Part shown: positions 1 through 64,000 of the stretch, in pieces | How positions within the stretch are numbered: the stretch's first letter is position 1 | Layout: every line of letters starts with the position of its first letter | Assembly: GCF_014642855.1 (NCBI RefSeq) | Contig: NZ_BMJB01000001.1 | Location: 3,100,001-3,164,000, forward strand | Source: Edaphobacter acidisoli | GTDB taxonomy: Bacteria; Acidobacteriota; Terriglobia; Terriglobales; Acidobacteriaceae | DNA length: 64,000 nucleotides | Direction: 5' to 3' | Notes under the pieces: model-generated | What the model was told of the DNA's origin: nothing | The model's database searches: none | What the model saw: the letters and a program-made list of their open reading frames with translations, nothing else | Program-made: the position numbers and the translations under genes

Positions 1-2
1 TC

Positions 3-1205
3 TGTCTCGTTCTTTTCATTGTCCCGCTGGACCGCTGGCTGCGGCTCGATATTGGCCGCCGCTCTGCACAATGGACGGCATACCTGCTCTGTCTACAGGT
101 TCTGCTCAATATTCTCTTCGGGTACTTTGGTGGAATCTTCATGGGCGTCCGGCTCGCCCACCGCGGATCGCACTGGAACAACATCCAGAACCTGCTCTCC
201 ATCGTCGGCCTGCTCATCGGCGTTGTTCTGCATCTGCCTTTTCCTGTGCTCGCCGCTCTGCAACTCTTCTCCGTGCTCGCAGCGATGGTGGGTGTGCTGA
301 TCGACATCCGACGCACCTCTCCGGAGATATTCCCGACACTGAACTATTGGGACGGCTCCGCGGTGAAGGAGATACTGAAGCCCAGCGGATACTTCGGACT
401 CATCTCCATCTGCACATTCCTCACGTTTCAGGCTCCGCTCATCGTGATGCAGCGCTTCGTCGGCGCCGTGGCCGTCGCAGGCTTTCTGATTATGCGAACG
501 GTCTTCTCCATGTGCCGTCAGGTACTGGCCACGTTTACGACGTCGATGGGCTCGGAGATCACCATCCTCTTCGGACGTGGCGACTGGCGCGGAATCTCTC
601 GCCTGTACGACTACTCCGAGCGCTTCGTCTTCTTTCTGATTCCAGTCGTGAACACCGGCGCGCTTCTGCTCTCGCCCGTGCTGATCACCGTCTGGATGCA
701 CAAGAAAGCAGAGCTGTTCTCCGTTTATCCATACGTGCTCACCGCGGCCATCGCCATGGTCATCAGCCTCAAGGAGCACAAGTTTCAGTTTCAGTTCTCC
801 ACCAATACGCATATCGAGCTCGCCCGGCTGATGTTCTTCAGCTATCTGGCGATGATCGGAGTCTCGCTCATCACGGTGCGCTGGTTCGGAGTCGTGGGTT
901 TTCTCTGGACGTGGCTGGCAACCGAGGTCTTTCAAATGGCCAGCATCATTCGCTTGAACGTTCACCTGTTCGCGCACTATGAGAGGTTGAAGTTCACCTA
1001 TCTGCGCCGCCTGATCTCGACCTGCGTTGCAGCCCTGCTGGTCTCCTATGTTCTCCTGGAGCATATCTCAAACCGGCCAATGATGTTGCAGGTTGGGGTA
1101 TCTGTTGCGGGAGGCCTCGTTGTCGCAACATCCGCGTGGTTTCTCTTCCACGTCCATGAGGTCTTCAAGCGGGTACAGGGTATTTTTTCCAGCAAATTCG
1201 CCTGA
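3..1205 (+). CDS. Oligosaccharide flippase-like membrane protein, 5' truncated
   Basis: The reading frame is open from the first bases of the window, so the start lies upstream; an internal ATG at 141 is not a convincing start. About 400 residues are visible, dominated by hydrophobic segments separated by short basic loops, with a pattern of roughly ten or more membrane helices as in the polysaccharide export (MATE/Wzx-like) flippases. Such proteins move lipid-linked oligosaccharides across the inner membrane. A glycosyltransferase gene starts 35 bases downstream in the same direction, which fits an exopolysaccharide or O-antigen cluster extending to the left. No catalytic motif is expected. 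The family assignment is from overall character and context, not a diagnostic motif. Confidence 0.7.
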   Translation, partial: CLVLFIVPLDRWLRLDIGRRSAQWTAYLLCLQVLLNILFGYFGGIFMGVRLAHRGSHWNNIQNLLSIVGLLIGVVLHLPFPVLAALQLFSVLAAMVGVLIDIRRTSPEIFPTLNYWDGSAVKEILKPSGYFGLISICTFLTFQAPLIVMQRFVGAVAVAGFLIMRTVFSMCRQVLATFTTSMGSEITILFGRGDWRGISRLYDYSERFVFFLIPVVNTGALLLSPVLITVWMHKKAELFSVYPYVLTAAIAMVISLKEHKFQFQFSTNTHIELARLMFFSYLAMIGVSLITVRWFGVVGFLWTWLATEVFQMASIIRLNVHLFAHYERLKFTYLRRLISTCVAALLVSYVLLEHISNRPMMLQVGVSVAGGLVVATSAWFLFHVHEVFKRVQGIFSSKFA

Positions 1206-1240
1206 GTTTCACTGAGGGTTCGCGCAAGGAATTGCAAACG

Positions 1241-2380
1241 ATGCGAATGTATGTCTACACTCCGCAGTTTTACATCCGCCCGCGCAATACAGATTGGCTC
1301 TACAACCACCTGCTGCCTCGCGTCTCAGAGTTCAATTCTGGCCTGGACGTATACCTGCAGCAGTCCACCTTATGCACGCTCAAGGAAAATTTACGCAAGG
1401 CAGCCGAAATCACCAAAGGGCGCCTGCATCTCCCCCTGCCCAATGCTCTGATGAGCAAGCAGGACTCGATCTTCTCGCGCCGCGATGTCCTTCGCGCAAA
1501 GCCGGACTTCATCTACGGTCATAGCCCTTCCAACATTGACGATGTTCCGGTGGCCTTCAACTGCGGGCCAACCTACCCGGAGGTCCTGCGCGAACTGGGC
1601 GAGTCCGAGGCCTTTATCGCAAGAGATATACGCGTCAAGCAGCGGTGCGCCGCGCGTGCCACGCTCGTCGTGTCCCATTCGCATTCGAATCTGCATAATT
1701 TGATGACCTTGTTCCCGGAGCAGGCAGGCAAGATGCGCTGTCTGCCTTTCTTCCTCCCTCATCTCGAAGCTGTCCCGGAAGAAGCGGTTGCGGCAAAATT
1801 TACCTCGATCGACAGGATTCAATGCCTGTTTGTTGGCCGGGAGGCGCGCAGGAAGGCCTTGCCGGAGGTGCTTCGGGCGTTTCAGGAACTCTCTCAACGA
1901 TTCCCTTCGCGCCTGCGCCTGAAGATTATCACCAGCTTTGCCGATGGTGCCGTAGACGTACCCGCGCATCCAGACATCGAGCTGCTCGGCGAAACGCCCC
2001 GGGACGAGGTGCAGCGTCTGCTTCGGCAGAGCCATTTCCTGCTGGTGCCCAGCCATGTGGAGATGTACGGCTGGATCTATCTGGAGGCCATGGCGGCCGG
2101 CTGTATTCCAGTAGCGGCCTGCGGTCCCAACCAGAAGGAGATTCTTGCCGATGGCCAGGCCGGTCTGCCGACAGGCCCCGACCCGGCTCGCATCCGCGAG
2201 GCGCTGCTGCCCTATCTGCTGCATCCTGAAACACTGCTGCCGCTTGCCTTGTCGGCTGTAAGGCGGTGCAAAAACGAGTATCTCCCCGGGGTCATCGCCA
2301 AACGCTTTCAGGAGATAGGCGAGGAAACAATCTCACTGTTTCAGTCCACAGCCCGGACGAAAAGCTCGAAAGAAGCGTAG
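1241..2380 (+). CDS. Glycosyltransferase family 4 (GT-B fold)
   Basis: This 379-aa protein should transfer a sugar from a nucleotide donor onto a glycan acceptor. The C-terminal half carries the GT4 donor-binding signature: an E-x7-E motif (EMYGWIYLE) followed by AMAAGCIPVA and then GPNQKEIL. The upstream FVGREARRKALPEVLRAF segment is the typical start of the second Rossmann domain. A TTG at 1232 would extend the frame by three residues, but AAGGA at 1226-1230 lies 10 bases before ATG 1241 and only one base before the TTG, so ATG 1241 is preferred. The preceding flippase gene points to exopolysaccharide or LPS synthesis. The sugar and acceptor cannot be told from sequence. Confidence 0.85.
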   Translation: MRMYVYTPQFYIRPRNTDWLYNHLLPRVSEFNSGLDVYLQQSTLCTLKENLRKAAEITKGRLHLPLPNALMSKQDSIFSRRDVLRAKPDFIYGHSPSNIDDVPVAFNCGPTYPEVLRELGESEAFIARDIRVKQRCAARATLVVSHSHSNLHNLMTLFPEQAGKMRCLPFFLPHLEAVPEEAVAAKFTSIDRIQCLFVGREARRKALPEVLRAFQELSQRFPSRLRLKIITSFADGAVDVPAHPDIELLGETPRDEVQRLLRQSHFLLVPSHVEMYGWIYLEAMAAGCIPVAACGPNQKEILADGQAGLPTGPDPARIREALLPYLLHPETLLPLALSAVRRCKNEYLPGVIAKRFQEIGEETISLFQSTARTKSSKEA

Positions 2381-2869
2381 AGCTTGCAAGCTCACTTACA
2401 GTCGGAAATGCCTGTCTACATTTCCTCAGTTTCTCGGCGCCAGAGGAGAAGTACCTTACCTTCCTACATCTGGCCGACGGGTCGCTCAGCGAGGCGGAGC
2501 TGGCAGAGTGTTTCAGAAGACACGCTGTATTCTGTAAATGACTGAATCTGAACAACAATCGCGCACCCGGCCAGGCCGGAAAACGGCGCTCTGGAAGTCG
2601 CGTCACACGGCACCCTCAGCCGGACCGGAGTGCGTCCTTTTTGTTTCAGAAGCGTCAAATGATTGTGGTATCCTGTGGTCTGCTGGGGACGTGTGCCTTC
2701 GAATGCCCCGACCTATGTGTCGTCCGGGCTTGCCATCGCGGTCTCAACCGCACCTGACTCCCTGCCCAATACCGAACCACCCCAGGGGAAATTCCGCCTG
2801 AACGCCGCTGCGTGGCCAGTGGATTGCCCCGAAGTGATCGAAGTTCCCATTTGAGGAGAGCGCACAGCC
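2381..2869. other. Intergenic region upstream of rpoD
   Basis: This 489-bp gap holds only short frames without recognisable products (for example 2266-2541 and 2538-2801 on the plus strand). It presumably holds the rpoD promoter and leader. I see no convincing TTGACA/TATAAT pair and no terminator for the glycosyltransferase gene. Confidence 0.5.
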
Positions 2870-4576
<1,707 letters not shown>

Positions 4577-4605
4577 GCGAACTCCCGATAACAGATTCAA
4601 CCCAG

Positions 4606-4637
4606 AAGAGGCCCTCATTGTAGCGAGGGCCTCTTTG
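4606..4637 (+). terminator. Rho-independent terminator after rpoD
   Basis: A perfect 11-bp stem (4606-4616 with 4625-4635) encloses an 8-base loop and is followed by TTTG. It starts 30 bases after the rpoD stop and would end that transcript. Confidence 0.85.
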
Positions 4638-4726
4638 CTGTAGTCTTCCGCTGCCGCCATGGTTAGCGTCTCTTTGGAACCATCGACGGCAAGCCCGCGT
4701 ATTGGTTTTCAGCCAGGAGATGCCTG

Positions 4727-5158
4727 ATGATGCCGTTTGAAACTGCGCCCTACACCAACAACATGACCCCGGAGCAGCGCGATTGGTTCTATGCCGAGTA
4801 CAGCCGCGCCCGGAGAGATGAAGCGATCGGCGTCATCTTCGCGCTCTTCCTTGGCGCCTTCGGTGCCCATCACTTCTATCTGCGCCGCACAGCCCTCGGC
4901 ATTTTGTATTTTGCATTTTTCTGGACCGGCATCACTGCACTTATCAGCTTCGTCGAGTGTTTCTTCATGCCGGGCCGCGTCCGCGATTACAACGCCGAGC
5001 AGGCTGCCCGCATTGCCAACCACATTCTCGGCACATCGCTGTCAACCAACTACTGTGCCGCCTGTGGAGTATCCAAAAGCCTCACCGCAATCTTCTGCCC
5101 ACACTGTGGAGCACCCGGCACTACCCCAGCTCCGATTCATCCGCAGACTTCGCTCTAA
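4727..5158 (+). CDS. TM2 domain protein with C-terminal zinc ribbon
   Basis: This 143-aa small membrane protein has a TM2 core. A charged amphipathic stretch (YSRARRDEAIGVI) is followed by two hydrophobic segments (about 38-55 and 60-85) joined by the family-typical GAFGAHHFYLRR turn. The C-terminal part has two CxxC pairs (CAACG and CPHCG), a zinc-ribbon-like module. TM2 proteins are widespread but their bacterial function is not established. AGGAGA at 4715-4720 fits either ATG 4727 or 4730. The gene stands alone between the rpoD terminator and a glycosyltransferase-like gene. Confidence 0.8.
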   Translation: MMPFETAPYTNNMTPEQRDWFYAEYSRARRDEAIGVIFALFLGAFGAHHFYLRRTALGILYFAFFWTGITALISFVECFFMPGRVRDYNAEQAARIANHILGTSLSTNYCAACGVSKSLTAIFCPHCGAPGTTPAPIHPQTSL

Positions 5159-5346
5159 GCCGAATTCAGCACTGAAGATGCCGTCGTTGCAGACGAGCGT
5201 GTGAGGCCTTGGCTGCGCATGTCCAGGGCGCATGCAAAAACATCCCACCGCATCCCGAGTGGGAGAGATGTTGTGTCTGCTGTCTCCCGTTACAACATCT
5301 GTACGCCGTTCTCCGAAGAACTTGGCCGAATCTGCTTCTTTCTGGA

Positions 5347-7263
5347 ATGATGAAGAAGCCATCCCCGGAGAGACGACTACTCGTGCAAATCCAAGGCGAA
5401 CAGCCCATCACCGCTTCAAGCAGCCAGGAGAGCCCTCTTCAGCGCGGATTACGACGCTTCTGGCCAATCTACTGTCTTCTCGCCGCCCTCGCTACACTCG
5501 GCTACGCATTCTGGGATAAGTACCAGATCGACGGCGACGCCGTTGCGTATATGGATATAGGCGACCTGATCCGTGCCCACCATTGGGCAGGCGTCATCAA
5601 CGGATACTGGAATCCGCTGTATCCGGCATGTCTTGCGCTTGGCCACACACTCTTTCACGCAACACGTTATACCGAGCTTCATGCCTACTACATGGTGAAC
5701 TTCGGCATCTTCCTTCTGGAGATGCTCGCGATCGTAGCCTTCACGGATTCTCTTGTTCACCTGCGCGACATTCGTGAGATGGCCGACACGGTACAACAGA
5801 GGGCGCAACCTCTCCTGGACCGCTACGCGCTTCGATATCTTGGCATCGCTATGCTCGTCATCGCCTCACAGCGCGAGTTGAGCCTGGGCAAGGTACGTCC
5901 GGATGCGCTTCTCCAGGCATGTCTTCTGTTTGGCATGGCTGCATTGCTTCGTTATTTTGCAACGGCCCATCTTCGATACGCTGCGCTGATGGGAGTCGCG
6001 CTCGGCTTCGCGTATCTGGCAAAGTCGTTTGCCTTCGCCTTCACGATCCTCTGCGCCCTCACGTTGATTGCATTCTGTCTGATATGGCTTAAGCATCGAC
6101 CGGCCCGCACTGTGACGGCGGCAGCCCTGGCCTTCGCATGTTTTGCAGTGGTCGCAGGCCCATACATCGCGGCCCTTTCCCATAGCAGAGGACGCCTCGA
6201 TTTCGGCGACTCCGGCACACTCAACTATGCCTGGTATGTGGGCGGAACCAAGAAGATGCACCTTCAGCGCGACGAGACTGCATTCGATGGCTCCGCTGAA
6301 GTCCATCTCAAGCATCCGGAAAAGGAGCTTCTGCAATCGCCCGAAGTTCTAAGCTACAAACTGCTTCCGTATGGCACCTATCCTGACTGGTTCGACACCA
6401 GTTTCTGGAATGAACAGGTCAAGACGCACTTCAGCCCACGCGGCGAAATCCGCGCCAGTTCCAGGGACCTCGTCCTCGTCGCCCGCTATCTGGTCAATCA
6501 TCCAGAGTCGTGGCTTCTGCTCATTGTTCTCCTGCTGGCAGGCGCGCGCTTCGAACTCGGATGGAGACCCGGGTGCAACGCCTTCTGGATGACGCCTGTT
6601 TTTCTCGGCATCCTTGTCTTCTTCATCTATGGTCTGGTGAACGTCGAGGAGCGCTACGTGACCGTAGCCTTTCTCGCCATTATGCTTGCGCTCTTCGCCT
6701 CGCTTCGCGCTTCGTCGCGCAGAGAGACGGGCACGGTTCTGGTTGCCACTTCACTCGTATTCCTGCTGGCGCTGCTGGCAGTCGGCGAATCGACCCGAGT
6801 GATTGCAGAGTTGCGCCGGGACCTGAACGTCGCAGGCTCGCCGGGCGGTTGGTACGACCCGGACACCTTCGAGGCCGCGCATGCGTTGAATGCGATGGGC
6901 GTTGGTCCAGGCGATGCCATCGCCTGCATCGGGACCCGGGCCTGCCTGTACGATCACTACTGGGCAAGGCTCACCGGCGTTCGCATCCTGACCGAGATTT
7001 ATCTGCCCGAAGCTCCGCTCTATCCGTACTGGGCCGCGATGCCGAACCGCGAACTTGCGATCGACACCGTGCGCGCGCAGGGGGCGAAGGTACTGGTCGG
7101 CTACTTCAGCCCAGGGCTGATGACTGGCGCAACGCCTCTGACCGCAGGCTGGCGCGAGTTGGGCGAGTCGCACTTCTATGCGCTTCCGTTGAACCTGCCG
7201 CCAGATGCTTCTCCAAGCCAGCTACCGCCCGAGCGAAGCGGGATCGATGATGCTACAAAATAA
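5347..7263 (+). CDS. GT-C/ArnT-like multi-spanning membrane protein (putative glycosyltransferase 39-like)
   Basis: This 638-aa integral membrane protein has an N-terminal cytoplasmic tail, a first helix, and then an acidic loop (DKYQIDGDAVAYMDIGD) followed by WNPLYPACLALGH. An acidic residue pair in the first long periplasmic loop and many helices before a C-terminal soluble domain are the general plan of GT-C enzymes, which use polyprenyl-phosphate sugars. The downstream GT2 gene resembles the polyprenyl-phosphate mannose/glucose synthases that make such donors, so the pair could act in sequence. The frame extends upstream to 5209, but ATG 5347 (or 5350) sits just before a sensible N-terminus. 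The exact reaction is unknown. Confidence 0.6.
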   Translation: MMKKPSPERRLLVQIQGEQPITASSSQESPLQRGLRRFWPIYCLLAALATLGYAFWDKYQIDGDAVAYMDIGDLIRAHHWAGVINGYWNPLYPACLALGHTLFHATRYTELHAYYMVNFGIFLLEMLAIVAFTDSLVHLRDIREMADTVQQRAQPLLDRYALRYLGIAMLVIASQRELSLGKVRPDALLQACLLFGMAALLRYFATAHLRYAALMGVALGFAYLAKSFAFAFTILCALTLIAFCLIWLKHRPARTVTAAALAFACFAVVAGPYIAALSHSRGRLDFGDSGTLNYAWYVGGTKKMHLQRDETAFDGSAEVHLKHPEKELLQSPEVLSYKLLPYGTYPDWFDTSFWNEQVKTHFSPRGEIRASSRDLVLVARYLVNHPESWLLLIVLLLAGARFELGWRPGCNAFWMTPVFLGILVFFIYGLVNVEERYVTVAFLAIMLALFASLRASSRRETGTVLVATSLVFLLALLAVGESTRVIAELRRDLNVAGSPGGWYDPDTFEAAHALNAMGVGPGDAIACIGTRACLYDHYWARLTGVRILTEIYLPEAPLYPYWAAMPNRELAIDTVRAQGAKVLVGYFSPGLMTGATPLTAGWRELGESHFYALPLNLPPDASPSQLPPERSGIDDATK

Positions 7264-7282
7264 CTCTGGTACGATTCAGCCA

Positions 7283-8434
7283 ATGAGCGAGCTTACCGTT
7301 ACGATTCTCATGCCTTGTCTGAACGAGGCTGAAACCCTTGCCTTCTGCGTTCGACAAGCTGTCGCCGCTCTGCGTGATAACAACGTCTCTGGCGAAGTGC
7401 TTGTGGCCGACAACGGAAGCACCGATGGCTCTCAGCAGATTGCTGTTGCGGAGGGAGCGCGTGTTGTTCCCGTTGCCATTCGCGGCTACGGAGCAGCACT
7501 TATAGCGGGCATTGAGGATGCACGTGGCAAGTATGTCCTGATGGCCGACGCTGATGCAAGCTACGACTTCGGCCACCTGCCACGCTTTCTGGCCAAACTC
7601 GAAGAAGGAAACGATCTCGTGATGGGGAACCGTTTCAGCGGCGAGATTAAACCAGGGGCTATGCCTCCATTGCATCGCTATCTGGGCAATCCGGTACTCA
7701 GCTTCATCGGACGCCTCTTCTTCGGTGTACCTGTCCGCGATTTTCACTGTGGTATCCGAGCCATGCGTCGTGATGCCATTCGTAGCCTCAATCTCAAGAC
7801 GACGGGGATGGAGTTCGCCAGTGAAATGGTCGTTCGTTCCAGTCTCTCCGGACTCCGCATTGCAGAGGTGCCGACCACCCTCTCACCAGATGGCCGCTCA
7901 CGCCCGCCCCATCTGCGCACCTGGCGCGACGGATGGCGTCATCTGCGCTTTCTCCTTCTTTTCAGTCCACGCTGGCTCTTCTTCTATCCCGGCGTGATTA
8001 CATTCTTTGTGGGTCTGTTGATCTCGCTCTGGCTCATCGCGGGGCCAAGGACCGTTGGGCATTGGACGTTCGATGTCGATACGCTCACCTACGCGCTTGG
8101 GTTGGTCCTGATCGGAGCGCACATCTCGGTCTTTGCCGTCAGCGCAAAGGTCTTCGGCACAAAGGAGGGTTTCCTCCGCCCCAATCCTCAATTCGAGCGC
8201 GTCTTCCAATACATCAACCTCGAGGTTGGATTGCTCTTCGGCTGCGCCCTGCTGCTTGTGGGGTTGGCAACACTCGGCTACGCCATCTCGATCTGGCACG
8301 CAGCGGACTTCGGCAATCTCTCGGCGCAACGGATGTTGCGCCTCACGCTGCCTTCAGCCACCTGCCTGATGCTTGGCATTGAAGCCATCTTTGGTAGCTT
8401 CTTTCTCAGTCTTCTCGGGATGAATCGACGCTGA
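7283..8434 (+). CDS. Glycosyltransferase family 2, DPM1/DpgS-like, membrane anchored
   Basis: The 383-aa product begins with the GT2 fold signature TVTILMPCLNEAETL, followed by ADNGSTDGS and the metal-binding DxD in LMADADASYD near residue 88. An HCGIRAMRRDA segment is typical of dolichol/undecaprenyl-phosphate sugar synthases. The C-terminal third (from about 230) has several hydrophobic helices, starting PRWLFFYPGVITFFVGL. It probably transfers a hexose from a nucleotide sugar to undecaprenyl phosphate at the inner membrane. An upstream ATG pair at 7247/7250 overlaps the previous gene and has a GCGGGA-like site. I prefer 7283 because the conserved fold begins immediately after it. Confidence 0.85.
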   Translation: MSELTVTILMPCLNEAETLAFCVRQAVAALRDNNVSGEVLVADNGSTDGSQQIAVAEGARVVPVAIRGYGAALIAGIEDARGKYVLMADADASYDFGHLPRFLAKLEEGNDLVMGNRFSGEIKPGAMPPLHRYLGNPVLSFIGRLFFGVPVRDFHCGIRAMRRDAIRSLNLKTTGMEFASEMVVRSSLSGLRIAEVPTTLSPDGRSRPPHLRTWRDGWRHLRFLLLFSPRWLFFYPGVITFFVGLLISLWLIAGPRTVGHWTFDVDTLTYALGLVLIGAHISVFAVSAKVFGTKEGFLRPNPQFERVFQYINLEVGLLFGCALLLVGLATLGYAISIWHAADFGNLSAQRMLRLTLPSATCLMLGIEAIFGSFFLSLLGMNRR

Positions 8435-8471
8435 CCCGGCTTTGCGCCGGGCCGCATATGCTCGCGCACGG

Positions 8472-9404
8472 TTACATATTCGTATGGCCCGCACGCATCT
8501 CTTCGTTGAACGCCGGCTTAATGAATGCAAGCTGCGCGGCCACTTCAGCTTCATACTGCGCCTGGCGACCCATCAGTGCAGCGGTTGGTGTAGCGTACTC
8601 CCCGTCCGCAGACAGTTGAATCAGGCCTTCCTTCGCCAGCGAATCTGCAGCTTTCTTCAGCTCGGCAACGGTCGTGTTCACGTACTGAGCCTCGCGAGGG
8701 TCCAGCAGCCACACCTGCTGTCCTTCACCCAGCACGCCTGAAAGCCAGAAGACCCGGCCTGCAACATAGTCGCGGCGCTGCTGTTCATTCGTGTCGTTGA
8801 AGTTGAACTGCTTCTTCCACGAGCTGAAGTAGCGCGTCGTCACCGGCACGGGCTGGCGATTGCCGCTCTTCACAAGCTCAAGCTGCCCCTGGTCCATCGT
8901 CTTGCGCACGGCGTTGTAGATAAAGCTCTCGGCAAACGGCTGCTCCGGTGCCTTGATGATCTCGGCGAAAGTCAGCGTCATCGAAGCCGACACCTTCGCA
9001 TGCAGCACCGCAGGCTGGCCGTCTTCCAGCCACACTTCGCCATGCACCAGGTATGTGTCCGCTCCCGATGTGGACGTGTGGAACGGCCACGCGAAGTTGC
9101 TGAACCGCAGTGGAAGTCCGTGCAGCGTAAAGAAGCAGTCTGGGCGCGGGTTCTGGAGCCGCTTCGTCGATTCAGCCAGATACTGTGCCACCTCAGCCTT
9201 CAGGTCGGCGCGGTCGAGATCAAACTTCTCGCTCAGCTCCAGCGTCTCGGTCTTGGCCGGATTGCTGGCCAATCCCAGCGTGAAGCGCGTCGTCGGGTTG
9301 CCAGAGAAGTCTGTGCCTGCCTCGCTCGAAATCACCTGCAATCCAGCGGACTTTGCCGCCGCTTCCACCTGTGCAGCCAATGCTGTCTGGGCTCCCATCG
9401 TCAT
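8472..9404 (-). CDS. Conserved hypothetical protein, 310 aa
   Basis: I do not recognise this family. The product is soluble-looking: no signal peptide and no membrane segment. It has a mixed alpha/beta pattern in the first 200 residues and a helical C-terminal part (VNTTVAELKKAADSLAKEGLI) that could be a small winged-helix-like or coiled segment. Two in-frame ATGs, 9404 and 9398, are possible starts. It is convergent with the GT2 gene and has no operon partner. Its length, codon use and lack of stop codons mark it as a real gene. Confidence 0.7.
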   Translation of the reverse strand: MTMGAQTALAAQVEAAAKSAGLQVISSEAGTDFSGNPTTRFTLGLASNPAKTETLELSEKFDLDRADLKAEVAQYLAESTKRLQNPRPDCFFTLHGLPLRFSNFAWPFHTSTSGADTYLVHGEVWLEDGQPAVLHAKVSASMTLTFAEIIKAPEQPFAESFIYNAVRKTMDQGQLELVKSGNRQPVPVTTRYFSSWKKQFNFNDTNEQQRRDYVAGRVFWLSGVLGEGQQVWLLDPREAQYVNTTVAELKKAADSLAKEGLIQLSADGEYATPTAALMGRQAQYEAEVAAQLAFIKPAFNEEMRAGHTNM

Positions 9405-9491
9405 CTATACCTGTTGTCCTCTTAAAATTTTCGCTTTCTTCTATTTTACGACCATTTCGCCCAGGAAAGGCCCAATACAATCTGGTCGATC

Positions 9492-9570
9492 GACCACGGA
9501 TCTCGCGGAGGAACACGGCTTCTCAAGCCGAAAGAACTCAAATCCGTATCCCTCCGTGAAATCCGTGGTC
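9492..9570. repeat. Intergenic inverted repeat (ccacggat family), copy 1
   Basis: The 10-base arm gaccacggat (9492-9501) is the exact inverse of atccgtggtc (9561-9570), with related ccgtgaaatccgt and acacggct words between. A second element with the same outer arm lies at 11240-11333. Such elements look like non-autonomous dispersed repeats. Confidence 0.6.
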
Positions 9571-9598
9571 AGCTTTTATCGGTGTTGAGTTCCCCCGC

Positions 9599-11188
9599 CT
9601 ACTGCGTCGTCCCCGACAGGAACACCTGCTGCGACTGCCCCGCAATCACGCGATACAGCGCAAACTGCCGCGAATTCTGCTCCTTCAGTTCAAACAGCAA
9701 GCTCGCGCGATTGCTCGCATCCGCATCCACCACATCGACGAACTGCATCTCCGGAGTGCGATCCAGATGCATCGCATCCGTCACGTTCGTCATCACCGGC
9801 TTCAGCTCACCCATCTCATCCGTCTGGGCCACCACGGTTACATAATGCAGCGACGCGCCCGTTCCATCCGTGCGTGCCGTGTAGACATAGGTCGGGTCAG
9901 CGCCATAGCTCAGCTCGTAGCCGTTCAGCTCCTCGTCCATCAAAGCCTCAGGTGGCGCGGCTACAGCGTTCGCAACCCTCCGCCGCGTCCTGCTCGATGC
10001 AGGCAGCTTCTTCGTCGTGTCTTTTATGGCAGCCGGTTCATTCGCCTTCTCATATGCCGTCAGCTTCGCATGCGCAATCGTCTCAATCTTCGTCAGAATC
10101 GCCGTCCGCTCTGCTGCATCCTCCCACTTCCGCGTGAACACATGCGTATCGCGGTTCACCGCATCGGAGACAGCCACCATCTGGTGCATCTCCTTCGGCA
10201 TTCCCACCAGCTTCGGCAGGTCCTGCCCAGTCGTCGTCCCCGCAGGCTTGCCCGGACGCAGGCGCGGACGGTTCGGATCGCTATTCAGCGAAGCATCCAT
10301 TCCAGGCGCGTCCGACTGCGCCTCCATCGCGGCCCGCCTCGCCTCCTCCGGCGTTCGCCGCTTCAGCGTAGGCCGGTTCGGATCGCTCTCCGGCGAGCTC
10401 CCCGCCGTCGAAGTCTCCGGCGGAGAAGCAGGCGAGGCCGAGGCAGTTGTCGGGCTGGTCGAAGTAGAACCGCTCGAAGAAGTAGAAGAAGTCGTCGTCG
10501 AAGAACCCGAAGATCCCGAGCCGCTATTACCCCCGCCCTCATTCGCTGGCCGCTTCAGAACCGGCCTGTCAGGATCATCCGCCGGATTGTTCTCACCAGC
10601 AGGCACCGGAGCCGCCGCCGCCGTGCTCGCAGCAGAAGCCGTGTTCGCCGAAGCGCTCGCCGCAGGCGCCGGGTCCGTGCTCTCCGAGCCAGCCCGCCGT
10701 ATCAGGACCGGAATGCTAGGGTCTGCCGTATCCTTCACACTCGACATAATCCCAGCGGTCCGCGCCGGACCCAGCCGCTTCGCAAACAGCGCCTTCGGCG
10801 GCGCCGGAGCCTTGAAGCTGCCATAGCCCATCCAGCCGTCTTCGTAGTCGCCATTAGCCGTCTGCAGGTGCCGCGCATACTCCAGCGTCACCGTCCCCTT
10901 GTCTGCGCCCGCATCTTTCAGCTCATAGATGTTCCCCGTATCCAGCGCAAACGGAACCGGCTGCGCCATATACACGCCCGCATCCTGAAACTCCCCATCG
11001 ATGAACAGCGCAATCGGAACCAGCCGGCTCGCCGTCGGCTTGGCCATGTCGCCGGTCCACTCATAGACGCCCACCGCGCGCACCACCTGCTGGGGCTTTT
11101 CGACCTTGTGCATCTGCGCCACGGCAGGCCCCGAGGCCAGCAGCACTCCGACAATCGCGCCTGCAATCCGCTCTCTCATCGCCGTCAC
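9599..11188 (-). CDS. Secreted protein with S/T-rich linker and four DPxxPxL motifs
   Basis: The 529-aa product has a cleavable signal peptide (about 1-25, ending GPAVAQ). A globular N-terminal domain follows (about 30-145), then a low-complexity linker very rich in Ser, Thr, Ala and Gly (about 165-265), and a C-terminal domain (about 320-529). Four copies of a short motif lie at about 156, 205, 269 and 304: DPSIPVLIR, DPDRPVLKR, DPNRPTLKR and DPNRPRLRP. Their function is unknown; they look like spaced linear motifs in a disordered region. The start could be residue 1 or the ATG for MRERI three codons later. Family not recognised. Confidence 0.75.
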   Translation of the reverse strand: MTAMRERIAGAIVGVLLASGPAVAQMHKVEKPQQVVRAVGVYEWTGDMAKPTASRLVPIALFIDGEFQDAGVYMAQPVPFALDTGNIYELKDAGADKGTVTLEYARHLQTANGDYEDGWMGYGSFKAPAPPKALFAKRLGPARTAGIMSSVKDTADPSIPVLIRRAGSESTDPAPAASASANTASAASTAAAAPVPAGENNPADDPDRPVLKRPANEGGGNSGSGSSGSSTTTSSTSSSGSTSTSPTTASASPASPPETSTAGSSPESDPNRPTLKRRTPEEARRAAMEAQSDAPGMDASLNSDPNRPRLRPGKPAGTTTGQDLPKLVGMPKEMHQMVAVSDAVNRDTHVFTRKWEDAAERTAILTKIETIAHAKLTAYEKANEPAAIKDTTKKLPASSRTRRRVANAVAAPPEALMDEELNGYELSYGADPTYVYTARTDGTGASLHYVTVVAQTDEMGELKPVMTNVTDAMHLDRTPEMQFVDVVDADASNRASLLFELKEQNSRQFALYRVIAGQSQQVFLSGTTQ

Positions 11189-11239
11189 CAGATTAGACGA
11201 TATCCCCCCTCCAACGTCCCACGCACCGGCGAAAAGAAC

Positions 11240-11333
11240 GACCGCGGATGTGCGCGGATAATTTGCATTGAATATTCAGATTCTTTTGTTTTTGCTGTTG
11301 CTTATCCGTGCGCATCCGCGTCAATCCGTGGTC
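11240..11333. repeat. Intergenic inverted repeat (ccgcggat family), copy 2
   Basis: The left side, gaccgcggatgtgcgcggat from 11240, is mirrored by the right side ending atccgtggtc at 11333, with a T-rich centre. It shares the outer atccgtggtc arm with the copy at 9492-9570. It lies between two divergent genes. Confidence 0.55.
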
Positions 11334-11377
11334 GTCTTCTTGCCGGATCGCGCGGGGGCTACAATCGCATCAGCCCG

Positions 11378-12190
11378 ATGGATGCGCCCCTCCTTGAAGT
11401 CAGCAATCTGAGCATCGCCTTTGGCACACACCCAGCCGTCCAGGGCATCTCCTTCCACATTGCACCCGGAGAAACCCTCGGTCTGGTCGGCGAATCCGGC
11501 AGCGGCAAGTCCGCCACATCGCTGGCCCTGCTGCGCCTCCTGCCCTCCATCGCGCACGTCACCGGCAGCATTCAATTTGCAGGCGAAGAACTCCTCGCGC
11601 TTCCGGAAGAAACCATGCGCCGCCATCGCGGTCGCAGTCTCGCCATGATCTTTCAGGAGCCAATGACCGCGCTCAACCCTGTCATGCCCATCGGCCGCCA
11701 GATCGCCGAAGCCATCGAGGCCCACCACCCCGAGCTGCCCCGCAAAGCCGTCAAAGACCGGGTCATCGCCGCCATGCACGAGGTGGCCCTCCCCGACCCC
11801 GCGCTTCGCCTCAACGATTACCCCCACCAGTTCTCCGGAGGCCAGCGCCAGCGCATCCTCATCGCCCAGGCGCTCGTCAACCGCCCACGTCTGCTCATCG
11901 CCGACGAGCCCACCACCGCCCTCGACGTCACCGTCCAGGCGCAGATTCTGCGTCTCCTCAACGATCTCCGCCGCACCCACAACCTCTCCATGCTCTTCAT
12001 CTCGCACGATCTCGCCGTCGTCGCCCAGGTCGCCGACCGTGTCGCGGTCATGCATCATGGCCAGATCGTCGAGCAGGCCCCGACCCTCCAGCTCTTCCGC
12101 AACCCGCAGCATCCCTACACCCGCCGCCTGCTCGCCTCAGCCCCCACCATGCAAACCGACCGCACCCAGCCGCTCGCTACGCTCAAATAA
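11378..12190 (+). CDS. ABC transporter ATP-binding protein, DppD/OppD type
   Basis: The 270-aa ATPase has Walker A GESGSGKS (38-45), the Q-loop [11 protein letters not shown] typical of peptide/nickel importers, signature FSGGQRQR (about 152), Walker B LLIADEP (about 171) and switch ISHDLA (about 207). The C-terminal [12 protein letters not shown] matches the oligopeptide-binding OppC-type tail of DppD/OppD proteins. These normally work with a second ATPase, two permeases and a binding protein; none is nearby, so this is an orphan subunit. The frame is open far upstream (to 9767), but that stretch lies antisense to the secreted protein gene. ATG 11378 begins the conserved domain. Confidence 0.88.
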
Positions 12191-12319
12191 CTGGTCCGCG
12201 CCGCATTTTCCAGAACAAAACTTTATAAATCAGCGATTTGCTGAAAGCACTCTTACCCCAATCCTTCCTCCGATTCCTGATTCCAGATAGACTGAAAAGA
12301 CCCGCCAGCCTCAACCACC

Positions 12320-13072
12320 ATGCGCGCCCTCATCCTGTCTGACATTCACGGAAACCTCGAAGCCCTCACTGCCGTTTTAGCCGCAGCTCAGCCCTTCGAC
12401 GCGCTCTGGAACCTCGGCGACGTAGTCGGTTACGGCGCCAGCCCCAACGAAGTCATCGACCTCGTTCGTCCGCTGGCCGAGCTTACCGTCCGGGGCAACC
12501 ACGACCGCGTCTGTTGCGGCCTCACCTCCGCGCTCGGCTTCAACCCCGTCGCCCGCGCCGCCGCCCTCTGGACCAACCGCGCACTCACCCCCGAAAATCT
12601 CGCCTGGCTCCGCGCAATCCCGCAGGGTCCCTTGCAGCCGGAACACCCCGGCATCACCTGTGCGCACGGCTCGCCGCTCAACGAAGACCAGTACATCCTC
12701 TCCATGCGCGACGCCTGGGCGCCACTCCAGCAGATGCCCACACCCATCACCTTCTTCGGCCACACCCACCTGCAGGGAGGCTTCGCCCAGCGCGGCCACG
12801 ACTGGCAGGAGATCAAGCCGCAATACCCCACCCGCGACAACGCCGAATCCGTCGCGATGGCCATCGCGCCCGGCATGCGCTACCTCATCAACCCCGGCTC
12901 CGTCGGCCAGCCCCGCGACTGCGACTGGCGCGCCGCCTTCGCCATCTACTCCAGCGACTCGAACGAGATCATCTACCACCGCGTTCCCTACGACATCACC
13001 GCTGCGCAGGGACGCATCCTCCTCGCCGGTCTACCCGAACGCCTCGCCTCGCGCCTCCGCGAAGGCCGCTGA
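12320..13072 (+). CDS. Calcineurin-like metallophosphoesterase (YfcE/MJ0936-like)
   Basis: The 250-aa hydrolase has the metal-binding motifs of the class: SDIHGN (D8, H10), NLGDVVGYG (D34), RGNHD near 60, CAHGSP, and FGHTH (about 150). It should bind two divalent metals and cleave phosphoester bonds. The substrate could be a nucleotide, a cyclic nucleotide or a phosphoprotein, and is not evident. It is cytoplasmic, with no signal peptide. It stands alone: 129 bases after the ABC ATPase and convergent with the haem operon. Confidence 0.85.
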   Translation: MRALILSDIHGNLEALTAVLAAAQPFDALWNLGDVVGYGASPNEVIDLVRPLAELTVRGNHDRVCCGLTSALGFNPVARAAALWTNRALTPENLAWLRAIPQGPLQPEHPGITCAHGSPLNEDQYILSMRDAWAPLQQMPTPITFFGHTHLQGGFAQRGHDWQEIKPQYPTRDNAESVAMAIAPGMRYLINPGSVGQPRDCDWRAAFAIYSSDSNEIIYHRVPYDITAAQGRILLAGLPERLASRLREGR

Positions 13073-13102
13073 AAGCAGTTGCAGGTCGTTAGTTACTGAT
13101 TG

Positions 13103-14515
13103 TCAGTTGGTCTGTCGGGCAGATGCGGAGACTCCCATCACCGCACGCGCCGCCGCCCTCGCATCACGAATCAGGTCAGGCAGCCCAACGCCGCGATAGC
13201 CATTGCCCAGCAGCCATAGCCCCGGCAACTGCCGCACCCGCCCATCCAGCTCCGCCATCCGCTCCAGATGCCCGACCGCATACAGCGGCAAGCTGCGCGG
13301 CCAACGCCGCACCACGCTCACCTGGGGCTCAGGAAGCGGCCCCAGAATCCGCGCCAACTCACCCCGCGCAATCGCCGCAATCTCATCATTCCCGCACCGC
13401 ATCATCCGCTCCGCCGCCTCGCCACCAAAGAACGCCCGCAGCAGCCGTCCCCCCGGAGGCACGCGGTGCGGAAACTTCTGATCCACAAAGGTGCACGCCA
13501 GCAAATGGCTTCCCGATCCCCGAGGCACCAGAAAACCGAATCCAGGTGGGATGGAAAATTTACTCGCGTCCGGAAATCCAAACCCCACCACTACAGCCGA
13601 GCTGGCATCCATCGCCATCAACTCCGCCGCTCGCTCATCTGTCAGTTGAAGCAGCGTCCGGGCCACGTCGATCGGAGCCGCCAAAAGCACCGCATCAAAC
13701 CGCTCCAAACCCCACTCTGGATTATGGGCCGTCTCCACCCGCCAACCCTTGTCGTCCCGCGCGATAGACCTGACAGAACTATTCAGGCGAATCCAGTCGG
13801 GGGGAACGTATGCTTCCATGCGATCTACGAGTGCTCCAGTTCCACTTATAAGCGACGTAAATATAGCATTTTGCGATGATTTTTCCCTGATTTGCAAAGC
13901 GCGGATCAAACTCCCATGCTCTCGCTCCATCGCCACAAATGGGGCCATCACAGCCCGCACACTCAGCTTCTCCGCATCCCCGCCGAGTACTCCACTGAGC
14001 AGAGGCGATCCAATCTTTTCAATAACTTCCTCGCCAAAGTGCCGCCGGACAAACGTGGCTACACTCTCGTCTTCGTCCGGGGCCGCAGCCTTCAGTTCCT
14101 CGGCCCGCTCCAGTTCCCGATGAAAGCCAAGCTTTGCTTGATCGCTAAAAAGTTCTGATGAATCAATGTTTTGTAATATTTTCGGCACCATCATACGCAT
14201 CCCGTCAGGGATAGGAACCAAGCGATCTCCAGTCAGAACATAGGTCTTCCGCTGGCTATCGTTCGACGGCACGATCTCGCCTTCAAGCCCAAGCCCTTCA
14301 GCAAGTTCCCGAGCCCATGGCTTCTCCGTGACCCATCCATCCGGTCCGCACTCGATTACGAACCCACCCTCCCGAACCGTCTCGACGATTCCACCCAGCC
14401 GCGCAGACGACTCAAACAAAACAACTTGTACAGGGCTGCGTTCCCGAAGCCGAGCCAGCTCATAGGCCGCCGTCAATCCCGCGATTCCGCCGCCGACAAT
14501 CGCAATCCTCTTCAT
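13103..14515 (-). CDS. hemG: Protoporphyrinogen/coproporphyrinogen III oxidase, HemY/HemG type
   Basis: This FAD enzyme oxidises protoporphyrinogen IX (or coproporphyrinogen III in the coproporphyrin branch) with O2. The 470-aa chain begins with the dinucleotide-binding motif IVGGGIAGLTAAYEL, followed by ESSARLGGIVETVREGGFVIECGPDGW, typical of the HemY family. The C-terminal FAD motif reads LLGNGYRGVGLPDLI. It is the last gene of hemE-hemH-hemG, 10 bases after hemH, the same order as the Bacillus hemEHY operon. The branch used here cannot be settled by sequence reading alone. Confidence 0.93.
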   Translation of the reverse strand: MKRIAIVGGGIAGLTAAYELARLRERSPVQVVLFESSARLGGIVETVREGGFVIECGPDGWVTEKPWARELAEGLGLEGEIVPSNDSQRKTYVLTGDRLVPIPDGMRMMVPKILQNIDSSELFSDQAKLGFHRELERAEELKAAAPDEDESVATFVRRHFGEEVIEKIGSPLLSGVLGGDAEKLSVRAVMAPFVAMEREHGSLIRALQIREKSSQNAIFTSLISGTGALVDRMEAYVPPDWIRLNSSVRSIARDDKGWRVETAHNPEWGLERFDAVLLAAPIDVARTLLQLTDERAAELMAMDASSAVVVGFGFPDASKFSIPPGFGFLVPRGSGSHLLACTFVDQKFPHRVPPGGRLLRAFFGGEAAERMMRCGNDEIAAIARGELARILGPLPEPQVSVVRRWPRSLPLYAVGHLERMAELDGRVRQLPGLWLLGNGYRGVGLPDLIRDARAAARAVMGVSASARQTN

Positions 14516-14525
14516 TTCGGACAGC

Positions 14526-15506
14526 TTACACCCCGGCAGCCGCTACAGTTTCGACGACCCCTGCCCGATAGCGTCCCGTCGCGACGTCAGCCAGTGCGTC
14601 AATCAGCAAAGGCGAATCGTTCAAGCTCTCGGCACGCCATAGCTCGAGCCCGATCTTTGCTGCCAACTCTTTGAAAGCAATATCGATATCGTACAAAATC
14701 TCAACATGATCGCAGAGAAACCCCACTGGCTGGATGACAACTCCAGCGTGACCCTCTTCGCGCAACGCCTTCAAAGTATCCTCAACCGTCGGCCCAATCC
14801 ACGGACCTCCACTCACCCCCTGGCTCTGAAAGGCAAAATAGCAATCCAGTCCCGTGAGCCCGTCACCAGCCATCCGCTCAGCAACCAGCCGTGCCGTGGC
14901 CTTGGCCTCGACAGGATAGGGATCAGGAGAATCTCCCATCACTGTCCGGCAGGGTACGCTATGCGCCGTAAACAGCACGGGAACCTTCCGCCCAGCTTCG
15001 TCACAGGCAGGCCTCCATACTTTGCGCAATTTTTCTGCAAATGCTTCAGCCAAAACAGGATGTTCAGCCCACCCTGCAATAAACTCAACCTCTATCCCCT
15101 CTGCCGCGGCAAGCGTAGCCTTGCGATAAAGCCCGACGCTGGTGCGCGAGTTCTGCGGAGCCAGGCACACAGCGCGAAACTGCGTCACCCCATCACGCCT
15201 CATCTGCGCAATAACGTCTGCGATGTAGGGATGCCAATTTCTCATCGCCACATATACCTTTGTTTTCAATCCATTAGCAAGAAAATTCCGCTCCAGAAGC
15301 CGAGCCTGCTCCAGCGTCCAGTGGGTCAAAGGCGGGGGAGTCGCTCCAGCTTCTTCTCGAAGCCCGATCAACCGATAGCGATGCTGCAACTCTTCCACGA
15401 CCTCACGTGGAATGGCCCGCCCACCCGTCACCTTGTCCAGATACTCAGCCATCTCGCCGAGCGCGTTTGGCGTTCCATGAGCCAGCAGCAGTACAGCCTC
15501 ACTCAT
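14526..15506 (-). CDS. hemH: Ferrochelatase
   Basis: The enzyme inserts Fe(II) into protoporphyrin IX or coproporphyrin III. The 326-aa protein starts AVLLLAHGTP. It has the metal-site histidine in FTAHSVP and the catalytic glutamate in GFLCDHVEILYDID, both class-typical. The ATG overlaps the end of hemE by 8 bases (ATGAGTGA), which implies translational coupling. No long N-terminal extension or membrane anchor is seen. Confidence 0.94.
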   Translation of the reverse strand: MSEAVLLLAHGTPNALGEMAEYLDKVTGGRAIPREVVEELQHRYRLIGLREEAGATPPPLTHWTLEQARLLERNFLANGLKTKVYVAMRNWHPYIADVIAQMRRDGVTQFRAVCLAPQNSRTSVGLYRKATLAAAEGIEVEFIAGWAEHPVLAEAFAEKLRKVWRPACDEAGRKVPVLFTAHSVPCRTVMGDSPDPYPVEAKATARLVAERMAGDGLTGLDCYFAFQSQGVSGGPWIGPTVEDTLKALREEGHAGVVIQPVGFLCDHVEILYDIDIAFKELAAKIGLELWRAESLNDSPLLIDALADVATGRYRAGVVETVAAAGV

Positions 15507-16599
15507 GACGCGAGAACTCCTTCACCCATTCCACCACTTTGATGACACTCTCGACCGGCGTGTCCGGCACAATGCCGTGGCCGAGGTTGAAGATGTGTCC
15601 TGGCTGCCCCGCTGCCGCCGTCATCACCTCGCGGACGCGCTCCCGCAGCACATCGTCGGGGGCAAACAGCGTAATGGGGTCGAGATTTCCCTGCACGGCG
15701 CATCCGCGCCCTACAGCCTTCCAGCCCTCATCGAGCGGCACGCGCCAGTCCAGCCCAATCACATCGGCCCGCGTCTCAGCCATCGACGGCAGCAGCGAGG
15801 CCGTATCCACGCCGAAATAGATCACAGGAACACCCAGGCCCTGCACCCGCTGCACCAGCTCCGCCGTCGCCGGCAGCACGTAGCGTCGATAGTCCGCGAC
15901 ACACAGCGCGCCAACCCAGCTATCGAATATCTGGATGACATCCGCGCCCGCTTCGACCTGCTGGGCAGCATAGCCGACGAGCACGGTCACGAGCTTTTCC
16001 ATCAGCAGAGGCCACGCGGCGCCGTCGCCGTACATCATCTTCTTGGTCTCGACGTAGTTCCGCGATGACCCGCCTTCAATCATGTAGCTGGCCAGCGTAA
16101 ACGGCGCGCCGCAGAAGCCGATGATGCCAAGTTGATCGCCGTCCACGCGCGGGGCAGAGAAGTGGCGCGCCACCTTTTCAATCGCCTGCGCAACATAGCT
16201 CAGCTCGTCTACGCGGTCCGTGCGCAGCGCCCGCACCTGTTCCGCGGTCCGCACCGGACGATGCACCACCGGGCCTTCACCGGCGAGAAACTCAAACTCC
16301 AGGCCCATCGGCGTGAAAGGAAGCAGCAGGTCCGCAAAGATGATGGCTGCGTCCACGCCCAGCCGCTCGGCGGCGGTGATCGTCACCTCGGCGGCGATCT
16401 CCGGTGTGCGGCAGATATCGAGCAACGAGTGGTGCTTCCGCACGGCCATGTACTCCGGCATATAGCGCCCGGCCTGGCGCAGAAGCCATACCGGAGTCCG
16501 GTCAACTGGCTGGCGCAGACACGCCCGCACGAAGCGGCTGCCCGCCGCGATACCGGCGGACTGTTCGAACGCAATGTGGTGGGCCGGAGCGTTGCTCAA
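15499..16599 (-). CDS. hemE: Uroporphyrinogen decarboxylase
   Basis: It converts uroporphyrinogen III to coproporphyrinogen III. The 366-aa TIM-barrel enzyme has the substrate motif PVWLLRQAGRYMPEY, ADLLLPFTPMG, the GFCGAPFTLASYMIEGG signature and a C-terminal NLGHGIVPDTPVE. The start codon is TTG at 16599, supported by AAGGAGAGG about ten bases upstream; no in-frame ATG precedes the conserved part. It is the first gene of the hemE-hemH-hemG operon, so the operon promoter should lie in or near 16600-16694. Confidence 0.95.
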   Translation of the reverse strand: MSNAPAHHIAFEQSAGIAAGSRFVRACLRQPVDRTPVWLLRQAGRYMPEYMAVRKHHSLLDICRTPEIAAEVTITAAERLGVDAAIIFADLLLPFTPMGLEFEFLAGEGPVVHRPVRTAEQVRALRTDRVDELSYVAQAIEKVARHFSAPRVDGDQLGIIGFCGAPFTLASYMIEGGSSRNYVETKKMMYGDGAAWPLLMEKLVTVLVGYAAQQVEAGADVIQIFDSWVGALCVADYRRYVLPATAELVQRVQGLGVPVIYFGVDTASLLPSMAETRADVIGLDWRVPLDEGWKAVGRGCAVQGNLDPITLFAPDDVLRERVREVMTAAAGQPGHIFNLGHGIVPDTPVESVIKVVEWVKEFSRHE

Positions 16600-16694
16600 A
16601 AGGGGAACCTCTCCTTCGAGCCTAGCATTCGGCGTAAAATCCCGCGAGTGCGCACGGCTGCGCGTGAGAGGTACATCTTGCGGCCAGGCTGACT

Positions 16695-17297
16695 CTATTG
16701 GTAGGGGTGGTGGAAACGGAACCGGTACAGGACACCGAAGCTCAGCGCGCGTGGGGCAAGCGTGACAGCAGGCGATTTATTGACGTTCCAGCTCTCCTGC
16801 TGATAGTCGACGCGCACTGCCCACTGATCGGCGAAGTCGTAGTCCAGGCCACCGCCATAGGAATACACCACGGAGCCGTTTGTGCCGGTTCCGTTCGCTC
16901 CGATGTAATACTTTTGCGCGAAGTTGATGGTGCCATCGCTGATCAGAAAGTCAGCATACGGACGGAAGTAGCTAAAGGATCGCTCTACGCGGATGCCGCC
17001 GCCGAACGTCCTCTCCGAGACCGTCCCCATCGACGAAGTTTTGAAGCGCACCTCAAGAGATGGTGAGAGGGCCTGGTAGAAACGCGTATAGTCACCGCCC
17101 GCGGTGAAGGCCTTCACACTTTGGCCGTAATCGGGGGTCAGGTGCGTGAACATTCCAAAGGCGCTGACAGCCGCCTCTCTCGATCGGGCTGCGGTGGCCT
17201 GAGCGTCCATCCGATTGGCAAGCAGAACTGGCAGGACGAGCAGCGATGCCGACAAAGCAAATCGCAAAGTCCGCCTTCGTGGTTGTTGTCTCTGCAT
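16695..17297 (-). CDS. Outer-membrane beta-barrel protein (OmpA-like porin fold)
   Basis: The 200-aa product has a basic N-terminus and a hydrophobic signal (ALSASLLVLPVLLANRMDAQA). Alternating hydrophobic/polar strands rich in Tyr, Phe and Gly follow (SYFRPYADFLISDG, VVYSYGGGLDYDF), and the last strand is LSFGVLYRFRFHHPYQ. The pattern suggests an eight-stranded barrel. ATG 17297 is chosen over an upstream TTG because GAGAGGG sits seven bases before it. The gene lies just upstream of hemE in the same direction, but a shared function is not implied. Confidence 0.8.
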   Translation of the reverse strand: MQRQQPRRRTLRFALSASLLVLPVLLANRMDAQATAARSREAAVSAFGMFTHLTPDYGQSVKAFTAGGDYTRFYQALSPSLEVRFKTSSMGTVSERTFGGGIRVERSFSYFRPYADFLISDGTINFAQKYYIGANGTGTNGSVVYSYGGGLDYDFADQWAVRVDYQQESWNVNKSPAVTLAPRALSFGVLYRFRFHHPYQ

Positions 17298-17559
17298 CCG
17301 TTGCCCTCTCAAAAAATATCTCCGTCAGAAATCCTGTCGAAGATGGCAAAGTCCGACAGCACTCTTGCGTAGCGCCTCCGGATAGTTCTGGCCTATTCTA
17401 TCCGGGCGTCATGTTACGAACGAAACTTTCTTAAGATTACTGTTGAATCTTTATATTCCAAAAGCCATCCCCTGGTTGCCTGCGCCATTGCAATCTTTGT
17501 GCTATTGACTTGTATGCAAGCAGGGTATCCATATTGATGAGCAGGAGTCCAGCTCCAGC

Positions 17560-17805
17560 TCACGCTTCAAGACGATACGTGAACTCCTCAATCACCGGAT
17601 TGGTCAGCACTTCGCGCGCAATCCTTTCGACCTCGGCTTGCGCGGCGTTCTGCGCCATTCCATTTGCAAGCGTCAGCAGGAAGTATTTCCCCTGTCGCAC
17701 ATCCTCGACGCCCTGGTACTGCATCCGTTTCAGAGCATCGGCCACTGTCTGCCCCTGGGCATCCAGCACGGTCCGTTTCAGCGTGACATAGACATGAGCC
17801 TTCAT
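17560..17805 (-). CDS. purS: Phosphoribosylformylglycinamidine synthase subunit PurS
   Basis: PurS is the small subunit that bridges PurL and PurQ in the ATP-dependent amidation of FGAR in purine synthesis. The 81-aa product begins MKAHVYVTLKRTVLDAQG, with QYQGVEDVRQGKYF and a C-terminal VIEEFTYRLE, the family's characteristic pattern and length. purQ and purL are not adjacent, which is unusual since they are commonly linked. A TTG nine bases upstream would give four more codons in all, but ATG 17805 is preferred. A perfect TATAAT lies only eight bases before the ATG. Confidence 0.92.
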   Translation of the reverse strand: MKAHVYVTLKRTVLDAQGQTVADALKRMQYQGVEDVRQGKYFLLTLANGMAQNAAQAEVERIAREVLTNPVIEEFTYRLEA

Positions 17806-17813
17806 TCTGTTCA

Positions 17814-17819
17814 ATTATA
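17814..17819 (-). promoter_or_regulatory. Possible -10 of purS (leaderless or near-leaderless)
   Basis: TATAAT on the minus strand ends eight bases before the purS ATG. No good -35 is visible. If used, transcription would start at or next to the ATG. Confidence 0.3.
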
Positions 17820-17938
17820 GACAGGGTACTGTTCCAGTCCGCACGCAGATGATGCGGCGGCACAGGAAGCAAAGACCCAACGACCGTCGTACCTGCAGTT
17901 CTTGAACTTTCCAAACGAAGAAGAGAACCTCACTCCTT

Positions 17939-18496
17939 ATGACGAATTACCTTGAACTCCCCATTGGCGAAGAATCGCCTGAGGTCATCAACGCAGTCAT
18001 TGAGATTCCTCGCGACGGCAGCAACAAATACGAATACGACAAAAAGCTGCACGTATTTCGCCTGGACCGCAATCTCTACTCGCCCGTGCACTATCCGGGC
18101 GACTACGGCTTCGTCCCCAGCACGCTGGCCGAAGACGCCGACCCGCTCGATGTGCTTGTTCTCGTCGATGCGCCAAGTTTTTCCGGATGTGTGCAGGCTG
18201 TGCGACCTATCGGCTTGCTGGAGATGCTCGACCAGGGAGTGCCTGACGAGAAGGTTCTCTGCGTAGGCAAGAACAACCCGCGTTACAAAGACGTCTTCAA
18301 CTACTCGCAGATCTACCCGCACATGTTGCGCGAGATCACGCACTTCTTCTCCATCTATAAGGACCTCGAGGGCAAGCGCGTCGAGGTGAAGGGCTGGCGC
18401 GACGCCGATTATGCTCGCAAAAAAGTCGTCGAGGCAAAGCAGCGGTTCATCGACAACAAGGTCAAGCCGGTAGAGCTTCCAGTCGCAAAAAAGTAG
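17939..18496 (+). CDS. ppa: Inorganic pyrophosphatase, family I
   Basis: This soluble enzyme hydrolyses PPi to two phosphates and pulls biosynthetic reactions forward. The 185-aa chain has the family I active-site set: EIPRDGSNKYEYDK, YPGDYGFVPSTLAEDADPLD with its metal-binding aspartates (DxDPxD), and KNNPRYKDV. It ends with a lysine-rich tail. ATG 17939 opens the gene; divergent purS starts 133 bases away. A perfect stem-loop follows the stop. Confidence 0.96.
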   Translation: MTNYLELPIGEESPEVINAVIEIPRDGSNKYEYDKKLHVFRLDRNLYSPVHYPGDYGFVPSTLAEDADPLDVLVLVDAPSFSGCVQAVRPIGLLEMLDQGVPDEKVLCVGKNNPRYKDVFNYSQIYPHMLREITHFFSIYKDLEGKRVEVKGWRDADYARKKVVEAKQRFIDNKVKPVELPVAKK

Positions 18497-18519
18497 CACT
18501 CCACTTCGAGAGCCGTGAA

Positions 18520-18550
18520 AGAGAGCTGCCCGCGGGCAGCTCTCTTCGTT
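18520..18550 (+). terminator. Rho-independent terminator after ppa
   Basis: agagagctgccc (18520-18531) pairs perfectly with gggcagctctct (18534-18545) and is followed by TTCGTT. The tight centre means the two inner pairs must open. It also sits between convergent genes and may serve the permease gene. Confidence 0.75.
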
Positions 18551-18609
18551 GATTATGTACGCGCTTGCGGATGGTGATTGTTGACAGCTTCGCTTGAAGA
18601 GAAGCCCCC

Positions 18610-19944
18610 TCAGGACGCAACCTGTCTGCTTCGCCCGATCCAATACGCCACCACTCCCAGCAGCGCGATGATGGCCGCAAAGCCCAGCGCTGAGATGCCA
18701 GCCACGCGCTCACCGCGTGCAGTCCACATCGCATAGGCAATCAGGCCCGTTGGACCAATGCCCAGCGCCACTGCAACCGCCAGCCCACCAGGCACGCGAA
18801 ACGGCCTCGCCATTCCTGGAGCCTTCACGCGCAGCGCGACCAGCGCGACAAACTCCAGCACCAGCGCCACGCCATACAGCACCAGGTCAATCGAGATCAG
18901 GCGCTCGAACGAAAATCCCAGCGCCAGAGCCCATCCCACGCTGCATGCCAGCACGCTCACCCACGGAACACCGTTGTCCCATCGCTTCGTCAGCACACGC
19001 GGCAGCAGGCCGTCTTCCGCCATCGCATAGGGCAGCCGGGTCAGCGAAAGCGTCAGCGCATTGAACGTGCCCAGCCCGTCCAGCGACCCGGCCAGCACCA
19101 CCATTAACGCCAGCGCAGGCCCTCCCAGCAGCCGCGCCGCGTCCACCCACGCTCCAGTCGAAAACCGCGCCGCAGGAATCCCCGACATCCACACCGCCAT
19201 CAGTGGCAGCACATACACGCACGTCACCGCCAGGGCCGACAGAAACATCGCGCGCGGATAATTCCTCTGCGGCTCGTCCACCTCCTGCGCAATCGTCGAG
19301 GCGTTGTCCCAGCCCATGTAGTTCCACAGCGTCACCGACACCGCGCCGCCAATGTCGAGCCCCACCGGCGCGCCGCCCGGAGCAAACAACGCGCCGTGGC
19401 GCATCGCGTGCCACACTGCCAGCCCGATCAGCAGCACAAACGGCGACAGCGACACCGCCATCATCCGCTCCGAACCCCAGCCAACCGACACCGCGCCACG
19501 CAGGTTCCACACCGCCGAGATGCCCACGATCCCCAGCTTCAGCATCAGCCCGCCGTGCCCTGCCGTCAGCCGCGGCGCAACGTGCGAAAGATACAGCACA
19601 AACGTCGTCGGATAGATGGCCATGTCGAAGACGCTTGCCGCCAGGCTCAGCCACGCCTCCTGAAATCCCCAGAACGGCCCCATCGCCTCGCGCACCCAGT
19701 AGTAGAAGCCGCCGTCGACAGGCATGGCCGCCGCCAGCTCGCCCACCATCAGGCTCGTCGGCAGACTCCACAGCAGCGGCACGGCCAGCAGCAGCAACAG
19801 GGCCCATTTATATCCGGCCATGCCAATAATGTCTTCCAGCCCATACGGCCCGCCCGCTACCATAAAGTAGGTCGCGGCGACGAGCGGTAGCAGCCGCATC
19901 TTCGCCGCGCTGCCAGTCGTTCGTTGTGTCTGGGTCTGGGCCAA
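18610..19944 (-). CDS. APC superfamily amino acid permease
   Basis: The 444-aa inner-membrane protein has about twelve hydrophobic helices. The first bears the unwound-helix region of APC transporters (VAATYFMVAGGPYGLEDIIG). Further typical segments are PVDGGFYYWVREAMGPFWGFQ and WNYMGWDNASTIAQEV. It is probably a proton-coupled amino acid or polyamine symporter; the substrate is not readable. The annotated start is TTG 19944 without a clear ribosome site, so the true start may be the ATG for MRLLPL at 19899. It is transcribed toward ppa and away from tRNA-Ser. Confidence 0.85.
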   Translation of the reverse strand: MAQTQTQRTTGSAAKMRLLPLVAATYFMVAGGPYGLEDIIGMAGYKWALLLLLAVPLLWSLPTSLMVGELAAAMPVDGGFYYWVREAMGPFWGFQEAWLSLAASVFDMAIYPTTFVLYLSHVAPRLTAGHGGLMLKLGIVGISAVWNLRGAVSVGWGSERMMAVSLSPFVLLIGLAVWHAMRHGALFAPGGAPVGLDIGGAVSVTLWNYMGWDNASTIAQEVDEPQRNYPRAMFLSALAVTCVYVLPLMAVWMSGIPAARFSTGAWVDAARLLGGPALALMVVLAGSLDGLGTFNALTLSLTRLPYAMAEDGLLPRVLTKRWDNGVPWVSVLACSVGWALALGFSFERLISIDLVLYGVALVLEFVALVALRVKAPGMARPFRVPGGLAVAVALGIGPTGLIAYAMWTARGERVAGISALGFAAIIALLGVVAYWIGRSRQVAS

Positions 19945-20004
19945 TTGCTTTTACCGTCAACACAAATCTAACCGCCAGCCAGAGGCGAATCCACCCCGGC
20001 ACGG

Positions 20005-20010
20005 TATAAT
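20005..20010 (+). promoter_or_regulatory. -10 element for tRNA-Ser
   Basis: A perfect TATAAT lies 29 bases before the tRNA 5' end. I cannot see a matching TTGACA at 16-18 bases. Confidence 0.5.
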
Positions 20011-20039
20011 CACTCCTAGTCTGTCCCACACAAGGGCGC

Positions 20040-20132
20040 GGAGAGTTGGCCGAGTGGCTGAAGGCGGCGGTTTGCTAAACCGTTATAGGGTCAAAAGCTC
20101 TATCGGGGGTTCGAATCCCCCACTCTCCGCCA
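20040..20132 (+). tRNA. tRNA-Ser (anticodon GCU)
   Basis: The 7-bp acceptor stem ggagagt/actctcc, the anticodon loop ttGCTaa at 20072-20078 (anticodon 20074-20076), a long class II variable arm, and the T-loop GGTTCGAATCC are all present. Discriminator G is at 20129 and an encoded CCA at 20130-20132. It reads AGC/AGU codons. Confidence 0.97.
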
Positions 20133-20244
20133 GTAAATCTTCCCAGAAGACATCCAGAAAAATCCGTGCAAGTGCCCTTTGCTTCACGGCAACAGGCTAC
20201 ACCTGCTCAACCCTTTGCATGTCCCATGTGGACCCGCCAGACCC

Positions 20245-21276
20245 TTATGAGGAACTGCGTGAGCCTTTGCATCCGCACGACTCGCGAATGATGAGTCCGG
20301 CTGGAAGAACGACTGCGTCGGGCTTGGGGCGCCGCTTGCCATTCATCCGATCGAAGAGCAGTTGCGCACTTTCACGTCCCAGCAGCTCTGATGGCTGCCT
20401 TACAACGGTGAGCCGCGGGCTAAGCACATCGCCCAGATCGAAGTCGTCAAATGCAATAAACGGGATGTTCCGTCCGCCCCTGATGCCCAACGCGTCGAGT
20501 CCACGCAGAAAATGCAGAGTCGTAACCCAGTTGAGAGACAAGACAGCATCGGCCGACTGCCCCCGGATGACCTCTTTGTCGAACCACTCCGATGTCAGCA
20601 AATCTTCGTGGTCGACACAGCACACTCTCGGTTCGAATGACGCGCGGCGCATACTCTCGCGGTAGCCGGTGATTCGTTCCTTCGATGTATAGAGGTGTGG
20701 CCGCGTTCCGATGGCTACAATCCTGCGATAGCCATGGCCAAGCAGATGTTGCGTCGCATCGCACGCGCTGCGGCGGTTCGTGATCGTGACGGAATCAAAG
20801 CTGGCGCCGCGAACCAGCTGATCGAGAGTTACGAGAGGAAGATCGTTCGGCAACGCATCCGTGATTGTGTCTCGCCTGCTCTCAGCGGGAGCAAGAATCA
20901 GACCGTCGATCCGCCGCCTCACCAGTGTTTCAATCTCCATTCGTTCGATGTCAGGGCGACCTTTGGAACTTGTAACGATTGCGACATACCCGTGGCTGCG
21001 TGCTACTTCCTGAACTTCGTGAATCACACTCGTGATGAACGGATTGGCCAGGTTCGCTACGATCATTCCAATCACTGAGGACTTTCGCGTCATCAGGCTG
21101 CGGGCCAGCTCGTTCGGACGGTAGCCGATTCGTTCCATCACAGCCCGCACCCTATCGGCTTTTTCCTGGCGGACATTGATCGCTCCGTTCAGCACCCGGG
21201 AAGCAGTCTTCAGCGAAACACGAGCTTCGCGAGCGACATCCTCCAGGGTCGGGGGTTTCCTTGTTCTTGCAGTCAT
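20245..21276 (-). CDS. LacI family transcriptional regulator
   Basis: The 343-aa repressor has an N-terminal LacI helix-turn-helix and hinge (TLEDVAREARVSLKTASRVLNG, then YRPNELARSLMTRKSSVIGMIV). A periplasmic-binding-protein-like effector domain follows to the C-terminus, with FDDFDLGDVLSPRLTVVRQP near the end as in family members. It probably binds a sugar or sugar acid and controls the divergent TonB receptor/VOC/MFS locus. Tandem palindromes with an AGCGCT core in the shared upstream region are its likely operators. Autoregulation is plausible because the region is shared. Confidence 0.92.
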   Translation of the reverse strand: MTARTRKPPTLEDVAREARVSLKTASRVLNGAINVRQEKADRVRAVMERIGYRPNELARSLMTRKSSVIGMIVANLANPFITSVIHEVQEVARSHGYVAIVTSSKGRPDIERMEIETLVRRRIDGLILAPAESRRDTITDALPNDLPLVTLDQLVRGASFDSVTITNRRSACDATQHLLGHGYRRIVAIGTRPHLYTSKERITGYRESMRRASFEPRVCCVDHEDLLTSEWFDKEVIRGQSADAVLSLNWVTTLHFLRGLDALGIRGGRNIPFIAFDDFDLGDVLSPRLTVVRQPSELLGRESAQLLFDRMNGKRRPKPDAVVLPAGLIIRESCGCKGSRSSS

Positions 21277-21607
21277 CTTCTATTCTTCCTGTTGGGTGTG
21301 CTCATTCCCGTGAGCGATTGCGCATCTTGTCTCTGCATAGGATTACGATTACTAGCCCATACTAACCCGCTGTCCTGTCTCACCAGAGCAGCAGGAGGAA
21401 AATCAGATACACATTCTGCGGGCGTTACGCCCGAGTGCCGAAAGCCTTCTCTCCTGGCATGCATACGGTCGGTCCTCAAGATACATATCTCTCTGCACAA
21501 ACGAGTCGCCACGCATTTCTACAAGAGGCTTCCAGGCACGATTCACGGGGCTTTTCAAATCTCTTGACAAGCGCTGATTCGCCTGCGTAAGCTTCTCGCC
21601 ACAATTA

Positions 21608-21621
21608 TGACAGCGCTGGCA
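21608..21621. promoter_or_regulatory. LacI-type operator 1
   Basis: tgacagcgctggca is a near-perfect palindrome (one mismatched pair) with the AGCGCT centre at 21614/21615. It lies about 15 bases after the proposed -10. Confidence 0.6.
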
Positions 21622-21633
21622 ATCGATTCCAAT

Positions 21634-21647
21634 TGATAGCGCTGTCA
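21634..21647. promoter_or_regulatory. LacI-type operator 2
   Basis: tgatagcgctgtca is a near-palindrome of the same type as operator 1, centre to centre 26 bp apart. The inner ten bases match the operator 1 pattern. Confidence 0.6.
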
Positions 21648-21788
21648 AAACCGCGGCTCCATAAATGCGAGAGCAGAACGTTTCAATACAACAGCGAAAG
21701 TCAACCAAATTGAAGCGAGAACGGCACAAGTGCGGATTCCTTCAGAAGAAAGCACCATCGCAAGCCGGAGACATATCGGAGTAGGCCA

Positions 21789-24700
21789 ATGACAGACCAC
21801 GATCACTGCAAAAAAAACATGTCCTCCCTGGTCAATACGGCGGATTTCACCGAAGTTCAGCCGTTCACAATGCACCCGGCGGCCGACAACCGGCACAAGG
21901 CGCAAGCCGGGATAGTCCACTCATGTGCGCCCTGGCGCATTCTATTGCTGCTTGCCGTGACAGTTGGATTGGTGGCGTCGGCCTCTGCACAGGACTTCCG
22001 GGCATCCATCACGGGAGAAGTCACGGATCCATCTGGAGCTGTGATTCCGCATGTAGCAGTCATTGTGTTCAATGTCGCTACTCACGTGCAGTACTCCGCG
22101 ACAACCAATGGACAGGGCATCTATTCCATACTCTACGTGCTTCCCGGCATGTACACCGTCACTGCCAAGGCAGGCAATTTCCAGACCATGGTCTACCACG
22201 ACGTGCGCCTCGATTCGGCACAGCAATTTGGCCTGAACATCACGCTTCAGCCTGGGAGTGTAGCCCAGCAGGTCGTCGTGACAGCCGGAGCAGTCGACCT
22301 CGATACCGTCTCTGCGACCTCAGGCGGCGTAGTGGATCACACCAAGGTAGCGAACATGCCGTCCACCGGCATGATGGTATGGGACGACGTCTCCTTCGCA
22401 GAAGGCGTGAAGAGTGCCAGTGCGAACGTGTTCAACCTGACGCCTAGGAACAACGCGAATCTCTACGCCGTATCTGGCGCGCAAACGGACGAGAACGTCT
22501 TCTATATGAATGGTGCCCCGATCAGCGATCAGGGGTCCTGGTATTTCACGCCGAACATGTCCTCCGTTCAGCAGATGCAGACCAGCGCGATGCCTTACGA
22601 TGCGGAGTACGGGCGGACCGGAGGCGGAGTCTTCAGTACCAACCTGAAGAGCGGAGCTGACGCTTATCACGGCTCGATCTACGACTACTATGGCAATCGG
22701 GTATTGAACGCGACCCCATGGATTGACAAGCTCTCCGGCATTCCAAAGCCGGTCGACACCCGCAACACATGGGGTGGCGAAGTCGGCGGACCGATCCGCA
22801 AAGACAAGACATTTTTCTTTTTTTCCTACGAAGGCTTCCATCAGGAGCAGCCCGCAACCCCAACCGACACCGTGCCAACCGCAGCGGAGCGGAGCGGAAA
22901 TTTCACCGGCACTGGCTATACGATCTATGACCCACTCTCGACCTACTGCGCGCAGAAGAACGCGTCAGGGGGATGCACGTTGTATGCGAGAAAATCCTTT
23001 CCAAACGACACCATTCCTGCCGGCGAGATAAGCCCAATCGGAGCGGCCATCTTAGCCATGTACCCTCAGCAAAACCAGCCTGGCTTGACAAAGAACTACG
23101 TAATCACCTGGCCAACGAATTATGAGTATGAGCAGTTTATCGGGCGCATCGATCAGAACTTTTCGGAGAACACGCGCCTCTATGGAATCTATACGCATGA
23201 ACACGACCACGCCCAAAACGCCGGCAATGGCCTCACTAATGAAGCCTGGTCGGGGAGTACGCCTGTATCCTCGAACTACAATATCGTCCTCGATCTGACG
23301 CACATCCTCTCGCCAACCAAGGTACTGGACCTCAAGGCATCGTACGGCCACACCTCGGCCCTAACCACCACAGGCAATGCAGTTCAGAGCGGATTTAGCG
23401 CCAGCAAGCTCGGCTTCAATATGCCTGCTGTCGGCACTACATCACACCAAAACATCGCCCCCAGCATGACGGTAACTGGAGGCACGAACATATTCGGCAA
23501 CACCGCAAGCGGCACAGCTGATGCAGATGCCGATTTCTCCGGCAGCATCACGCAGTTAGTAGGTCGGCATAGTCTGCACTATGGCTTCGAGTTTATGGAT
23601 ATCCAGACGGCCCCGACGGGCGTTTTGGGAAATCCCAACGGGGCCTTCACCTTCGATCAGACCTACACACAGGGAAATCCGCTGCAGGCCACGACCGGAC
23701 AGGGAAATGTGTTCGCCGACGTTCTCCTTGGCTATCCCTCTTCTGGAAGCGTGAGCTGGAACGAGCCTACCTTTGTCACGATGCACTATTACGCTCTCTA
23801 CATGCAGGATAACTTCAAGGCGCTTCCCAATCTCTCGCTGAATCTTGGACTGCGCTGGGACCTCAATACATCGCCAAGGGACCGCCATGATCGGATAAAT
23901 GCGGGCTTCTGCTTTACCTGCGCCAATCCACTCTCCGCGCAGATCAACTACGCGAAAGCCCCCGGTCTTCAGAATCCCCTGGTGGGAGGGCTGCAGTTTG
24001 CCGGAGTCAATGGACAGTCGAGTGCTCCTTATCAGAATCACTGGAACGACTGGCAGCCGCGTGTCGGATTCAGCTGGGCCGCACTCCGCGATACCGTCAT
24101 TCGCGGTGGCTATGGAATCTACTTTCCCTGGGCCCCTCTCGGCGTCGACAACACAGGATTCAGCCAGACCACTCCATTTGTTGCTTCGCTGAATGGAAAA
24201 CTAACTCCCGACACGAACCTCAACTCTGGTACTCCCTATCCCGGCGGCGCCATTGCTCCTTCGGGCGCTGCAGCTGGCCTTGCAACCAATGCTGGCAATG
24301 GCATTACCTTTAACGATTTGAACGGCAAGCTTCGCATGACGCAGCATTGGTCCTTCGGCATTCAGCGGAGAATGCCGGCGGGAATTCTGTTTGATGTTGA
24401 ATACCTGGGAAGCAGTGTCCACGGTATCTCGATTAGCACGCCGCTCGGGGTGGTCTCGACGGCCTTGCAGCAGCAGTGCAACACGGATCTCTCCGTCTGC
24501 AACACGAATGTCGCAAACCCGTTCTATGGCGTCCTCTCGTCGAGCACTTCTCTTGGGGCATCTTCCACCATTCCAGCATGGGAGTTGATGCGTGCCTATC
24601 CACTGTTCAATGGAGTTACAGAAAACCGCGTTCCGTCGGGAAGCTCGCATTACCACGGAGTAGACGTTCGAGCCGAGCGCACAGTGCGGAACCTGGACTT

Positions 24701-25349
24701 CGTCTTCAATTACTACTACTCAAACTGGATGGATAGGTTGACCTATCTCAATTCCGGAGACTTTGTCGATGCCAATCCTACAAAGACACTCGATCCGCTC
24801 GATCGAAGAAACTATATCAGCCTGAACATGGTCTACCCTCTTCCCAGCACAGGAAAGCATGGATTTGTAGGTGTGCTCGCAAACGATTGGGTCTTTGCCT
24901 CCACGGTAATCTGGGGCACTGGAAATCCGCTGCAACTCCCGTCGGCGAATTTCAATGCCGGCACCTCAGGTTGTTCCAGCTATGCGCCGCAGGGCGGACA
25001 GACGCGCGCGCACTGGTTCAATAACAACGAGAGCTGCTGGGCCAACCTGGGACCATGGCAGCCGCGAACAACTCCGTTGTATGTAGGATTTATCCGGAAC
25101 CCCAGCTACATGGTATGGAACCCAGCCCTCAGTAAGCAGTTTGCCCTTCCGTTCCGTGAAATGACTGCCCAGTTTCGTATGGAGTCCACGAACGGAGCGA
25201 ACCATCCTATCTGGGGAGCACCAAACATCAGTCCAGCTACTCCGGCCTCTTTTTCTCCTACTACCAGTTGGACGGGGTTTGGAACACTTCCTAACACTCC
25301 GCTACCGCAAGAGCGTCAGATTATCGCGTCTCTCAGAATTTCGTTCTAG
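21789..25349 (+). CDS. TonB-dependent receptor, Oar-like, with carboxypeptidase regulatory-like domain
   Basis: The 1186-aa outer-membrane protein has a signal segment (about 50-68: ILLLLAVTVGLVASASAQ). An Ig-like carboxypeptidase regulatory domain follows (about 70-160: ITGEVTDPSGAVIPHVAV), then a plug-like region with QMQTSAMPYDAEYGRTGGGVF (about 260-290), and a large barrel ending in the aromatic C-terminus ASLRISF. These receptors are abundant in acidobacteria and are believed to import oligosaccharides or other large substrates with TonB energy. The start ATG 21789 is set by GGAG seven bases upstream. LacI-type operators precede it. The ligand is unknown; context suggests a sugar or sugar acid. 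Confidence 0.93.
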   Translation: MTDHDHCKKNMSSLVNTADFTEVQPFTMHPAADNRHKAQAGIVHSCAPWRILLLLAVTVGLVASASAQDFRASITGEVTDPSGAVIPHVAVIVFNVATHVQYSATTNGQGIYSILYVLPGMYTVTAKAGNFQTMVYHDVRLDSAQQFGLNITLQPGSVAQQVVVTAGAVDLDTVSATSGGVVDHTKVANMPSTGMMVWDDVSFAEGVKSASANVFNLTPRNNANLYAVSGAQTDENVFYMNGAPISDQGSWYFTPNMSSVQQMQTSAMPYDAEYGRTGGGVFSTNLKSGADAYHGSIYDYYGNRVLNATPWIDKLSGIPKPVDTRNTWGGEVGGPIRKDKTFFFFSYEGFHQEQPATPTDTVPTAAERSGNFTGTGYTIYDPLSTYCAQKNASGGCTLYARKSFPNDTIPAGEISPIGAAILAMYPQQNQPGLTKNYVITWPTNYEYEQFIGRIDQNFSENTRLYGIYTHEHDHAQNAGNGLTNEAWSGSTPVSSNYNIVLDLTHILSPTKVLDLKASYGHTSALTTTGNAVQSGFSASKLGFNMPAVGTTSHQNIAPSMTVTGGTNIFGNTASGTADADADFSGSITQLVGRHSLHYGFEFMDIQTAPTGVLGNPNGAFTFDQTYTQGNPLQATTGQGNVFADVLLGYPSSGSVSWNEPTFVTMHYYALYMQDNFKALPNLSLNLGLRWDLNTSPRDRHDRINAGFCFTCANPLSAQINYAKAPGLQNPLVGGLQFAGVNGQSSAPYQNHWNDWQPRVGFSWAALRDTVIRGGYGIYFPWAPLGVDNTGFSQTTPFVASLNGKLTPDTNLNSGTPYPGGAIAPSGAAAGLATNAGNGITFNDLNGKLRMTQHWSFGIQRRMPAGILFDVEYLGSSVHGISISTPLGVVSTALQQQCNTDLSVCNTNVANPFYGVLSSSTSLGASSTIPAWELMRAYPLFNGVTENRVPSGSSHYHGVDVRAERTVRNLDFVFNYYYSNWMDRLTYLNSGDFVDANPTKTLDPLDRRNYISLNMVYPLPSTGKHGFVGVLANDWVFASTVIWGTGNPLQLPSANFNAGTSGCSSYAPQGGQTRAHWFNNNESCWANLGPWQPRTTPLYVGFIRNPSYMVWNPALSKQFALPFREMTAQFRMESTNGANHPIWGAPNISPATPASFSPTTSWTGFGTLPNTPLPQERQIIASLRISF

Positions 25350-25365
25350 ATAGAATGCCAGGCAA

Positions 25366-25405
25366 ACTTACTTACTAACTTACTCATTCTTACTTACTCA
25401 TTTTT
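25366..25405. repeat. Short tandem repeat of CTTA/CTTACTCATT units
   Basis: A run of CTTACTTACT-type tetranucleotides and two copies of cttactcatt lie between the receptor stop and the next gene's ribosome site. It could affect spacing or translation, or be neutral. Confidence 0.5.
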
Positions 25406-25432
25406 ATATGTTCACATTAGAGGGAGCAGTTC

Positions 25433-27013
25433 ATGGCTTTGATCAGACGGGTCCTTGTGTCGTTGGTGGCTGGCATATTCTTCGTTGGAGCGGGAGCTGC
25501 TGCAGATCCACTTCCACTGCTCGGACTGGCGCGAGTTACCATCCGGGTCTCCGATCTCAGCCAGGCGCGCACATTCTACTCGGGCGTAGCTGGGTTCCAG
25601 GATGCCTACGATGTGCGAAGTGCCGATGGATCGATTGCGGCTGCCTACTTTAAGATCAACGACCAGCAGTTTCTGGAAGTCGTACCGGGTTTGAAGCCAA
25701 CCCAGCCACGGCCGATGGTCGGATTTGCCATTCGTACCGACCAGCTTCAGAAGCTTCATCAGATGCTTAAGGCCCGCGGACTGCACCCCGGCAAGATTCA
25801 TCTCGATCAAGATGGAAGCCGCGGATTTATGCTGACCGATCTTCCCGGGCAGAATCTCGATTATCTCGAGTTTGTGGACTATGGACCGAAGTCGCTTGCG
25901 GAGCGAACGAAGGGGCAGAACCAGGACGATCATCGCCTCTCGACCAATCTCGAGCATGTAGGAATCATTGCGACCGACTTTGACGCCGCATATAACTTCT
26001 ACGTCAAAACTCTCGGCTTCCACGAAGTGTGGCGCCGCGTAGCAGAGGACGGCAAGCACGTCATCATTGACCACATTCAGATGCCAGGCCCAAGCGGCGA
26101 CTTCGTTGAACTCTCGAACTTCGGTCAATCCAATAAGCCCTTGGAGAGAAAGCGTGCGGCTGGTGCAGCTCATCTTGCGCTCACCGTTGCTGACATCAAT
26201 GCGACTGTCGAAGCCGTGCATGCTAGGCAGTCGGAGATGAAACTGCATTCGCCGCGCTATGGGCTCGACAATCGCTGGAACTTCAATCTCTTTGACCCAG
26301 ACAGTACCAGGGTGGAATTTATGCAGGTGGCCGATCCAGCGCATCCTGCGCCAGCCGTCGTCACCACGCCCGCAAATTTTCAAAGGGCCGGAGGCGCGCT
26401 CGGACTCTTTACTGAGCAATCGGATATTGGCGATCCTGCGCTGCCCGGGTCTGCTTCCTTTGACTCAGCCCAGAACCAATACGTGGTGTCGGGGGCTGGT
26501 GCCAATATCTGGGGCAAAAAGGACGAGTTCCACTTCGTGTGGCGCAGCATCTCGGGAGATTTTTCACTTACAGCTACCGTGCATTTTCCGAAGCAGGAGC
26601 CGCCCAGCCACCGCAAAGCTGCACTCATGGCACGGCAAAGCCTCGATGATGATGCGCCCTATGCCGATGCCGTGGTTCACGGCAGCGGACTTACTGAATT
26701 GCAGTTTCGAGAGACGAAGGGAGATGCGACTCACGCCATTCGCTTTCCCGTCGATGCGCCGGTTCAGATTAGGCTGGAGCGAAAAGATGGTTGGTTCACC
26801 ATGTATGCGGGGCGCGAGGGGCAACCACTTCAGGAGCTAGGTGCTTATGCGCTGAAGCTGAACGAGCCTTTTTACCTGGGCTTGGGTGTGTGCTCACATA
26901 ACGCAGCTACGCTTGAAACCGCCATATTCTCTAACGTGAGCGTGGAAGTGTTTCCTAAAAAGCAACGCAAGGGTAAACCTGCCAAGCGCGACGAAGTGAA
27001 GGGCGAAAATTAA
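25433..27013 (+). CDS. Secreted double-VOC (glyoxalase-fold) protein with C-terminal concanavalin-like domain
   Basis: The 526-aa product has a signal peptide (1-25). Two vicinal-oxygen-chelate domains follow, at about 28-150 (LARVTIRVSDLSQARTFYSG ... DYLEFVDYG) and about 173-290 (LEHVGIIATDFDAAYNFYVK ... FNLFDPDSTRVEFMQ). A C-terminal beta-rich domain (about 305-510) with ISGDFSLTATVHF and KAALMARQSLDD resembles DUF1349/laminin-G-like carbohydrate modules. The basic tail may be unstructured. Metal-ligand Glu residues appear at the ends of both VOC domains. It is 83 bases after the TonB receptor, preceded by GAGGGAG, and probably cotranscribed. A secreted enzyme or binding protein for the imported compound is likely; the reaction is unknown. 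Confidence 0.75.
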   Translation: MALIRRVLVSLVAGIFFVGAGAAADPLPLLGLARVTIRVSDLSQARTFYSGVAGFQDAYDVRSADGSIAAAYFKINDQQFLEVVPGLKPTQPRPMVGFAIRTDQLQKLHQMLKARGLHPGKIHLDQDGSRGFMLTDLPGQNLDYLEFVDYGPKSLAERTKGQNQDDHRLSTNLEHVGIIATDFDAAYNFYVKTLGFHEVWRRVAEDGKHVIIDHIQMPGPSGDFVELSNFGQSNKPLERKRAAGAAHLALTVADINATVEAVHARQSEMKLHSPRYGLDNRWNFNLFDPDSTRVEFMQVADPAHPAPAVVTTPANFQRAGGALGLFTEQSDIGDPALPGSASFDSAQNQYVVSGAGANIWGKKDEFHFVWRSISGDFSLTATVHFPKQEPPSHRKAALMARQSLDDDAPYADAVVHGSGLTELQFRETKGDATHAIRFPVDAPVQIRLERKDGWFTMYAGREGQPLQELGAYALKLNEPFYLGLGVCSHNAATLETAIFSNVSVEVFPKKQRKGKPAKRDEVKGEN

Positions 27014-27153
27014 TCTCGCCCCAGCGCGAAGTATCGGCTGCAACTAAGTAGCGAGTTACTCTTCTGCCGCGAATGAAAATGCGTCGGCTTAGATTCAGAG
27101 CTTCCGGTTCATGAACCAGGCCCGGAGCACACGGATCGATCGACTTGTCCACC

Positions 27154-28476
27154 ATGCTTCACACAATTCAGGAACGTCCTATCGATGGACAAGGGTTTAT
27201 GCCGCGCGACTTACACGATGTACCGAATCAAAGCGCAGCCATCGAGTGCAAACCCGCGGGGTGCGACTCGGAAGATGAGAAGAGATCCTGGCGTAGATGG
27301 CTCGTACTAGGGTTCATCTTTGCGGTTACAGTCATCAACTTCATCGACCGCCAGACGCTGTCTGTTCTGGCTCCTGTTCTCCGTGCGAGCTATCACCTTT
27401 CCAACGAAGCCTACGGACGAATCGTTGCTGCTCTGCAATTCGGCATGATGGCAGGCGAGTTTCCGATGGGGTGGCTGATGGACCGCGTCGGAGCGCGCAT
27501 TGGCCTCGCCGCCGCAGTACTGTGGTGGTCGGCGGCAACAGGATGTCAGGCATTCACCCATAGCGGCTTTCAACTCGGTGCAACCCGGTTGTGGATGGGG
27601 ACAGGAGAAGCAGGTAACTTCTCGGGAGGGATGAAAGCAATCTCGCGTTTCTTCACCCAGGAAGAGCGCACGCTTGCTATCGGCATCTTTAATAGTGGCA
27701 CGATGATAGGCGCAACCCTTGCGCCCCCGCTGATTGTCTTTCTTCTCGAGCGTTATGGCTTTCGCATTGCGTTTACGATCCCCGCACTGCTGGGACTTCT
27801 GTGGGTTCCTGTCTGGTGGCATTTCTATCCCGGCCACCGGCCTGTCCTGTCGAGCGACGGCGTACTGAAGGCGCCGCTTGCTGAATTACTGAAGCAATCT
27901 TCCACATGGGCAGTCATGACGTGCCGGTTTCTGATTGGCCCTGTCATGCAGTTCTATTGGTATTGGATTCCGAGTTATCTTTACAGCGCCCGTCACATGT
28001 CAATCGTGCAGATTGGTGTGATCGCATGGCTCCCGTTTTTCCTGGGCGATATTGGCGGCATACTCGGCGGCTACGTGGCCGGCTGGCTGCAACGGCGAAA
28101 CCTCAAAATCTACACCGTGCGCCGGATTACCATGTACGGCAGCAGCATCTTGTGTCTCAGTAGCCTGATTGTGCCTTACCTGAGAGATGCAGTTGCTTCT
28201 CTCTTCATGATCGGCTTTGCCCTGATGGCGAACACCTTTCTTGTCGCCAACATGTTTGGCGCAGTCACCGACCTGTTCCCACAAGAGAGCGTAGGGCGCG
28301 CCACTGGTCTCACCGGAGTCTCAGGAGGTCTAAGCGGTCTCCTGTTTCCACTCGTGACGGGAGTGCTGGTAGATAACTTCTCGTACCGGCCAGCATTTAT
28401 TGTGGTTGGCCTCATGCCGTTGCTGGGCACTCTGGCGCTATTTATCCTCGGTTCAAAGTATCGATCTGCATCCTAG
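27154..28476 (+). CDS. MFS transporter, anion:cation symporter (ExuT/hexuronate-like) family
   Basis: The 440-aa transporter has twelve helices. Helix 1 contains NFIDRQTLSVLAPVL, as in sialate/hexuronate/galactarate transporters, and helix 2-3 holds the MFS motif GWLMDRVGAR. WMGTGEAGNFSGGMKAISRFF in helix 4-5 is typical of the ACS family. It would carry a small organic acid such as a uronate or aldonate across the inner membrane, after outer-membrane uptake by the TonB receptor upstream. The frame opens at TTG 27145; ATG 27154 is chosen, although no good ribosome site decides it. Confidence 0.85.
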   Translation: MLHTIQERPIDGQGFMPRDLHDVPNQSAAIECKPAGCDSEDEKRSWRRWLVLGFIFAVTVINFIDRQTLSVLAPVLRASYHLSNEAYGRIVAALQFGMMAGEFPMGWLMDRVGARIGLAAAVLWWSAATGCQAFTHSGFQLGATRLWMGTGEAGNFSGGMKAISRFFTQEERTLAIGIFNSGTMIGATLAPPLIVFLLERYGFRIAFTIPALLGLLWVPVWWHFYPGHRPVLSSDGVLKAPLAELLKQSSTWAVMTCRFLIGPVMQFYWYWIPSYLYSARHMSIVQIGVIAWLPFFLGDIGGILGGYVAGWLQRRNLKIYTVRRITMYGSSILCLSSLIVPYLRDAVASLFMIGFALMANTFLVANMFGAVTDLFPQESVGRATGLTGVSGGLSGLLFPLVTGVLVDNFSYRPAFIVVGLMPLLGTLALFILGSKYRSAS

Positions 28477-28612
28477 TAGAGAGATTCTCTGTTATTTTCC
28501 CCGATAGCAGGGAAATGCACGCAGAGACCGGTTCGACGCCCTCCATACACTCCCATCCATCGTCGAAAGCATAGAAGTACGCGGCCGGGCGCGCGGTGCA
28601 ACCTTGCCCAGT

Positions 28613-29446
28613 CTAAAAACGGCTCTGCGCGCGCATTGCATAAGCGACTGCTTCAAGAAAGCGCTCCGGGTTTGTGCCCTCCGGTATCGGATAGTTCATC
28701 TTGCCGGCAATTTGATTGGCGACACGATCTGCCATTCTGGCACGGACATCCATGTCCAGATCGAGCGCACGGGCCGTGAACGCCTCAATCATCTGCAGGT
28801 CCGGCGCTTTGAGGCGGCCAATAGCGTCTCCCTGAATCAGGGCCGATCCTGCCGGCGATTGCAGAGGAGGCTCGCTCACAGGTTGCTGATATAAGCCGGC
28901 GGTGAGCATACGGCTGTTGTGGCCCAGCAAAGGCTGGTCTTCCTGGCGTTCGTGGACAACGATGGTGCCGGCCACAAAATCCCCAAGCCGCTTTTGCTGC
29001 TTGTTACACATCATGCTGATGACGCCTACCAGATAGAAGCTGGGAAGAGAATCGATGATGCGGAGCAAATTGCGGGCCAGGGCCTCGAAGAACGTAATCT
29101 GGCGGCCTGTGTCCTTAACCACACGAATTTTAAAGAGATGTTTTCCCGGAGTCTGGCCATTCCAGAAGTACTCGAAGAGGGAGAAATATCCCCAATACAA
29201 AGCAAAGTAAACCAGGACAACTCCAGCGATAATCCATTTGTCTGAGGCGGCAGTCGAAATTTTAGAAAATGTAACGCCAAGAAGGATAAGGAGGAGAAGG
29301 ATGAAAATCTGAACCGCGACCTGAATGAGAGTGTCAACAAGGATGGCAAGACAGCGGCTGCCGATCCCTGAGACGGAGAAGCGGATATCCACCAACTCCG
29401 GCGTTTCGATGTTAAGCTGATCTCCTAAGTTCATGGGTGCGTTCAT
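28613..29446 (-). CDS. RDD family membrane protein
   Basis: The 277-aa protein contains an RDD domain (about 20-170). An Arg-containing first helix region (RFSVSGIGSRCLAILVDTLIQ) is followed by long hydrophobic helices and then GQTPGKHLFKIRVVKDTGR, RNLLRIIDSLP and KRLGDFVAGTIVV. The C-terminal ~100 residues are soluble and helical. RDD proteins are putative transporters or membrane scaffolds. ATG 29446 lies only five bases from the start of the divergent SpoIIM gene. The same RDD/SpoIIM/DUF58/MoxR set occurs together in many bacteria, which suggests an envelope role. Confidence 0.85.
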   Translation of the reverse strand: MNAPMNLGDQLNIETPELVDIRFSVSGIGSRCLAILVDTLIQVAVQIFILLLLILLGVTFSKISTAASDKWIIAGVVLVYFALYWGYFSLFEYFWNGQTPGKHLFKIRVVKDTGRQITFFEALARNLLRIIDSLPSFYLVGVISMMCNKQQKRLGDFVAGTIVVHERQEDQPLLGHNSRMLTAGLYQQPVSEPPLQSPAGSALIQGDAIGRLKAPDLQMIEAFTARALDLDMDVRARMADRVANQIAGKMNYPIPEGTNPERFLEAVAYAMRAQSRF

Positions 29447-29451
29447 TCCGT

Positions 29452-30447
29452 ATGATCTCGAATCGCTGGATTGAAACTCGGAGGCAAAGCTGGAACCGCC
29501 TCGAAATATTAGTACAACAGGTAGAGTCAAGCGGGCTGAAGAGCCTTGCAGCCGCCGATTTGCGGGAATTCGGTCTGTTATACCGCCAGACGGCGTCGGA
29601 CCTCTCTGCCGTGCGTGCAGACCGCGCCTCACGCACCATCGAAGCATACCTAAATCAGCTCCTCGGCCGAGCACATAATTACATCTACGCTGGAAAAAGA
29701 TTGAGCCTCACCTCCGTCTGGCAATTTTTTGCGCAGGACTACCCGAGGCTTTTCCGCAAATTGCTTCCGTACACTGCGGTAGCGCTCATGCTCTTCGTCG
29801 GCGGTGCGCTGCTTGGTGCGCTCACAGCCATGGCGCGGCCGCGATTCGCGCAGGCCCTGCTTGGCCCCGCCATGATGAATACAATCGAGCACCACAAGAT
29901 GTGGACCGAGTCGATCCTGAGTGCAAAACCGCAGGCATCAAGCTTCATCATGACGAACAACATCAGCGTGTGCTTTATGACGTTTGCTAGCGGTATCGCA
30001 GCAGGCATCGGCACGCTGTATCTGCTCTTTGAAAACGGCATGATGATGGGCGTTGTCAGCGCAACCTGCGCTCAGCACGGAATGGCGCTGAGCCTCTGGA
30101 GCTTTGTTGCTTCGCATGGAGCCCTTGAGCTGCCCAGCATCTTTATCTCGGGTGCAGCGGGCCTGCGGCTCGCCGTGGGACTTCTATTTCCTGGAACACT
30201 GCTTCGCAAGGATGCGCTCGCCGTGGCTGGCAGTGATGCAATTCGTTTGCTCGCCGGAACCATTCCATTGCTCGTCATCGCTGGACTGCTGGAAGGATTT
30301 CTTTCCCCTACCCATGTACCGCTTGCCCTCAAGTTCTCCGTTTGCGCCGCTTTGTTGACGGGGCTCGGATTATGGTTAGGTGAAGGCGGACGCCACACCC
30401 CGGCCACAGGGCTTGCGCCCACAGGTAAAAGCGGGCAGGAACGCTGA
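29452..30447 (+). CDS. Stage II sporulation protein M (SpoIIM/DUF95) family membrane protein
   Basis: The 331-aa protein has a soluble helical N-terminus (LEILVQQVESSGLKSLAAADLREFGLLYRQ), which matches the family pattern in non-sporulating bacteria. About five helices follow from residue 100, with FIMTNNISVCFMTFASGIAAGIGTL as the conserved DUF95 core. An alternative GTG start exists at 29437, inside the divergent RDD gene. ATG 29452 leaves five bases between the two genes. It is convergent with the DUF58 gene, with two bases between stops. Its role in non-sporulating organisms is not known. Confidence 0.85.
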   Translation: MISNRWIETRRQSWNRLEILVQQVESSGLKSLAAADLREFGLLYRQTASDLSAVRADRASRTIEAYLNQLLGRAHNYIYAGKRLSLTSVWQFFAQDYPRLFRKLLPYTAVALMLFVGGALLGALTAMARPRFAQALLGPAMMNTIEHHKMWTESILSAKPQASSFIMTNNISVCFMTFASGIAAGIGTLYLLFENGMMMGVVSATCAQHGMALSLWSFVASHGALELPSIFISGAAGLRLAVGLLFPGTLLRKDALAVAGSDAIRLLAGTIPLLVIAGLLEGFLSPTHVPLALKFSVCAALLTGLGLWLGEGGRHTPATGLAPTGKSGQER

Positions 30448-30449
30448 GT

Positions 30450-31901
30450 TCAGAGCAAACTCTTTGCCTTCACTTCGAGATACTTGCTGACCGCTGCTGC
30501 CCCGGCTTCTGCGCCCGTCGTCTCAACGATCAGCACACCCTGCTGCTGAAGCTGCACGATCTGGACACGACGGCGGTCCAGCACCTCCTGGGCCGCTGCC
30601 GACGCATACATTTCTTCGGCGTTCGCAGGTGTACGCGAAGCCAGCGCTTCAAGCTCCGGATGACGGATGAGGACCAAAATGACGACATGGTGTCGCTCCA
30701 GTTGCGCGAGAGCGGCGAGTATTTCAGGCGTATTGGCGCTTTCAGCAATCTCCGTAATCCAGATCACAAGTCCATGCCTGCGCTGCAGGTTTTTGAGCTT
30801 TGAGGCCGCCTGCAGATGGTTGGCTTCTGCTCGTTCGCTGCGGACACTCGAAAGAAGATCAATGAAGAGGCGAAGATGTGCTGGACCACCTCCCGGCAGC
30901 AGCAGTTGCTGAATACTGCGGCCGTATGCGAGCAAAGCAAATTTGTCGCCCGAGCCGCCAATCACCTGTGCGAGCATGACCGCCGCATTGGTGGCCTGGT
31001 CAAGCTGAGTGACAGAGAACAGCGTCTCCTCCTGCACGGCCGGTCGGATAGCACTCTGCGGCAGGGCAGGCCGATTACTCAGCTCAACCGCGGTCTGGGA
31101 CAGGCGGCCAGCATCGAGAACAATCCACACCTGCTGGCTGCGCTCGGCGACAAACTCACGTGCGATCAGCTTCGCGCGTCGTGCTGTGGCCGTCCAGCTA
31201 ATGTTGCGGAGATCGTCGCTGTCCCGATAATCGCGGAGACTCTCGAAGTCACGTCCCATGCCGCGCATGCGTAGACGTCGCTTCTGCAATTCAATCTGGC
31301 GCGCGCGAATGAGATAAAACTCCGTGCTCTCCTCTGGTCGCACAGATGACGGGTAAACACGAACCGCCTGTGGCATCTCCACCACGGCCCAACGCTCGAC
31401 AAGACCAAGTGCGCCTCGGACCCGGAGATAGATGCGCCCTAAAGAAAAATCTCCTCGCTCGCGGGGAGTGAAGTTGAGAGTCTCGACAGCGGGCTCGCGA
31501 GGGAACGCCTTCACGTAAGCGGTCAGCGGTGCTGCAGCGAGGCTCGGATGCAGATCATCGGTCAGGAAAACGTCGAAGGGGCGTCGCGCATCATGCAGGA
31601 CCTCGAGCTGTATTTCAGAGCGCTGCCCGATTGCTGGTGAATGAATGAAGCGCCGCGTCACCGTGATTGCAGACGGAGGAGGCAGCAGGAGCAGATCGAA
31701 CAGGACCAGCACCAGCACGACCGCATCCCACACGAACATGGGCCATGGTTTTCCGGCGTGAAAAAAAGCGGGCACTGCACCCAGGAAGCCGCCGAGCAGA
31801 ATAAGGATCGCCCGAGTCGTGAGCCCGAATCCGAAGACGCGGCCAAAGCGTCCCACGGGACGAACGACACCGGAGGCCGACGGTGGAATAAGCGTCTGCA
31901 T
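30450..31901 (-). CDS. DUF58 domain protein (MoxR-associated)
   Basis: The 483-aa protein has two N-terminal helices (about 25-75), a beta-rich middle, and the DUF58 signature MGRDFESLRDYRDSDDLRNISWTATAR in two overlapping parts (near 220-245). A vWA-like fold follows, with WIVLDAGR and later VIWITEIAE. DUF58 proteins occur next to MoxR ATPases and are thought to be their substrates or partners in envelope processes. Its ATG overlaps the moxR stop (TGATG), so the two are translationally coupled. Confidence 0.88.
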   Translation of the reverse strand: MQTLIPPSASGVVRPVGRFGRVFGFGLTTRAILILLGGFLGAVPAFFHAGKPWPMFVWDAVVLVLVLFDLLLLPPPSAITVTRRFIHSPAIGQRSEIQLEVLHDARRPFDVFLTDDLHPSLAAAPLTAYVKAFPREPAVETLNFTPRERGDFSLGRIYLRVRGALGLVERWAVVEMPQAVRVYPSSVRPEESTEFYLIRARQIELQKRRLRMRGMGRDFESLRDYRDSDDLRNISWTATARRAKLIAREFVAERSQQVWIVLDAGRLSQTAVELSNRPALPQSAIRPAVQEETLFSVTQLDQATNAAVMLAQVIGGSGDKFALLAYGRSIQQLLLPGGGPAHLRLFIDLLSSVRSERAEANHLQAASKLKNLQRRHGLVIWITEIAESANTPEILAALAQLERHHVVILVLIRHPELEALASRTPANAEEMYASAAAQEVLDRRRVQIVQLQQQGVLIVETTGAEAGAAAVSKYLEVKAKSLL

Positions 31902-32911
31902 CAGCGAGGCACTGGAATTGCCGCGAGAACGTCCGCGATGACTCGATCGGTATCGAATCCCTCAAGCTCAGCTTCGGGCCGAAGAACCAGTCGATGCCGC
32001 AACGTCGCAGGCGCGGCGTTCTTAATATCATCTGGAACAACAAAGTCACGCCCTTCACGGGCGGCGTGTGCCTTGGCGACAACCAGCAGGCTCCAGGACG
32101 CACGTGGCGACGCGCCGAGAACAAGCGTCGGCCACTCACGCGTGCGGCGGATGATGGACAGAAGATAGTCGATAATTGGGGCCTCTGCGCGGACCGCGCG
32201 GACCTCGCGACGCGCTTCGGCCAACAACGCAGCATCGATCGACTCTACAGGCGTGGACTCGATCCCTCTGGACGTCGTGCTCGCATGATGACGTTCAATA
32301 ACAGTTCTCTCGTCTTCGAGCGCCGGATACGGAACGCGGATCTTGAGCAGGAAGCGGTCGAGCTGTGCTTCTGGCAGCGGGTATGTTCCCTCGAACTCCA
32401 GCGGATTCTGCGTCGCGAAAACGGTGAAATATTCATCCAGAGCATGCGAAGTTCCGTCCATGGAAACCTGGCGCTCTTCCATTCCTTCAAGCAGAGCGGC
32501 CTGCGTTCGTGGCGGCATGCGATTGATCTCATCGACGAGCAGAAACTGCGTAAAGATAGGGCCTCGATGCAGCTTGAACTCATTGGTCTGCAATGAAAAG
32601 ACATTGGTGCCCAGAATGTCGGCGGGCATCATGTCTGGCGTGCCTTGTGCGCGCCGGAAATCCAAAGCAAGAAAGCGTGCGAGCGTTTTGACCGCAAGAG
32701 TTTTCGCGACACCCGGTACGCCTTCAAGCAAAGCGTGTCCTCCGCATAAAAGCGTGATGAGCGCCTGCTCGATGACTTCCTGTTGACCGGCGATGATGCG
32801 GCCGATCTGCGCATGGCCCTGTTCAAAGAGCTGCAGCGTGGCCTTGATCCGGGCCGGGCTGCCATCTCCCTGATCAGGAAAGGTAAGAGCAGAGTTAGTG
32901 TCGAGGCTCAA
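31901..32911 (-). CDS. MoxR family AAA+ ATPase
   Basis: The 336-aa AAA+ chaperone has Walker A GVPGVAKT (about 61-68), Walker B FLLVDEINR, sensor ATQNPLEFEGTYPLPEAQLDRF and the C-terminal lid with LGASPRASWSLLVVAKAHA. MoxR proteins act with vWA-domain partners, here probably the downstream DUF58 protein. The start lies 17 bases inside the end of the DUF4350 gene, and the stop overlaps the DUF58 start, so it sits in the middle of a tightly packed operon. Confidence 0.93.
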   Translation of the reverse strand: MSLDTNSALTFPDQGDGSPARIKATLQLFEQGHAQIGRIIAGQQEVIEQALITLLCGGHALLEGVPGVAKTLAVKTLARFLALDFRRAQGTPDMMPADILGTNVFSLQTNEFKLHRGPIFTQFLLVDEINRMPPRTQAALLEGMEERQVSMDGTSHALDEYFTVFATQNPLEFEGTYPLPEAQLDRFLLKIRVPYPALEDERTVIERHHASTTSRGIESTPVESIDAALLAEARREVRAVRAEAPIIDYLLSIIRRTREWPTLVLGASPRASWSLLVVAKAHAAREGRDFVVPDDIKNAAPATLRHRLVLRPEAELEGFDTDRVIADVLAAIPVPR

Positions 32912-34106
32912 ATGACGGACTCCCTTTTCTTGCGGATGATTGAACTTGGATGCGGTTCTTGAGTTCGAGCAAATCGCGGTTCAAGGCTATTACAAGCGAG
33001 AGTGCGGTTGCAGGCGAAATCGATTGAAATTCAGAACCATTCGCGTGCTTCAGATGCTCCTCCAGCTTCGACCAGTCTCCACCAAACCGCTGCTGCACGG
33101 CGTCTGCAATAGCTTTCGGGGAATCGCGCAGGACCTCGGCGGGCACTCCGCAGCTCTCATACAGGTAACGAACTACGCGGCGCCGCGAGCAGTCTACTGC
33201 GATAGCTGTAGCTCCGGCCTTGCCATAAAGCTGCCCCATCGACTCAGCGAACTCAAGCGGAGAGGTTCGTGGAACCTGCAACAACGCTCGTGTAGGGCCA
33301 TGGCGGCGACTGAAGCTGACAAGAAGAAGGAGCGCAATCAGTCCGAACTGAAGCGCCAGCGATCGTATGGGAATTCCACTGGCGAAGTCCCAGGGGCTGA
33401 CTCGATTGCCGTGCACAAACTCATCGAACAGCACACGCCTGCCAGATGGGCCGATGGAGGCGAGCAGAAGACGCAGACTCCCATCCTCTTTCAAGCCTGC
33501 ATTGGTCAAGGGCATCGCAGAGCTCCACCAGATCGCCTCACCAGAACCGACCCGATAGCTGACGACAACAGCGTCCTGATTGCAGCGCTGTTGAACTCGC
33601 ACTGAAATCTTGTCCGATGCCCACGCCTGATTGCCGGAAATTGTCACCGTACCCGCACGTGCAAGATCCCCACGCCCCTCCGGAGTCGTAGAACACAGGT
33701 TATCGTTGACCCGTGCCGCGCGCGACATCTCCGATTGCGGAAGATAATAGCCACCGGCGCCAGTCGCCAGAACGCGCCCTCCGCGTTGCAAAAAGCTCTC
33801 CATCGCCTGCCTCGCGCGATGATTGTCCTCTCCCGATGGCCACGGCTCCGCCAGGATGAAGGTCGTATGTGCAGCGTCGATCTCGTCCAGGGCAGAGATG
33901 GTGCGGTCCCAGCGAGCGGTATCGTAACCAAGCTTCTGGAGCAGGAGATACGCTGCCTTTGCTCCGTCCGTACCGCTGTTGTATGTAGTTGGCGTGGGGT
34001 CCGCGTTATCGGATTCGGGAGAGAAGATGCTGATGGCGCCAATCACCGCGACAATTCCAAGAACGGAAAACAGGACCAGCAGCGTATCGCGCGAAAGCCG
34101 TCTCAT
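32895..34106 (-). CDS. DUF4350 domain protein
   Basis: The 403-aa protein has an N-terminal helix (LLVLFSVLGIVAVIGAISIF), then a periplasmic Rossmann-like domain (YNSGTDGAKAAYLLLQKLGYD, with LAEPWPSGED and GGRVLATGAGG). A second helix (LALQFGLIALLLLVSF, about 285) and a C-terminal cytoplasmic helical part follow. This is the DUF4350 plan found next to MoxR. The frame is open upstream to 34334, but ATG 34106 overlaps the DUF4129 stop as ATGA and is the coupled start. Confidence 0.85.
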   Translation of the reverse strand: MRRLSRDTLLVLFSVLGIVAVIGAISIFSPESDNADPTPTTYNSGTDGAKAAYLLLQKLGYDTARWDRTISALDEIDAAHTTFILAEPWPSGEDNHRARQAMESFLQRGGRVLATGAGGYYLPQSEMSRAARVNDNLCSTTPEGRGDLARAGTVTISGNQAWASDKISVRVQQRCNQDAVVVSYRVGSGEAIWWSSAMPLTNAGLKEDGSLRLLLASIGPSGRRVLFDEFVHGNRVSPWDFASGIPIRSLALQFGLIALLLLVSFSRRHGPTRALLQVPRTSPLEFAESMGQLYGKAGATAIAVDCSRRRVVRYLYESCGVPAEVLRDSPKAIADAVQQRFGGDWSKLEEHLKHANGSEFQSISPATALSLVIALNRDLLELKNRIQVQSSARKGSPSFEPRH

Positions 34107-35068
34107 GCAGACCTCAACGCGTCGAAGAGTGCGAGAGCGCTGTTGTAATCGCCCTTGCCGATAGGGTGCTTGCCATACCATACCCGCTCGAAGAGCGAGG
34201 TCAGCTGCCTCAGCGCTGTTTGCTGCGCGGACCCTGATCGCAAAAGTAGAAGATACTCGCGGGGCGTGCGCGCGACGCCTCGCCGCCATATCCCTCGTCC
34301 CTCCAGCATCACGATCGAAGCCCAGTAAAGGCAATGAACAGCCTCACGCCAGTTCTCTTCCGCGGAGTACTGCTGTGCAAGAGCCGTCCAATCAGGCGAG
34401 CTCCCTGAGGCAATCATTGACGTGCCTTGACCTTCGACGCGCACAACAAATCGCTGACGCTGGAACGCGCGCCTCGCCCAGACGAAGAGTCCCGCAATTG
34501 CGAGAACCAGCATCCCCCAGAGAATGACTGGCCTCAGCCAAGGATTACGCCCCGCGGCATCCGATACATCGCCGAAGAGACGGTCGGCCCAGCGCCAGAA
34601 GGCCAACTCCTTCTGCTCCCACCACGAAGGTCCCTGTACTCTTTGAAACTCAGGTGTCGCCAGAATGTCGTTCGCTACGCGGCGGGCATTGTCGAAGCCA
34701 GCTGCGTCTGCATTCTGATGCGCCTCACTCTCCTCTACCCCAACGCGCGTCAGAGCGCTGTCTAAGATAGCGTCGCGGTCCTTCAGGGCTTTGTCCTTCG
34801 ACCGGTCGATCGCATCGCGCAGCCAACCGTACTTTGCGGTAAAACCCTCCGGCTCAATGCGCTGGTCCGCTCCCACTTTGCTGGATTGGCACTGAGCCGC
34901 GTCGTTCCTGCAAAGAAGAATGACCTCGCGCAGGCTGTCCAGGTGGGCCGTGTAATCGGCAAAGCTGGAGATGGTGGAACCCGGTGCAGCCGGAGCAGCA
35001 ACGCAGGTCCTCCCACAAGAAAGGACAGCGATGCCCAACGCCCCCGGGATGAGCCATGCAAACCTCAT
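34103..35068 (-). CDS. DUF4129 domain protein
   Basis: The 321-aa protein has a signal-like N-terminus (WLIPGALGIAVLSCGRTCVA) and a helical periplasmic part with AILDSALTRVGV. A helix at about 180-200 (VILWGMLVLAIAGLFVWA) is followed by the C-terminal DUF4129 domain with WREAVHCLYWASIVMLEGRG and RTPREYLLLL. It belongs to the MoxR-associated group. It starts three bases after the upstream membrane-protein gene and ends in an ATGA overlap with the DUF4350 gene. Confidence 0.85.
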   Translation of the reverse strand: MRFAWLIPGALGIAVLSCGRTCVAAPAAPGSTISSFADYTAHLDSLREVILLCRNDAAQCQSSKVGADQRIEPEGFTAKYGWLRDAIDRSKDKALKDRDAILDSALTRVGVEESEAHQNADAAGFDNARRVANDILATPEFQRVQGPSWWEQKELAFWRWADRLFGDVSDAAGRNPWLRPVILWGMLVLAIAGLFVWARRAFQRQRFVVRVEGQGTSMIASGSSPDWTALAQQYSAEENWREAVHCLYWASIVMLEGRGIWRRGVARTPREYLLLLRSGSAQQTALRQLTSLFERVWYGKHPIGKGDYNSALALFDALRSA

Positions 35069-35071
35069 ACG

Positions 35072-36013
35072 TTACGCGGATTCGGGAGAGATAGTATTGT
35101 GCGCCAGCAGAAACTCAATGTCGAAGCCTTCCCGCCGGACCCGTTCGTCAAAATAAAACAGACTGAGTGCAATGCTGCTCACAGGCGCCACCAGAACCTG
35201 GCAGATAAAGTTGATGAGAAGTAAGATGCCTTCCACCACGGTGTGTGGGCTCATCGGTGAACGGGCGATTATCAATGCAAAAGGCATCTCAATCATCCCC
35301 ATCACCATATACAGCACAATCACCAGAACAAACATCAGGAAGATACGTCCTTTTCGCCCGCTAACCAACTGCTTGCTGCGGCGTATGGAAGCACGCACGC
35401 CCGATGATTCGACAACCGAGGCAGGAACAGCCAGGCTGTTGCGGATATAAGCAATCACACCATAAACAAGGCTGGCGAAGGCAAGAAACAGCAGAGAAAC
35501 TGCAAGCCAGCTGATCCTGGCCCCGCTGGCCGCCCCGGCTGCAACCACGAGCAGCACCATCAGCCAGCTCCCGCTCCACACCTGCCATATCGCAATGGCG
35601 ATGTATCGATACCAGCGCTTCACAATGGAACCAAACGCCGCTGCAATCGAGGTGGCTTCGCCAAGATAAATGCTGGATACGGCAGAAGAGGTTGCAGCCT
35701 GCGTGATGCCCAGGACGAACCAGGCCAGAATCGCAGTCACAATCTGGAAAATTCCGGCAAGAACTAACGCATAGGTGTTTCCTCGCCAATGCATCAGGCT
35801 GAGTCTCAGGGCCTGGCCCGCCACAGAAATGATTGCCGGCGGCAACGAGAGCCCAATGAAAAGAGCAAACCTGGAGCGGTAAAGATAGATTCCTCGATCC
35901 AGAATCTCTCCCGTGGAGAGAGGACGAAGTTCAAACGGAGCAGGAGAGTTTGAAACATCGTCAGTATGGGAAATTGCCGGCTGGTTGGGATGAAGCAAAG
36001 GCTCTTCGGACAT
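35072..36013 (-). CDS. Membrane protein resembling the glycerophosphodiesterase membrane domain family
   Basis: The 313-aa protein starts with a soluble tail and then RPLSTGEILDRGIYLYRSRF, a signature seen in proteins annotated with the GPDPase membrane domain; no catalytic domain is present. About six long hydrophobic helices follow, and the end reads SIALSLFYFDERVRREGFDIEF, also family-typical. AGGAA nine bases before ATG 36013 supports the start. It is the first gene of the operon running into DUF4129, DUF4350, MoxR and DUF58. Function unknown. Confidence 0.75.
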   Translation of the reverse strand: MSEEPLLHPNQPAISHTDDVSNSPAPFELRPLSTGEILDRGIYLYRSRFALFIGLSLPPAIISVAGQALRLSLMHWRGNTYALVLAGIFQIVTAILAWFVLGITQAATSSAVSSIYLGEATSIAAAFGSIVKRWYRYIAIAIWQVWSGSWLMVLLVVAAGAASGARISWLAVSLLFLAFASLVYGVIAYIRNSLAVPASVVESSGVRASIRRSKQLVSGRKGRIFLMFVLVIVLYMVMGMIEMPFALIIARSPMSPHTVVEGILLLINFICQVLVAPVSSIALSLFYFDERVRREGFDIEFLLAHNTISPESA

Positions 36014-36099
36014 AGCCAGGGATTCCTGCAAGTTGAGTTGAATCAATGTTGCCGAGAATCGTAGCACAATCCTGCTTGAGCCAGTTTCTCTCGCCCACA

Positions 36100-36149
36100 C
36101 GAGTGCGCGAACCGTCTTGTTGAGGGGAAAAATCTGAAGGAATGGTCGG
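36100..36149 (+). repeat. Direct repeat 1 of the tRNA-Pro 3' flank
   Basis: This ~50-base sequence matches 36705-36752 in direct orientation with a few substitutions and two single-base indels. It reaches into the first bases of the tRNA-Pro 3' end (tggtcgg). Confidence 0.75.
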
Positions 36150-36252
36150 CCTTAGTGGACGATTTTAGAACCTTCCTGCTATTTAACTCGCCAACAGTAC
36201 GCGAGTCATCCGCTGCTATGCAAGTAGGGTGGTAATCCAGAGGGGGCTTCTC

Positions 36253-36591
36253 TTAGTCCGAAGATTCGCGCCGCACCTCGCCTTTGGCTTTCAAGCGAAG
36301 CGCGTTCCTCACTCCTCGTAAGCCAAAGTACAGGAAAAACAAGCTGGCTGCTCCAAAAAAGAAGATATTGAAAAGGTCACCCGCTTGAACGCCATCCCAA
36401 CAAGAGTCTGCCAAGAAGAGTCCTGCACCGATAAAAACTATCGAAAACACTCCATGGCCTAGTCTTTGGATTGGTGACAGTGACTCGCCACCCTTCAGCC
36501 AAGAAGCTGCAAGGGTGGGAGAATCAACAGCCGCTTCTCGTAAGGGATTATCGCTTCTCCTGCGTACAAATTCCTTCTTTAGTTCCCCCAT
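36253..36591 (-). CDS. Hypothetical small membrane protein
   Basis: The 112-aa product has a charged N-terminus (MGELKKEFVRRRSD), two hydrophobic helices (HGVFSIVFIGAGLFLA and FNIFFFGAASLFFLYFGL) and a basic C-terminus. A G-rich sequence precedes the ATG. The base composition is lower in GC than its neighbours. It is the only gene between the two direct repeats beside tRNA-Pro, so it may be an insertion. I do not recognise the family. Confidence 0.6.
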   Translation of the reverse strand: MGELKKEFVRRRSDNPLREAAVDSPTLAASWLKGGESLSPIQRLGHGVFSIVFIGAGLFLADSCWDGVQAGDLFNIFFFGAASLFFLYFGLRGVRNALRLKAKGEVRRESSD

Positions 36592-36704
36592 TCACGCCCC
36601 CTAATTCGCTGCATTAACCATCGGCGGGTGGCCCACACATCGAATGAAATCTACACACTGGGTGCCCCATTCATGCAGTTTTATCGCATGATTGTGCATT
36701 CGCG

Positions 36705-36752
36705 CGAGTGCACGAACCGTCTTGTTGAGGAGAAAATCTGAAGGATGGTCGG
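36705..36752 (+). repeat. Direct repeat 2 at the tRNA-Pro 3' end
   Basis: This is the second copy of the 36100-36149 repeat. Here it runs directly into the tRNA-Pro acceptor stem, which suggests this is the original site and the other copy the duplicate. Confidence 0.75.
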
Positions 36753-36822
36753 GGCGGAGGGATTCGAACCCCCGACCCTCTGCTCCCAAAGCAGATGCGC
36801 TACCAGACTGCGCTACGCCCCG
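36746..36822 (-). tRNA. tRNA-Pro (anticodon UGG)
   Basis: On the minus strand, the acceptor cggggcg pairs with cgccccg. The anticodon loop tTTGGga lies in stem tctgc/gcaga (anticodon at 36786-36788), and the T-arm ggttcgaatcc is present. Discriminator A and encoded CCA end at 36746. Confidence 0.96.
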
Positions 36823-36852
36823 ACTGATTTAGTTTATCGTATCCCCGTGCGC

Positions 36853-37395
36853 TCAGAAACTCCCAAACAGCCCATGCGGAGGCGCCCCCAGCAGCGCATG
36901 CACCGCATCGCCAAACAGCCACGCGAACAGAATCGCCGGCAACAGCACGAGCAACATCAGCCCCACGCACAGCAGCCCCAGAAAGATCCAGCTCTGAATC
37001 GTATATTTGCGTGGCTCATACAAGCTTCCGGTCAGCAGCGCATAATTCCGCCGATTCGCTCGCCACACAATATCGAACATATCGCCCACAATCGGAACCG
37101 ACCCCACCACAACCTCGATCCCGACATTCACAATCATCCGCAGCAGCGTCCCATACGACACCCCGCGCGCCCACGCCGCGACGATAATAATGCACGAAGC
37201 AATCCCGCCAATCGCATCGCCAATCCCAGGAATCACGCCCACAATTCCATCCAGACCCAGCCGAATCGACGTGCCCGGCACGCGAATGAAGTCGTCCAGC
37301 ACATGCGACAGCAGGTCGAGGTTCTCGTCCTTGAACGCCTGTTTTCCCCGCTTCAACCGCGGCGGCAACACCTCGGGTTTCGTCTTCAAAGCCAT
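36853..37395 (-). CDS. DUF4112 domain membrane protein
   Basis: The 180-aa protein has the DUF4112 core: LDDFIRVPGTSIRLGLDGIVGVIPGIGDAIGG followed by a helix, then VGSVPIVGDMFDIVWRANRRNY in the second half. A C-terminal hydrophobic hairpin (about 130-165) follows. The paired IPGIGD/VPIVGD motifs are diagnostic. AAGGAA six bases before ATG 37395 sets the start; an upstream frame to 37449 is less likely. It sits between tRNA-Pro and tRNA-His. Function unknown. Confidence 0.88.
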   Translation of the reverse strand: MALKTKPEVLPPRLKRGKQAFKDENLDLLSHVLDDFIRVPGTSIRLGLDGIVGVIPGIGDAIGGIASCIIIVAAWARGVSYGTLLRMIVNVGIEVVVGSVPIVGDMFDIVWRANRRNYALLTGSLYEPRKYTIQSWIFLGLLCVGLMLLVLLPAILFAWLFGDAVHALLGAPPHGLFGSF

Positions 37396-37465
37396 CTGAT
37401 TTCCTTCATCACGCCGTTCCATTAGACGCGCCGCCATCCATCGCGGCAATCCCCACAGGCCACAA

Positions 37466-37474
37466 TGCTATAAT
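37466..37474 (+). promoter_or_regulatory. Extended -10 promoter of tRNA-His
   Basis: TGCTATAAT is a perfect extended -10, with its end 11 bases before the tRNA 5' end. Transcription would start about four to five bases upstream of the mature end. Confidence 0.75.
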
Positions 37475-37485
37475 TCTGTTTATAC

Positions 37486-37561
37486 GGCGGCTATAGTTCA
37501 GTGGCAGAACGCCGCACTGTGGCTGCGGATGTCGTGGGTTCGAACCCCACTAGCCGCCCCA
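37486..37561 (+). tRNA. tRNA-His (anticodon GUG)
   Basis: G-1 at 37486 faces C73 at 37558, the histidine identity pair. The acceptor gcggcta/tagccgc, anticodon GTG at 37519-37521 in stem ccgca/tgcgg, T-loop GGTTCGAACCC and encoded CCA (37559-37561) are all present. Confidence 0.97.
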
Positions 37562-37592
37562 ATACTCCCCAAATTTACGACGCGGATACACC

Positions 37593-38390
37593 TTGCCTCG
37601 TGCATCTCAAACGCCGCCTCTGTTCGTAAACGAACGCGACCTGCAACCACCTTCCCGCATCTTCGCGGGAACTTCCGGTTGGGCCTATCCCACCTGGAAG
37701 CCCGACTTCTACCCCGCCACCACCCCGCAGAAAAAGTTCCTCGACTACTACTCATCGCAGCTCACCTCCGTCGAGGTCAACTACACCTTCCGCGCGCTCC
37801 CTACAGTCAAGACGCTCGAAAACTGGCTCGCCTCCACGCCATCCAGCTTCCGCTTCAGCTTCAAATCGCCGCAGCGCATCACGCACTTCAAGCGCCTCCG
37901 CGAATGCGCCGCCGACGTCGCCCAGTTCATCTCCGTGTTGGAGCCCGTCCGCCAGGCAGGCAAACTCGGCCTTCTTCTCTTCCAGCTTCCGCCCAACTTC
38001 AAAGCCGACGCCGCTCTGCTCGCCGACTTCCTCTCCATCGCCGCACTCGAAAACTCCGGCGCCACGCCCATAGCCTTCGAGTTCCGCCACGAGTCCTGGT
38101 TCTCCGACGCGACCTACGCCATCCTGCGCGAACACAACGCCGCGCTCTGCATCGCCGAAAGCGACGAACTCCGCACACCTGAGGTCCACACCGCCGCCAC
38201 ACACACCAGCTTCCGCCTCCGCCGCACCGGAGGCTACTCCGCCGCAGAGTTGGCCGCCTTCGCCGAACGATTCAGCACGCTCGCACGCGAACGCGATGTC
38301 TACGTCTACTTCAAGCACGAAGACGAGCCCTCCGGCGCCATCGACGCGCTCAAGTTCCTCACCAAAGTCAGGGAGGCAAGCGGAGCGTAA
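37593..38390 (+). CDS. DUF72 (YecE-like) TIM-barrel protein
   Basis: The 265-aa protein has the DUF72 N-terminal pattern FAGTSGWAYPTWKPDFYP, then VEVNYTFRALP, FSFKSPQRITH, LLLFQLPPNF, and AFEFRHESWF. The last carries the conserved E-R/H pair of the barrel pocket. The end reads VYVYFKHED. The biochemical role of the family is unsettled. The start is TTG 37593, 32 bases after tRNA-His; no ATG precedes the conserved part. Its TAA overlaps the next gene's ATG by one base. Confidence 0.88.
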   Translation: MPRASQTPPLFVNERDLQPPSRIFAGTSGWAYPTWKPDFYPATTPQKKFLDYYSSQLTSVEVNYTFRALPTVKTLENWLASTPSSFRFSFKSPQRITHFKRLRECAADVAQFISVLEPVRQAGKLGLLLFQLPPNFKADAALLADFLSIAALENSGATPIAFEFRHESWFSDATYAILREHNAALCIAESDELRTPEVHTAATHTSFRLRRTGGYSAAELAAFAERFSTLARERDVYVYFKHEDEPSGAIDALKFLTKVREASGA

Positions 38391-39430
38391 TGCAAACCAC
38401 CGCAGTTCCCGAGGCCCTCGCTGCGCACGCCGAACAGTTCCAACCCCGCCGCTATCTCACCAACAACCATCTCCAGACCATCCTGGGAAACTTCCTCCCG
38501 CGCGCCGACCATCTCCCTCCCGCCGAAGACGAGCTCGTCGAAGTCTCACCCGCCACCAACGGGCAGATTGCCAGCCAGGTACTCTGCCAGTGCCACTGGC
38601 AGCCGGAAGCGGTGCGCGCCTCGCGCCCCACCGCCATCATCGTCCACGGCCTCGAAGGCTCATCGCGCTCGCAGTACGTCATCGGCAACGCCAACAAGCT
38701 CTGGCGCGCCGGGGCCAACATCGTTCGCATGAACATGCGCAACTGCGGCGGTACCGAAGCCCTCACCCCCACGCTCTACCACTCCGGACTCTCCTCGGAC
38801 GTCTTCGCCGTCATGCGCTTCTTCGTGGAGCGGTTCGGCCTCCAATCCGTCTCACTCATCGGCTACTCCATGGGCGGCAATCTGGTCCTCAAGCTCGCCG
38901 GCGACCTCGGCCCCGAAGCCCCGCCCGAGCTCCGCTCCGTCATCGGCGTCTCGCCCGTCGTCGATCTCGGTCCATCTGCCGACGCGCTCCACCGCATCGA
39001 AAACCGCATCTACGAGCAGAAATTTCTCCGTGCGCTCCTGCGCCGCTTTCGCCGCAAAACCACACTCTTCCCACGCGCCTACGATCCCAACCGCGCCACC
39101 GGCATCCACTCCCTGCGCCAGTTCGACAACCGCATCACCGCGCTCTACTCCGGCTTCCGCAACGCAGACGACTACTACACCCGCGCCGCCGCCGCCCGCG
39201 TCATCGACCGCATCACCGTCCCCACACTCATCCTCCACGCCACCGACGATCCCTTCATCCGCATCATCCCGGAGACCCGCGCGAAGATCGCCTCCAACCC
39301 CAACATCACCCTCATCGAACCCGAGCACGGCGGCCACTGCGCCTTCCTCGCCCAACCCGATCCCGCCAACAACTACGATGGCTACTGGGCCGAACACACC
39401 CTCCTCCGCTTCCTCCTCGCCAACGCCTGA
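38390..39430 (+). CDS. Alpha/beta hydrolase, YheT family
   Basis: The 346-aa hydrolase has the oxyanion-region motif IIVHGLEGSS, RMNMRNCGGTEALTPTLYHSG, nucleophile elbow GYSMGG, aspartate in ATDDPFI and histidine in EHGGHCAF. This is a complete Ser-Asp-His triad with the YheT/EMB8 layout. It probably cleaves a lipid or other carboxyl ester. It is coupled to the DUF72 gene by TAATG. There is no signal peptide, so it acts in the cytoplasm. Confidence 0.9.
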   Translation: MQTTAVPEALAAHAEQFQPRRYLTNNHLQTILGNFLPRADHLPPAEDELVEVSPATNGQIASQVLCQCHWQPEAVRASRPTAIIVHGLEGSSRSQYVIGNANKLWRAGANIVRMNMRNCGGTEALTPTLYHSGLSSDVFAVMRFFVERFGLQSVSLIGYSMGGNLVLKLAGDLGPEAPPELRSVIGVSPVVDLGPSADALHRIENRIYEQKFLRALLRRFRRKTTLFPRAYDPNRATGIHSLRQFDNRITALYSGFRNADDYYTRAAAARVIDRITVPTLILHATDDPFIRIIPETRAKIASNPNITLIEPEHGGHCAFLAQPDPANNYDGYWAEHTLLRFLLANA

Positions 39431-39469
39431 ACCTTCGCCAGGAGTCAGCTCCAGCCCGCATTAATTACT

Positions 39470-39640
39470 GTCATCCTGAGCGGAGCGCAGAGCGCGGAGT
39501 CGAAGGACCCCGAGACCGCACCGGTTGCCCATGCCGCTTCCCACTTTCCGCCGCAAAACTCAAGACACAATCGCAGCCGCCGTTGCTTCTTTTGTTGTCA
39601 TCCCCACGGGGAATCGCGTCTCGCCTCGCTTAAGGGCACG
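39470..39640 (+). repeat. Dispersed intergenic repeat, copy 1 (long form)
   Basis: The first 63 bases (gtcatcctgagcggag ...) are identical in three copies in this window. The next ~105 bases, to taagggcac, are shared with copy 2 at lower identity. Not coding. Confidence 0.85.
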
Positions 39641-39810
39641 GCGGCTTTGCACAAAAACGTTGTTTTGCACAAAAAGTGAGGAGGCTGCACAAAAAAGCTG
39701 GGGCATCAGTTCAACTCACCGAAACATGCTAAATCCATTAAATGGGGACTATCCTTGGCTTCTGACTCGGTTATAGTGGGAGCGGGTTCGTATCACTATC
39801 TAGGTGCGAA
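39641..39810. other. Gap with three spaced gcacaaaaa words
   Basis: gcacaaaaa occurs at 39649, 39667 and 39687 (18- and 20-base spacing) and again at 42795. No gene is seen in this gap before the S41-like gene. Confidence 0.5.
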
Positions 39811-41079
39811 ATGCAAATCCTCCGCAAATGCCTGGTTTGTTTCTTCATGTTGTCGGCTGCGCTGACGCGCGCGCAGGGAATTCCGTCGCTGACCTCCGCG
39901 CAGTGGAGGCAGGATTTGGGGTATTTCGCCAACGAGATCACAACCTATCACCGCAACCCGTATCACCTGATTCCGAAGGCGAGGTTCGATGCCGAGGTCG
40001 CGGACCTGCGGAGCCGAATCCCGTCGATGAAGGATGATGAGATTGTGGTCGGCCTGCAGCGGCTGGCCGCGTCGATCGGGGATGGACACACATTTGTCGA
40101 CACCGGAATGCTTTATGGGGCAGTCCCAACTGCAGTACCCATTGAGGTGTTTTGGTTCGGTGACGAGCTTCGTGTGGTGCGCGCCGCGCCGGAGTACAGC
40201 AGCGTCTTGGGAACGAGGATTATAGCGGTTGGCTCGACGCCGATCGATGAGGTCAATCGTAGACTTCAGCAGCTTATCCCTCAAGGCGAGAGCGAATGGT
40301 TTGTGATGGACAAGAGCGCACGACTGATCACGCAGATAGAACCGCTTGCGGCTCTGCACATCATTCCCGACGGCGATACGGCCTCTTTCACATTTGAGAC
40401 CGATTCCGGCAGGCGGTTCACGCTTGCGCTTCGCGCCGATCCGCCGGGCAAGAGCACCGCGATGGTAATGCTTGGCGATCGAGTTCCGCTCTCATTCCAG
40501 CATGCGGATGATGGTCTTTGGTTCACCTATTTGCCGGACTCGCAGACCGTGTATGTTGATTTTCGGTCATACCAAAACCTTGAGCAGGAGACCAAGCCGC
40601 TCTGGGACTTCATCGCGGAGCATTCGCCAAAACGTCTGATCGTCGATATGCGTTGGAATATCGGCGGGAACTTCATGCAGGGACGCGAGTATCTCGTATC
40701 GAAGATCATCTTTCTGCCGCAACTGAACCAGACCGGACGGCTGTTCGTGATTACGGGACGAAGGACATTTTCCGCCGCGATGACGAATGTGACGGATTTC
40801 CGGCGTGAGACCGAGGCGATTCTGGTGGGAGAGCCGACGGGTGCGCGTCCGAACGGCTACCAGGAGAACCACTGGTTCACGCTGCCGAATTCACACATTC
40901 GAGCGTCCTGCGCGACGTTGAAGTACAGGTTCCAGCCCTTCCGAGACAGTGCAGGCGTCTTTCCGGACCAGCGTGTCGATCCCGATTGGAACGCATTCCG
41001 GACCGGCAGAGACGCGGCCATCGATTGGATACTGCGTCAGCCATTGCCTGACAATGAGCCGCGACGAGCGGCGCCTTGA
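39811..41079 (+). CDS. Secreted S41-family (tail-specific protease-like) peptidase
   Basis: The 422-aa product has a signal peptide (CLVCFFMLSAALTRAQG) and a helical domain. A SIGDGHTFVD segment follows, as in many S41-like proteins, then a PDZ-like middle. The C-terminal S41 fold reads KRLIVDMRWNIGGNF, FVITGRRTFSAAMTN (nucleophile Ser in TFSAA) and LVGEPTGARPN. The catalytic Lys of classical Ctp enzymes is not obvious, so it belongs to the diverged secreted S41 group. It is flanked by two copies of the dispersed repeat. Confidence 0.78.
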   Translation: MQILRKCLVCFFMLSAALTRAQGIPSLTSAQWRQDLGYFANEITTYHRNPYHLIPKARFDAEVADLRSRIPSMKDDEIVVGLQRLAASIGDGHTFVDTGMLYGAVPTAVPIEVFWFGDELRVVRAAPEYSSVLGTRIIAVGSTPIDEVNRRLQQLIPQGESEWFVMDKSARLITQIEPLAALHIIPDGDTASFTFETDSGRRFTLALRADPPGKSTAMVMLGDRVPLSFQHADDGLWFTYLPDSQTVYVDFRSYQNLEQETKPLWDFIAEHSPKRLIVDMRWNIGGNFMQGREYLVSKIIFLPQLNQTGRLFVITGRRTFSAAMTNVTDFRRETEAILVGEPTGARPNGYQENHWFTLPNSHIRASCATLKYRFQPFRDSAGVFPDQRVDPDWNAFRTGRDAAIDWILRQPLPDNEPRRAAP

Positions 41080-41118
41080 ACGGCGCGAGTCGGTGGGGCG
41101 AGGCACAAGTGCGATGCC

Positions 41119-41292
41119 GTCATCCTGAGCGGAGCGCAGAGCGCGGAGTCGAAGGACCCCGAGACCGCACCGGTTGCCCATGCCGCACCCCGCTTTCCGC
41201 CACTGAATTCAAGACAAAATCGCAGATGCAGTTGCTTCTTTTTGTTTGTCATTCCCGCAGGGAATCCGCGTTTCGCTTTGCTTAAGGGCACG
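41119..41292 (+). repeat. Dispersed intergenic repeat, copy 2 (long form)
   Basis: The 63-base head is identical to copies 1 and 3. The tail, with tttgtcattcccgcagg and cttaagggcacg, is homologous to copy 1 with scattered changes. Confidence 0.85.
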
Positions 41293-41351
41293 ACTTCAGC
41301 CGCGCCGCAATCGCAGCTTTTGCATCTCCATTCCACAAATCACGCCGCAGA

Positions 41352-41380
41352 CAAAAGAGCCGGCGCCAAAGCGCCGGCTC
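41352..41380 (-). terminator. Rho-independent terminator of the PEP-CTERM gene
   Basis: gagccggcgc (41357-41366) pairs perfectly with gcgccggctc (41371-41380) around a 4-base loop. On the minus strand it is followed by TTTTGT, 17 bases after the gene. Confidence 0.9.
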
Positions 41381-41396
41381 TCCACTCAATCTGTCC

Positions 41397-42077
41397 TCAC
41401 GCCTGCAGACGCCGCCGGATCAATCCCGCGCCTGACAGCAACGCGGTCCCCACCAATACAAGCGTTCCCGGCTCCGGCGTAGCCGCTGACTGCATCGTCG
41501 CCTCCGTTTCCGTGCCCCCGTTCGGATCGTGGAAGTTGAAGCCCGGGGACTCGAAGCTATCCGGGGTAAAATCCGCTCCACTCAACACAGGAAGATTTGT
41601 CGGAACATTCATCACATAGTCAAGTTGTGTGAACGTGTCGCCTGCTGAGAAACTCTGGAAGTCGCTGTAATAAATCAGCTCGGCATTCGTCCCGATTGCG
41701 CAGGTCCCGGAACCGGAAGGAGCAGGACCGCTTCCCGTCATGCTGAACGTACAAGCGCCTCCTGCAGGTGTCGCACCCGTGGAGCCGGCCCGCCAGAAAT
41801 TTACGCCAAAGCCAAAAAACGAGTTCTCGTCGACAACCACCTCCTGCCCTGGGGTGACCGAGAGCTGAAGATCGATCGAGCTATAGTTTGCCAGCACCAA
41901 ATTATCCAGCGTCGGAAGCGAGACCGAAAGCACGCTTTGACCATTCGACTGAGAGACGCCCGTGATCTCTCCCTGAATCAACAGCGTATCGGCTCGTCCC
42001 GAGCTTCCCGCCACAAAAGCCGCCGCCAACGCGACCAAACCGGCCATCCGAACATAGGATCCCAACTGCAACGACAT
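41397..42077 (-). CDS. PEP-CTERM sorting domain protein
   Basis: The 226-aa secreted protein has a signal peptide (GLVALAAAFVAGSSGRADT) and a beta-rich Gly/Ser/Asn-rich middle. A classic PEP-CTERM tail follows: ATPEPGTLVLVGTALLSG and a basic RRRL end. The tail is recognised by exosortase, which removes it as the protein passes to the cell surface, usually in exopolysaccharide-producing bacteria. GGAGGAA six bases before ATG 42077 fixes the start. No exosortase gene is in the window. The exported domain's function is unknown. Confidence 0.88.
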   Translation of the reverse strand: MSLQLGSYVRMAGLVALAAAFVAGSSGRADTLLIQGEITGVSQSNGQSVLSVSLPTLDNLVLANYSSIDLQLSVTPGQEVVVDENSFFGFGVNFWRAGSTGATPAGGACTFSMTGSGPAPSGSGTCAIGTNAELIYYSDFQSFSAGDTFTQLDYVMNVPTNLPVLSGADFTPDSFESPGFNFHDPNGGTETEATMQSAATPEPGTLVLVGTALLSGAGLIRRRLQA

Positions 42078-42107
42078 GCAAGTTCCTCCACGCACGCAAC
42101 TCAACAC

Positions 42108-42824
42108 AACGCACCTGCAAGGAATCCCTGAAGTTCCGTTGTGGAGCGTATATCAATCTCCACGTGCAAATAGATCGCCAAACGAACCAGCAGGAAAATC
42201 CCGAAAATTTGCAGCTTGCCCCTCGCCTTCAGATGAGCAGCGCAATTTTATGCATGCACAAAGGAACATCGTTCGCCTCGCGTGCGGCTCACTCATCCCA
42301 CCACAATGCTCCCGTCGCTTGATGATTCGTAACGCACATCGATCGAGAGCCGTCATCCTGAGCGGAGCGCAGAGCGCGGAGTCGAAGGACCCCGAGACCG
42401 CACCGGTTGCCCATACCGCTTCCCACTTTCCGCCACAAAATCCGGGATCGCTCAGAGGTGAAACCCGAAATGTACAGAACCACACCAACTAACTAACTAT
42501 ATTCATTGCACTTACAAATTTCTTCCTCGAATTTCCAGCCAAAATCGCATGTCAACCCCCAAGTCAGGTCAAAGCACTCATTCCAAACAAGTTGCCCGTG
42601 GCGTAAAACCCCACCCAAGTTGCTACACTTAAATCAGGGTCAGAAAAACGCGAGACCCATGGCCGGGAAACCGAACTTCTTCTTTGAAATGAAGACTTTA
42701 GACACTCAAAAACACACACCATCCAGCAAAATCAACATCTTACAAGGGGAAACCATCACCAAGTCCAACCACAAACCAAATAAAATGAAGACTTTGCACA
42801 AAAAGTACGGGGAGGGGGTTCCGG
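42108..42824. other. Long intergenic region with repeat copy 3 and short repeated words
   Basis: Repeat copy 3 is at 42352-42440. Further on, aaatgaagacttt occurs at about 42687 and 42782, and gcacaaaaag at 42795. An A/C-rich stretch from 42640 has few stops in some frames, but no credible gene is seen. Confidence 0.5.
42352..42440 (+). repeat. Dispersed intergenic repeat, copy 3 (short form)
   Basis: The 63-base head is identical to copies 1 and 2. The following ~25 bases match copy 1, and homology then stops. Confidence 0.85.
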
Positions 42825-43469
42825 GTGCTCGCTGAGTGGTCCGCCGAGTGCGCCGCCGACGATCCCGTCCTCGTCGTCCCCTGGTCCGACCCCGCCGACC
42901 TCACCCGCCGCTTCATCGACCTCCGCGAGAACCCCTACGACCTCGACGACGTCTCCGAAGCCGCCGACCACCCCGCACTCCTCCACGCCCTCCGCGCCCT
43001 CAACGCCCCGCGCTCCCCCGTCTTCACCGCGAAGTGTGACGTCTGGCCGCTCGGCCCCGACGAGCTCACCCAGGTCCAACTCCTCCTCGACCACCCCGCC
43101 CACGAGGCCCCCGCTGGCTTCGCCAGCTACCTCGACCTCCTCTGGCGCGACCGCTCCCTCTTCGCCTCCTTCCACCGCCAGGGGCAACTCCTCGACCGCT
43201 TCACCCGCCTCGCCGCCCCGCTCCACTACCCCTACGCCCTCGCCGAGTACGTCATCCGCCCCGCGCTCCTCGACCTCGACGGCCCGCAGGAGGGCTTCGC
43301 CATCAGCCTCTACATCAAGGCACTCGCCCACGATCCCCACGCCGCGGAAGAAAACTGGGCAGCCGCGCTGGCCGCCATCGTCGCCCTCATCCGCAGCCGG
43401 GACCCGCAAGGAGGTTCCGCTACAATCTATAAAAGCCCACCGCGAAGGGCGAGTAGCTCAATTGGATAG
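42825..43469 (+). CDS. Conserved hypothetical protein whose 3' end overlaps tRNA-Arg
   Basis: The 214-aa product starts at GTG 42825 after GGGAGGGGG and is mostly helical, with many Asp, Leu, Pro and aromatic residues (WSDPADLTRRFIDLRENPYDLDDV, YLDLLWRDRSLFASFHRQG). I do not recognise the family; it lacks signal peptide and membrane segments. The last 23 bases encode SPPRRASSSIG-type residues within the tRNA-Arg gene and its promoter, so the tail is probably a by-product of the overlap. GC is very high, as in real genes nearby. Confidence 0.65.
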   Translation: MLAEWSAECAADDPVLVVPWSDPADLTRRFIDLRENPYDLDDVSEAADHPALLHALRALNAPRSPVFTAKCDVWPLGPDELTQVQLLLDHPAHEAPAGFASYLDLLWRDRSLFASFHRQGQLLDRFTRLAAPLHYPYALAEYVIRPALLDLDGPQEGFAISLYIKALAHDPHAAEENWAAALAAIVALIRSRDPQGGSATIYKSPPRRASSSIG

Positions 43470-43523
43470 AGCATCAGCCTTCTAAGCTGACGGTTGCAGG
43501 TTCGAGCCCTGCCTCGCTCACCA
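43447..43523 (+). tRNA. tRNA-Arg (anticodon UCU)
   Basis: Acceptor gggcgag/ctcgctc, anticodon TCT at 43481-43483 in stem tcagc/gctga, T-loop ggttcgagccc, discriminator A and encoded CCA are all present. TACAAT (43421) and TATAAA (43428) just upstream, inside the preceding gene, are -10 candidates. Confidence 0.96.
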
Positions 43524-44759
43524 CTACGCCTCCATCAGGATGTCTTCCTTCGAAGGATGGCAGTGGTCGGCCTCGTCGCGCACCCCGGTCGCATGGCGAA
43601 CCCCCGCCAGCCCGATCAACCCCAACGCGAGGTAGCAGACCCCGTTCCAGTGCCAGTGCTCCCACGCGATCGTCGCAAGAGCCGACCCGACTGCCGCACC
43701 ACTGAAGTACACCGTCATGTAGACCGTATTCAGGCGGCTGCGTGCCGAAGGCACCAGTCCGAAGATGCGCGTCTGGTTAGCAACCTGCGTCATCTGCGCT
43801 CCGATATCGAGCACGATTACCCCGACAGCCAGTGCGATGAGATGTAGCGTGGTTGAAATGTGCGCTCGCTCTTCACCCCAGAGAAGCACGTACGAAGCCG
43901 CCAGCAGTAGCGTGCCCACCGTTATTACCCAGCGCGAACCGTGCTTGTCGGCCAGTCGTCCAGCGACCGAAGCTACCATTGCTCCGGCGGCACCGACCAG
44001 GCCAAACGTGCCAGCGACGCCCGCTCCCAGACCATAATGACTAAAGAGCACAAACGCCAGCGTCGTCCAGAAGCAACTGAACGAGGCAAAGACCAGTGCT
44101 CCAAGGATCGACGACTCACGAAGCAGGGGCTGGGTACGGAAGAGCGTCCAGAGCGACTTCATCGCATCGGTGTAAAGCAAATTCTGTTTGGGAGGAAGCT
44201 TGGGCATTACTCTCAACAACAGCGGCACAAATGCAGCATTCATCACGGCAGCAACGATAAATACCGTCTGCCAGCCGTGAATCTTGCTTACCCAACCTGA
44301 GAAAGTGCGTGCAAGCAGAATCCCGAGTAGCAACCCGGTCATCACGATGCCGATTGCGCGCCCGCGCTGCGAGTTATCTGCCAGGTCCGGAGCAATTGGC
44401 AGTGCCACGTGGGTAACTGATGCAAACAGTCCAATCAGCACGCTGCCGATGATGAGCCATGCAAAGCTTGGTGCCAGGGCCACGAACACCAGAGCAACAG
44501 CCACGGCACCGTACATCTTCATCATGAGAGATCGCCGTTCCAGCACATCCCCTAATGGGACAAACATAAGCAGACCCAGAGCGTAACCTACCTGCGTCGC
44601 TACAGCGATGAATCCGGCGCGACCGGCTGTGGCGCCGTATGTATGCCCCATCTCCAGCAAAAGTGGCTGGTTGTAATACATTGTCGATACGCCTACTGCG
44701 CACGCCAGTCCAAGAAAGGGAAGTGGCGCACAAGGCGTTGAATGCGTGGTCCTAGACAT
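43524..44759 (-). CDS. MFS transporter (DHA1-like)
   Basis: The 411-aa protein has twelve helices in two halves. ACAVGVSTMYYNQPLLLEMG is in helix 1 and GLLMFVPLGDVLERR is the MFS motif A after helix 2. APDLADNSQRGRAIGIVMTGLLLG is the helix 4-5 region of putative drug or sugar-efflux members. The substrate is unknown. ATG 44759 (MSRTTHS) is preferred over 44792 without strong evidence. The stop lies immediately after the tRNA-Arg CCA on the other strand. Confidence 0.85.
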   Translation of the reverse strand: MSRTTHSTPCAPLPFLGLACAVGVSTMYYNQPLLLEMGHTYGATAGRAGFIAVATQVGYALGLLMFVPLGDVLERRSLMMKMYGAVAVALVFVALAPSFAWLIIGSVLIGLFASVTHVALPIAPDLADNSQRGRAIGIVMTGLLLGILLARTFSGWVSKIHGWQTVFIVAAVMNAAFVPLLLRVMPKLPPKQNLLYTDAMKSLWTLFRTQPLLRESSILGALVFASFSCFWTTLAFVLFSHYGLGAGVAGTFGLVGAAGAMVASVAGRLADKHGSRWVITVGTLLLAASYVLLWGEERAHISTTLHLIALAVGVIVLDIGAQMTQVANQTRIFGLVPSARSRLNTVYMTVYFSGAAVGSALATIAWEHWHWNGVCYLALGLIGLAGVRHATGVRDEADHCHPSKEDILMEA

Positions 44760-44792
44760 GAAATAAGAGGCCTGACCAATAGTGTAAAGCAC

Positions 44793-45950
44793 TCAAAGCA
44801 AAAGTTTAGCTATTGTAGATAGTTGCATAAATGAAGTGCCCTCATAGATCTTGCCGATCTTCGCATCGCGGTAGAGCTTTTCGACGGGATAATCCTTGAC
44901 GAAGCCTGAGCCGCCGAAGACTTCAACTGCGAGGCTTGCAACACGCTCGGCTACTCGTGAGGCAACGTACTTGCACATTGCTGCCTCTTTTAAAAATTCG
45001 ACTCCTGCATCCTTCAGCCGTGTCGCGTTGTAGACCATCAACCGTGCCGCTTCGATTTCGGTTGCCATCTCTGCTAATTGGAACTGCATTGCCTGAAACT
45101 CGACGAGAGGTTTGCCGAACTGTTTGCGCTCTTTCGCCCACTTCGCTGCATGCATCCATGCTCCTTCGGCTAGTCCGAGCATTTGTGCACCGATGCCAAT
45201 TCGACCTTCGTTCAGTGTTTCGATGGCGACTTTGTAGCCTTTGCCTGGTTCGCCGAGAATCCGGTCTGCTGGCACAATGCAGTCGTTGAAGATCAGCTCG
45301 CAGGTGCTCGAAGCGCGAATGCCCAGTTTGTCTTCTTTTCTACCGAGCAAAAACCCTGCAGAGCCCTTCTCCACGAGAAACGCCGTGATGCCTTTGTATC
45401 CTGCCGCAGGATCAAGCGTCGCAAAGACAATGAAGAGTCCTGCTTCTTTCGCATTTGTGATCCATAGTTTCCGTCCATTTAGGACATAGCTCTCACCACG
45501 CTTCGTTGCACGCGTCTGAAGCGCAAACGCATCGGAGCCCGATGTCGCCTCGCTAAGCGCATAAGCTCCAATGGTGTCTTTTGCCAGTCGCGTTAGATAC
45601 CGCTGCTTCTGCGTTTCCGTGCCCCATTTTCTGAGTGCATTGACACACAGCGTATTCTGCACATCCACCAGGACGCCCACAGCAGGATCTACCTCCGAGA
45701 TCTTTTCGACAGCGAGGATTGCCTCGAAGAAGCTTCCACCTGCTCCGCCGTACTGCTCTGGAACCTCAATCCCCATCAGACCCATCGAGAAGAGTTTCTG
45801 GATGAGCACGGCGTTCATCTGCTGTGCTTCGTCCATGTCGCGTGACAACGGCCCAATCTGTTCCACTGCAAACTGATGAACTGTGTTGAGGAACATCTGC
45901 TCATCTTCACTCAACTGTGTTAAAGCTGGCTTTGCGCTGTCCTGGGCCAT
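44793..45950 (-). CDS. Acyl-CoA dehydrogenase
   Basis: This FAD enzyme introduces the alpha-beta double bond in acyl-CoA. The 385-aa chain contains the FAD/substrate motif AYALSEATSGSDAFALQTRA, WITNAKEAGLFIVFA, ERKQFGKPLVEFQAMQF, and at the C-terminus EVFGGSGFVKDYPVEKLYRD and KIYEGTSFMQ. The catalytic base is Glu 370. This is the short/branched-chain class layout. ATG 45950 begins at the conserved N-terminus; the longer frame to 46043 has no similarity. A MerR-TPR gene lies upstream. It is probably part of fatty or branched-chain acid oxidation. Confidence 0.93.
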   Translation of the reverse strand: MAQDSAKPALTQLSEDEQMFLNTVHQFAVEQIGPLSRDMDEAQQMNAVLIQKLFSMGLMGIEVPEQYGGAGGSFFEAILAVEKISEVDPAVGVLVDVQNTLCVNALRKWGTETQKQRYLTRLAKDTIGAYALSEATSGSDAFALQTRATKRGESYVLNGRKLWITNAKEAGLFIVFATLDPAAGYKGITAFLVEKGSAGFLLGRKEDKLGIRASSTCELIFNDCIVPADRILGEPGKGYKVAIETLNEGRIGIGAQMLGLAEGAWMHAAKWAKERKQFGKPLVEFQAMQFQLAEMATEIEAARLMVYNATRLKDAGVEFLKEAAMCKYVASRVAERVASLAVEVFGGSGFVKDYPVEKLYRDAKIGKIYEGTSFMQLSTIAKLLL

Positions 45951-46063
45951 GCACACCCCATAAAAGTCGAAGTTGCAAAGAGCGAGTCTAGCACGCGGAC
46001 AGCATCTATCTATAGTTGTTGGAAAGAAGAGTAGACAATCCACTGATCAGCCATTGTTCAGAA

Positions 46064-47002
46064 TCAGCCTGCGGCACGCACAAGCCGTCCGCGGCGACTT
46101 ACAATCGAAAGCTTCTCGCTGCTCAATATCTTTCGCGCTTGTTCCTTCGCGTGATTTGCCCATGGCCCCACAGGATCCAGTCGCACGTAGGTAAGCCAAT
46201 GGCGAAGGGCTCGCCGCCGTTGTCCTTGGCGTTCGTATGCTAATGCGAGATTGTAGTGTGCATCGGCATATTGCGGGACCAAAGCAACAGCTCTTTGATA
46301 TGACGTAGTCGCCTCATCGAGTCTCTGCATCTCATCGAGCACGTTACCGAGATCGAAGAATGCCAACGCGTAATCAGGATCAGCTACCGTTGCTCTACGA
46401 TAGAAACCTTCCGCCGCTTCGTACTGGCGCATATTGTAGTGAATCGTACCCATATTGATGAGGGCGGGTGCGTGATTCGGGTTCGATACCAATACTTCGC
46501 GATAGAGCTCGATTGCGGCTGGGATAGTGGCCGCGCTTTCCTCCAGCCGTACAGCGCGCAGAAACACTTCCTGTACCTCGGCTACCTGTTGCACAGATTG
46601 CTGTGTTTGTGCAGGCGTCATTTGTACAGAACGACCTGAAGATGCGTCGAAATCAAATGCGAGTTGCTGGGTTAGTGGTTCAAAGAGAGATCCGCCATGA
46701 CGGAATGCGAGCCGCGAGCCTTGGCGTACAGCACAGGTTTCGATCAGAGCATTGCGTACTCCTGCTATTCGCTGCATCGCTTCCACAGATGCCCGAATAT
46801 TCTGGGCCGAGAGCCGCTTCACGGCCTGTAACTCGCGCAGCTTACGCAGACGACCCATGTCGGCAAAAGAATATTCTTCACAAGGAGAGACAAGTCCTGC
46901 TCGTTCCCACGCGGCAAGATGGCGAGGATTGAGACGCAGAATACGAAGAACATCCTGACGGCTGTATCGGGTCACGTCGTCAACTTGGTTGGCCCTGGCC
47001 AT
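46064..47002 (-). CDS. MerR-type helix-turn-helix / TPR fusion protein
   Basis: The 312-aa protein joins an N-terminal MerR-like winged HTH (about 12-85: YSRQDVLRILRLNPRHLAAW, AGLVSPCEEYSFADMGRLRK, LSAQNIRASVEAM) to a C-terminal TPR array (about 145-280). At least three TPR units are seen: AIELYREVLVSNPNHAPALI, AAEGFYRRATVADPDYALAF and ATTSYQRAVALVPQYADAHY. The segment between is Gln-rich. It is likely a DNA-binding regulator that senses a partner protein through the TPRs. Its targets are unknown; the acyl-CoA dehydrogenase gene follows it in the same direction. Confidence 0.85.
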   Translation of the reverse strand: MARANQVDDVTRYSRQDVLRILRLNPRHLAAWERAGLVSPCEEYSFADMGRLRKLRELQAVKRLSAQNIRASVEAMQRIAGVRNALIETCAVRQGSRLAFRHGGSLFEPLTQQLAFDFDASSGRSVQMTPAQTQQSVQQVAEVQEVFLRAVRLEESAATIPAAIELYREVLVSNPNHAPALINMGTIHYNMRQYEAAEGFYRRATVADPDYALAFFDLGNVLDEMQRLDEATTSYQRAVALVPQYADAHYNLALAYERQGQRRRALRHWLTYVRLDPVGPWANHAKEQARKILSSEKLSIVSRRGRLVRAAG

Positions 47003-47149
47003 AACTCCTGCGCGTCCCTATCTGGACTCTGTCTGGAGTATCCCTCGCGCACCCGCGCCAATCAAGACCAAATCAAGCATGCTCCACCAGATATCAGTGG
47101 ATAACGTGTACCAAATCTGGTTCTGGAACCTTAACAGGTAATACTGCAA

Positions 47150-48340
47150 TCAAATTTTTACGAATATGCGTTTGCGATAGAGCACATACACCGGTAGCCA
47201 GCAGACCGCAACAAAGCCCAGCGAGTAAATCAGTGAGGAGATGCCTGAGTCCGGCATCCATGCAAGTATGCCGCTGTATATCCAATGCTTCAGCGTCATG
47301 TGGCCTATGTGGACACTGGCTAACGCAGATGCCAGTAGTTCGGACAGAACATAGGCTGTGATCGCGTTTGTGCCGAAGACGAGCAGGAAGGTGAAGACGA
47401 GTGGATTGCGACCATTCTTGACTTCACTTTGTTTTGATCTGCGCGCATCGACGATCCAGATGGCGAGGGCGAGCAGCATCAGGCTGAGGCCGCCCGCGTA
47501 CAACACGAACGAACTGGTCCAGAGCTTCTTGTTGATGGGAAATTCGAGTGCCCAGAGCGCGCCGAGTGCTGCGCTCGATAGCCCTGCGATAGCGATTGCA
47601 TTCGCCTTGCGGCGGAGCGAGTTATTGGTGCGCAGCCAGAGGCCGGTCAGAAGGCCCATGAGTGTGGTTGCTATTGCGGGAATTGTGCTGAGTAAGCCTT
47701 CTGGGTCGCGGGTCCGCTCGTACAGATGCGACGCGGAGAAGATGTGCCGGTCAATTAGTGCAGCTAAATTTCGATCGGGATCAAGCAGTGGGATCTGATG
47801 CGTTGGCGTGCCATAGCCGGGTACAGTAACGAACCGCATCAGCACCCAGTAACCAATCAATGCGGCCACTGCAATTGCGACTTTATTCTTCCAGCCAGGG
47901 CTTAGCAGATAGAGTGTGGCGACAATGAAGTAACAGATCGCAATTCTAGGTAGCACACCGTAGAAGCGCATGGTGTGCAGGTTGAAAAATGGGAAGCTGT
48001 TGACCACGAGACCAAGCAGATAGAGGATGATGGTCCGCTTGAGTGTGTGCAGAAAAAGTGACTGTCGTGAGACGCCCTTTGCTCGTCTGGCCGCCGTCGA
48101 GAGAACAGTAGTGATGCCTACCAGGAACAGAAACGTCGGAAAGACAAGGTCAGTGGGCGAGAAGCCGTTCCAAGGGGAGTGTTTTAGAGCCCAGTAGGCA
48201 TGGGAACTCCCGTTGTTATTCACCAGGATCATGAAGCCGATTGTCAGGCCGCGCAGCAAGTCGAGTGAGAGCAGACGGGCTGTTGCGGTTTGCACCGGAG
48301 CCTGGGTGTAACCAGGCAGCGGATTGCTTGTCGTGGTCAT
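47150..48340 (-). CDS. HGSNAT-like membrane acyltransferase (DUF5009/DUF1624 type)
   Basis: The 396-aa protein has about ten helices. The first conserved block reads LSLDLLRGLTIGFMILVNN, then PTDLVFPTFLFLVG, RTIILYLLGL, RFYGVLPRIAICYF and NPLVFTFLLVFGTNAITAYV. This is the pattern of heparan-alpha-glucosaminide N-acetyltransferase homologues, which acetylate terminal glucosamine across a membrane using acetyl-CoA. It lies 15 bases downstream of the GH89 gene and is almost certainly cotranscribed. The pair mirrors two successive steps of lysosomal heparan sulfate breakdown. The actual substrate here is unknown. Confidence 0.85.
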   Translation of the reverse strand: MTTTSNPLPGYTQAPVQTATARLLSLDLLRGLTIGFMILVNNNGSSHAYWALKHSPWNGFSPTDLVFPTFLFLVGITTVLSTAARRAKGVSRQSLFLHTLKRTIILYLLGLVVNSFPFFNLHTMRFYGVLPRIAICYFIVATLYLLSPGWKNKVAIAVAALIGYWVLMRFVTVPGYGTPTHQIPLLDPDRNLAALIDRHIFSASHLYERTRDPEGLLSTIPAIATTLMGLLTGLWLRTNNSLRRKANAIAIAGLSSAALGALWALEFPINKKLWTSSFVLYAGGLSLMLLALAIWIVDARRSKQSEVKNGRNPLVFTFLLVFGTNAITAYVLSELLASALASVHIGHMTLKHWIYSGILAWMPDSGISSLIYSLGFVAVCWLPVYVLYRKRIFVKI

Positions 48341-48355
48341 GTGTCGCCTCCTTGC

Positions 48356-50581
48356 CTACCTGAGCTGTGCCGAAGCTGCAACCTGCTCCGGAGCAAGATG
48401 CAGTTCGCGAGCTATCGCCAGCGCGGCTGCGTAGCTGTCTCCGGAGGGCATTGCGCTGAAGTGCTTCCGGCCGTGGTTCCAGCGATCGCCAAAAGCATAC
48501 CAGTCAATGGGCTTTGGTGGCTTGCCCGTGTCCAGCGAAGTGGCGAGCGAGTTAAAGTACATCTTCCATCGCGGCATATAGTAGTCGTTCGTTAGTCCGG
48601 CCCAGTCCTTATTGCCATACTCGTGCAACCCACCTTGCTCGCTGGCTTTGCGTTCTCCCCATGTGGTCAGGATCGAGCGTGCGTCGTAATTGAGCCGGTC
48701 CAGTTCCGCAGGGGACGATGCCCACGCTGGAACATACGACAGCCAGCGCCCGAGGAGGAAATACTGATTGGTTCTGAGCAGATCATTCTGCAGCTGCATT
48801 CGACGGAGCCACTCGGAGGTGAGCCGAGAGAACGCCTTCTTGTCTTTGGTGTCATATGCACTCTTAATCTGTGGAAGCATAATGCGAGCTTCATTTGCCA
48901 TTACCTGCCGCGCTACATCGACGAGATCGTAACGGTAGGTTTCGGTTCCGCGCAGTTTTGGCGAGACTTCCAGTAACTCGGTTAACGCGGGAGCAAGATC
49001 GGCGGGGTTGTAGCGTAGGACATCAGGGGCTGGCGAAGCTGCACGCATTGCCGTCAGTGACGGCTCTGCATTGAACAAAGAATCCTGCGAGGCGTCCCGT
49101 TCGCCGTGATGCATATTGCCGTCGGCGCGATAGCTATAGGCGGTCTTGAGCAGGATTTGCCATGCGCGGCGTGCGTGAAGGTCGCCCTCACCATAGCGTC
49201 GCAGCGCATAGCCGTCCGTCCAGTGCTGTAGATTCACTGGAGTCGCGTGCCAGGCCATCTCGGTATACAGATCGAATGCGAATGGGTTGGTGTCGAGGCC
49301 TTCGGTGAACAACGCGGTGCCGGCGATGTGGCTGCCTTTGCGCTGAGCCATCTCGGGAAAGCGCACGGCATAATCATAGAGCGGAGCGCCCATGGTGGTG
49401 CGCCCACCGAACTCCCACAGGCCACCGAATAGCCATGGTGCGCCTCGGAACGTCGTGTCGCGATCGTTGAATGGAACGCGTCCCTGCATGATGTCTGCGA
49501 TTAATAGATGGCTTGTATCTAGTGCGGCTAACAATTCCGGCGTGGGGTTTCGCTGCCATGCCATCAGCATCCACAACGCACCGGGATGTGCACGCTCAAG
49601 TGCCTGCTGCACACACTTTGCGGCTTCGCTGACGGGAACGTTTCCCGCGTTGCCGCCTTCCTGAAACACCTCCATGTCATAGATCGAAGTGTCTCCATAC
49701 AGTTCGTGCTGATGCCTGTAAAACGACGATGCGAGCTTGTCGAATTCCGGGTCGCGAGGGTCGAGCCATCCGGGCCGCGTGAAGCCATTCCACTCACCCT
49801 GCGTGATGATGTGCGCGCCAGGGTGCAGTGTGGCGAAGTCCGCAGGAACTACCCCATAGTAGCCCGGCAGCACCGGTGTGATGCCGAGACTGCGTAACTC
49901 ATCGATTAAATTTTTTGCCGAGTGGGCACGCTTTTTCATCAGTTCCATCGTGACTGTCTCGTCGAAACAACACATGTTGCCCATCAGCTGCCAGTTTTGG
50001 TGTGCGGGTTGGGTAATCCAGCGGCGGATTGCCTCATCCGAGTAACCGGCGTCGCGGAACGTCTGATAGAGCACAAGGTCTGTGCCACGCTCGATCAAGA
50101 TAGCGTTGGTGCCGCTCATCGCAAGAACATCGATCTCCCGCTGCCAACGTCTCTGGTCCCAATAAGGTGCCGAGTAGCCATCGACGTTTTCGTTCAATGC
50201 ATAGCGCAAGCGATAGAGCGCGGACTTTTCTATCGTCTGCGGGGGAGCGGGCAGACGCAGGCCAGGCAATCCGAGCTGCAGACCATTGGTTGAGACCTGG
50301 AGGTGCGCGACATACTTTAGATACCAGTTCACCCCATAGAGCAGCGTGGGAGTCGTGGCACCTTCAACGCGAATGTGACCGGTTGTTCCGGTAATACGAA
50401 AGTAATCGTGGCCATCTGCACGTGGGGAAAGAATCAATTCAAACTGCGAGGCTAACTGAGGCATCAGCCGGCTCAGAACACCTTCAGCCGGAGCCGTCGA
50501 AGACTGCTGAGCAAATCCGAAAGGGTAACCAAAAGCGAAGAGAGTGAATGAGAACCAAAGCAAAGTACGTCTGAAAGGCAT
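48356..50581 (-). CDS. Alpha-N-acetylglucosaminidase, GH89 (NAGLU family)
   Basis: This secreted enzyme releases terminal alpha-linked N-acetylglucosamine. The 741-aa product has a signal peptide (LLWFSFTLFAFGYPFGFAQQ), a small N-terminal domain, and a TIM-barrel core with LPGYYGVVPADF and the WLFGGLWEFGGRTTMG segment. Two acidic residues match the family's catalytic pair: Glu 308 in EVFQEGG and Glu 427 in FTEGLDTNPFAFDL. HWTDGYALRRYG and a helical C-terminal domain follow. ATG 50581 is preferred over GTG 50590. A LacI-type palindrome lies 17 bases upstream. The HGSNAT-like gene follows. Confidence 0.92.
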   Translation of the reverse strand: MPFRRTLLWFSFTLFAFGYPFGFAQQSSTAPAEGVLSRLMPQLASQFELILSPRADGHDYFRITGTTGHIRVEGATTPTLLYGVNWYLKYVAHLQVSTNGLQLGLPGLRLPAPPQTIEKSALYRLRYALNENVDGYSAPYWDQRRWQREIDVLAMSGTNAILIERGTDLVLYQTFRDAGYSDEAIRRWITQPAHQNWQLMGNMCCFDETVTMELMKKRAHSAKNLIDELRSLGITPVLPGYYGVVPADFATLHPGAHIITQGEWNGFTRPGWLDPRDPEFDKLASSFYRHQHELYGDTSIYDMEVFQEGGNAGNVPVSEAAKCVQQALERAHPGALWMLMAWQRNPTPELLAALDTSHLLIADIMQGRVPFNDRDTTFRGAPWLFGGLWEFGGRTTMGAPLYDYAVRFPEMAQRKGSHIAGTALFTEGLDTNPFAFDLYTEMAWHATPVNLQHWTDGYALRRYGEGDLHARRAWQILLKTAYSYRADGNMHHGERDASQDSLFNAEPSLTAMRAASPAPDVLRYNPADLAPALTELLEVSPKLRGTETYRYDLVDVARQVMANEARIMLPQIKSAYDTKDKKAFSRLTSEWLRRMQLQNDLLRTNQYFLLGRWLSYVPAWASSPAELDRLNYDARSILTTWGERKASEQGGLHEYGNKDWAGLTNDYYMPRWKMYFNSLATSLDTGKPPKPIDWYAFGDRWNHGRKHFSAMPSGDSYAAALAIARELHLAPEQVAASAQLR

Positions 50582-50597
50582 GACAAACACTTTACCG

Positions 50598-50609
50598 GTA
50601 AGCGCTAAC
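50598..50609. promoter_or_regulatory. LacI-type operator before the GH89 gene
   Basis: gtaagcgctaac is a near-palindrome with the same AGCGCT core as the two operators at 21608 and 21634. It lies 16 bases before the GH89 ATG. Confidence 0.5.
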
Positions 50610-50632
50610 TTTGGGCTAGCCGCGCAAATAGG

Positions 50633-50653
50633 GACACCTGATGAATAGGTGTC
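50633..50653. terminator. Hairpin between iscA and GH89
   Basis: gacacct (50633-50639) and aggtgtc (50647-50653) form a perfect 7-bp stem with a 7-base loop. It is downstream of iscA on the minus strand, but the T-run is poor, so a regulatory role is also possible. Confidence 0.4.
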
Positions 50654-50696
50654 AATGCCTGCGATTTTCTCTCAAAATGTGAGTAAACGTGCCAAG

Positions 50697-51200
50697 TTAG
50701 GCGGAGAAGCTGGAGCCGCAACCGCAGCTCTTGCTCGAATTCGGATTGATGAAGTTGAAGCCCTGCCGCATCAGCGTCTCTTCAAAGTCCAGTACCATCC
50801 CTGCCAAATAAAGAAAGCTCTTGGGATCGACAAAGACGCGAATGGGTGCGCCCCTCGTAGGGTCTCCCGCCGTTTCAACATCTGCGCCGAAGACATACAC
50901 ACGATCTCGCTCGCGAGGCTGTGAATCGAATCGGATCGAGTAGCTCAAGCCCGAGCAGCCACCTCCTTGGATGCCTACTCGCAGACCACCCTGCTCTGGC
51001 GACACGCCCTCCTTCGCCATTGCAATGCGGATGCGCTTCAGTGCCTTTTCGGTGATCTCGATGGCGTTCTTCGCACGCGGCTCCTGACCTTCAGCGGTAA
51101 GCAGTTTCATTCCGGCAAGCGGGTCTTTCTTCTCGCCGGAGACAGCTTGATGCCTGCTCGCCTCCAACTCCGCCGCGGTTTGTATTGTCACCATCGCCAT
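50697..51200 (-). CDS. iscA: Iron-sulfur cluster assembly protein IscA (A-type carrier)
   Basis: A-type carriers accept and deliver Fe-S clusters. The 167-aa protein has the A-type core from about residue 45 (IEITEKALKRIRIAMAKEG, GLRVGIQGGGCSGLSY with Cys 82, FVDPKSFLYLAGM) and the C-terminal SCGCGSSF with Cys 159 and 161, giving all three ligands. An unusual ~45-residue N-terminal extension precedes the core. ATG 51200 follows a GAGGG. It is the last gene of the isc operon. Assignment to IscA rather than SufA/ErpA rests on gene context. Confidence 0.9.
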   Translation of the reverse strand: MAMVTIQTAAELEASRHQAVSGEKKDPLAGMKLLTAEGQEPRAKNAIEITEKALKRIRIAMAKEGVSPEQGGLRVGIQGGGCSGLSYSIRFDSQPRERDRVYVFGADVETAGDPTRGAPIRVFVDPKSFLYLAGMVLDFEETLMRQGFNFINPNSSKSCGCGSSFSA

Positions 51201-51302
51201 CGTTTTTGCCCTCTGACAAAACGACCACGGACTGTCGCAGACTGCGCGGACGACATACATCCGCGTTCACCCGCACCGCTCCGCGGTCGCCTGATGCTTT
51301 GC

Positions 51303-51719
51303 TTAGTGCGCTGCAGTAGCAGCGGCCGTCTCGACGACATTGTTCTTCTTCTTCCAGTCGCCAATCGCGGCGCGGATCGCGTCTTCCGCCAGCACCGAGC
51401 AGTGGATCTTCACCGGAGGAAGCGACAGTTCCTTTACGATGTCGGTGTTCGAGATCGTGAGCGCCTCTTCGACCGTCTTGCCCTTCACCCACTCGGTCGC
51501 AAGTGATGAGCTGGCGATGGCGGAGCCGCAGCCGAAGGTCTTGAACTTCGCGTCCTCGATCACCTGCGTCTCGGGATTCACTTTGATTTGCAGGCGCATC
51601 ACGTCGCCGCACTCAGGAGCGCCGACCAGGCCGGTGCCAACCTCGGTCGCGCTCTTGTCCAGCGTGCCGACATTCCGGGGATGGTTGTAGTGGTCAACTA
51701 CCTTATCGCTGTATGACAT
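51303..51719 (-). CDS. iscU: Fe-S cluster scaffold protein IscU
   Basis: The 138-aa scaffold on which [2Fe-2S] clusters are built has ligands Cys 37 (APECGD, with Asp 39), Cys 64 (TFGCGSAIASS) and Cys 107 (KIHCSVLAEDA). It also carries the LPPVK chaperone-recognition motif at 100-104. LPPVK is the HscA binding site, yet hscA/hscB are not in this operon. The GAGGAG ribosome site is seven bases before ATG 51719. The C-terminal tail is Ala-rich. It lies between the small TM gene and iscA. Confidence 0.96.
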   Translation of the reverse strand: MSYSDKVVDHYNHPRNVGTLDKSATEVGTGLVGAPECGDVMRLQIKVNPETQVIEDAKFKTFGCGSAIASSSLATEWVKGKTVEEALTISNTDIVKELSLPPVKIHCSVLAEDAIRAAIGDWKKKNNVVETAAATAAH

Positions 51720-51798
51720 TTTGTGCTCCTCTTCTCTTACTTAGATGATACTCCGGCGTATTTCGCTGCGCCAACGTTGAATATCGCGGTTGCTCTCG

Positions 51799-51987
51799 TT
51801 ATCGGGGATCGAGGTGCATGCGCCTGATCGGTGTAATTCCAAGAAAACGCATAGCTACAACGATAGCAACCAGAAAAGCCACAATCGTGGCTACTTGCAC
51901 TGTTCGAGGGAGCTTCGAAGGCCTCGCCTGTGCGAAGCATCCGGAGATTGACGCATCGTTGATGCGAGCCAACCAACCCTCTCGCAT
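51799..51987 (-). CDS. Small single-helix membrane protein in the isc operon
   Basis: The 62-aa frame begins at an ATG that overlaps the iscS TAA by one base (TAATG), which argues for translation. The product has a polar N-terminal half with one Cys and a single hydrophobic helix (VATIVAFLVAIVVAMRFLG), then a short basic end. I do not recognise a family. It could be a membrane anchor or regulator for the Isc machinery, or a chance frame; the stop-start coupling is the main evidence. Confidence 0.5.
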   Translation of the reverse strand: MREGWLARINDASISGCFAQARPSKLPRTVQVATIVAFLVAIVVAMRFLGITPIRRMHLDPR

Positions 51988-53255
51988 TAGTGCGCCGCCC
52001 ACTCGATCTTCGAGAGGTCGATTCCTTCCTTGACCATTTCGTACAGCGGCGAAAGCTCACGCAGCTTCCGCACGACATCAATAATCTTGTCGGCCACGTA
52101 GTCCACTTCGGCCTTCGTGTTGAAGCGGCCAAGCCCGAACCGGATGGAGCTGTGAGCCACATCATCGCCCAGCCCCAGTGACTTCAGCACGTAGCTTGGT
52201 TCCAGCGTGGCTGACGTGCAAGCTGATCCGGACGAGACTGCAACATCGTTGATGCCCATCAACAGGCTTTCACCTTCGACATAGATGAAGCTCATGTTCA
52301 GGTTGCCGGGAAGGTGGTGGTCCATGTTGCCATTCACCTTCGTGTAGTCGAGTGCTGTCTCGAGTTTGTTGCGGAGATAGTCACGCAGCTCGCGCTCCCG
52401 CTTCGCCTCGGCTTCCATCTCTTTGCTGCAAATCTCGCACGCTGCGCCAAGACCAACGATGCCTGGAACATTCAGCGTGCCTGAACGCATCCCACGCTCG
52501 TGTCCGCCGCCATTAATCTGCTCGGAGATTTGCACGCGCGGATTGCGACGACGCACGTAAAGCGCACCCACACCCTTCGGGCCATAAATCTTGTGCCCGC
52601 TCAGGCTCAGCACGTCGATGTTGTCCTTCTGGACATCTACAGTTATTTTGCCAACGGCCTGCACTGCGTCTGTGTGGAAGATGATGCCCTTCTCGTGACA
52701 CAGCTTGCCGATCTCTGCGATGGGCTGGATGACGCCAATCTCATTGTTCGCATACATGATCGAGACGAGGATGGTCTTGTCGTCCATGGCGCGCTTCAGA
52801 TCTTCGAGATCGATCAGGCCGTCCGCCTGCACTGGCAGATAGGTCACGCGGAAGCCCTGCTTCTCGAGCTTCTTGCAGGTGTCGAGAACAGCCTTATGCT
52901 CAGTGGCCTGCGTGATGATGTGATTGCCGCGTTCGCGGTACATCTCCGCGATGCCCTTGAGTGCAAGATTATTAGACTCGGTCGCGCCCGAAGTGAAAAT
53001 GATCTCCTTCGCTGTCGCGCCGATCAGCTTTGCAATTTGCTCGCGGGACTTCTCGACTGCCTTTTCTGCTTCCCAACCGTAGCTATGGTTGCGGCTGGCT
53101 GCGTTGCCGAAGACAGTCGTAAAGTACGGCATCATGGCTTCCAGCACGCGCGGATCGAGTGGTGTCGTTGCATGGTTGTCCATGTAAATAGGAAGATGCA
53201 CGCCCTCGGGAACCGGCGTATTCGATTCGCTGACCACTACCCCGTTGTTGCTCAT
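51987..53255 (-). CDS. iscS: Cysteine desulfurase IscS
   Basis: This PLP enzyme takes sulfur from cysteine for cluster assembly on IscU. The 422-aa chain has [28 protein letters not shown], the PLP lysine in [24 protein letters not shown] and the mobile catalytic cysteine in [13 protein letters not shown]. This is the group I (NifS/IscS) loop pattern. AAGGA about ten bases before ATG 53255 decides it against ATG 53267, which directly abuts that site. iscR lies upstream, 60 bases away. Confidence 0.96.
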
Positions 53256-53314
53256 GTCTCGACTCATCCTTATCGTTCGTTGAAACCCAGTTTTCTAAAC
53301 TCTTCCGTTTTGCG

Positions 53315-53779
53315 TTAGATCGCTATCGTTACTAACCCACCGCCCACTGGTACACCTGATCCTGCCTGTTCCGTCTCTGCCTCGATCAGGTCGGCGATGA
53401 AGATGCCGCTCAGCAAGTCCTTGATGCTGTCGTTCACCTTGCGTAATGGTTCTTTGATGGTGCAGGTGCTAGTCAGGTCGCAGGCTCCATGGATTGTGAT
53501 GCAACTTGTAATGAATAGCGGCCCGTCTATTGCACGGATGACCTCAAATGCTGATATCTCTGCAGCCGACTTTGCCAGGGCATAACCCCCGTTAGTGCCC
53601 GCATGAGAAACCAATAACCCAGCCTTGGCCAGCGTCTGGAGAATCTTTGCCAGAAGCTGAGGAGGAATGTGATACGCCTCGGCAATGTCCTTAGCGCTGT
53701 GAGCACTGCCGTCCTTCTGCTCCGCCAAATACTTCAGAGCCATCAGACCGTAGTCCGCTTTTTTGGTCAGACGCAGCAT
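53315..53779 (-). CDS. iscR: Rrf2 family transcriptional regulator IscR
   Basis: The 154-aa repressor senses Fe-S status and controls the isc operon. It has a winged HTH (MLRLTKKADYGLMALKYLA, DIAEAYHIPPQLLAKILQ, AGLLVSHAGTNGGYALAK). Three cysteines, Cys 93, 100 and 106 (C-x6-C-x5-C), compare with C-x5-C-x5-C in E. coli IscR. The wing/dimer helix carries VNDSIKDLLSG. It is the first gene of the operon and probably autoregulated. The altered Cys spacing is a modest oddity. Confidence 0.92.
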   Translation of the reverse strand: MLRLTKKADYGLMALKYLAEQKDGSAHSAKDIAEAYHIPPQLLAKILQTLAKAGLLVSHAGTNGGYALAKSAAEISAFEVIRAIDGPLFITSCITIHGACDLTSTCTIKEPLRKVNDSIKDLLSGIFIADLIEAETEQAGSGVPVGGGLVTIAI

Positions 53780-53837
53780 CTTGAGTACTCAATAACACGG
53801 ATACGCCCGGCGAATGCCGACAATTCCAGTCCTAGAT

Positions 53838-53866
53838 AGTTTACGTCGTTTTAGGTGCTGTTGCAA
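53838..53866 (-). promoter_or_regulatory. Candidate promoter of the isc operon
   Basis: TTGCAA (53861-53866) and TAAACT (53838-53843) on the minus strand are separated by 17 bases, about 60 bases before iscR. Each matches four of six consensus positions. No IscR site was identified. Confidence 0.4.
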
Positions 53867-53941
53867 ACCTGACTCTGCCACATCTGGATCATTCTGGCTA
53901 AACCGTAATTTTTGTCACTGCAAAAGTGAGCTAAATCGCTG

Positions 53942-53970
53942 TTGACAAGCTACTGGGAGACGGGCAAAAT
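53942..53970 (+). promoter_or_regulatory. Promoter of the small zinc-ribbon gene
   Basis: A perfect TTGACA (53942-53947), 17-base spacer and CAAAAT (53965-53970) lie 24 bases before the ATG at 53994. Confidence 0.65.
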
Positions 53971-53993
53971 CCTTACAAATTCTTCCCAACCCC

Positions 53994-54158
53994 ATGAGTG
54001 CACCCTGCAAACACCCCGTCGTGAAAGTTGTGAGCCGCGAAGACAATGTTGAGTTTGTAGAATGCCAATCATGTGGAGAAGTATTTGATTCAGAAGAGTT
54101 TAGCGACATCGCTATCGAAGAAGCGCAAGACGTTGACGACTCCTCAGTCGAAGATTAG
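53994..54158 (+). CDS. Small acidic zinc-ribbon-like protein, 54 aa
   Basis: The short frame encodes an N-terminal half with a CKH followed by CQSCGE (Cys 5, 24, 27 and a His), then FDSEEF and a strongly acidic tail (EEAQDVDDSSVED). The Cys pattern suggests a small metal-binding ribbon or knuckle. A good promoter lies directly upstream, while a ribosome site is not clear. Its stop overlaps the pgsA-like stop on the other strand. The low pI and clean frame suggest a real gene. Function unknown. Confidence 0.6.
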   Translation: MSAPCKHPVVKVVSREDNVEFVECQSCGEVFDSEEFSDIAIEEAQDVDDSSVED

Positions 54159-54724
54159 GTGGCTGGCGCTTGTTGACTCATCCGTTGAAATACTAGCCAT
54201 GCATATTGCGCTGCAGAAAGAGGGGCCAGTACTGCGATCGTTCTTACCAGACCAATGCGCAAGGCAGTTAAATGCGCCGACACAAAAATTTTCTCGCAAA
54301 ATACTGCGAGCAGAGCCACGATCTGTACCAATGTATTGAGCTTGCCAATCAGGCTTGGACGGAAGTCCCGCAGTGTGCCAGTGGCAAACAGCAGAGTTGC
54401 AATCAGCAGTATCCCCAGGTCGCGGCTAAATACCAGCACGGTCACATAGCGCGGCATCAGACCCACATGTGTAAGGACGACAAATAGGGTACTGAGCAGA
54501 AGCTTGTCGGCGATTGGATCGAGGTATTGCCCCAGCGTAGTGCGCTGTTTGAGTGCGCGCGCCAACAGCCCATCGAGTGCATCGCTAAGGCCGGCCAGCA
54601 GAAACAGCGCAAACGAAGTCCGATAGTGCCCATCGAGTATTTCGATGATGAGAAAAGGGATAATGAAGAGCCGCATCAGCGTCAGCAGATTAGGTGCGGC
54701 GCGAAATTGATTGAGGAAACGCAC
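54155..54724 (-). CDS. pgsA: CDP-alcohol phosphatidyltransferase (PgsA-like)
   Basis: The 189-aa integral membrane enzyme has the CDP-alcohol phosphatidyltransferase signature D-G-x2-A-R-x8-G-x3-D-x3-D in DALDGLLARALKQRTTLGQY and LDPIADK. N-terminal PNLLTLMRLFIIP is typical of PgsA (phosphatidylglycerophosphate synthase). It has about five or six helices. It would make PGP from CDP-diacylglycerol and glycerol-3-phosphate at the inner membrane. The symbol is the most likely paralogue but is not proven. Convergent with the zinc-ribbon gene. Confidence 0.85.
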   Translation of the reverse strand: MRFLNQFRAAPNLLTLMRLFIIPFLIIEILDGHYRTSFALFLLAGLSDALDGLLARALKQRTTLGQYLDPIADKLLLSTLFVVLTHVGLMPRYVTVLVFSRDLGILLIATLLFATGTLRDFRPSLIGKLNTLVQIVALLAVFCEKIFVSAHLTALRIGLVRTIAVLAPLSAAQYAWLVFQRMSQQAPAT

Positions 54725-54766
54725 GTTCTAGTGGTGAGTCAATCTTAACTCAAGTCCATGCTGATA

Positions 54767-54795
54767 TTGCTTAGCGGAACGGTTCCATTTAGACT
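54767..54795 (+). promoter_or_regulatory. Candidate promoter of tRNA-Val
   Basis: TTGCTT (54767-54772), 17-base spacer and TAGACT (54790-54795) end 14 bases before the tRNA. Moderate consensus match. Confidence 0.35.
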
Positions 54796-54808
54796 GAAGA
54801 CTCAACGC

Positions 54809-54885
54809 AGGCGCGTAGCTCAGTTGGTTAGAGCGCTACCTTGACACGGTAGAGGTCAGGAGTTCGAGTCTCCTCGTGCCTACCA
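54809..54885 (+). tRNA. tRNA-Val (anticodon GAC)
   Basis: Acceptor aggcgcg/cgtgcct, anticodon GAC at 54843-54845 in stem ctacc/ggtag, T-loop agttcgagtct, discriminator A and encoded CCA are all present. Its 3' end is the insertion point of the mobile element that follows. Confidence 0.96.
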
Positions 54886-54982
54886 TATCCTCAACAACTT
54901 ACGCTCTCTCCCATACCCCAAAAGGGCACAAAAGGACACAGAGAGGGCACGGAATCTACTGCGTGTTGTGGTGTGTACCTTC

Positions 54983-55204
54983 TCACGCCACAACCTCCTG
55001 CAAACGCTGACGACCGAAGAGCACATCCACGACTTTGCTCTGCGCCTCCCGCTTCTTTTCCATTCGCGGGTGCGTATAGATCTCCATCGTGGTCGAGAGC
55101 TTCGCGTGACGCATCAGTTCCTGCACCACCTTCACGTCGTTGCCATGCTCGGCCAACATCGTGCTGTAGGTATGCCGGGTTGCTGAGCTTGCGCTCGCCA
55201 TCAT
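54983..55204 (-). pseudogene. Tyrosine recombinase (integrase), C-terminal remnant
   Basis: Up to 73 codons on the minus strand encode only the catalytic end of a phage/ICE-type tyrosine integrase. RHTYSTMLAEHGNDVKVVQE, LMRHAK (active-site His) and MEIYTH (nucleophile Tyr) are present, followed by a charged tail. Everything before about position 55180, including the N-terminal arm-binding and core domains and the first catalytic Arg, is absent. Integrases of such elements are normally next to the attachment tRNA, as here. The remaining codons could not form an active enzyme. Confidence 0.8.
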
Positions 55205-55577
55205 GCAGGCATTCGTCTTCGCGGTGATCGCCTACGGCTATGTTGCCACTGCCGTGTGTGTCCTCGTCGGCCCAGTCTTCATCCCGTGGTTCATCGTGCC
55301 CAAGATGGACTGGCTCTTCTGGGGATGGTTGAAAGCCTTCATCGGCTTCAGTTTCTACCAGGTCGTAGCAAGCGCCTTCATCTTCGTCTTCTCGAAGGTC
55401 GTCATCGGGATGTTCCATGTGATCGGGACGCTCAGTCTTGCGAATATCGTGACGGTGCTGCCGGCCCTCCTCACTCTGGCCTTCGTCTGCGTCTACGGCC
55501 TGCACAAGATACCCGAACTGACCGGCTCCATCCTCGGTGGCCGCGCCGGGACGTGGGTCGGCCTCAACAAGGAGTAA
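55203..55577 (+). pseudogene. TrbL/VirB6-like conjugal transfer protein, 5'-truncated
   Basis: 124 codons match the C-terminal membrane core of TrbL/VirB6, with segments such as AVCVLVGPVFIPWFIVPKMD, WLFWGWLKAFIGFSFYQVVA and three or four helices. Full proteins are several times longer. There is no ribosome site before the ATG at 55203, and an in-frame stop sits 16 bases earlier. The start of the homology coincides with the break in the integrase on the other strand. It is followed by TrbF in the same direction, as in intact T4SS loci. Confidence 0.7.
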
Positions 55578-55582
55578 CCGCG

Positions 55583-56260
55583 ATGCACAAGACTTCCTAT
55601 TCGACGACCGAGGCAGGCCACAGGTTCCTTGAACTCTATGCCGAGCCTGTCGTCACCAACAACTATCTCAAGGTCGCGCTGCTCGTGCTCGCTGTTGTCG
55701 CGCTCACTGCGCTGGCTCTACTCTACCGGGCACAGACCGCTGCCTCACGGTTGAAGCCGCTCGTCATCGCGGTCTCGGACATCGGGCGTGGACAGGTGAT
55801 GAACTACGACGACCTCTCAAAGGTCCCTACGGAGCGTGTGAGCAAGTATTACCTCGCCCGCTGGGCGCAGCTCTACTACGGACGCAATCACGCCACTTTG
55901 CAGCGCGACTTCGCCGAGTCGCTCAACTTCTTCTCGGACCCGTTGCAGTCGGCGACGCTGGCCCGCGTCAACAAGGCGAAGACGCTCGAGACCTTCCTGC
56001 TTGATCCCAGCGCACCCAACGTGGACATCGAGATCAGGGCTGTTGTGCTCGACGATACACGCCAGGCCCCATACCGCGCTCATATCGAGTTCGAGAAGGT
56101 CATGTATTCGCCCGGCGACCAGCAGGAGCAGAACCGCGAACGCTGGGCCGCAAATGTCATCTTCAGCTTCCGCGGCGAGGTTCCCAACCAGATGCTGCTC
56201 ACCAACCCTCTGGGCCTTGTCATCAGCTACGTCCACGAAGACCAGGCGTTCGGGAGTTAA
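55583..56260 (+). CDS. TrbF/VirB8-like type IV secretion protein
   Basis: The 225-aa protein has a short N-terminal tail, one membrane helix (ALLVLAVVALTALALLYRA, about 30-50) and a periplasmic NTF2-like domain containing YYLARWAQLYYGRN and VIFSFRGEVPNQMLLTNPLG. This is the VirB8/TrbF plan, an inner-membrane assembly hub of the conjugation apparatus. AAGGAG eight bases before ATG 55583 sets the start; the longer frame from 55256 is not real. Confidence 0.75.
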   Translation: MHKTSYSTTEAGHRFLELYAEPVVTNNYLKVALLVLAVVALTALALLYRAQTAASRLKPLVIAVSDIGRGQVMNYDDLSKVPTERVSKYYLARWAQLYYGRNHATLQRDFAESLNFFSDPLQSATLARVNKAKTLETFLLDPSAPNVDIEIRAVVLDDTRQAPYRAHIEFEKVMYSPGDQQEQNRERWAANVIFSFRGEVPNQMLLTNPLGLVISYVHEDQAFGS

Positions 56261-56263
56261 GCC

Positions 56264-56650
56264 ATGAAACAGAAGAAGCAACTTCTGCTCTATTGCCCCG
56301 ACCGCGAACTGCTCCCCTCGATGGCCTTTGCGTTGCACCTGCACCCATATGAGGTCACGGCTGTCGACGACAGCCGGAACGCTGCATCGCTCATGATGGC
56401 TGGCAGCGATGAGCTTCTCTGCGGAGTGCTGATTCATACACGGCAGGGCGACCTTTCAGGCAGGTTGATTCACCGCCTGCTCGAATCGGATCTGCACGTT
56501 CCCATCCTGCTGGTGGACCGGGCGGGTGACCTCGCACCCGTCCGCTACGCGGACATCGTGCTCTATGGCCGCAACACCTCGATGGCCTACATCCTCGCCG
56601 CGCTCAACGTGCTTTGCGCGCGGAAGCGCGGGCCACGGGGTGCGGCATGA
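56264..56650 (+). CDS. Receiver-fold-like protein lacking a phosphorylation site (hypothetical)
   Basis: The 128-aa protein has an alternating beta/alpha pattern like a CheY receiver. It begins with LLLYCPDRELLPSMAFALHL, with AVDDSRNAASLM next, and LHVPILLVDRAGDLAP where a receiver beta-4 would lie. The segment GVLIHTRQGDLS sits where the phospho-acceptor Asp is expected and seems to lack it. The C-terminus is basic. It starts three bases after the TrbF gene, so is cotranscribed with transfer genes. Function unknown; a non-phosphorylated signalling or scaffolding protein is possible. Confidence 0.55.
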   Translation: MKQKKQLLLYCPDRELLPSMAFALHLHPYEVTAVDDSRNAASLMMAGSDELLCGVLIHTRQGDLSGRLIHRLLESDLHVPILLVDRAGDLAPVRYADIVLYGRNTSMAYILAALNVLCARKRGPRGAA

Positions 56651-56664
56651 GGGAGTCGGCCCTT

Positions 56665-56973
56665 TCACGCAGCCAGTTTGAGCCTGGGACGAAGGCCCAG
56701 CCGCGAAGCGATGGTCAGCAGCGTATCAAGCGAAAAGTCTTTCCATTCGCCGCGCTTGATCTTCGAGACGCGCGGCTGCGAGATGCCAAGCTCTCTGGCG
56801 GCTGCGGCCTGTGTCCAGCCGTTCTCCGCGATGCGCTTTTCAATACGGATCATGACCTCGGCGCGCATCTTGAGAATGGCCGCTTGATCTTCATCAAAGC
56901 CGAGATCCAGAAAGATGTTACTGCTGCCTTTGGTGATTTTGGTGTCGTTCCAACGGGAATCGGTCTTCTTCAT
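56665..56973 (-). CDS. XRE/HigA-type antitoxin
   Basis: The 102-aa protein has a conserved N-terminal segment (SSNIFLDLGFDEDQAA, MRAEVMIRIEKRIAENGWTQ) and a helix-turn-helix: QAAAARELGISQPRVSKIKR, then DTLLTIASRLGL. This matches HigA2-like antitoxins, which neutralise the toxin and repress the operon. It starts three bases after the toxin gene, the inverted (toxin-first) order typical of HigBA-like pairs. Confidence 0.88.
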   Translation of the reverse strand: MKKTDSRWNDTKITKGSSNIFLDLGFDEDQAAILKMRAEVMIRIEKRIAENGWTQAAAARELGISQPRVSKIKRGEWKDFSLDTLLTIASRLGLRPRLKLAA

Positions 56974-56976
56974 CCG

Positions 56977-57297
56977 TCATTCTCCAATCAGCTTGTATCG
57001 CCGTTTCGCAAGCTCCATATCGCTCTGGCTCGTCTTCTGAGTCTTCTTCTCGAAGGCGTGCAGCACATAAACAGCGTTCGCAAACTTCGCAACGTAAATC
57101 ACGCGCCAGGCACCATTGAGGCGGACCCGGATTTCATAGGCGCCTCTGCCCACGTCCTTCAAGGGCTTGAAGTCAACCGGCATCAGCCCATGCTGCACGC
57201 GGAGAAGCTCATCGCCAAGCGATTTGCGGACCTCTACTGGAAACTCCCGCAGGTCGTCCCGACTGCTGCCGATGAAGAAAATGGGCTTCATCTCCAT
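56977..57297 (-). CDS. RelE/HigB-like (Gp49 family) toxin
   Basis: The 106-aa product has the phage-Gp49/RelE pattern: FIGSSRDDLREFPVEVRKSL, LKDVGRGAYEIRVRLNGAWR, VIYVAKFANAVYVLHAFEKK and TQKTSQSDMELAKRRY. It would be a ribosome-dependent mRNA endonuclease inhibiting translation unless bound by the HTH antitoxin. Such pairs stabilise mobile elements. A TGATATAAT sequence lies only seven bases before the ATG, so the message may be leaderless. Confidence 0.9.
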   Translation of the reverse strand: MEMKPIFFIGSSRDDLREFPVEVRKSLGDELLRVQHGLMPVDFKPLKDVGRGAYEIRVRLNGAWRVIYVAKFANAVYVLHAFEKKTQKTSQSDMELAKRRYKLIGE

Positions 57298-57304
57298 TCG
57301 ACCG

Positions 57305-57313
57305 ATTATATCA
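57305..57313 (-). promoter_or_regulatory. Extended -10 of the toxin-antitoxin operon
   Basis: TGATATAAT on the minus strand ends seven bases before the toxin ATG. Transcription would begin at or very near the start codon. Confidence 0.45.
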
Positions 57314-57377
57314 ATACTTATCTAAATCAGGCAGCAGCCTACGAGCCGAAATTTATGGAAACGGCGGAGATGCATCC

Positions 57378-58946
57378 ATGAGATATCTCTCCGTGTGTTC
57401 CGGCATCGAAGCCGTCTCGGTTGCGTGGCAACCTCTCGGCTGGCAGCCTGCCATGTTCGCCGAGATCGATCCGTTCTGCTGCTGGCTTCTGCGCTCGCGC
57501 TACCGCGCATCGCGGCCTGTGTTTATGCCCAGTCCGCATGATGCACCGGACAGGAAAGAGGCGAAACACCGTGCAGCAGCCATTCGCAACATCGTTGCTC
57601 TGCCCGCCACTGGCGACATCATCAACGCAGGCGATTTCATGAAGATAGGCAAAGACGATGTGGGAGCAATCGACCTTCTGGCCGGAGGAACACCTTGCCA
57701 GTCTTTCTCCGTCGCCGGTAAGCGAGCGGGACTGGATGATCCGCGTGGCAACCTCACCATCGAGTTTGCTCGACTTGCTGATCGCTTACGGCCCTCGTGG
57801 CTGGTGTGGGAGAACGTCCCCGGTGTCCTGTCGCTTGATGGAGGACGGACATTTGGAGCCTTCCTCGGGCTATTGGTCCAACTCGGGTATGGGATCGCCT
57901 ACCGAGTTCTGGACGCACAATTCTTCGGAGTACCCCAGCGACGGCGTCGCGTCTTCGTTATCGGACATTCTGGAGGATGGCGAGGCCCCGCAGCGGTATT
58001 GCTTGAGTGGGCGTGCCTGTCGGGGTATCCTCCGCCGCGCCGCAAAGCGCGGCAAGACCTTGCCCCCACCCTTAGCACACGCGCTTATGGTGGTGGCGGG
58101 ACAGAAACCGACTTCGACCTCGACGGCGGCCTGATTGCTTCGACTGAAAACGTCTCACGCTGTCTGAACGCCGGTGGCATGGGCAGGCAGGATTTTGAGA
58201 CGGAAACCTTCATTGCCCATACACTCTGCTCCGATGGCTTCGATGCCTCGGAAGACGGCACCGGACGCGGCGTGCCGATGGTCCCCATCGCCATCAACAT
58301 TGCGCACACGAAGTCGAATGGCTCCGGCTTCTCAGACAATATCGCGCATACGCTGGAGAGCGGCAGCGGCGCTCAGGCTATTGCTTTTTCCTCGAAGGAT
58401 TACGGGATGGATGCCGATGATGTCGCGCCCACGCTGCGCGGCATGGGACATCATCTCAGCCACCCGAACGGTGGCGGACAGATCGCCATCGCGTTTGCGC
58501 AGAACCAGGAAGGCGATGTTCGCAGCAGCGGCGTGATGCACTCGCTGGGGACCAACGCGAACGCAACCAGCCGCAATGCCGCCAATGTCGTCGTCTCCTG
58601 GACACAGGAACTCGCCGCATCGACCAATCTCGCCGGGCCCCTTCAGCGTGGCGGTGAAGGGGGACGCGCCGATGGAGCGATGGCAGCACAGATGGCCGTG
58701 CGCCGACTGACGCCACGCGAGTGCGAGCGCCTGCAGGGATTTCCTGACGACTACACCCTGGTCGAGTATCGCGGCAGGCTCGCCGCCGACGGCCCCCGCT
58801 ACAAAGCTCTCCGATGGCTGTTCCTGTCATGCGCTGGCTGGGACAACGCATCGCTCAAGTCGATGCCATCCTTCGTGAACACGGCGCGAGGTTTACGCCT
58901 TGAACTGCTATTCCACGATACCGGTGCTTTTCATGCGAAAGAGTGA
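57378..58946 (+). CDS. dcm: DNA cytosine-5 methyltransferase with frameshifted C-terminus (probable pseudogene)
   Basis: The 522-codon frame carries C5-MTase motifs in order: motif I (YLSVCSGIEAVSVAWQPLGW), motif IV GGTPCQSFSVAGKR (catalytic Cys 107), motif VI WENVPGVLS, motif VIII QRRRRVFVIGH, a long target-recognition region, and motif IX RRLTPRECERLQGFPDDY. After GPRYKAL, motif X (GNSMAVP) is missing. The frame +2 from 58814 encodes MAVPVMRWLGQRIAQVDAIL and ends at 58903, the normal C-terminus. About seven bases are therefore missing near 58812, and an unrelated ~40-residue tail is read. Since motif X helps bind AdoMet, activity is doubtful. Confidence 0.85.
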   Translation: MRYLSVCSGIEAVSVAWQPLGWQPAMFAEIDPFCCWLLRSRYRASRPVFMPSPHDAPDRKEAKHRAAAIRNIVALPATGDIINAGDFMKIGKDDVGAIDLLAGGTPCQSFSVAGKRAGLDDPRGNLTIEFARLADRLRPSWLVWENVPGVLSLDGGRTFGAFLGLLVQLGYGIAYRVLDAQFFGVPQRRRRVFVIGHSGGWRGPAAVLLEWACLSGYPPPRRKARQDLAPTLSTRAYGGGGTETDFDLDGGLIASTENVSRCLNAGGMGRQDFETETFIAHTLCSDGFDASEDGTGRGVPMVPIAINIAHTKSNGSGFSDNIAHTLESGSGAQAIAFSSKDYGMDADDVAPTLRGMGHHLSHPNGGGQIAIAFAQNQEGDVRSSGVMHSLGTNANATSRNAANVVVSWTQELAASTNLAGPLQRGGEGGRADGAMAAQMAVRRLTPRECERLQGFPDDYTLVEYRGRLAADGPRYKALRWLFLSCAGWDNASLKSMPSFVNTARGLRLELLFHDTGAFHAKE

Positions 58947-59483
58947 CGGCTTTGACCTTTATGCCTTCAACATCCTCTCAACACATCGAGCGTGCAGCGC
59001 ATCCTCCCACTCCGTCGCCCGCGTTCTACTCTTTGCAGCGCCGGTAGATCAGTCACGATGCAGCAGGCTGTGTGATGTACCCACTTCAGCCCGTCCGCAC
59101 CGGATAGAAGGCACGACGGACTGGGCGACTTCACCGGTGCACAGGCTACGAACCAGGAGCATCCTTCCCCGCCATCTTCAGTCGGGTGTTTCCATCGAGC
59201 GCCATCCCCCCGGATTTTCCCATGTCTCACTCGGTCACTCGCTCGGTGCTTCTCCCGCGCCCGGCGGCACTTGCCGTTTTGCTTCGCGCTACCGCGCGCC
59301 CTTCGGGTCTGGGTTTCCAAAGAAAAATCTCCCTGCGGCTACGGCCCAAAGAACGGGCGAGATTTTTCTTCGGAGCCTCCGCAGAAAGCACGTCTGCGGC
59401 CTTGGGAGCGGGGCACACTCGCGTCACTTCGTGCAGGAGTGTCCCGAGTAAGCGCAGGGCAAATCCAAACAGGAGATACAGCA
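58947..59483. other. Intergenic region with 12-bp inverted repeat upstream of ssb
   Basis: No credible gene is seen; the open frame 58900-59451 has no recognisable product. aagaaaaatctc (59320-59331) and gagatttttctt (59359-59370) form a perfect 12-bp stem with a 27-base loop, which could be a terminator, attenuator or protein site. Confidence 0.5.
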
Positions 59484-59891
59484 ATGGCACTCTATACCAA
59501 CACCGTCACCGTCAAAGGCTTTTTAGGGAAGGACGCCGAGTCCTTCCCTACCCGCACCCAGAAGACGTTCGTCGTCCTGTCGCTTGCTACCAAGTCCGGC
59601 TACAAGGACCAGCAGAAGAACGAGTGGGTGAACCATACTGAATGGCACCGCATCGTGGCTTTCGGCAAGCCCGCTGACTACGCGAGGAGCCTGAAGAAGG
59701 GCGACTACGTGGAAGTTGAAGGCGAGCTGCACTCGACCCAGTATGAGAAGGAAGTCGGCCAGGGCAAGAACAAGGTCAAGGTCGCCTTCCGGGATAAGGA
59801 GATTCGCGCCAGCATCGTAAAGAAGCTGGCAGAGCCGGCCAAGAACGAGAACCTCGACGCCGAGCCCATTACCGAGGATGATGCCGCGTAA
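59484..59891 (+). CDS. ssb: Single-stranded DNA-binding protein
   Basis: The 135-aa OB-fold protein has the SSB N-terminus (TNTVTVKGFLGKDAESFPTR), KNEWVNHTEWHRIVAFGKPA, and KGDYVEVEGELHSTQYEK, then an acidic end (EPITEDDAA). The acidic tip differs from the usual DDDIPF partner-binding tail. AGGAG eight bases before ATG 59484 defines the start. It is followed by a second SSB-like gene, as is common in conjugative elements that handle single-stranded transfer DNA. Confidence 0.93.
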   Translation: MALYTNTVTVKGFLGKDAESFPTRTQKTFVVLSLATKSGYKDQQKNEWVNHTEWHRIVAFGKPADYARSLKKGDYVEVEGELHSTQYEKEVGQGKNKVKVAFRDKEIRASIVKKLAEPAKNENLDAEPITEDDAA

Positions 59892-59923
59892 GCGGCGTTG
59901 TCCTCCCACTGGGAGGTGCTGCC

Positions 59924-60319
59924 ATGAATCTCTTTACCAATCTCGTACAACTTCGCGGCTTCCTCTGCAACGATGCCGAGGCTCCATCATCGGATCACAT
60001 CGCCAATGATTCCTTCGCCCTCCTGACGCTGGCGACTGTCTCGGGCATCTGGGATCTCGGCCACAACGAGTGGCATCCACGCACAGACATCCATCGCGTC
60101 ATCTGCCCCGGCCCGTTCTTCTGCGGCATGGTGCGCGGGATGCGGCGCGGCGACTATCTCGAAGTCGAAGGCGAGCTCCGTATCGAGGTGCAGACCCGCT
60201 CCGTGATGGTCGCTGGGGAATGTACGCCGGTGAAACGCGGTAACTATGCCGTTCATGCAACTCGCATCAGCAGACTGGATCGCCCAGATTATCTGGTCGA
60301 TTACGGCGAGGACGGCTGA
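59924..60319 (+). CDS. SSB-like OB-fold protein (second copy)
   Basis: The 131-aa product aligns by eye with its neighbour: TNLVQLRGFLCNDAEAPSS, then HNEWHPRTDIHRVICPGPFF and RRGDYLEVEGELRIEVQTRS. It is diverged and lacks the acidic C-terminal tail. GGAGGT six bases before ATG 59924 supports it. It may form mixed oligomers, or be a transfer-specific SSB. Its low similarity to the first copy makes a recent duplication unlikely. Confidence 0.75.
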   Translation: MNLFTNLVQLRGFLCNDAEAPSSDHIANDSFALLTLATVSGIWDLGHNEWHPRTDIHRVICPGPFFCGMVRGMRRGDYLEVEGELRIEVQTRSVMVAGECTPVKRGNYAVHATRISRLDRPDYLVDYGEDG

Positions 60320-60409
60320 GAACCCCTTGCCCTGCTTGTGGAGGGGATGACTCCTCTCCGCATTTTGTTCCGAAAATGCCGCGCACTGGCCACAGCAGAA
60401 AGGAATTCG

Positions 60410-60706
60410 ATGGTTGCCAACGCCGTTTTCATCTCCACACTGGTTTTCCTCGCGCTGCTCTTCGGACTCTCGCGTGAGTTTGTCTTCCTCACGCCGTGGC
60501 GCCTGCTCATCCTGCACAGCTACCTCAGGGGCATCGTGCTCTACGCCGCTCTGCTTTTCGCCAACATTCTCGGCCTCACCATCTGGATCGAGCGCAAGTT
60601 CTTCCTCCGCGACACAGGCCGCAAGCTCAAACACTTCGATCAGGAGATACACAGTGGACACTCGGAACTCTCAGAAGAGATCGCCGCGCAGTTCGGCGAA
60701 GAGTAA
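60410..60706 (+). CDS. Small two-helix membrane protein
   Basis: The 98-aa protein has two hydrophobic helices (VFISTLVFLALLFGL and GIVLYAALLFANILGLTIWI) and a charged soluble tail (RKLKHFDQEIHSGHSELSEE). AAGGAATTCG before ATG 60410 sets the start against the longer frame from 60338. It could belong to the conjugation apparatus, but no family is recognised. The next gene starts inside its end. Confidence 0.6.
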   Translation: MVANAVFISTLVFLALLFGLSREFVFLTPWRLLILHSYLRGIVLYAALLFANILGLTIWIERKFFLRDTGRKLKHFDQEIHSGHSELSEEIAAQFGEE

Positions 60707-60989
60707 ACAAAACTCGAGCGGGACGCCTGCGCAGCAGCCGCTCACCGCGGAAGAGAAAGCGCAGTTCATGGATTTTTCAAACGACCATGTGGCTCGCGTC
60801 CGTGCCGCCAAAACAGCCGCGCAGAGGGAGATGGAGTCGTTCGGCGATGTCTCGGAATATGACGTCACGATCCTTCATGGGCAACTGAAAGAAGAGCCTG
60901 TGGTCCCCACGCAGCGCCTCTGGATTTTAAGGATGACGTTTTCGACGGGCCGGGAGAGCCGGACTGATGCGGCTCGATATTCCTCATGA
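60654..60989 (+). CDS. Small hypothetical protein, GTG start overlapping previous gene
   Basis: AGGAG seven bases before GTG 60654 suggests a real start within the end of the membrane-protein gene (53-base overlap). The 111-aa product is basic and Ser-rich for 35 residues. A helical acidic segment follows (LTAEEKAQFMDFSNDHVARV, AAKTAAQREMESFGDVSEYD), with an end overlapping the next gene by 23 bases. The middle is protein-like. Function unknown. Confidence 0.5.
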   Translation: MDTRNSQKRSPRSSAKSKQNSSGTPAQQPLTAEEKAQFMDFSNDHVARVRAAKTAAQREMESFGDVSEYDVTILHGQLKEEPVVPTQRLWILRMTFSTGRESRTDAARYSS

Positions 60990-62004
60990 TGTGCCTCAGC
61001 GTCGGGAGCCTGAACCGCCACAGCCCGATGTTCCGCTGAAACCTTCTCCCGTCGAGGCAAGACACGAAGCTCTGGCCGCACGCGCCGCCGACCGCCGTCC
61101 CATGCCCCAGGCGCAGCAGCATCGTTCCCGCCATCCCGAGCGGGCATCCGATCAAGGACGTCGCGCGCTTCCAGTAGATAGTCTGAGAGACCAACGCCCG
61201 CGCCGGCAGACATTAGCGCCCGAAGCTATCGGGCTTTCTTTACGCGAAGAAGAACGCAGGGTGCTGGCTGATGTGGGCCGCTTCCGCGTCGTCGCTACCC
61301 GCGATCTTGCCGCGACCATCTATGACAACCGCCAGTCGCGCATGGAACGCGACCTCGCCTTCCTGCGCGAGAAAGGACTCATTCAGGTGGATTCTGTGAA
61401 TGCCCGCCGCGACGGGCGCGGCGGCAGTGTCGAGCGTATTGAGGTTGTCACGCTCACCAAAGGTGGCCAATCGCTGGCACGCATGACGAGCGATCTGCCG
61501 CGTGACCAGAAACTCTATGCCGGGATGGTCAAGCCGCGCGAGGTGGAACATGACACGCAGATTTATCGCGCTTTTCGCAAGGAAGCCGAGCGCATCGAGC
61601 GGAAAGGCGGCACGAACCTCCGCGTCCAGCTTGATTTTGAACTGAAATCGCAGATTCAGAAGGCCATTTACGTCGAGCGCAAGGTCAACCCGGAACGCGG
61701 CATGGATGAGATTAAGCAGCAGGTGGCCAGACAGTTTGATCTGCCCTTCGTGGATGGCGGCATCCAGATTCCCGATGCACGGATTGAGTATGAATTACCG
61801 CGCAAGGACGATCAGGACAGGGACCATGGTCCGCGCACCGGCCACGAAGACATCGAGGTCCTGACAGCGGCCTACCGCCCCGGCCATCTCCGGCACAAAG
61901 CGCAGGCGGGCTTTCACGTCTATGCCTCAGCTTCCGACCGCGCCACCCTGACCGCGAGGATCGAGGGTGACCATCACCTCATGGACAGGATTCTGGAGCT
62001 GTAA
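60967..62004 (+). CDS. Winged-helix protein of the replication-relaxation type (putative)
   Basis: The 345-aa product has a Pro/Arg-rich disordered N-terminus (about 1-85). A winged helix follows (LSLREEERRVLADVGRFRVV, ATRDLAATIYDNRQSRMERD, FLREKGLIQVDS), then a domain containing KPREVEHDTQIYRAFRKEA and PDARIEYELP. The wHTH plus downstream part resembles the replication-relaxation/plasmid-mobilisation regulator family. It may regulate transfer or processing of the element. Assignment is by pattern only. Confidence 0.6.
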   Translation: MRLDIPHDVPQRREPEPPQPDVPLKPSPVEARHEALAARAADRRPMPQAQQHRSRHPERASDQGRRALPVDSLRDQRPRRQTLAPEAIGLSLREEERRVLADVGRFRVVATRDLAATIYDNRQSRMERDLAFLREKGLIQVDSVNARRDGRGGSVERIEVVTLTKGGQSLARMTSDLPRDQKLYAGMVKPREVEHDTQIYRAFRKEAERIERKGGTNLRVQLDFELKSQIQKAIYVERKVNPERGMDEIKQQVARQFDLPFVDGGIQIPDARIEYELPRKDDQDRDHGPRTGHEDIEVLTAAYRPGHLRHKAQAGFHVYASASDRATLTARIEGDHHLMDRILEL

Positions 62005-62006
62005 CC

Positions 62007-62849
62007 ATGGCCGCCGATCCCATCCCCGCACTTCAATCATTCGGCTACACCGACCGCGAGGCCGCGTTCCTCTACCTGGCCGCCGCCCACTCCGGCTACT
62101 TCCTACGCCGACAGTTCGATTACTTTACCGACCGCAACAAAGGTTCCATCGTTATGCGGTTTCTCGAAAAGGCCCACGCCACTGGCCACATTGAATCCCT
62201 GGACTATAAGCAAGGCTGGCATGTCTATCACATCGTCTCGCGGACGATCTATCGTCTGCTCGGCGATCCCGAGTCGCAGCTCCGGCGCAGAAAGGGGGAC
62301 GCCCATGTGCGTGCCCGGCTTATGGCGCTCGATTACGCACTCGAAAATGAGGACGACCGTTATCTCATCTCCCCGGAAGAGAGGCTCCATTTTCTCGCGG
62401 AGATTCGCGGTATCTCGCCGAGTCTCTTCACCGGTGAAGATGGCGCACTGTATCCGCTGCTGGCATCGTTTCCCATCTCGCTGACAGATCGCACACGGCC
62501 TGCGCGCTCGCCGGTGCGTTTCGCTTTTGTCGATGAAGGGCTTGCCACGGTTGAGAAGTTCCTCCGGTTTCTCTCCGTCACCGGCCCGCTGCTGCGCTCA
62601 GTCGGCAACTTCGAGGTGGCCTATGTGGCCATCTCGGGCACTCACTTTGAGGATGCTGAAGCAACTTTCTGGAGAAAGTTCGCAGACGATCCGCACAGCA
62701 GTCCCAGCTTCTTAGACGACGATTTGCGACCGGTCGTCATGCAACCTCGCGTCCCTTTCCAGCCGCGATTCACCACGCTGCTGCTCGGCTACAGCTATCC
62801 CATTCTCCAGCGAAGTGAGGTCAGGGGTTCCGCAAGGGTTCGCAGTTAA
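62007..62849 (+). CDS. Hypothetical protein with N-terminal winged-helix-like region
   Basis: The 280-aa product begins with a second wHTH-like region (GYTDREAAFLYLAAAHSGYF, RRQFDYFTDRNKGSIVMRFL, EKAHATGHIESL) and continues with a mixed alpha/beta domain ending in RFTTLLLGYSYPILQRSEV. It starts two bases after the preceding gene, which has a similar N-terminal plan, so the two may act together. I do not recognise a named family. Confidence 0.6.
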   Translation: MAADPIPALQSFGYTDREAAFLYLAAAHSGYFLRRQFDYFTDRNKGSIVMRFLEKAHATGHIESLDYKQGWHVYHIVSRTIYRLLGDPESQLRRRKGDAHVRARLMALDYALENEDDRYLISPEERLHFLAEIRGISPSLFTGEDGALYPLLASFPISLTDRTRPARSPVRFAFVDEGLATVEKFLRFLSVTGPLLRSVGNFEVAYVAISGTHFEDAEATFWRKFADDPHSSPSFLDDDLRPVVMQPRVPFQPRFTTLLLGYSYPILQRSEVRGSARVRS

Positions 62850-63147
62850 AAAGGAAAGGAGGAGATAAACGATGGCCCTGCAAATACATGGCAAGGCAAC
62901 ACACAGGCTCTGGGTAACACATGGGCGGGAGCGATCCCGGCCTACGGCCTGCCGCACCGGCTCCCGCCGTGCTGATCGCTCCCGCCCATGTGTCTCCGAT
63001 GGATTGCGTGTGGGCCGAAACAGGTACGTGTTGAGGTCCGAACTCAGTACCTCATCCGGCCCGATGCAGGGCCTGAATCTGTACCTGAGTTAATCGAACA
63101 TCTGTCCACTAAAAGGCCCATGAACAAGGCCGGAAAGGAACTGAACG
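62850..63147. repeat. Intergenic region with perfect 20-bp inverted repeat (oriT or attenuator candidate)
   Basis: The arm 62917-62936 (acacatgggcgggagcgatc) is exactly inverse to 62974-62993, with a 37-base spacer that can itself fold (ccgg and cggcc words). A second motif pair, caggtac and gtacctg, occurs at about 63022 and 63078. It lies before the relaxosome-like small gene and the coupling protein gene. Confidence 0.75.
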
Positions 63148-63444
63148 ATGAGCAAACTGAAGATCGAGCATCGGGCAAGCAGGATCAGTCTTGTCCTGCT
63201 CAAGACCAATATCGAGGACACCATCGCCGAGGACATCGACCTGATGGCAGCATGGTCTGATAACGACCGCAGGTACATCGTCAACGAACTGCTCCGCTTT
63301 GCGCTGGCACAGGAAGATGGCTTCCAGAGATACAAGGCCAGTGCAGCAAAGACCACTGGCGGTACGAAAGTTGCATCCTCATCAGCCCGAACAGCACAGG
63401 ACACGATCACCAGGCCAGATGCACCTGCACCCGTGCGCTCTTAA
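63148..63444 (+). CDS. Small hypothetical protein before the coupling protein gene
   Basis: The 98-aa product starts after AAGGAAC at ATG 63148. It has SRISLVLLKTNIEDTIAEDI, then IDLMAAWSDNDRRYIVNELL and LRFALAQEDGF, a beta-alpha-alpha pattern reminiscent of ribbon-helix-helix accessory proteins. A polar Ser/Thr/Ala tail follows. Its place next to the inverted repeat and TraG suggests an oriT-binding accessory role, but this is inference. Confidence 0.6.
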   Translation: MSKLKIEHRASRISLVLLKTNIEDTIAEDIDLMAAWSDNDRRYIVNELLRFALAQEDGFQRYKASAAKTTGGTKVASSSARTAQDTITRPDAPAPVRS

Positions 63445-63459
63445 TAGGGGATTCTAACT

Positions 63460-64000
63460 ATGCGCCTTACAGCTTATCTTCAACGCATCCTGCGGCCACT
63501 GATTGAGTACCGGCTGTTGCTCTCTCTGGGGCTCAGTGCAGCCTGTGGCATCGTGCTCCGAAGCCTCTACCCAGTCCATACATCCGATCCGATATTGCGT
63601 CTGATCGAACTCGAACAGCCCCGCATCTTTCATGCCCTGGTCTGGAGCTACAACCTGTTCCTGTACAGCACGCCCTTCCTGCTCTTCTCCATCCTGTTCT
63701 CGCTCGCGTATGTCCATTTCTATGCACCACGACAGAAGGAGGTCTCAGGACCATTGCCGCCCTATCCCGATCCTCTCACCCGCGAGCATCTGTCCCTGGT
63801 CCTTGGCGAACTGCACCATCCGACGAAACCGAAGCCTTCACCCACACCGCAATGGCTCTCCATCCCCGAGCGCGGCCTCTATACCGGTATCTGCATCGTC
63901 GGAGCAACCGGCAGTGGGAAGACCCGGGCCATCCTGCTGCCCGCTATGCGGCAGCTCTTCGCTTACAAGGCTACCGATCCCAGGCAACGTCTCTCCGGCG
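63460..64000 (+). CDS. VirD4/TraG-type coupling protein, 3' truncated by window end
   Basis: About 180 residues are visible. Two N-terminal membrane helices (about 15-35 and 68-90) and a Pro-rich loop with TREHLSLVLGELHHPTKP are followed by Walker A in GATGSGKTRAILLPAM (P-loop at 148-155). This order of two helices and then an ATPase domain matches VirD4/TraG coupling proteins, which link the relaxosome to the type IV secretion channel. The start is ATG 63460, preceded by AGGGG about nine bases upstream. The remainder is outside the window. Confidence 0.9.
   Translation, partial: MRLTAYLQRILRPLIEYRLLLSLGLSAACGIVLRSLYPVHTSDPILRLIELEQPRIFHALVWSYNLFLYSTPFLLFSILFSLAYVHFYAPRQKEVSGPLPPYPDPLTREHLSLVLGELHHPTKPKPSPTPQWLSIPERGLYTGICIVGATGSGKTRAILLPAMRQLFAYKATDPRQRLSG

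Follow-up and report, generated by a model that had tools for sequence, protein, structure and literature searches.

A probable decayed ICE in a tRNA-Val gene, in which truncated integrase and trbL genes are joined

Genes and features at the tRNA-Val locus

The window analysed here is the whole 64,000-nucleotide stretch of DNA (C1:3100001-3164000) from a 4.2-Mb genome in 7 contigs. Positions are counted from its first base, and continue past its end along the same contig. Searches for transfer proteins with tblastn covered 1-111950, which is the window and the remainder of its contig, and nucleotide alignments to relatives with blastn covered 54000-85999. The host is an acidobacterium, most likely one of the Acidobacteriaceae. 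The closest named GTDB relatives of the TrbL remnant described below are two 'Acidobacteriaceae bacterium dw_441' loci (92%), and matches in Edaphobacter, Granulicella and Silvibacterium are at 74-78%.

Table 1 Features at the tRNA-Val(GAC) locus, in window coordinates
Feature	Position	Strand	Basis
tRNA-Val(GAC), integration target	54809..54885	+	ARAGORN
attL: 3' half of tRNA-Val and about 16 bases	54840..54901	+	blastn
Short direct repeats GGGCACAAAA, then by eye GGACACAGAG and GGGCACGGAA; putative integrase arm sites	54924..54954	+	
Tyrosine integrase remnant, last ~64 residues	54983..55178	-	PF00589 profile; alignment to G130 C7 integrase; motif of relatives
Deletion junction (proposed)	55178..55179	.	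Nucleotide and protein alignments to relatives
TrbL/VirB6 remnant, residues 142-273 of 273	55179..55577	+	PF04610, alignment, tblastn
TrbF/VirB8	55583..56260	+	PF04335, E 7e-16; 80% identity to G188 TrbF over 218 residues
Small protein with counterpart in same position in G130 C7, no Pfam match	56264..56650	+	
HTH protein and Gp49-like protein	56665..57297	-	PF13744, PF05973
C5-cytosine DNA methylase	57378..58946	+	PF00145
Single-strand binding protein	59478..59891	+	PF00436
Two element genes, no Pfam or NCBIfam match	60967..62849	+	DNA partly similar in relatives
VirD4 coupling protein, 678 aa, continuing to 65496	63460..64000	+	PF12696, tblastn
VirB11/TrbB ATPase, beyond the window after VirD4	65493-66419		PF00437, tblastn

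Immediately after the tRNA gene, the minus strand encodes only the C-terminal end of a tyrosine integrase, as the original prediction held. The frame at 54983-55186 matches PF00589 at profile positions 132-171 of 172 alone (E 4.9e-10), and the remnant starts at the arginine of a HTFR[HR]T motif, which reads HTFRHT or HTFRRT in relatives. We take it to retain the tyrosine and one arginine, and to be without the first arginine, the lysine and the motif histidine. By profile and alignment, these last residues are all that the element has of an integrase. The original prediction advised looking for a second integrase on the rest of the contig, but there is no further match to the tyrosine-integrase family PF00589 (E ≤ 0.001) on C1 from the remnant to the contig end at 3211950; an apparently intact one is found in a related ICE on contig C5 of the same genome.

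The plus-strand frame that meets the integrase was predicted to be the C-terminal part of a TrbL/VirB6 gene, and this holds. It matches PF04610 (TrbL) at positions 109-212 of 215 with E 2.1e-5 and 24.9 bits, slightly below the curated cut-off of 25.9. The intact 273-aa TrbL of G130 C7 gives a clearer result with tblastn, its residues 142-273 aligning to 55179-55574 with 92% identity (E 8e-78). Of 60 related GTDB loci, 54 have 120 or more open trbL codons upstream of the equivalent of 55179 (two others run into a contig end and four are shorter), against 3 open codons in the window.

The pair at 56665-57297, which we assume to be a HigBA-like toxin-antitoxin, is missing between the flanking genes in all five relatives in which both flanks could be aligned (G130 C7, G130 C4, G066, G070 and G188); C5 and G195 are each without one flank, and so fall outside this count. 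No relaxase was identified in 10 proteins of the element within the window with Pfam or, for 7 of them, with NCBIfam; Pfam also gave none among 20 C5 proteins, which are part of the proteins of that contig. Since no relaxase was recognised among these, one of the two unmatched genes that precede VirD4 could be a relaxase or processing factor.

The original prediction advised searching the rest of the contig for missing trb genes. They were not found there: TrbC/VirB2, VirB4, VirB9, VirB10 and TrbJ of G130 C7 have no tblastn match in 1-111950. The same five queries match C5 and G188, and VirD4, VirB11 and TrbF do match in 1-111950, as does TrbL through residues 142-273 only.

Intact relatives and the origin of the junction

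Related islands with a full integrase and a full trbL do exist, one in G188 and two in G130, both genomes of the same genus. They share a single order: the tRNA, an integrase directed toward it, 10-18 kb of DNA, and then trbL directed away. The ICE of G188 lies at the same tRNA-Val(GAC), with a 410-aa integrase at 1903-3135(-) and a 273-aa TrbL at 11810-12631(+). Its genes run integrase, TrbC, VirB4, VirB9, VirB10, TrbJ-like, TrbL, TrbF, methylase, VirD4 and VirB11; it is collinear with the window downstream, as far as VirB11, and the DNA upstream of its tRNA is 71% similar over 912 bases. The two elements of G130 are beside tRNA-Ala and tRNA-Val(CAC), with 16.3 and 17.7 kb between integrase and trbL and integrase frames of 517 and 428 codons. 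More widely, among the matches listed for pairs on one contig within 50 kb, eight have the layout int(-)...trbL(+) at 9.5-17.7 kb, and four have another layout (judged by eye).

Comparison with these relatives places the break nearly to the base. On the integrase side, nucleotide similarity stops at 55178 for G130 C7 and G070 C29 and at 55138 for G130 C4, and the integrase protein of G188 can be aligned as far as 55177. On the other side, the codon frame and the protein alignment to G130 C7 both put the start of the trbL part at 55179, with nucleotide similarity starting at 55182 (G130 C7), 55189 (G130 C4 and G066), 55194 (G070), 55203 (G188) and 55217 (C5). The integrase and trbL are thus each cut between 55178 and 55179 and joined there, while both are whole in relatives, with 9-18 kb between them. 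This agrees with the earlier claim that both genes are cut at one place, and the position then proposed, about 55180-55200, was right to within about 10-20 bases.

Two fates had been suggested for the intervening DNA, namely loss or inversion, and only the first of these stands. An inversion, with the missing halves located elsewhere in opposite orientation, has in its favour that an inversion end can cut two genes at a single point. In relatives, however, the integrase (-) and trbL (+) are already so oriented, 9.4-17.7 kb apart, and so a plain deletion suffices and no inversion is needed. Furthermore, the genome has 10 PF00589 matches, and an isolated N-terminal half is not among them; nor is an N-terminal half of TrbL found in 1-111950. 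With no orphan halves found in these searches and with the orientation of the relatives, inversion has been rejected, and its probability is negligible.

The DNA absent from the window amounts to 16.3 kb by comparison with G130 C7, 17.7 kb with G130 C4, 9.4 kb with G070 and about 10 kb with G188, a range that derives from relatives alone; the aligned pieces have nucleotide identities of about 68-86%. An ancestral copy of the tRNA-Val element itself was not found among the relatives compared. The equivalent block of G130 C7 encodes the N-terminal part of the integrase, cargo with an N6/N4 methylase among it, TrbC/VirB2, VirB4, TrbI/VirB10, a TrbJ-like protein and half of TrbL. VirB4 and VirB10 are separated by VirB9, identified through its 75% identity to VirB9 of C5.

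It could be argued that the join is an assembly error, and that an intact element exists whose reads were wrongly joined over the missing block. Mobile elements do break assemblies, and this genome is in 7 contigs with a related ICE on one of them. The region 54886-55700 nevertheless has only one other match in the genome, on C5 at 72%, and since this begins at 55217 and continues from there onward, no repeat is shared across the join. A comparison of the 120 bases that surround the junction with the rest of 1-85999 gave 12 nt as the longest shared exact repeat. Moreover, of the 16.3-kb G130 C7 block, the integrase-side portion of 13,334 bases has a single match in this genome, which is the C5 homologue at 73%; for the other 3 kb, protein queries with VirB9, VirB10, TrbJ and the TrbL N-terminal half find nothing in 1-111950. 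No sign of a misjoin was seen, and one is judged to be unlikely.

We conclude with high confidence that a decayed ICE occupies the 3' end of tRNA-Val(GAC), that the window shows its left end, and that an internal deletion in it joined the integrase and trbL. Inspection by eye shows a few bases at most of shared sequence at the join, and no att site or transposon end at 55178; since only a few shared bases are possible there, illegitimate deletion is the likely cause. A single such event would have removed a block of roughly 10 to 18 kb, presumably carrying virB2, virB4, virB9, virB10, a trbJ-like gene, half of virB6 and most of the integrase, and would have left an element of about 20.4 kb with cargo and some of the transfer genes, among them VirB8, VirD4 and VirB11.

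On this basis the element is probably now immobile by itself. The original expectation that it is unable to excise would follow from the loss of the integrase's catalytic half, and because VirB2, VirB4, VirB9 and VirB10 are missing, a mating channel presumably could not be built.

End repeats, tandem elements and the ICE on C5

The original prediction advised a search for an attR copy of the tRNA-Val 3' end, and there are two candidates, both outside the window. The blastn matches to attL are at 75223-75285 (54 of 63 columns identical) and 84277-84334 (47 of 60 columns). In 57,951 bases, GGGCACAAAA with at most one mismatch is found at 54924, 75111, 75132 and 75143 only, the last three lying within 75111-75152, just to the left of the 75223 copy. 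There are likewise four matches in the 53,999 bases preceding the element, so the number is ordinary and only the clustering is telling. Since the repeat is common to both ends, attL at 54840 is paired with attR at 75223, which gives an element of about 20.4 kb, flanked by two att sites with matching end repeats.

The third copy, at 84277, is adjoined by a different repeat, GGGTCCAATA, at 84215. Repeats of this kind accompany other elements: GGGTCCAAT adjoins tRNA-Val in G188 and G195, and GGGTCCAA is found twice near the right end of C5, which 84225-84320 resembles with 79% identity over 96 columns. Given these resemblances, a second and probably older element remnant is taken to lie behind the first, from 75.3 to 84.3 kb, so that two accreted elements, with the decayed ICE first, probably stand in tandem at tRNA-Val. 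The right boundary at 84334 is tentative and was not recovered by synteny: sequence downstream of tRNA-Val from 19 relatives matched only around the integrase remnant within 58 kb. Between the second and third att copies, at 75491-83335 (L004:1492-9336), a protein of 2614 aa with FG-GAP, NHL and Ig-like repeats is encoded.

The three att copies imply several insertions at the site, and they also give some room to the proposal that the junction is merely where two unrelated elements abut, the integrase remnant being part of one and trbL part of a second, inserted into the first. Against this, the repeat beside the integrase remnant is found again at the opposite end of the segment that bears the trb genes, the gene order equals that of single intact elements, and insertion gives no reason to expect a trbL broken in mid-gene. 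As the end repeats pair both ends of one segment, a meeting of unrelated elements at 55178 has been rejected, and we regard it as highly improbable.

The resident tRNA has the T-arm AGGAG/CTCCT, and each of the two distal att copies has GTTGG/CCAAT; such a difference is to be expected if the last element to arrive supplied its own 3' half. Among 20 tRNA-Val(GAC) loci (L068-L087), the 20 best matches when 60 genomes of the genus, this one included, were searched, AGGAG occurs 9 times, AGCGG 10 times and GTTGG once, making three compensatory versions across the genus. This variation may be caused by insertions.

An element is also present at tRNA-Val in G195 (G195:C6:1340000-1359999, L195), with an integrase frame of 428 codons and TrbC. 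VirB4, VirB9, VirB10, TrbJ and TrbL were not found in the 20 kb compared, and the three TrbL matches of that genome are all distant from this tRNA. The retention of integrase frame and TrbC, together with the absence of VirB4 to TrbL in those 20 kb, suggests an independent decay.

The ICE on C5 (71,617 bp) has an integrase, TrbC, VirB4, VirB9-11, TrbL, VirD4 and ParB. The contig reads through its own ends as an apparently intact 378-aa integrase with an adjoining 76-aa gene, presumably excisionase-like. The 3' end of a tRNA-Pro(GGG) at the start of C2 (G000:C2:1-183) serves as its att core, beyond which C2 and C5 each continue for 106 bases to their contig ends, the first base being the sole difference. 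The assembly thus contains both the integrated left end (attL) and a circular or tandem C5 junction, which suggests that this ICE was excised or present in tandem copies in culture. Two further exact copies of the tRNA-Pro att core are found at G000:C4:81066 and 93378, 12.3 kb apart and with no adjoining tRNA gene; they probably mark another accreted, decayed element. Judged by eye, two C5 proteins (1043 and 1232 aa) look like secreted ones. When the C5 VirB4 was compared with plasmids by tblastn there were at least 5000 matches, those listed being all below 60% identity and the best of them 28-29% in Granulicella and Acidisarcina, and no close plasmid relative was among the matches listed.

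The C5 integrase has 41% identity to the tRNA-Val remnant over 49 residues. It is a different integrase with a different target, and so is not expected to excise the tRNA-Val element. Passive movement by a fitting integrase, acting on the retained att sites as in CIMEs, is conceivable, and is possible in principle because att sites are retained on both sides. A more speculative proposal, which we consider rather unlikely, is that the element serves as an accretion partner: helped by its coupling protein, SSB, toxin-antitoxin-like pair and retained att sites, it would be carried along by whichever ICE next enters tRNA-Val, and repeated capture would swap the T-arm between its three versions across the genus.

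Relation to known systems

Decay by internal deletion is a known and ordinary route for such elements, and no general view is changed by this one. Its value is as a clean example of ICE decay, with a breakpoint located to within a base or little more, and with an intact relative at the same tRNA. Among the literature matches listed, none was found on such elements in Acidobacteriaceae.

ICEs in acidobacteria are reported in PMC3158045. Compared with an ICE of the vir/trb type (MPF_T-like), the intact relatives carry VirB2, VirB4, VirB8-11, TrbL and VirD4, while the copy in the window is without most of the channel, including VirB4, and without a complete integrase. It resembles the G188 ICE in its target gene and gene order, and differs in that the integrase and TrbL of G188 are intact and the repeat beside the integrase there is GGGTCCA.

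The closest parallel is the cis-mobilizable element (CIME), as reviewed with tandem accretion in PMC5704250, which cites Pavlovic et al. 2004. The likeness consists in att sites on both sides, the loss of the gene for integration together with a large share of the transfer genes, and a second element in tandem at the same tRNA 3' end. The difference is that decay here is partial: trbF, virD4, virB11 and others remain, and for this reason the tRNA-Val element is not classed as a full CIME. It adds an acidobacterial case to a process that passages of PMC5704250 illustrate with Streptococcus.
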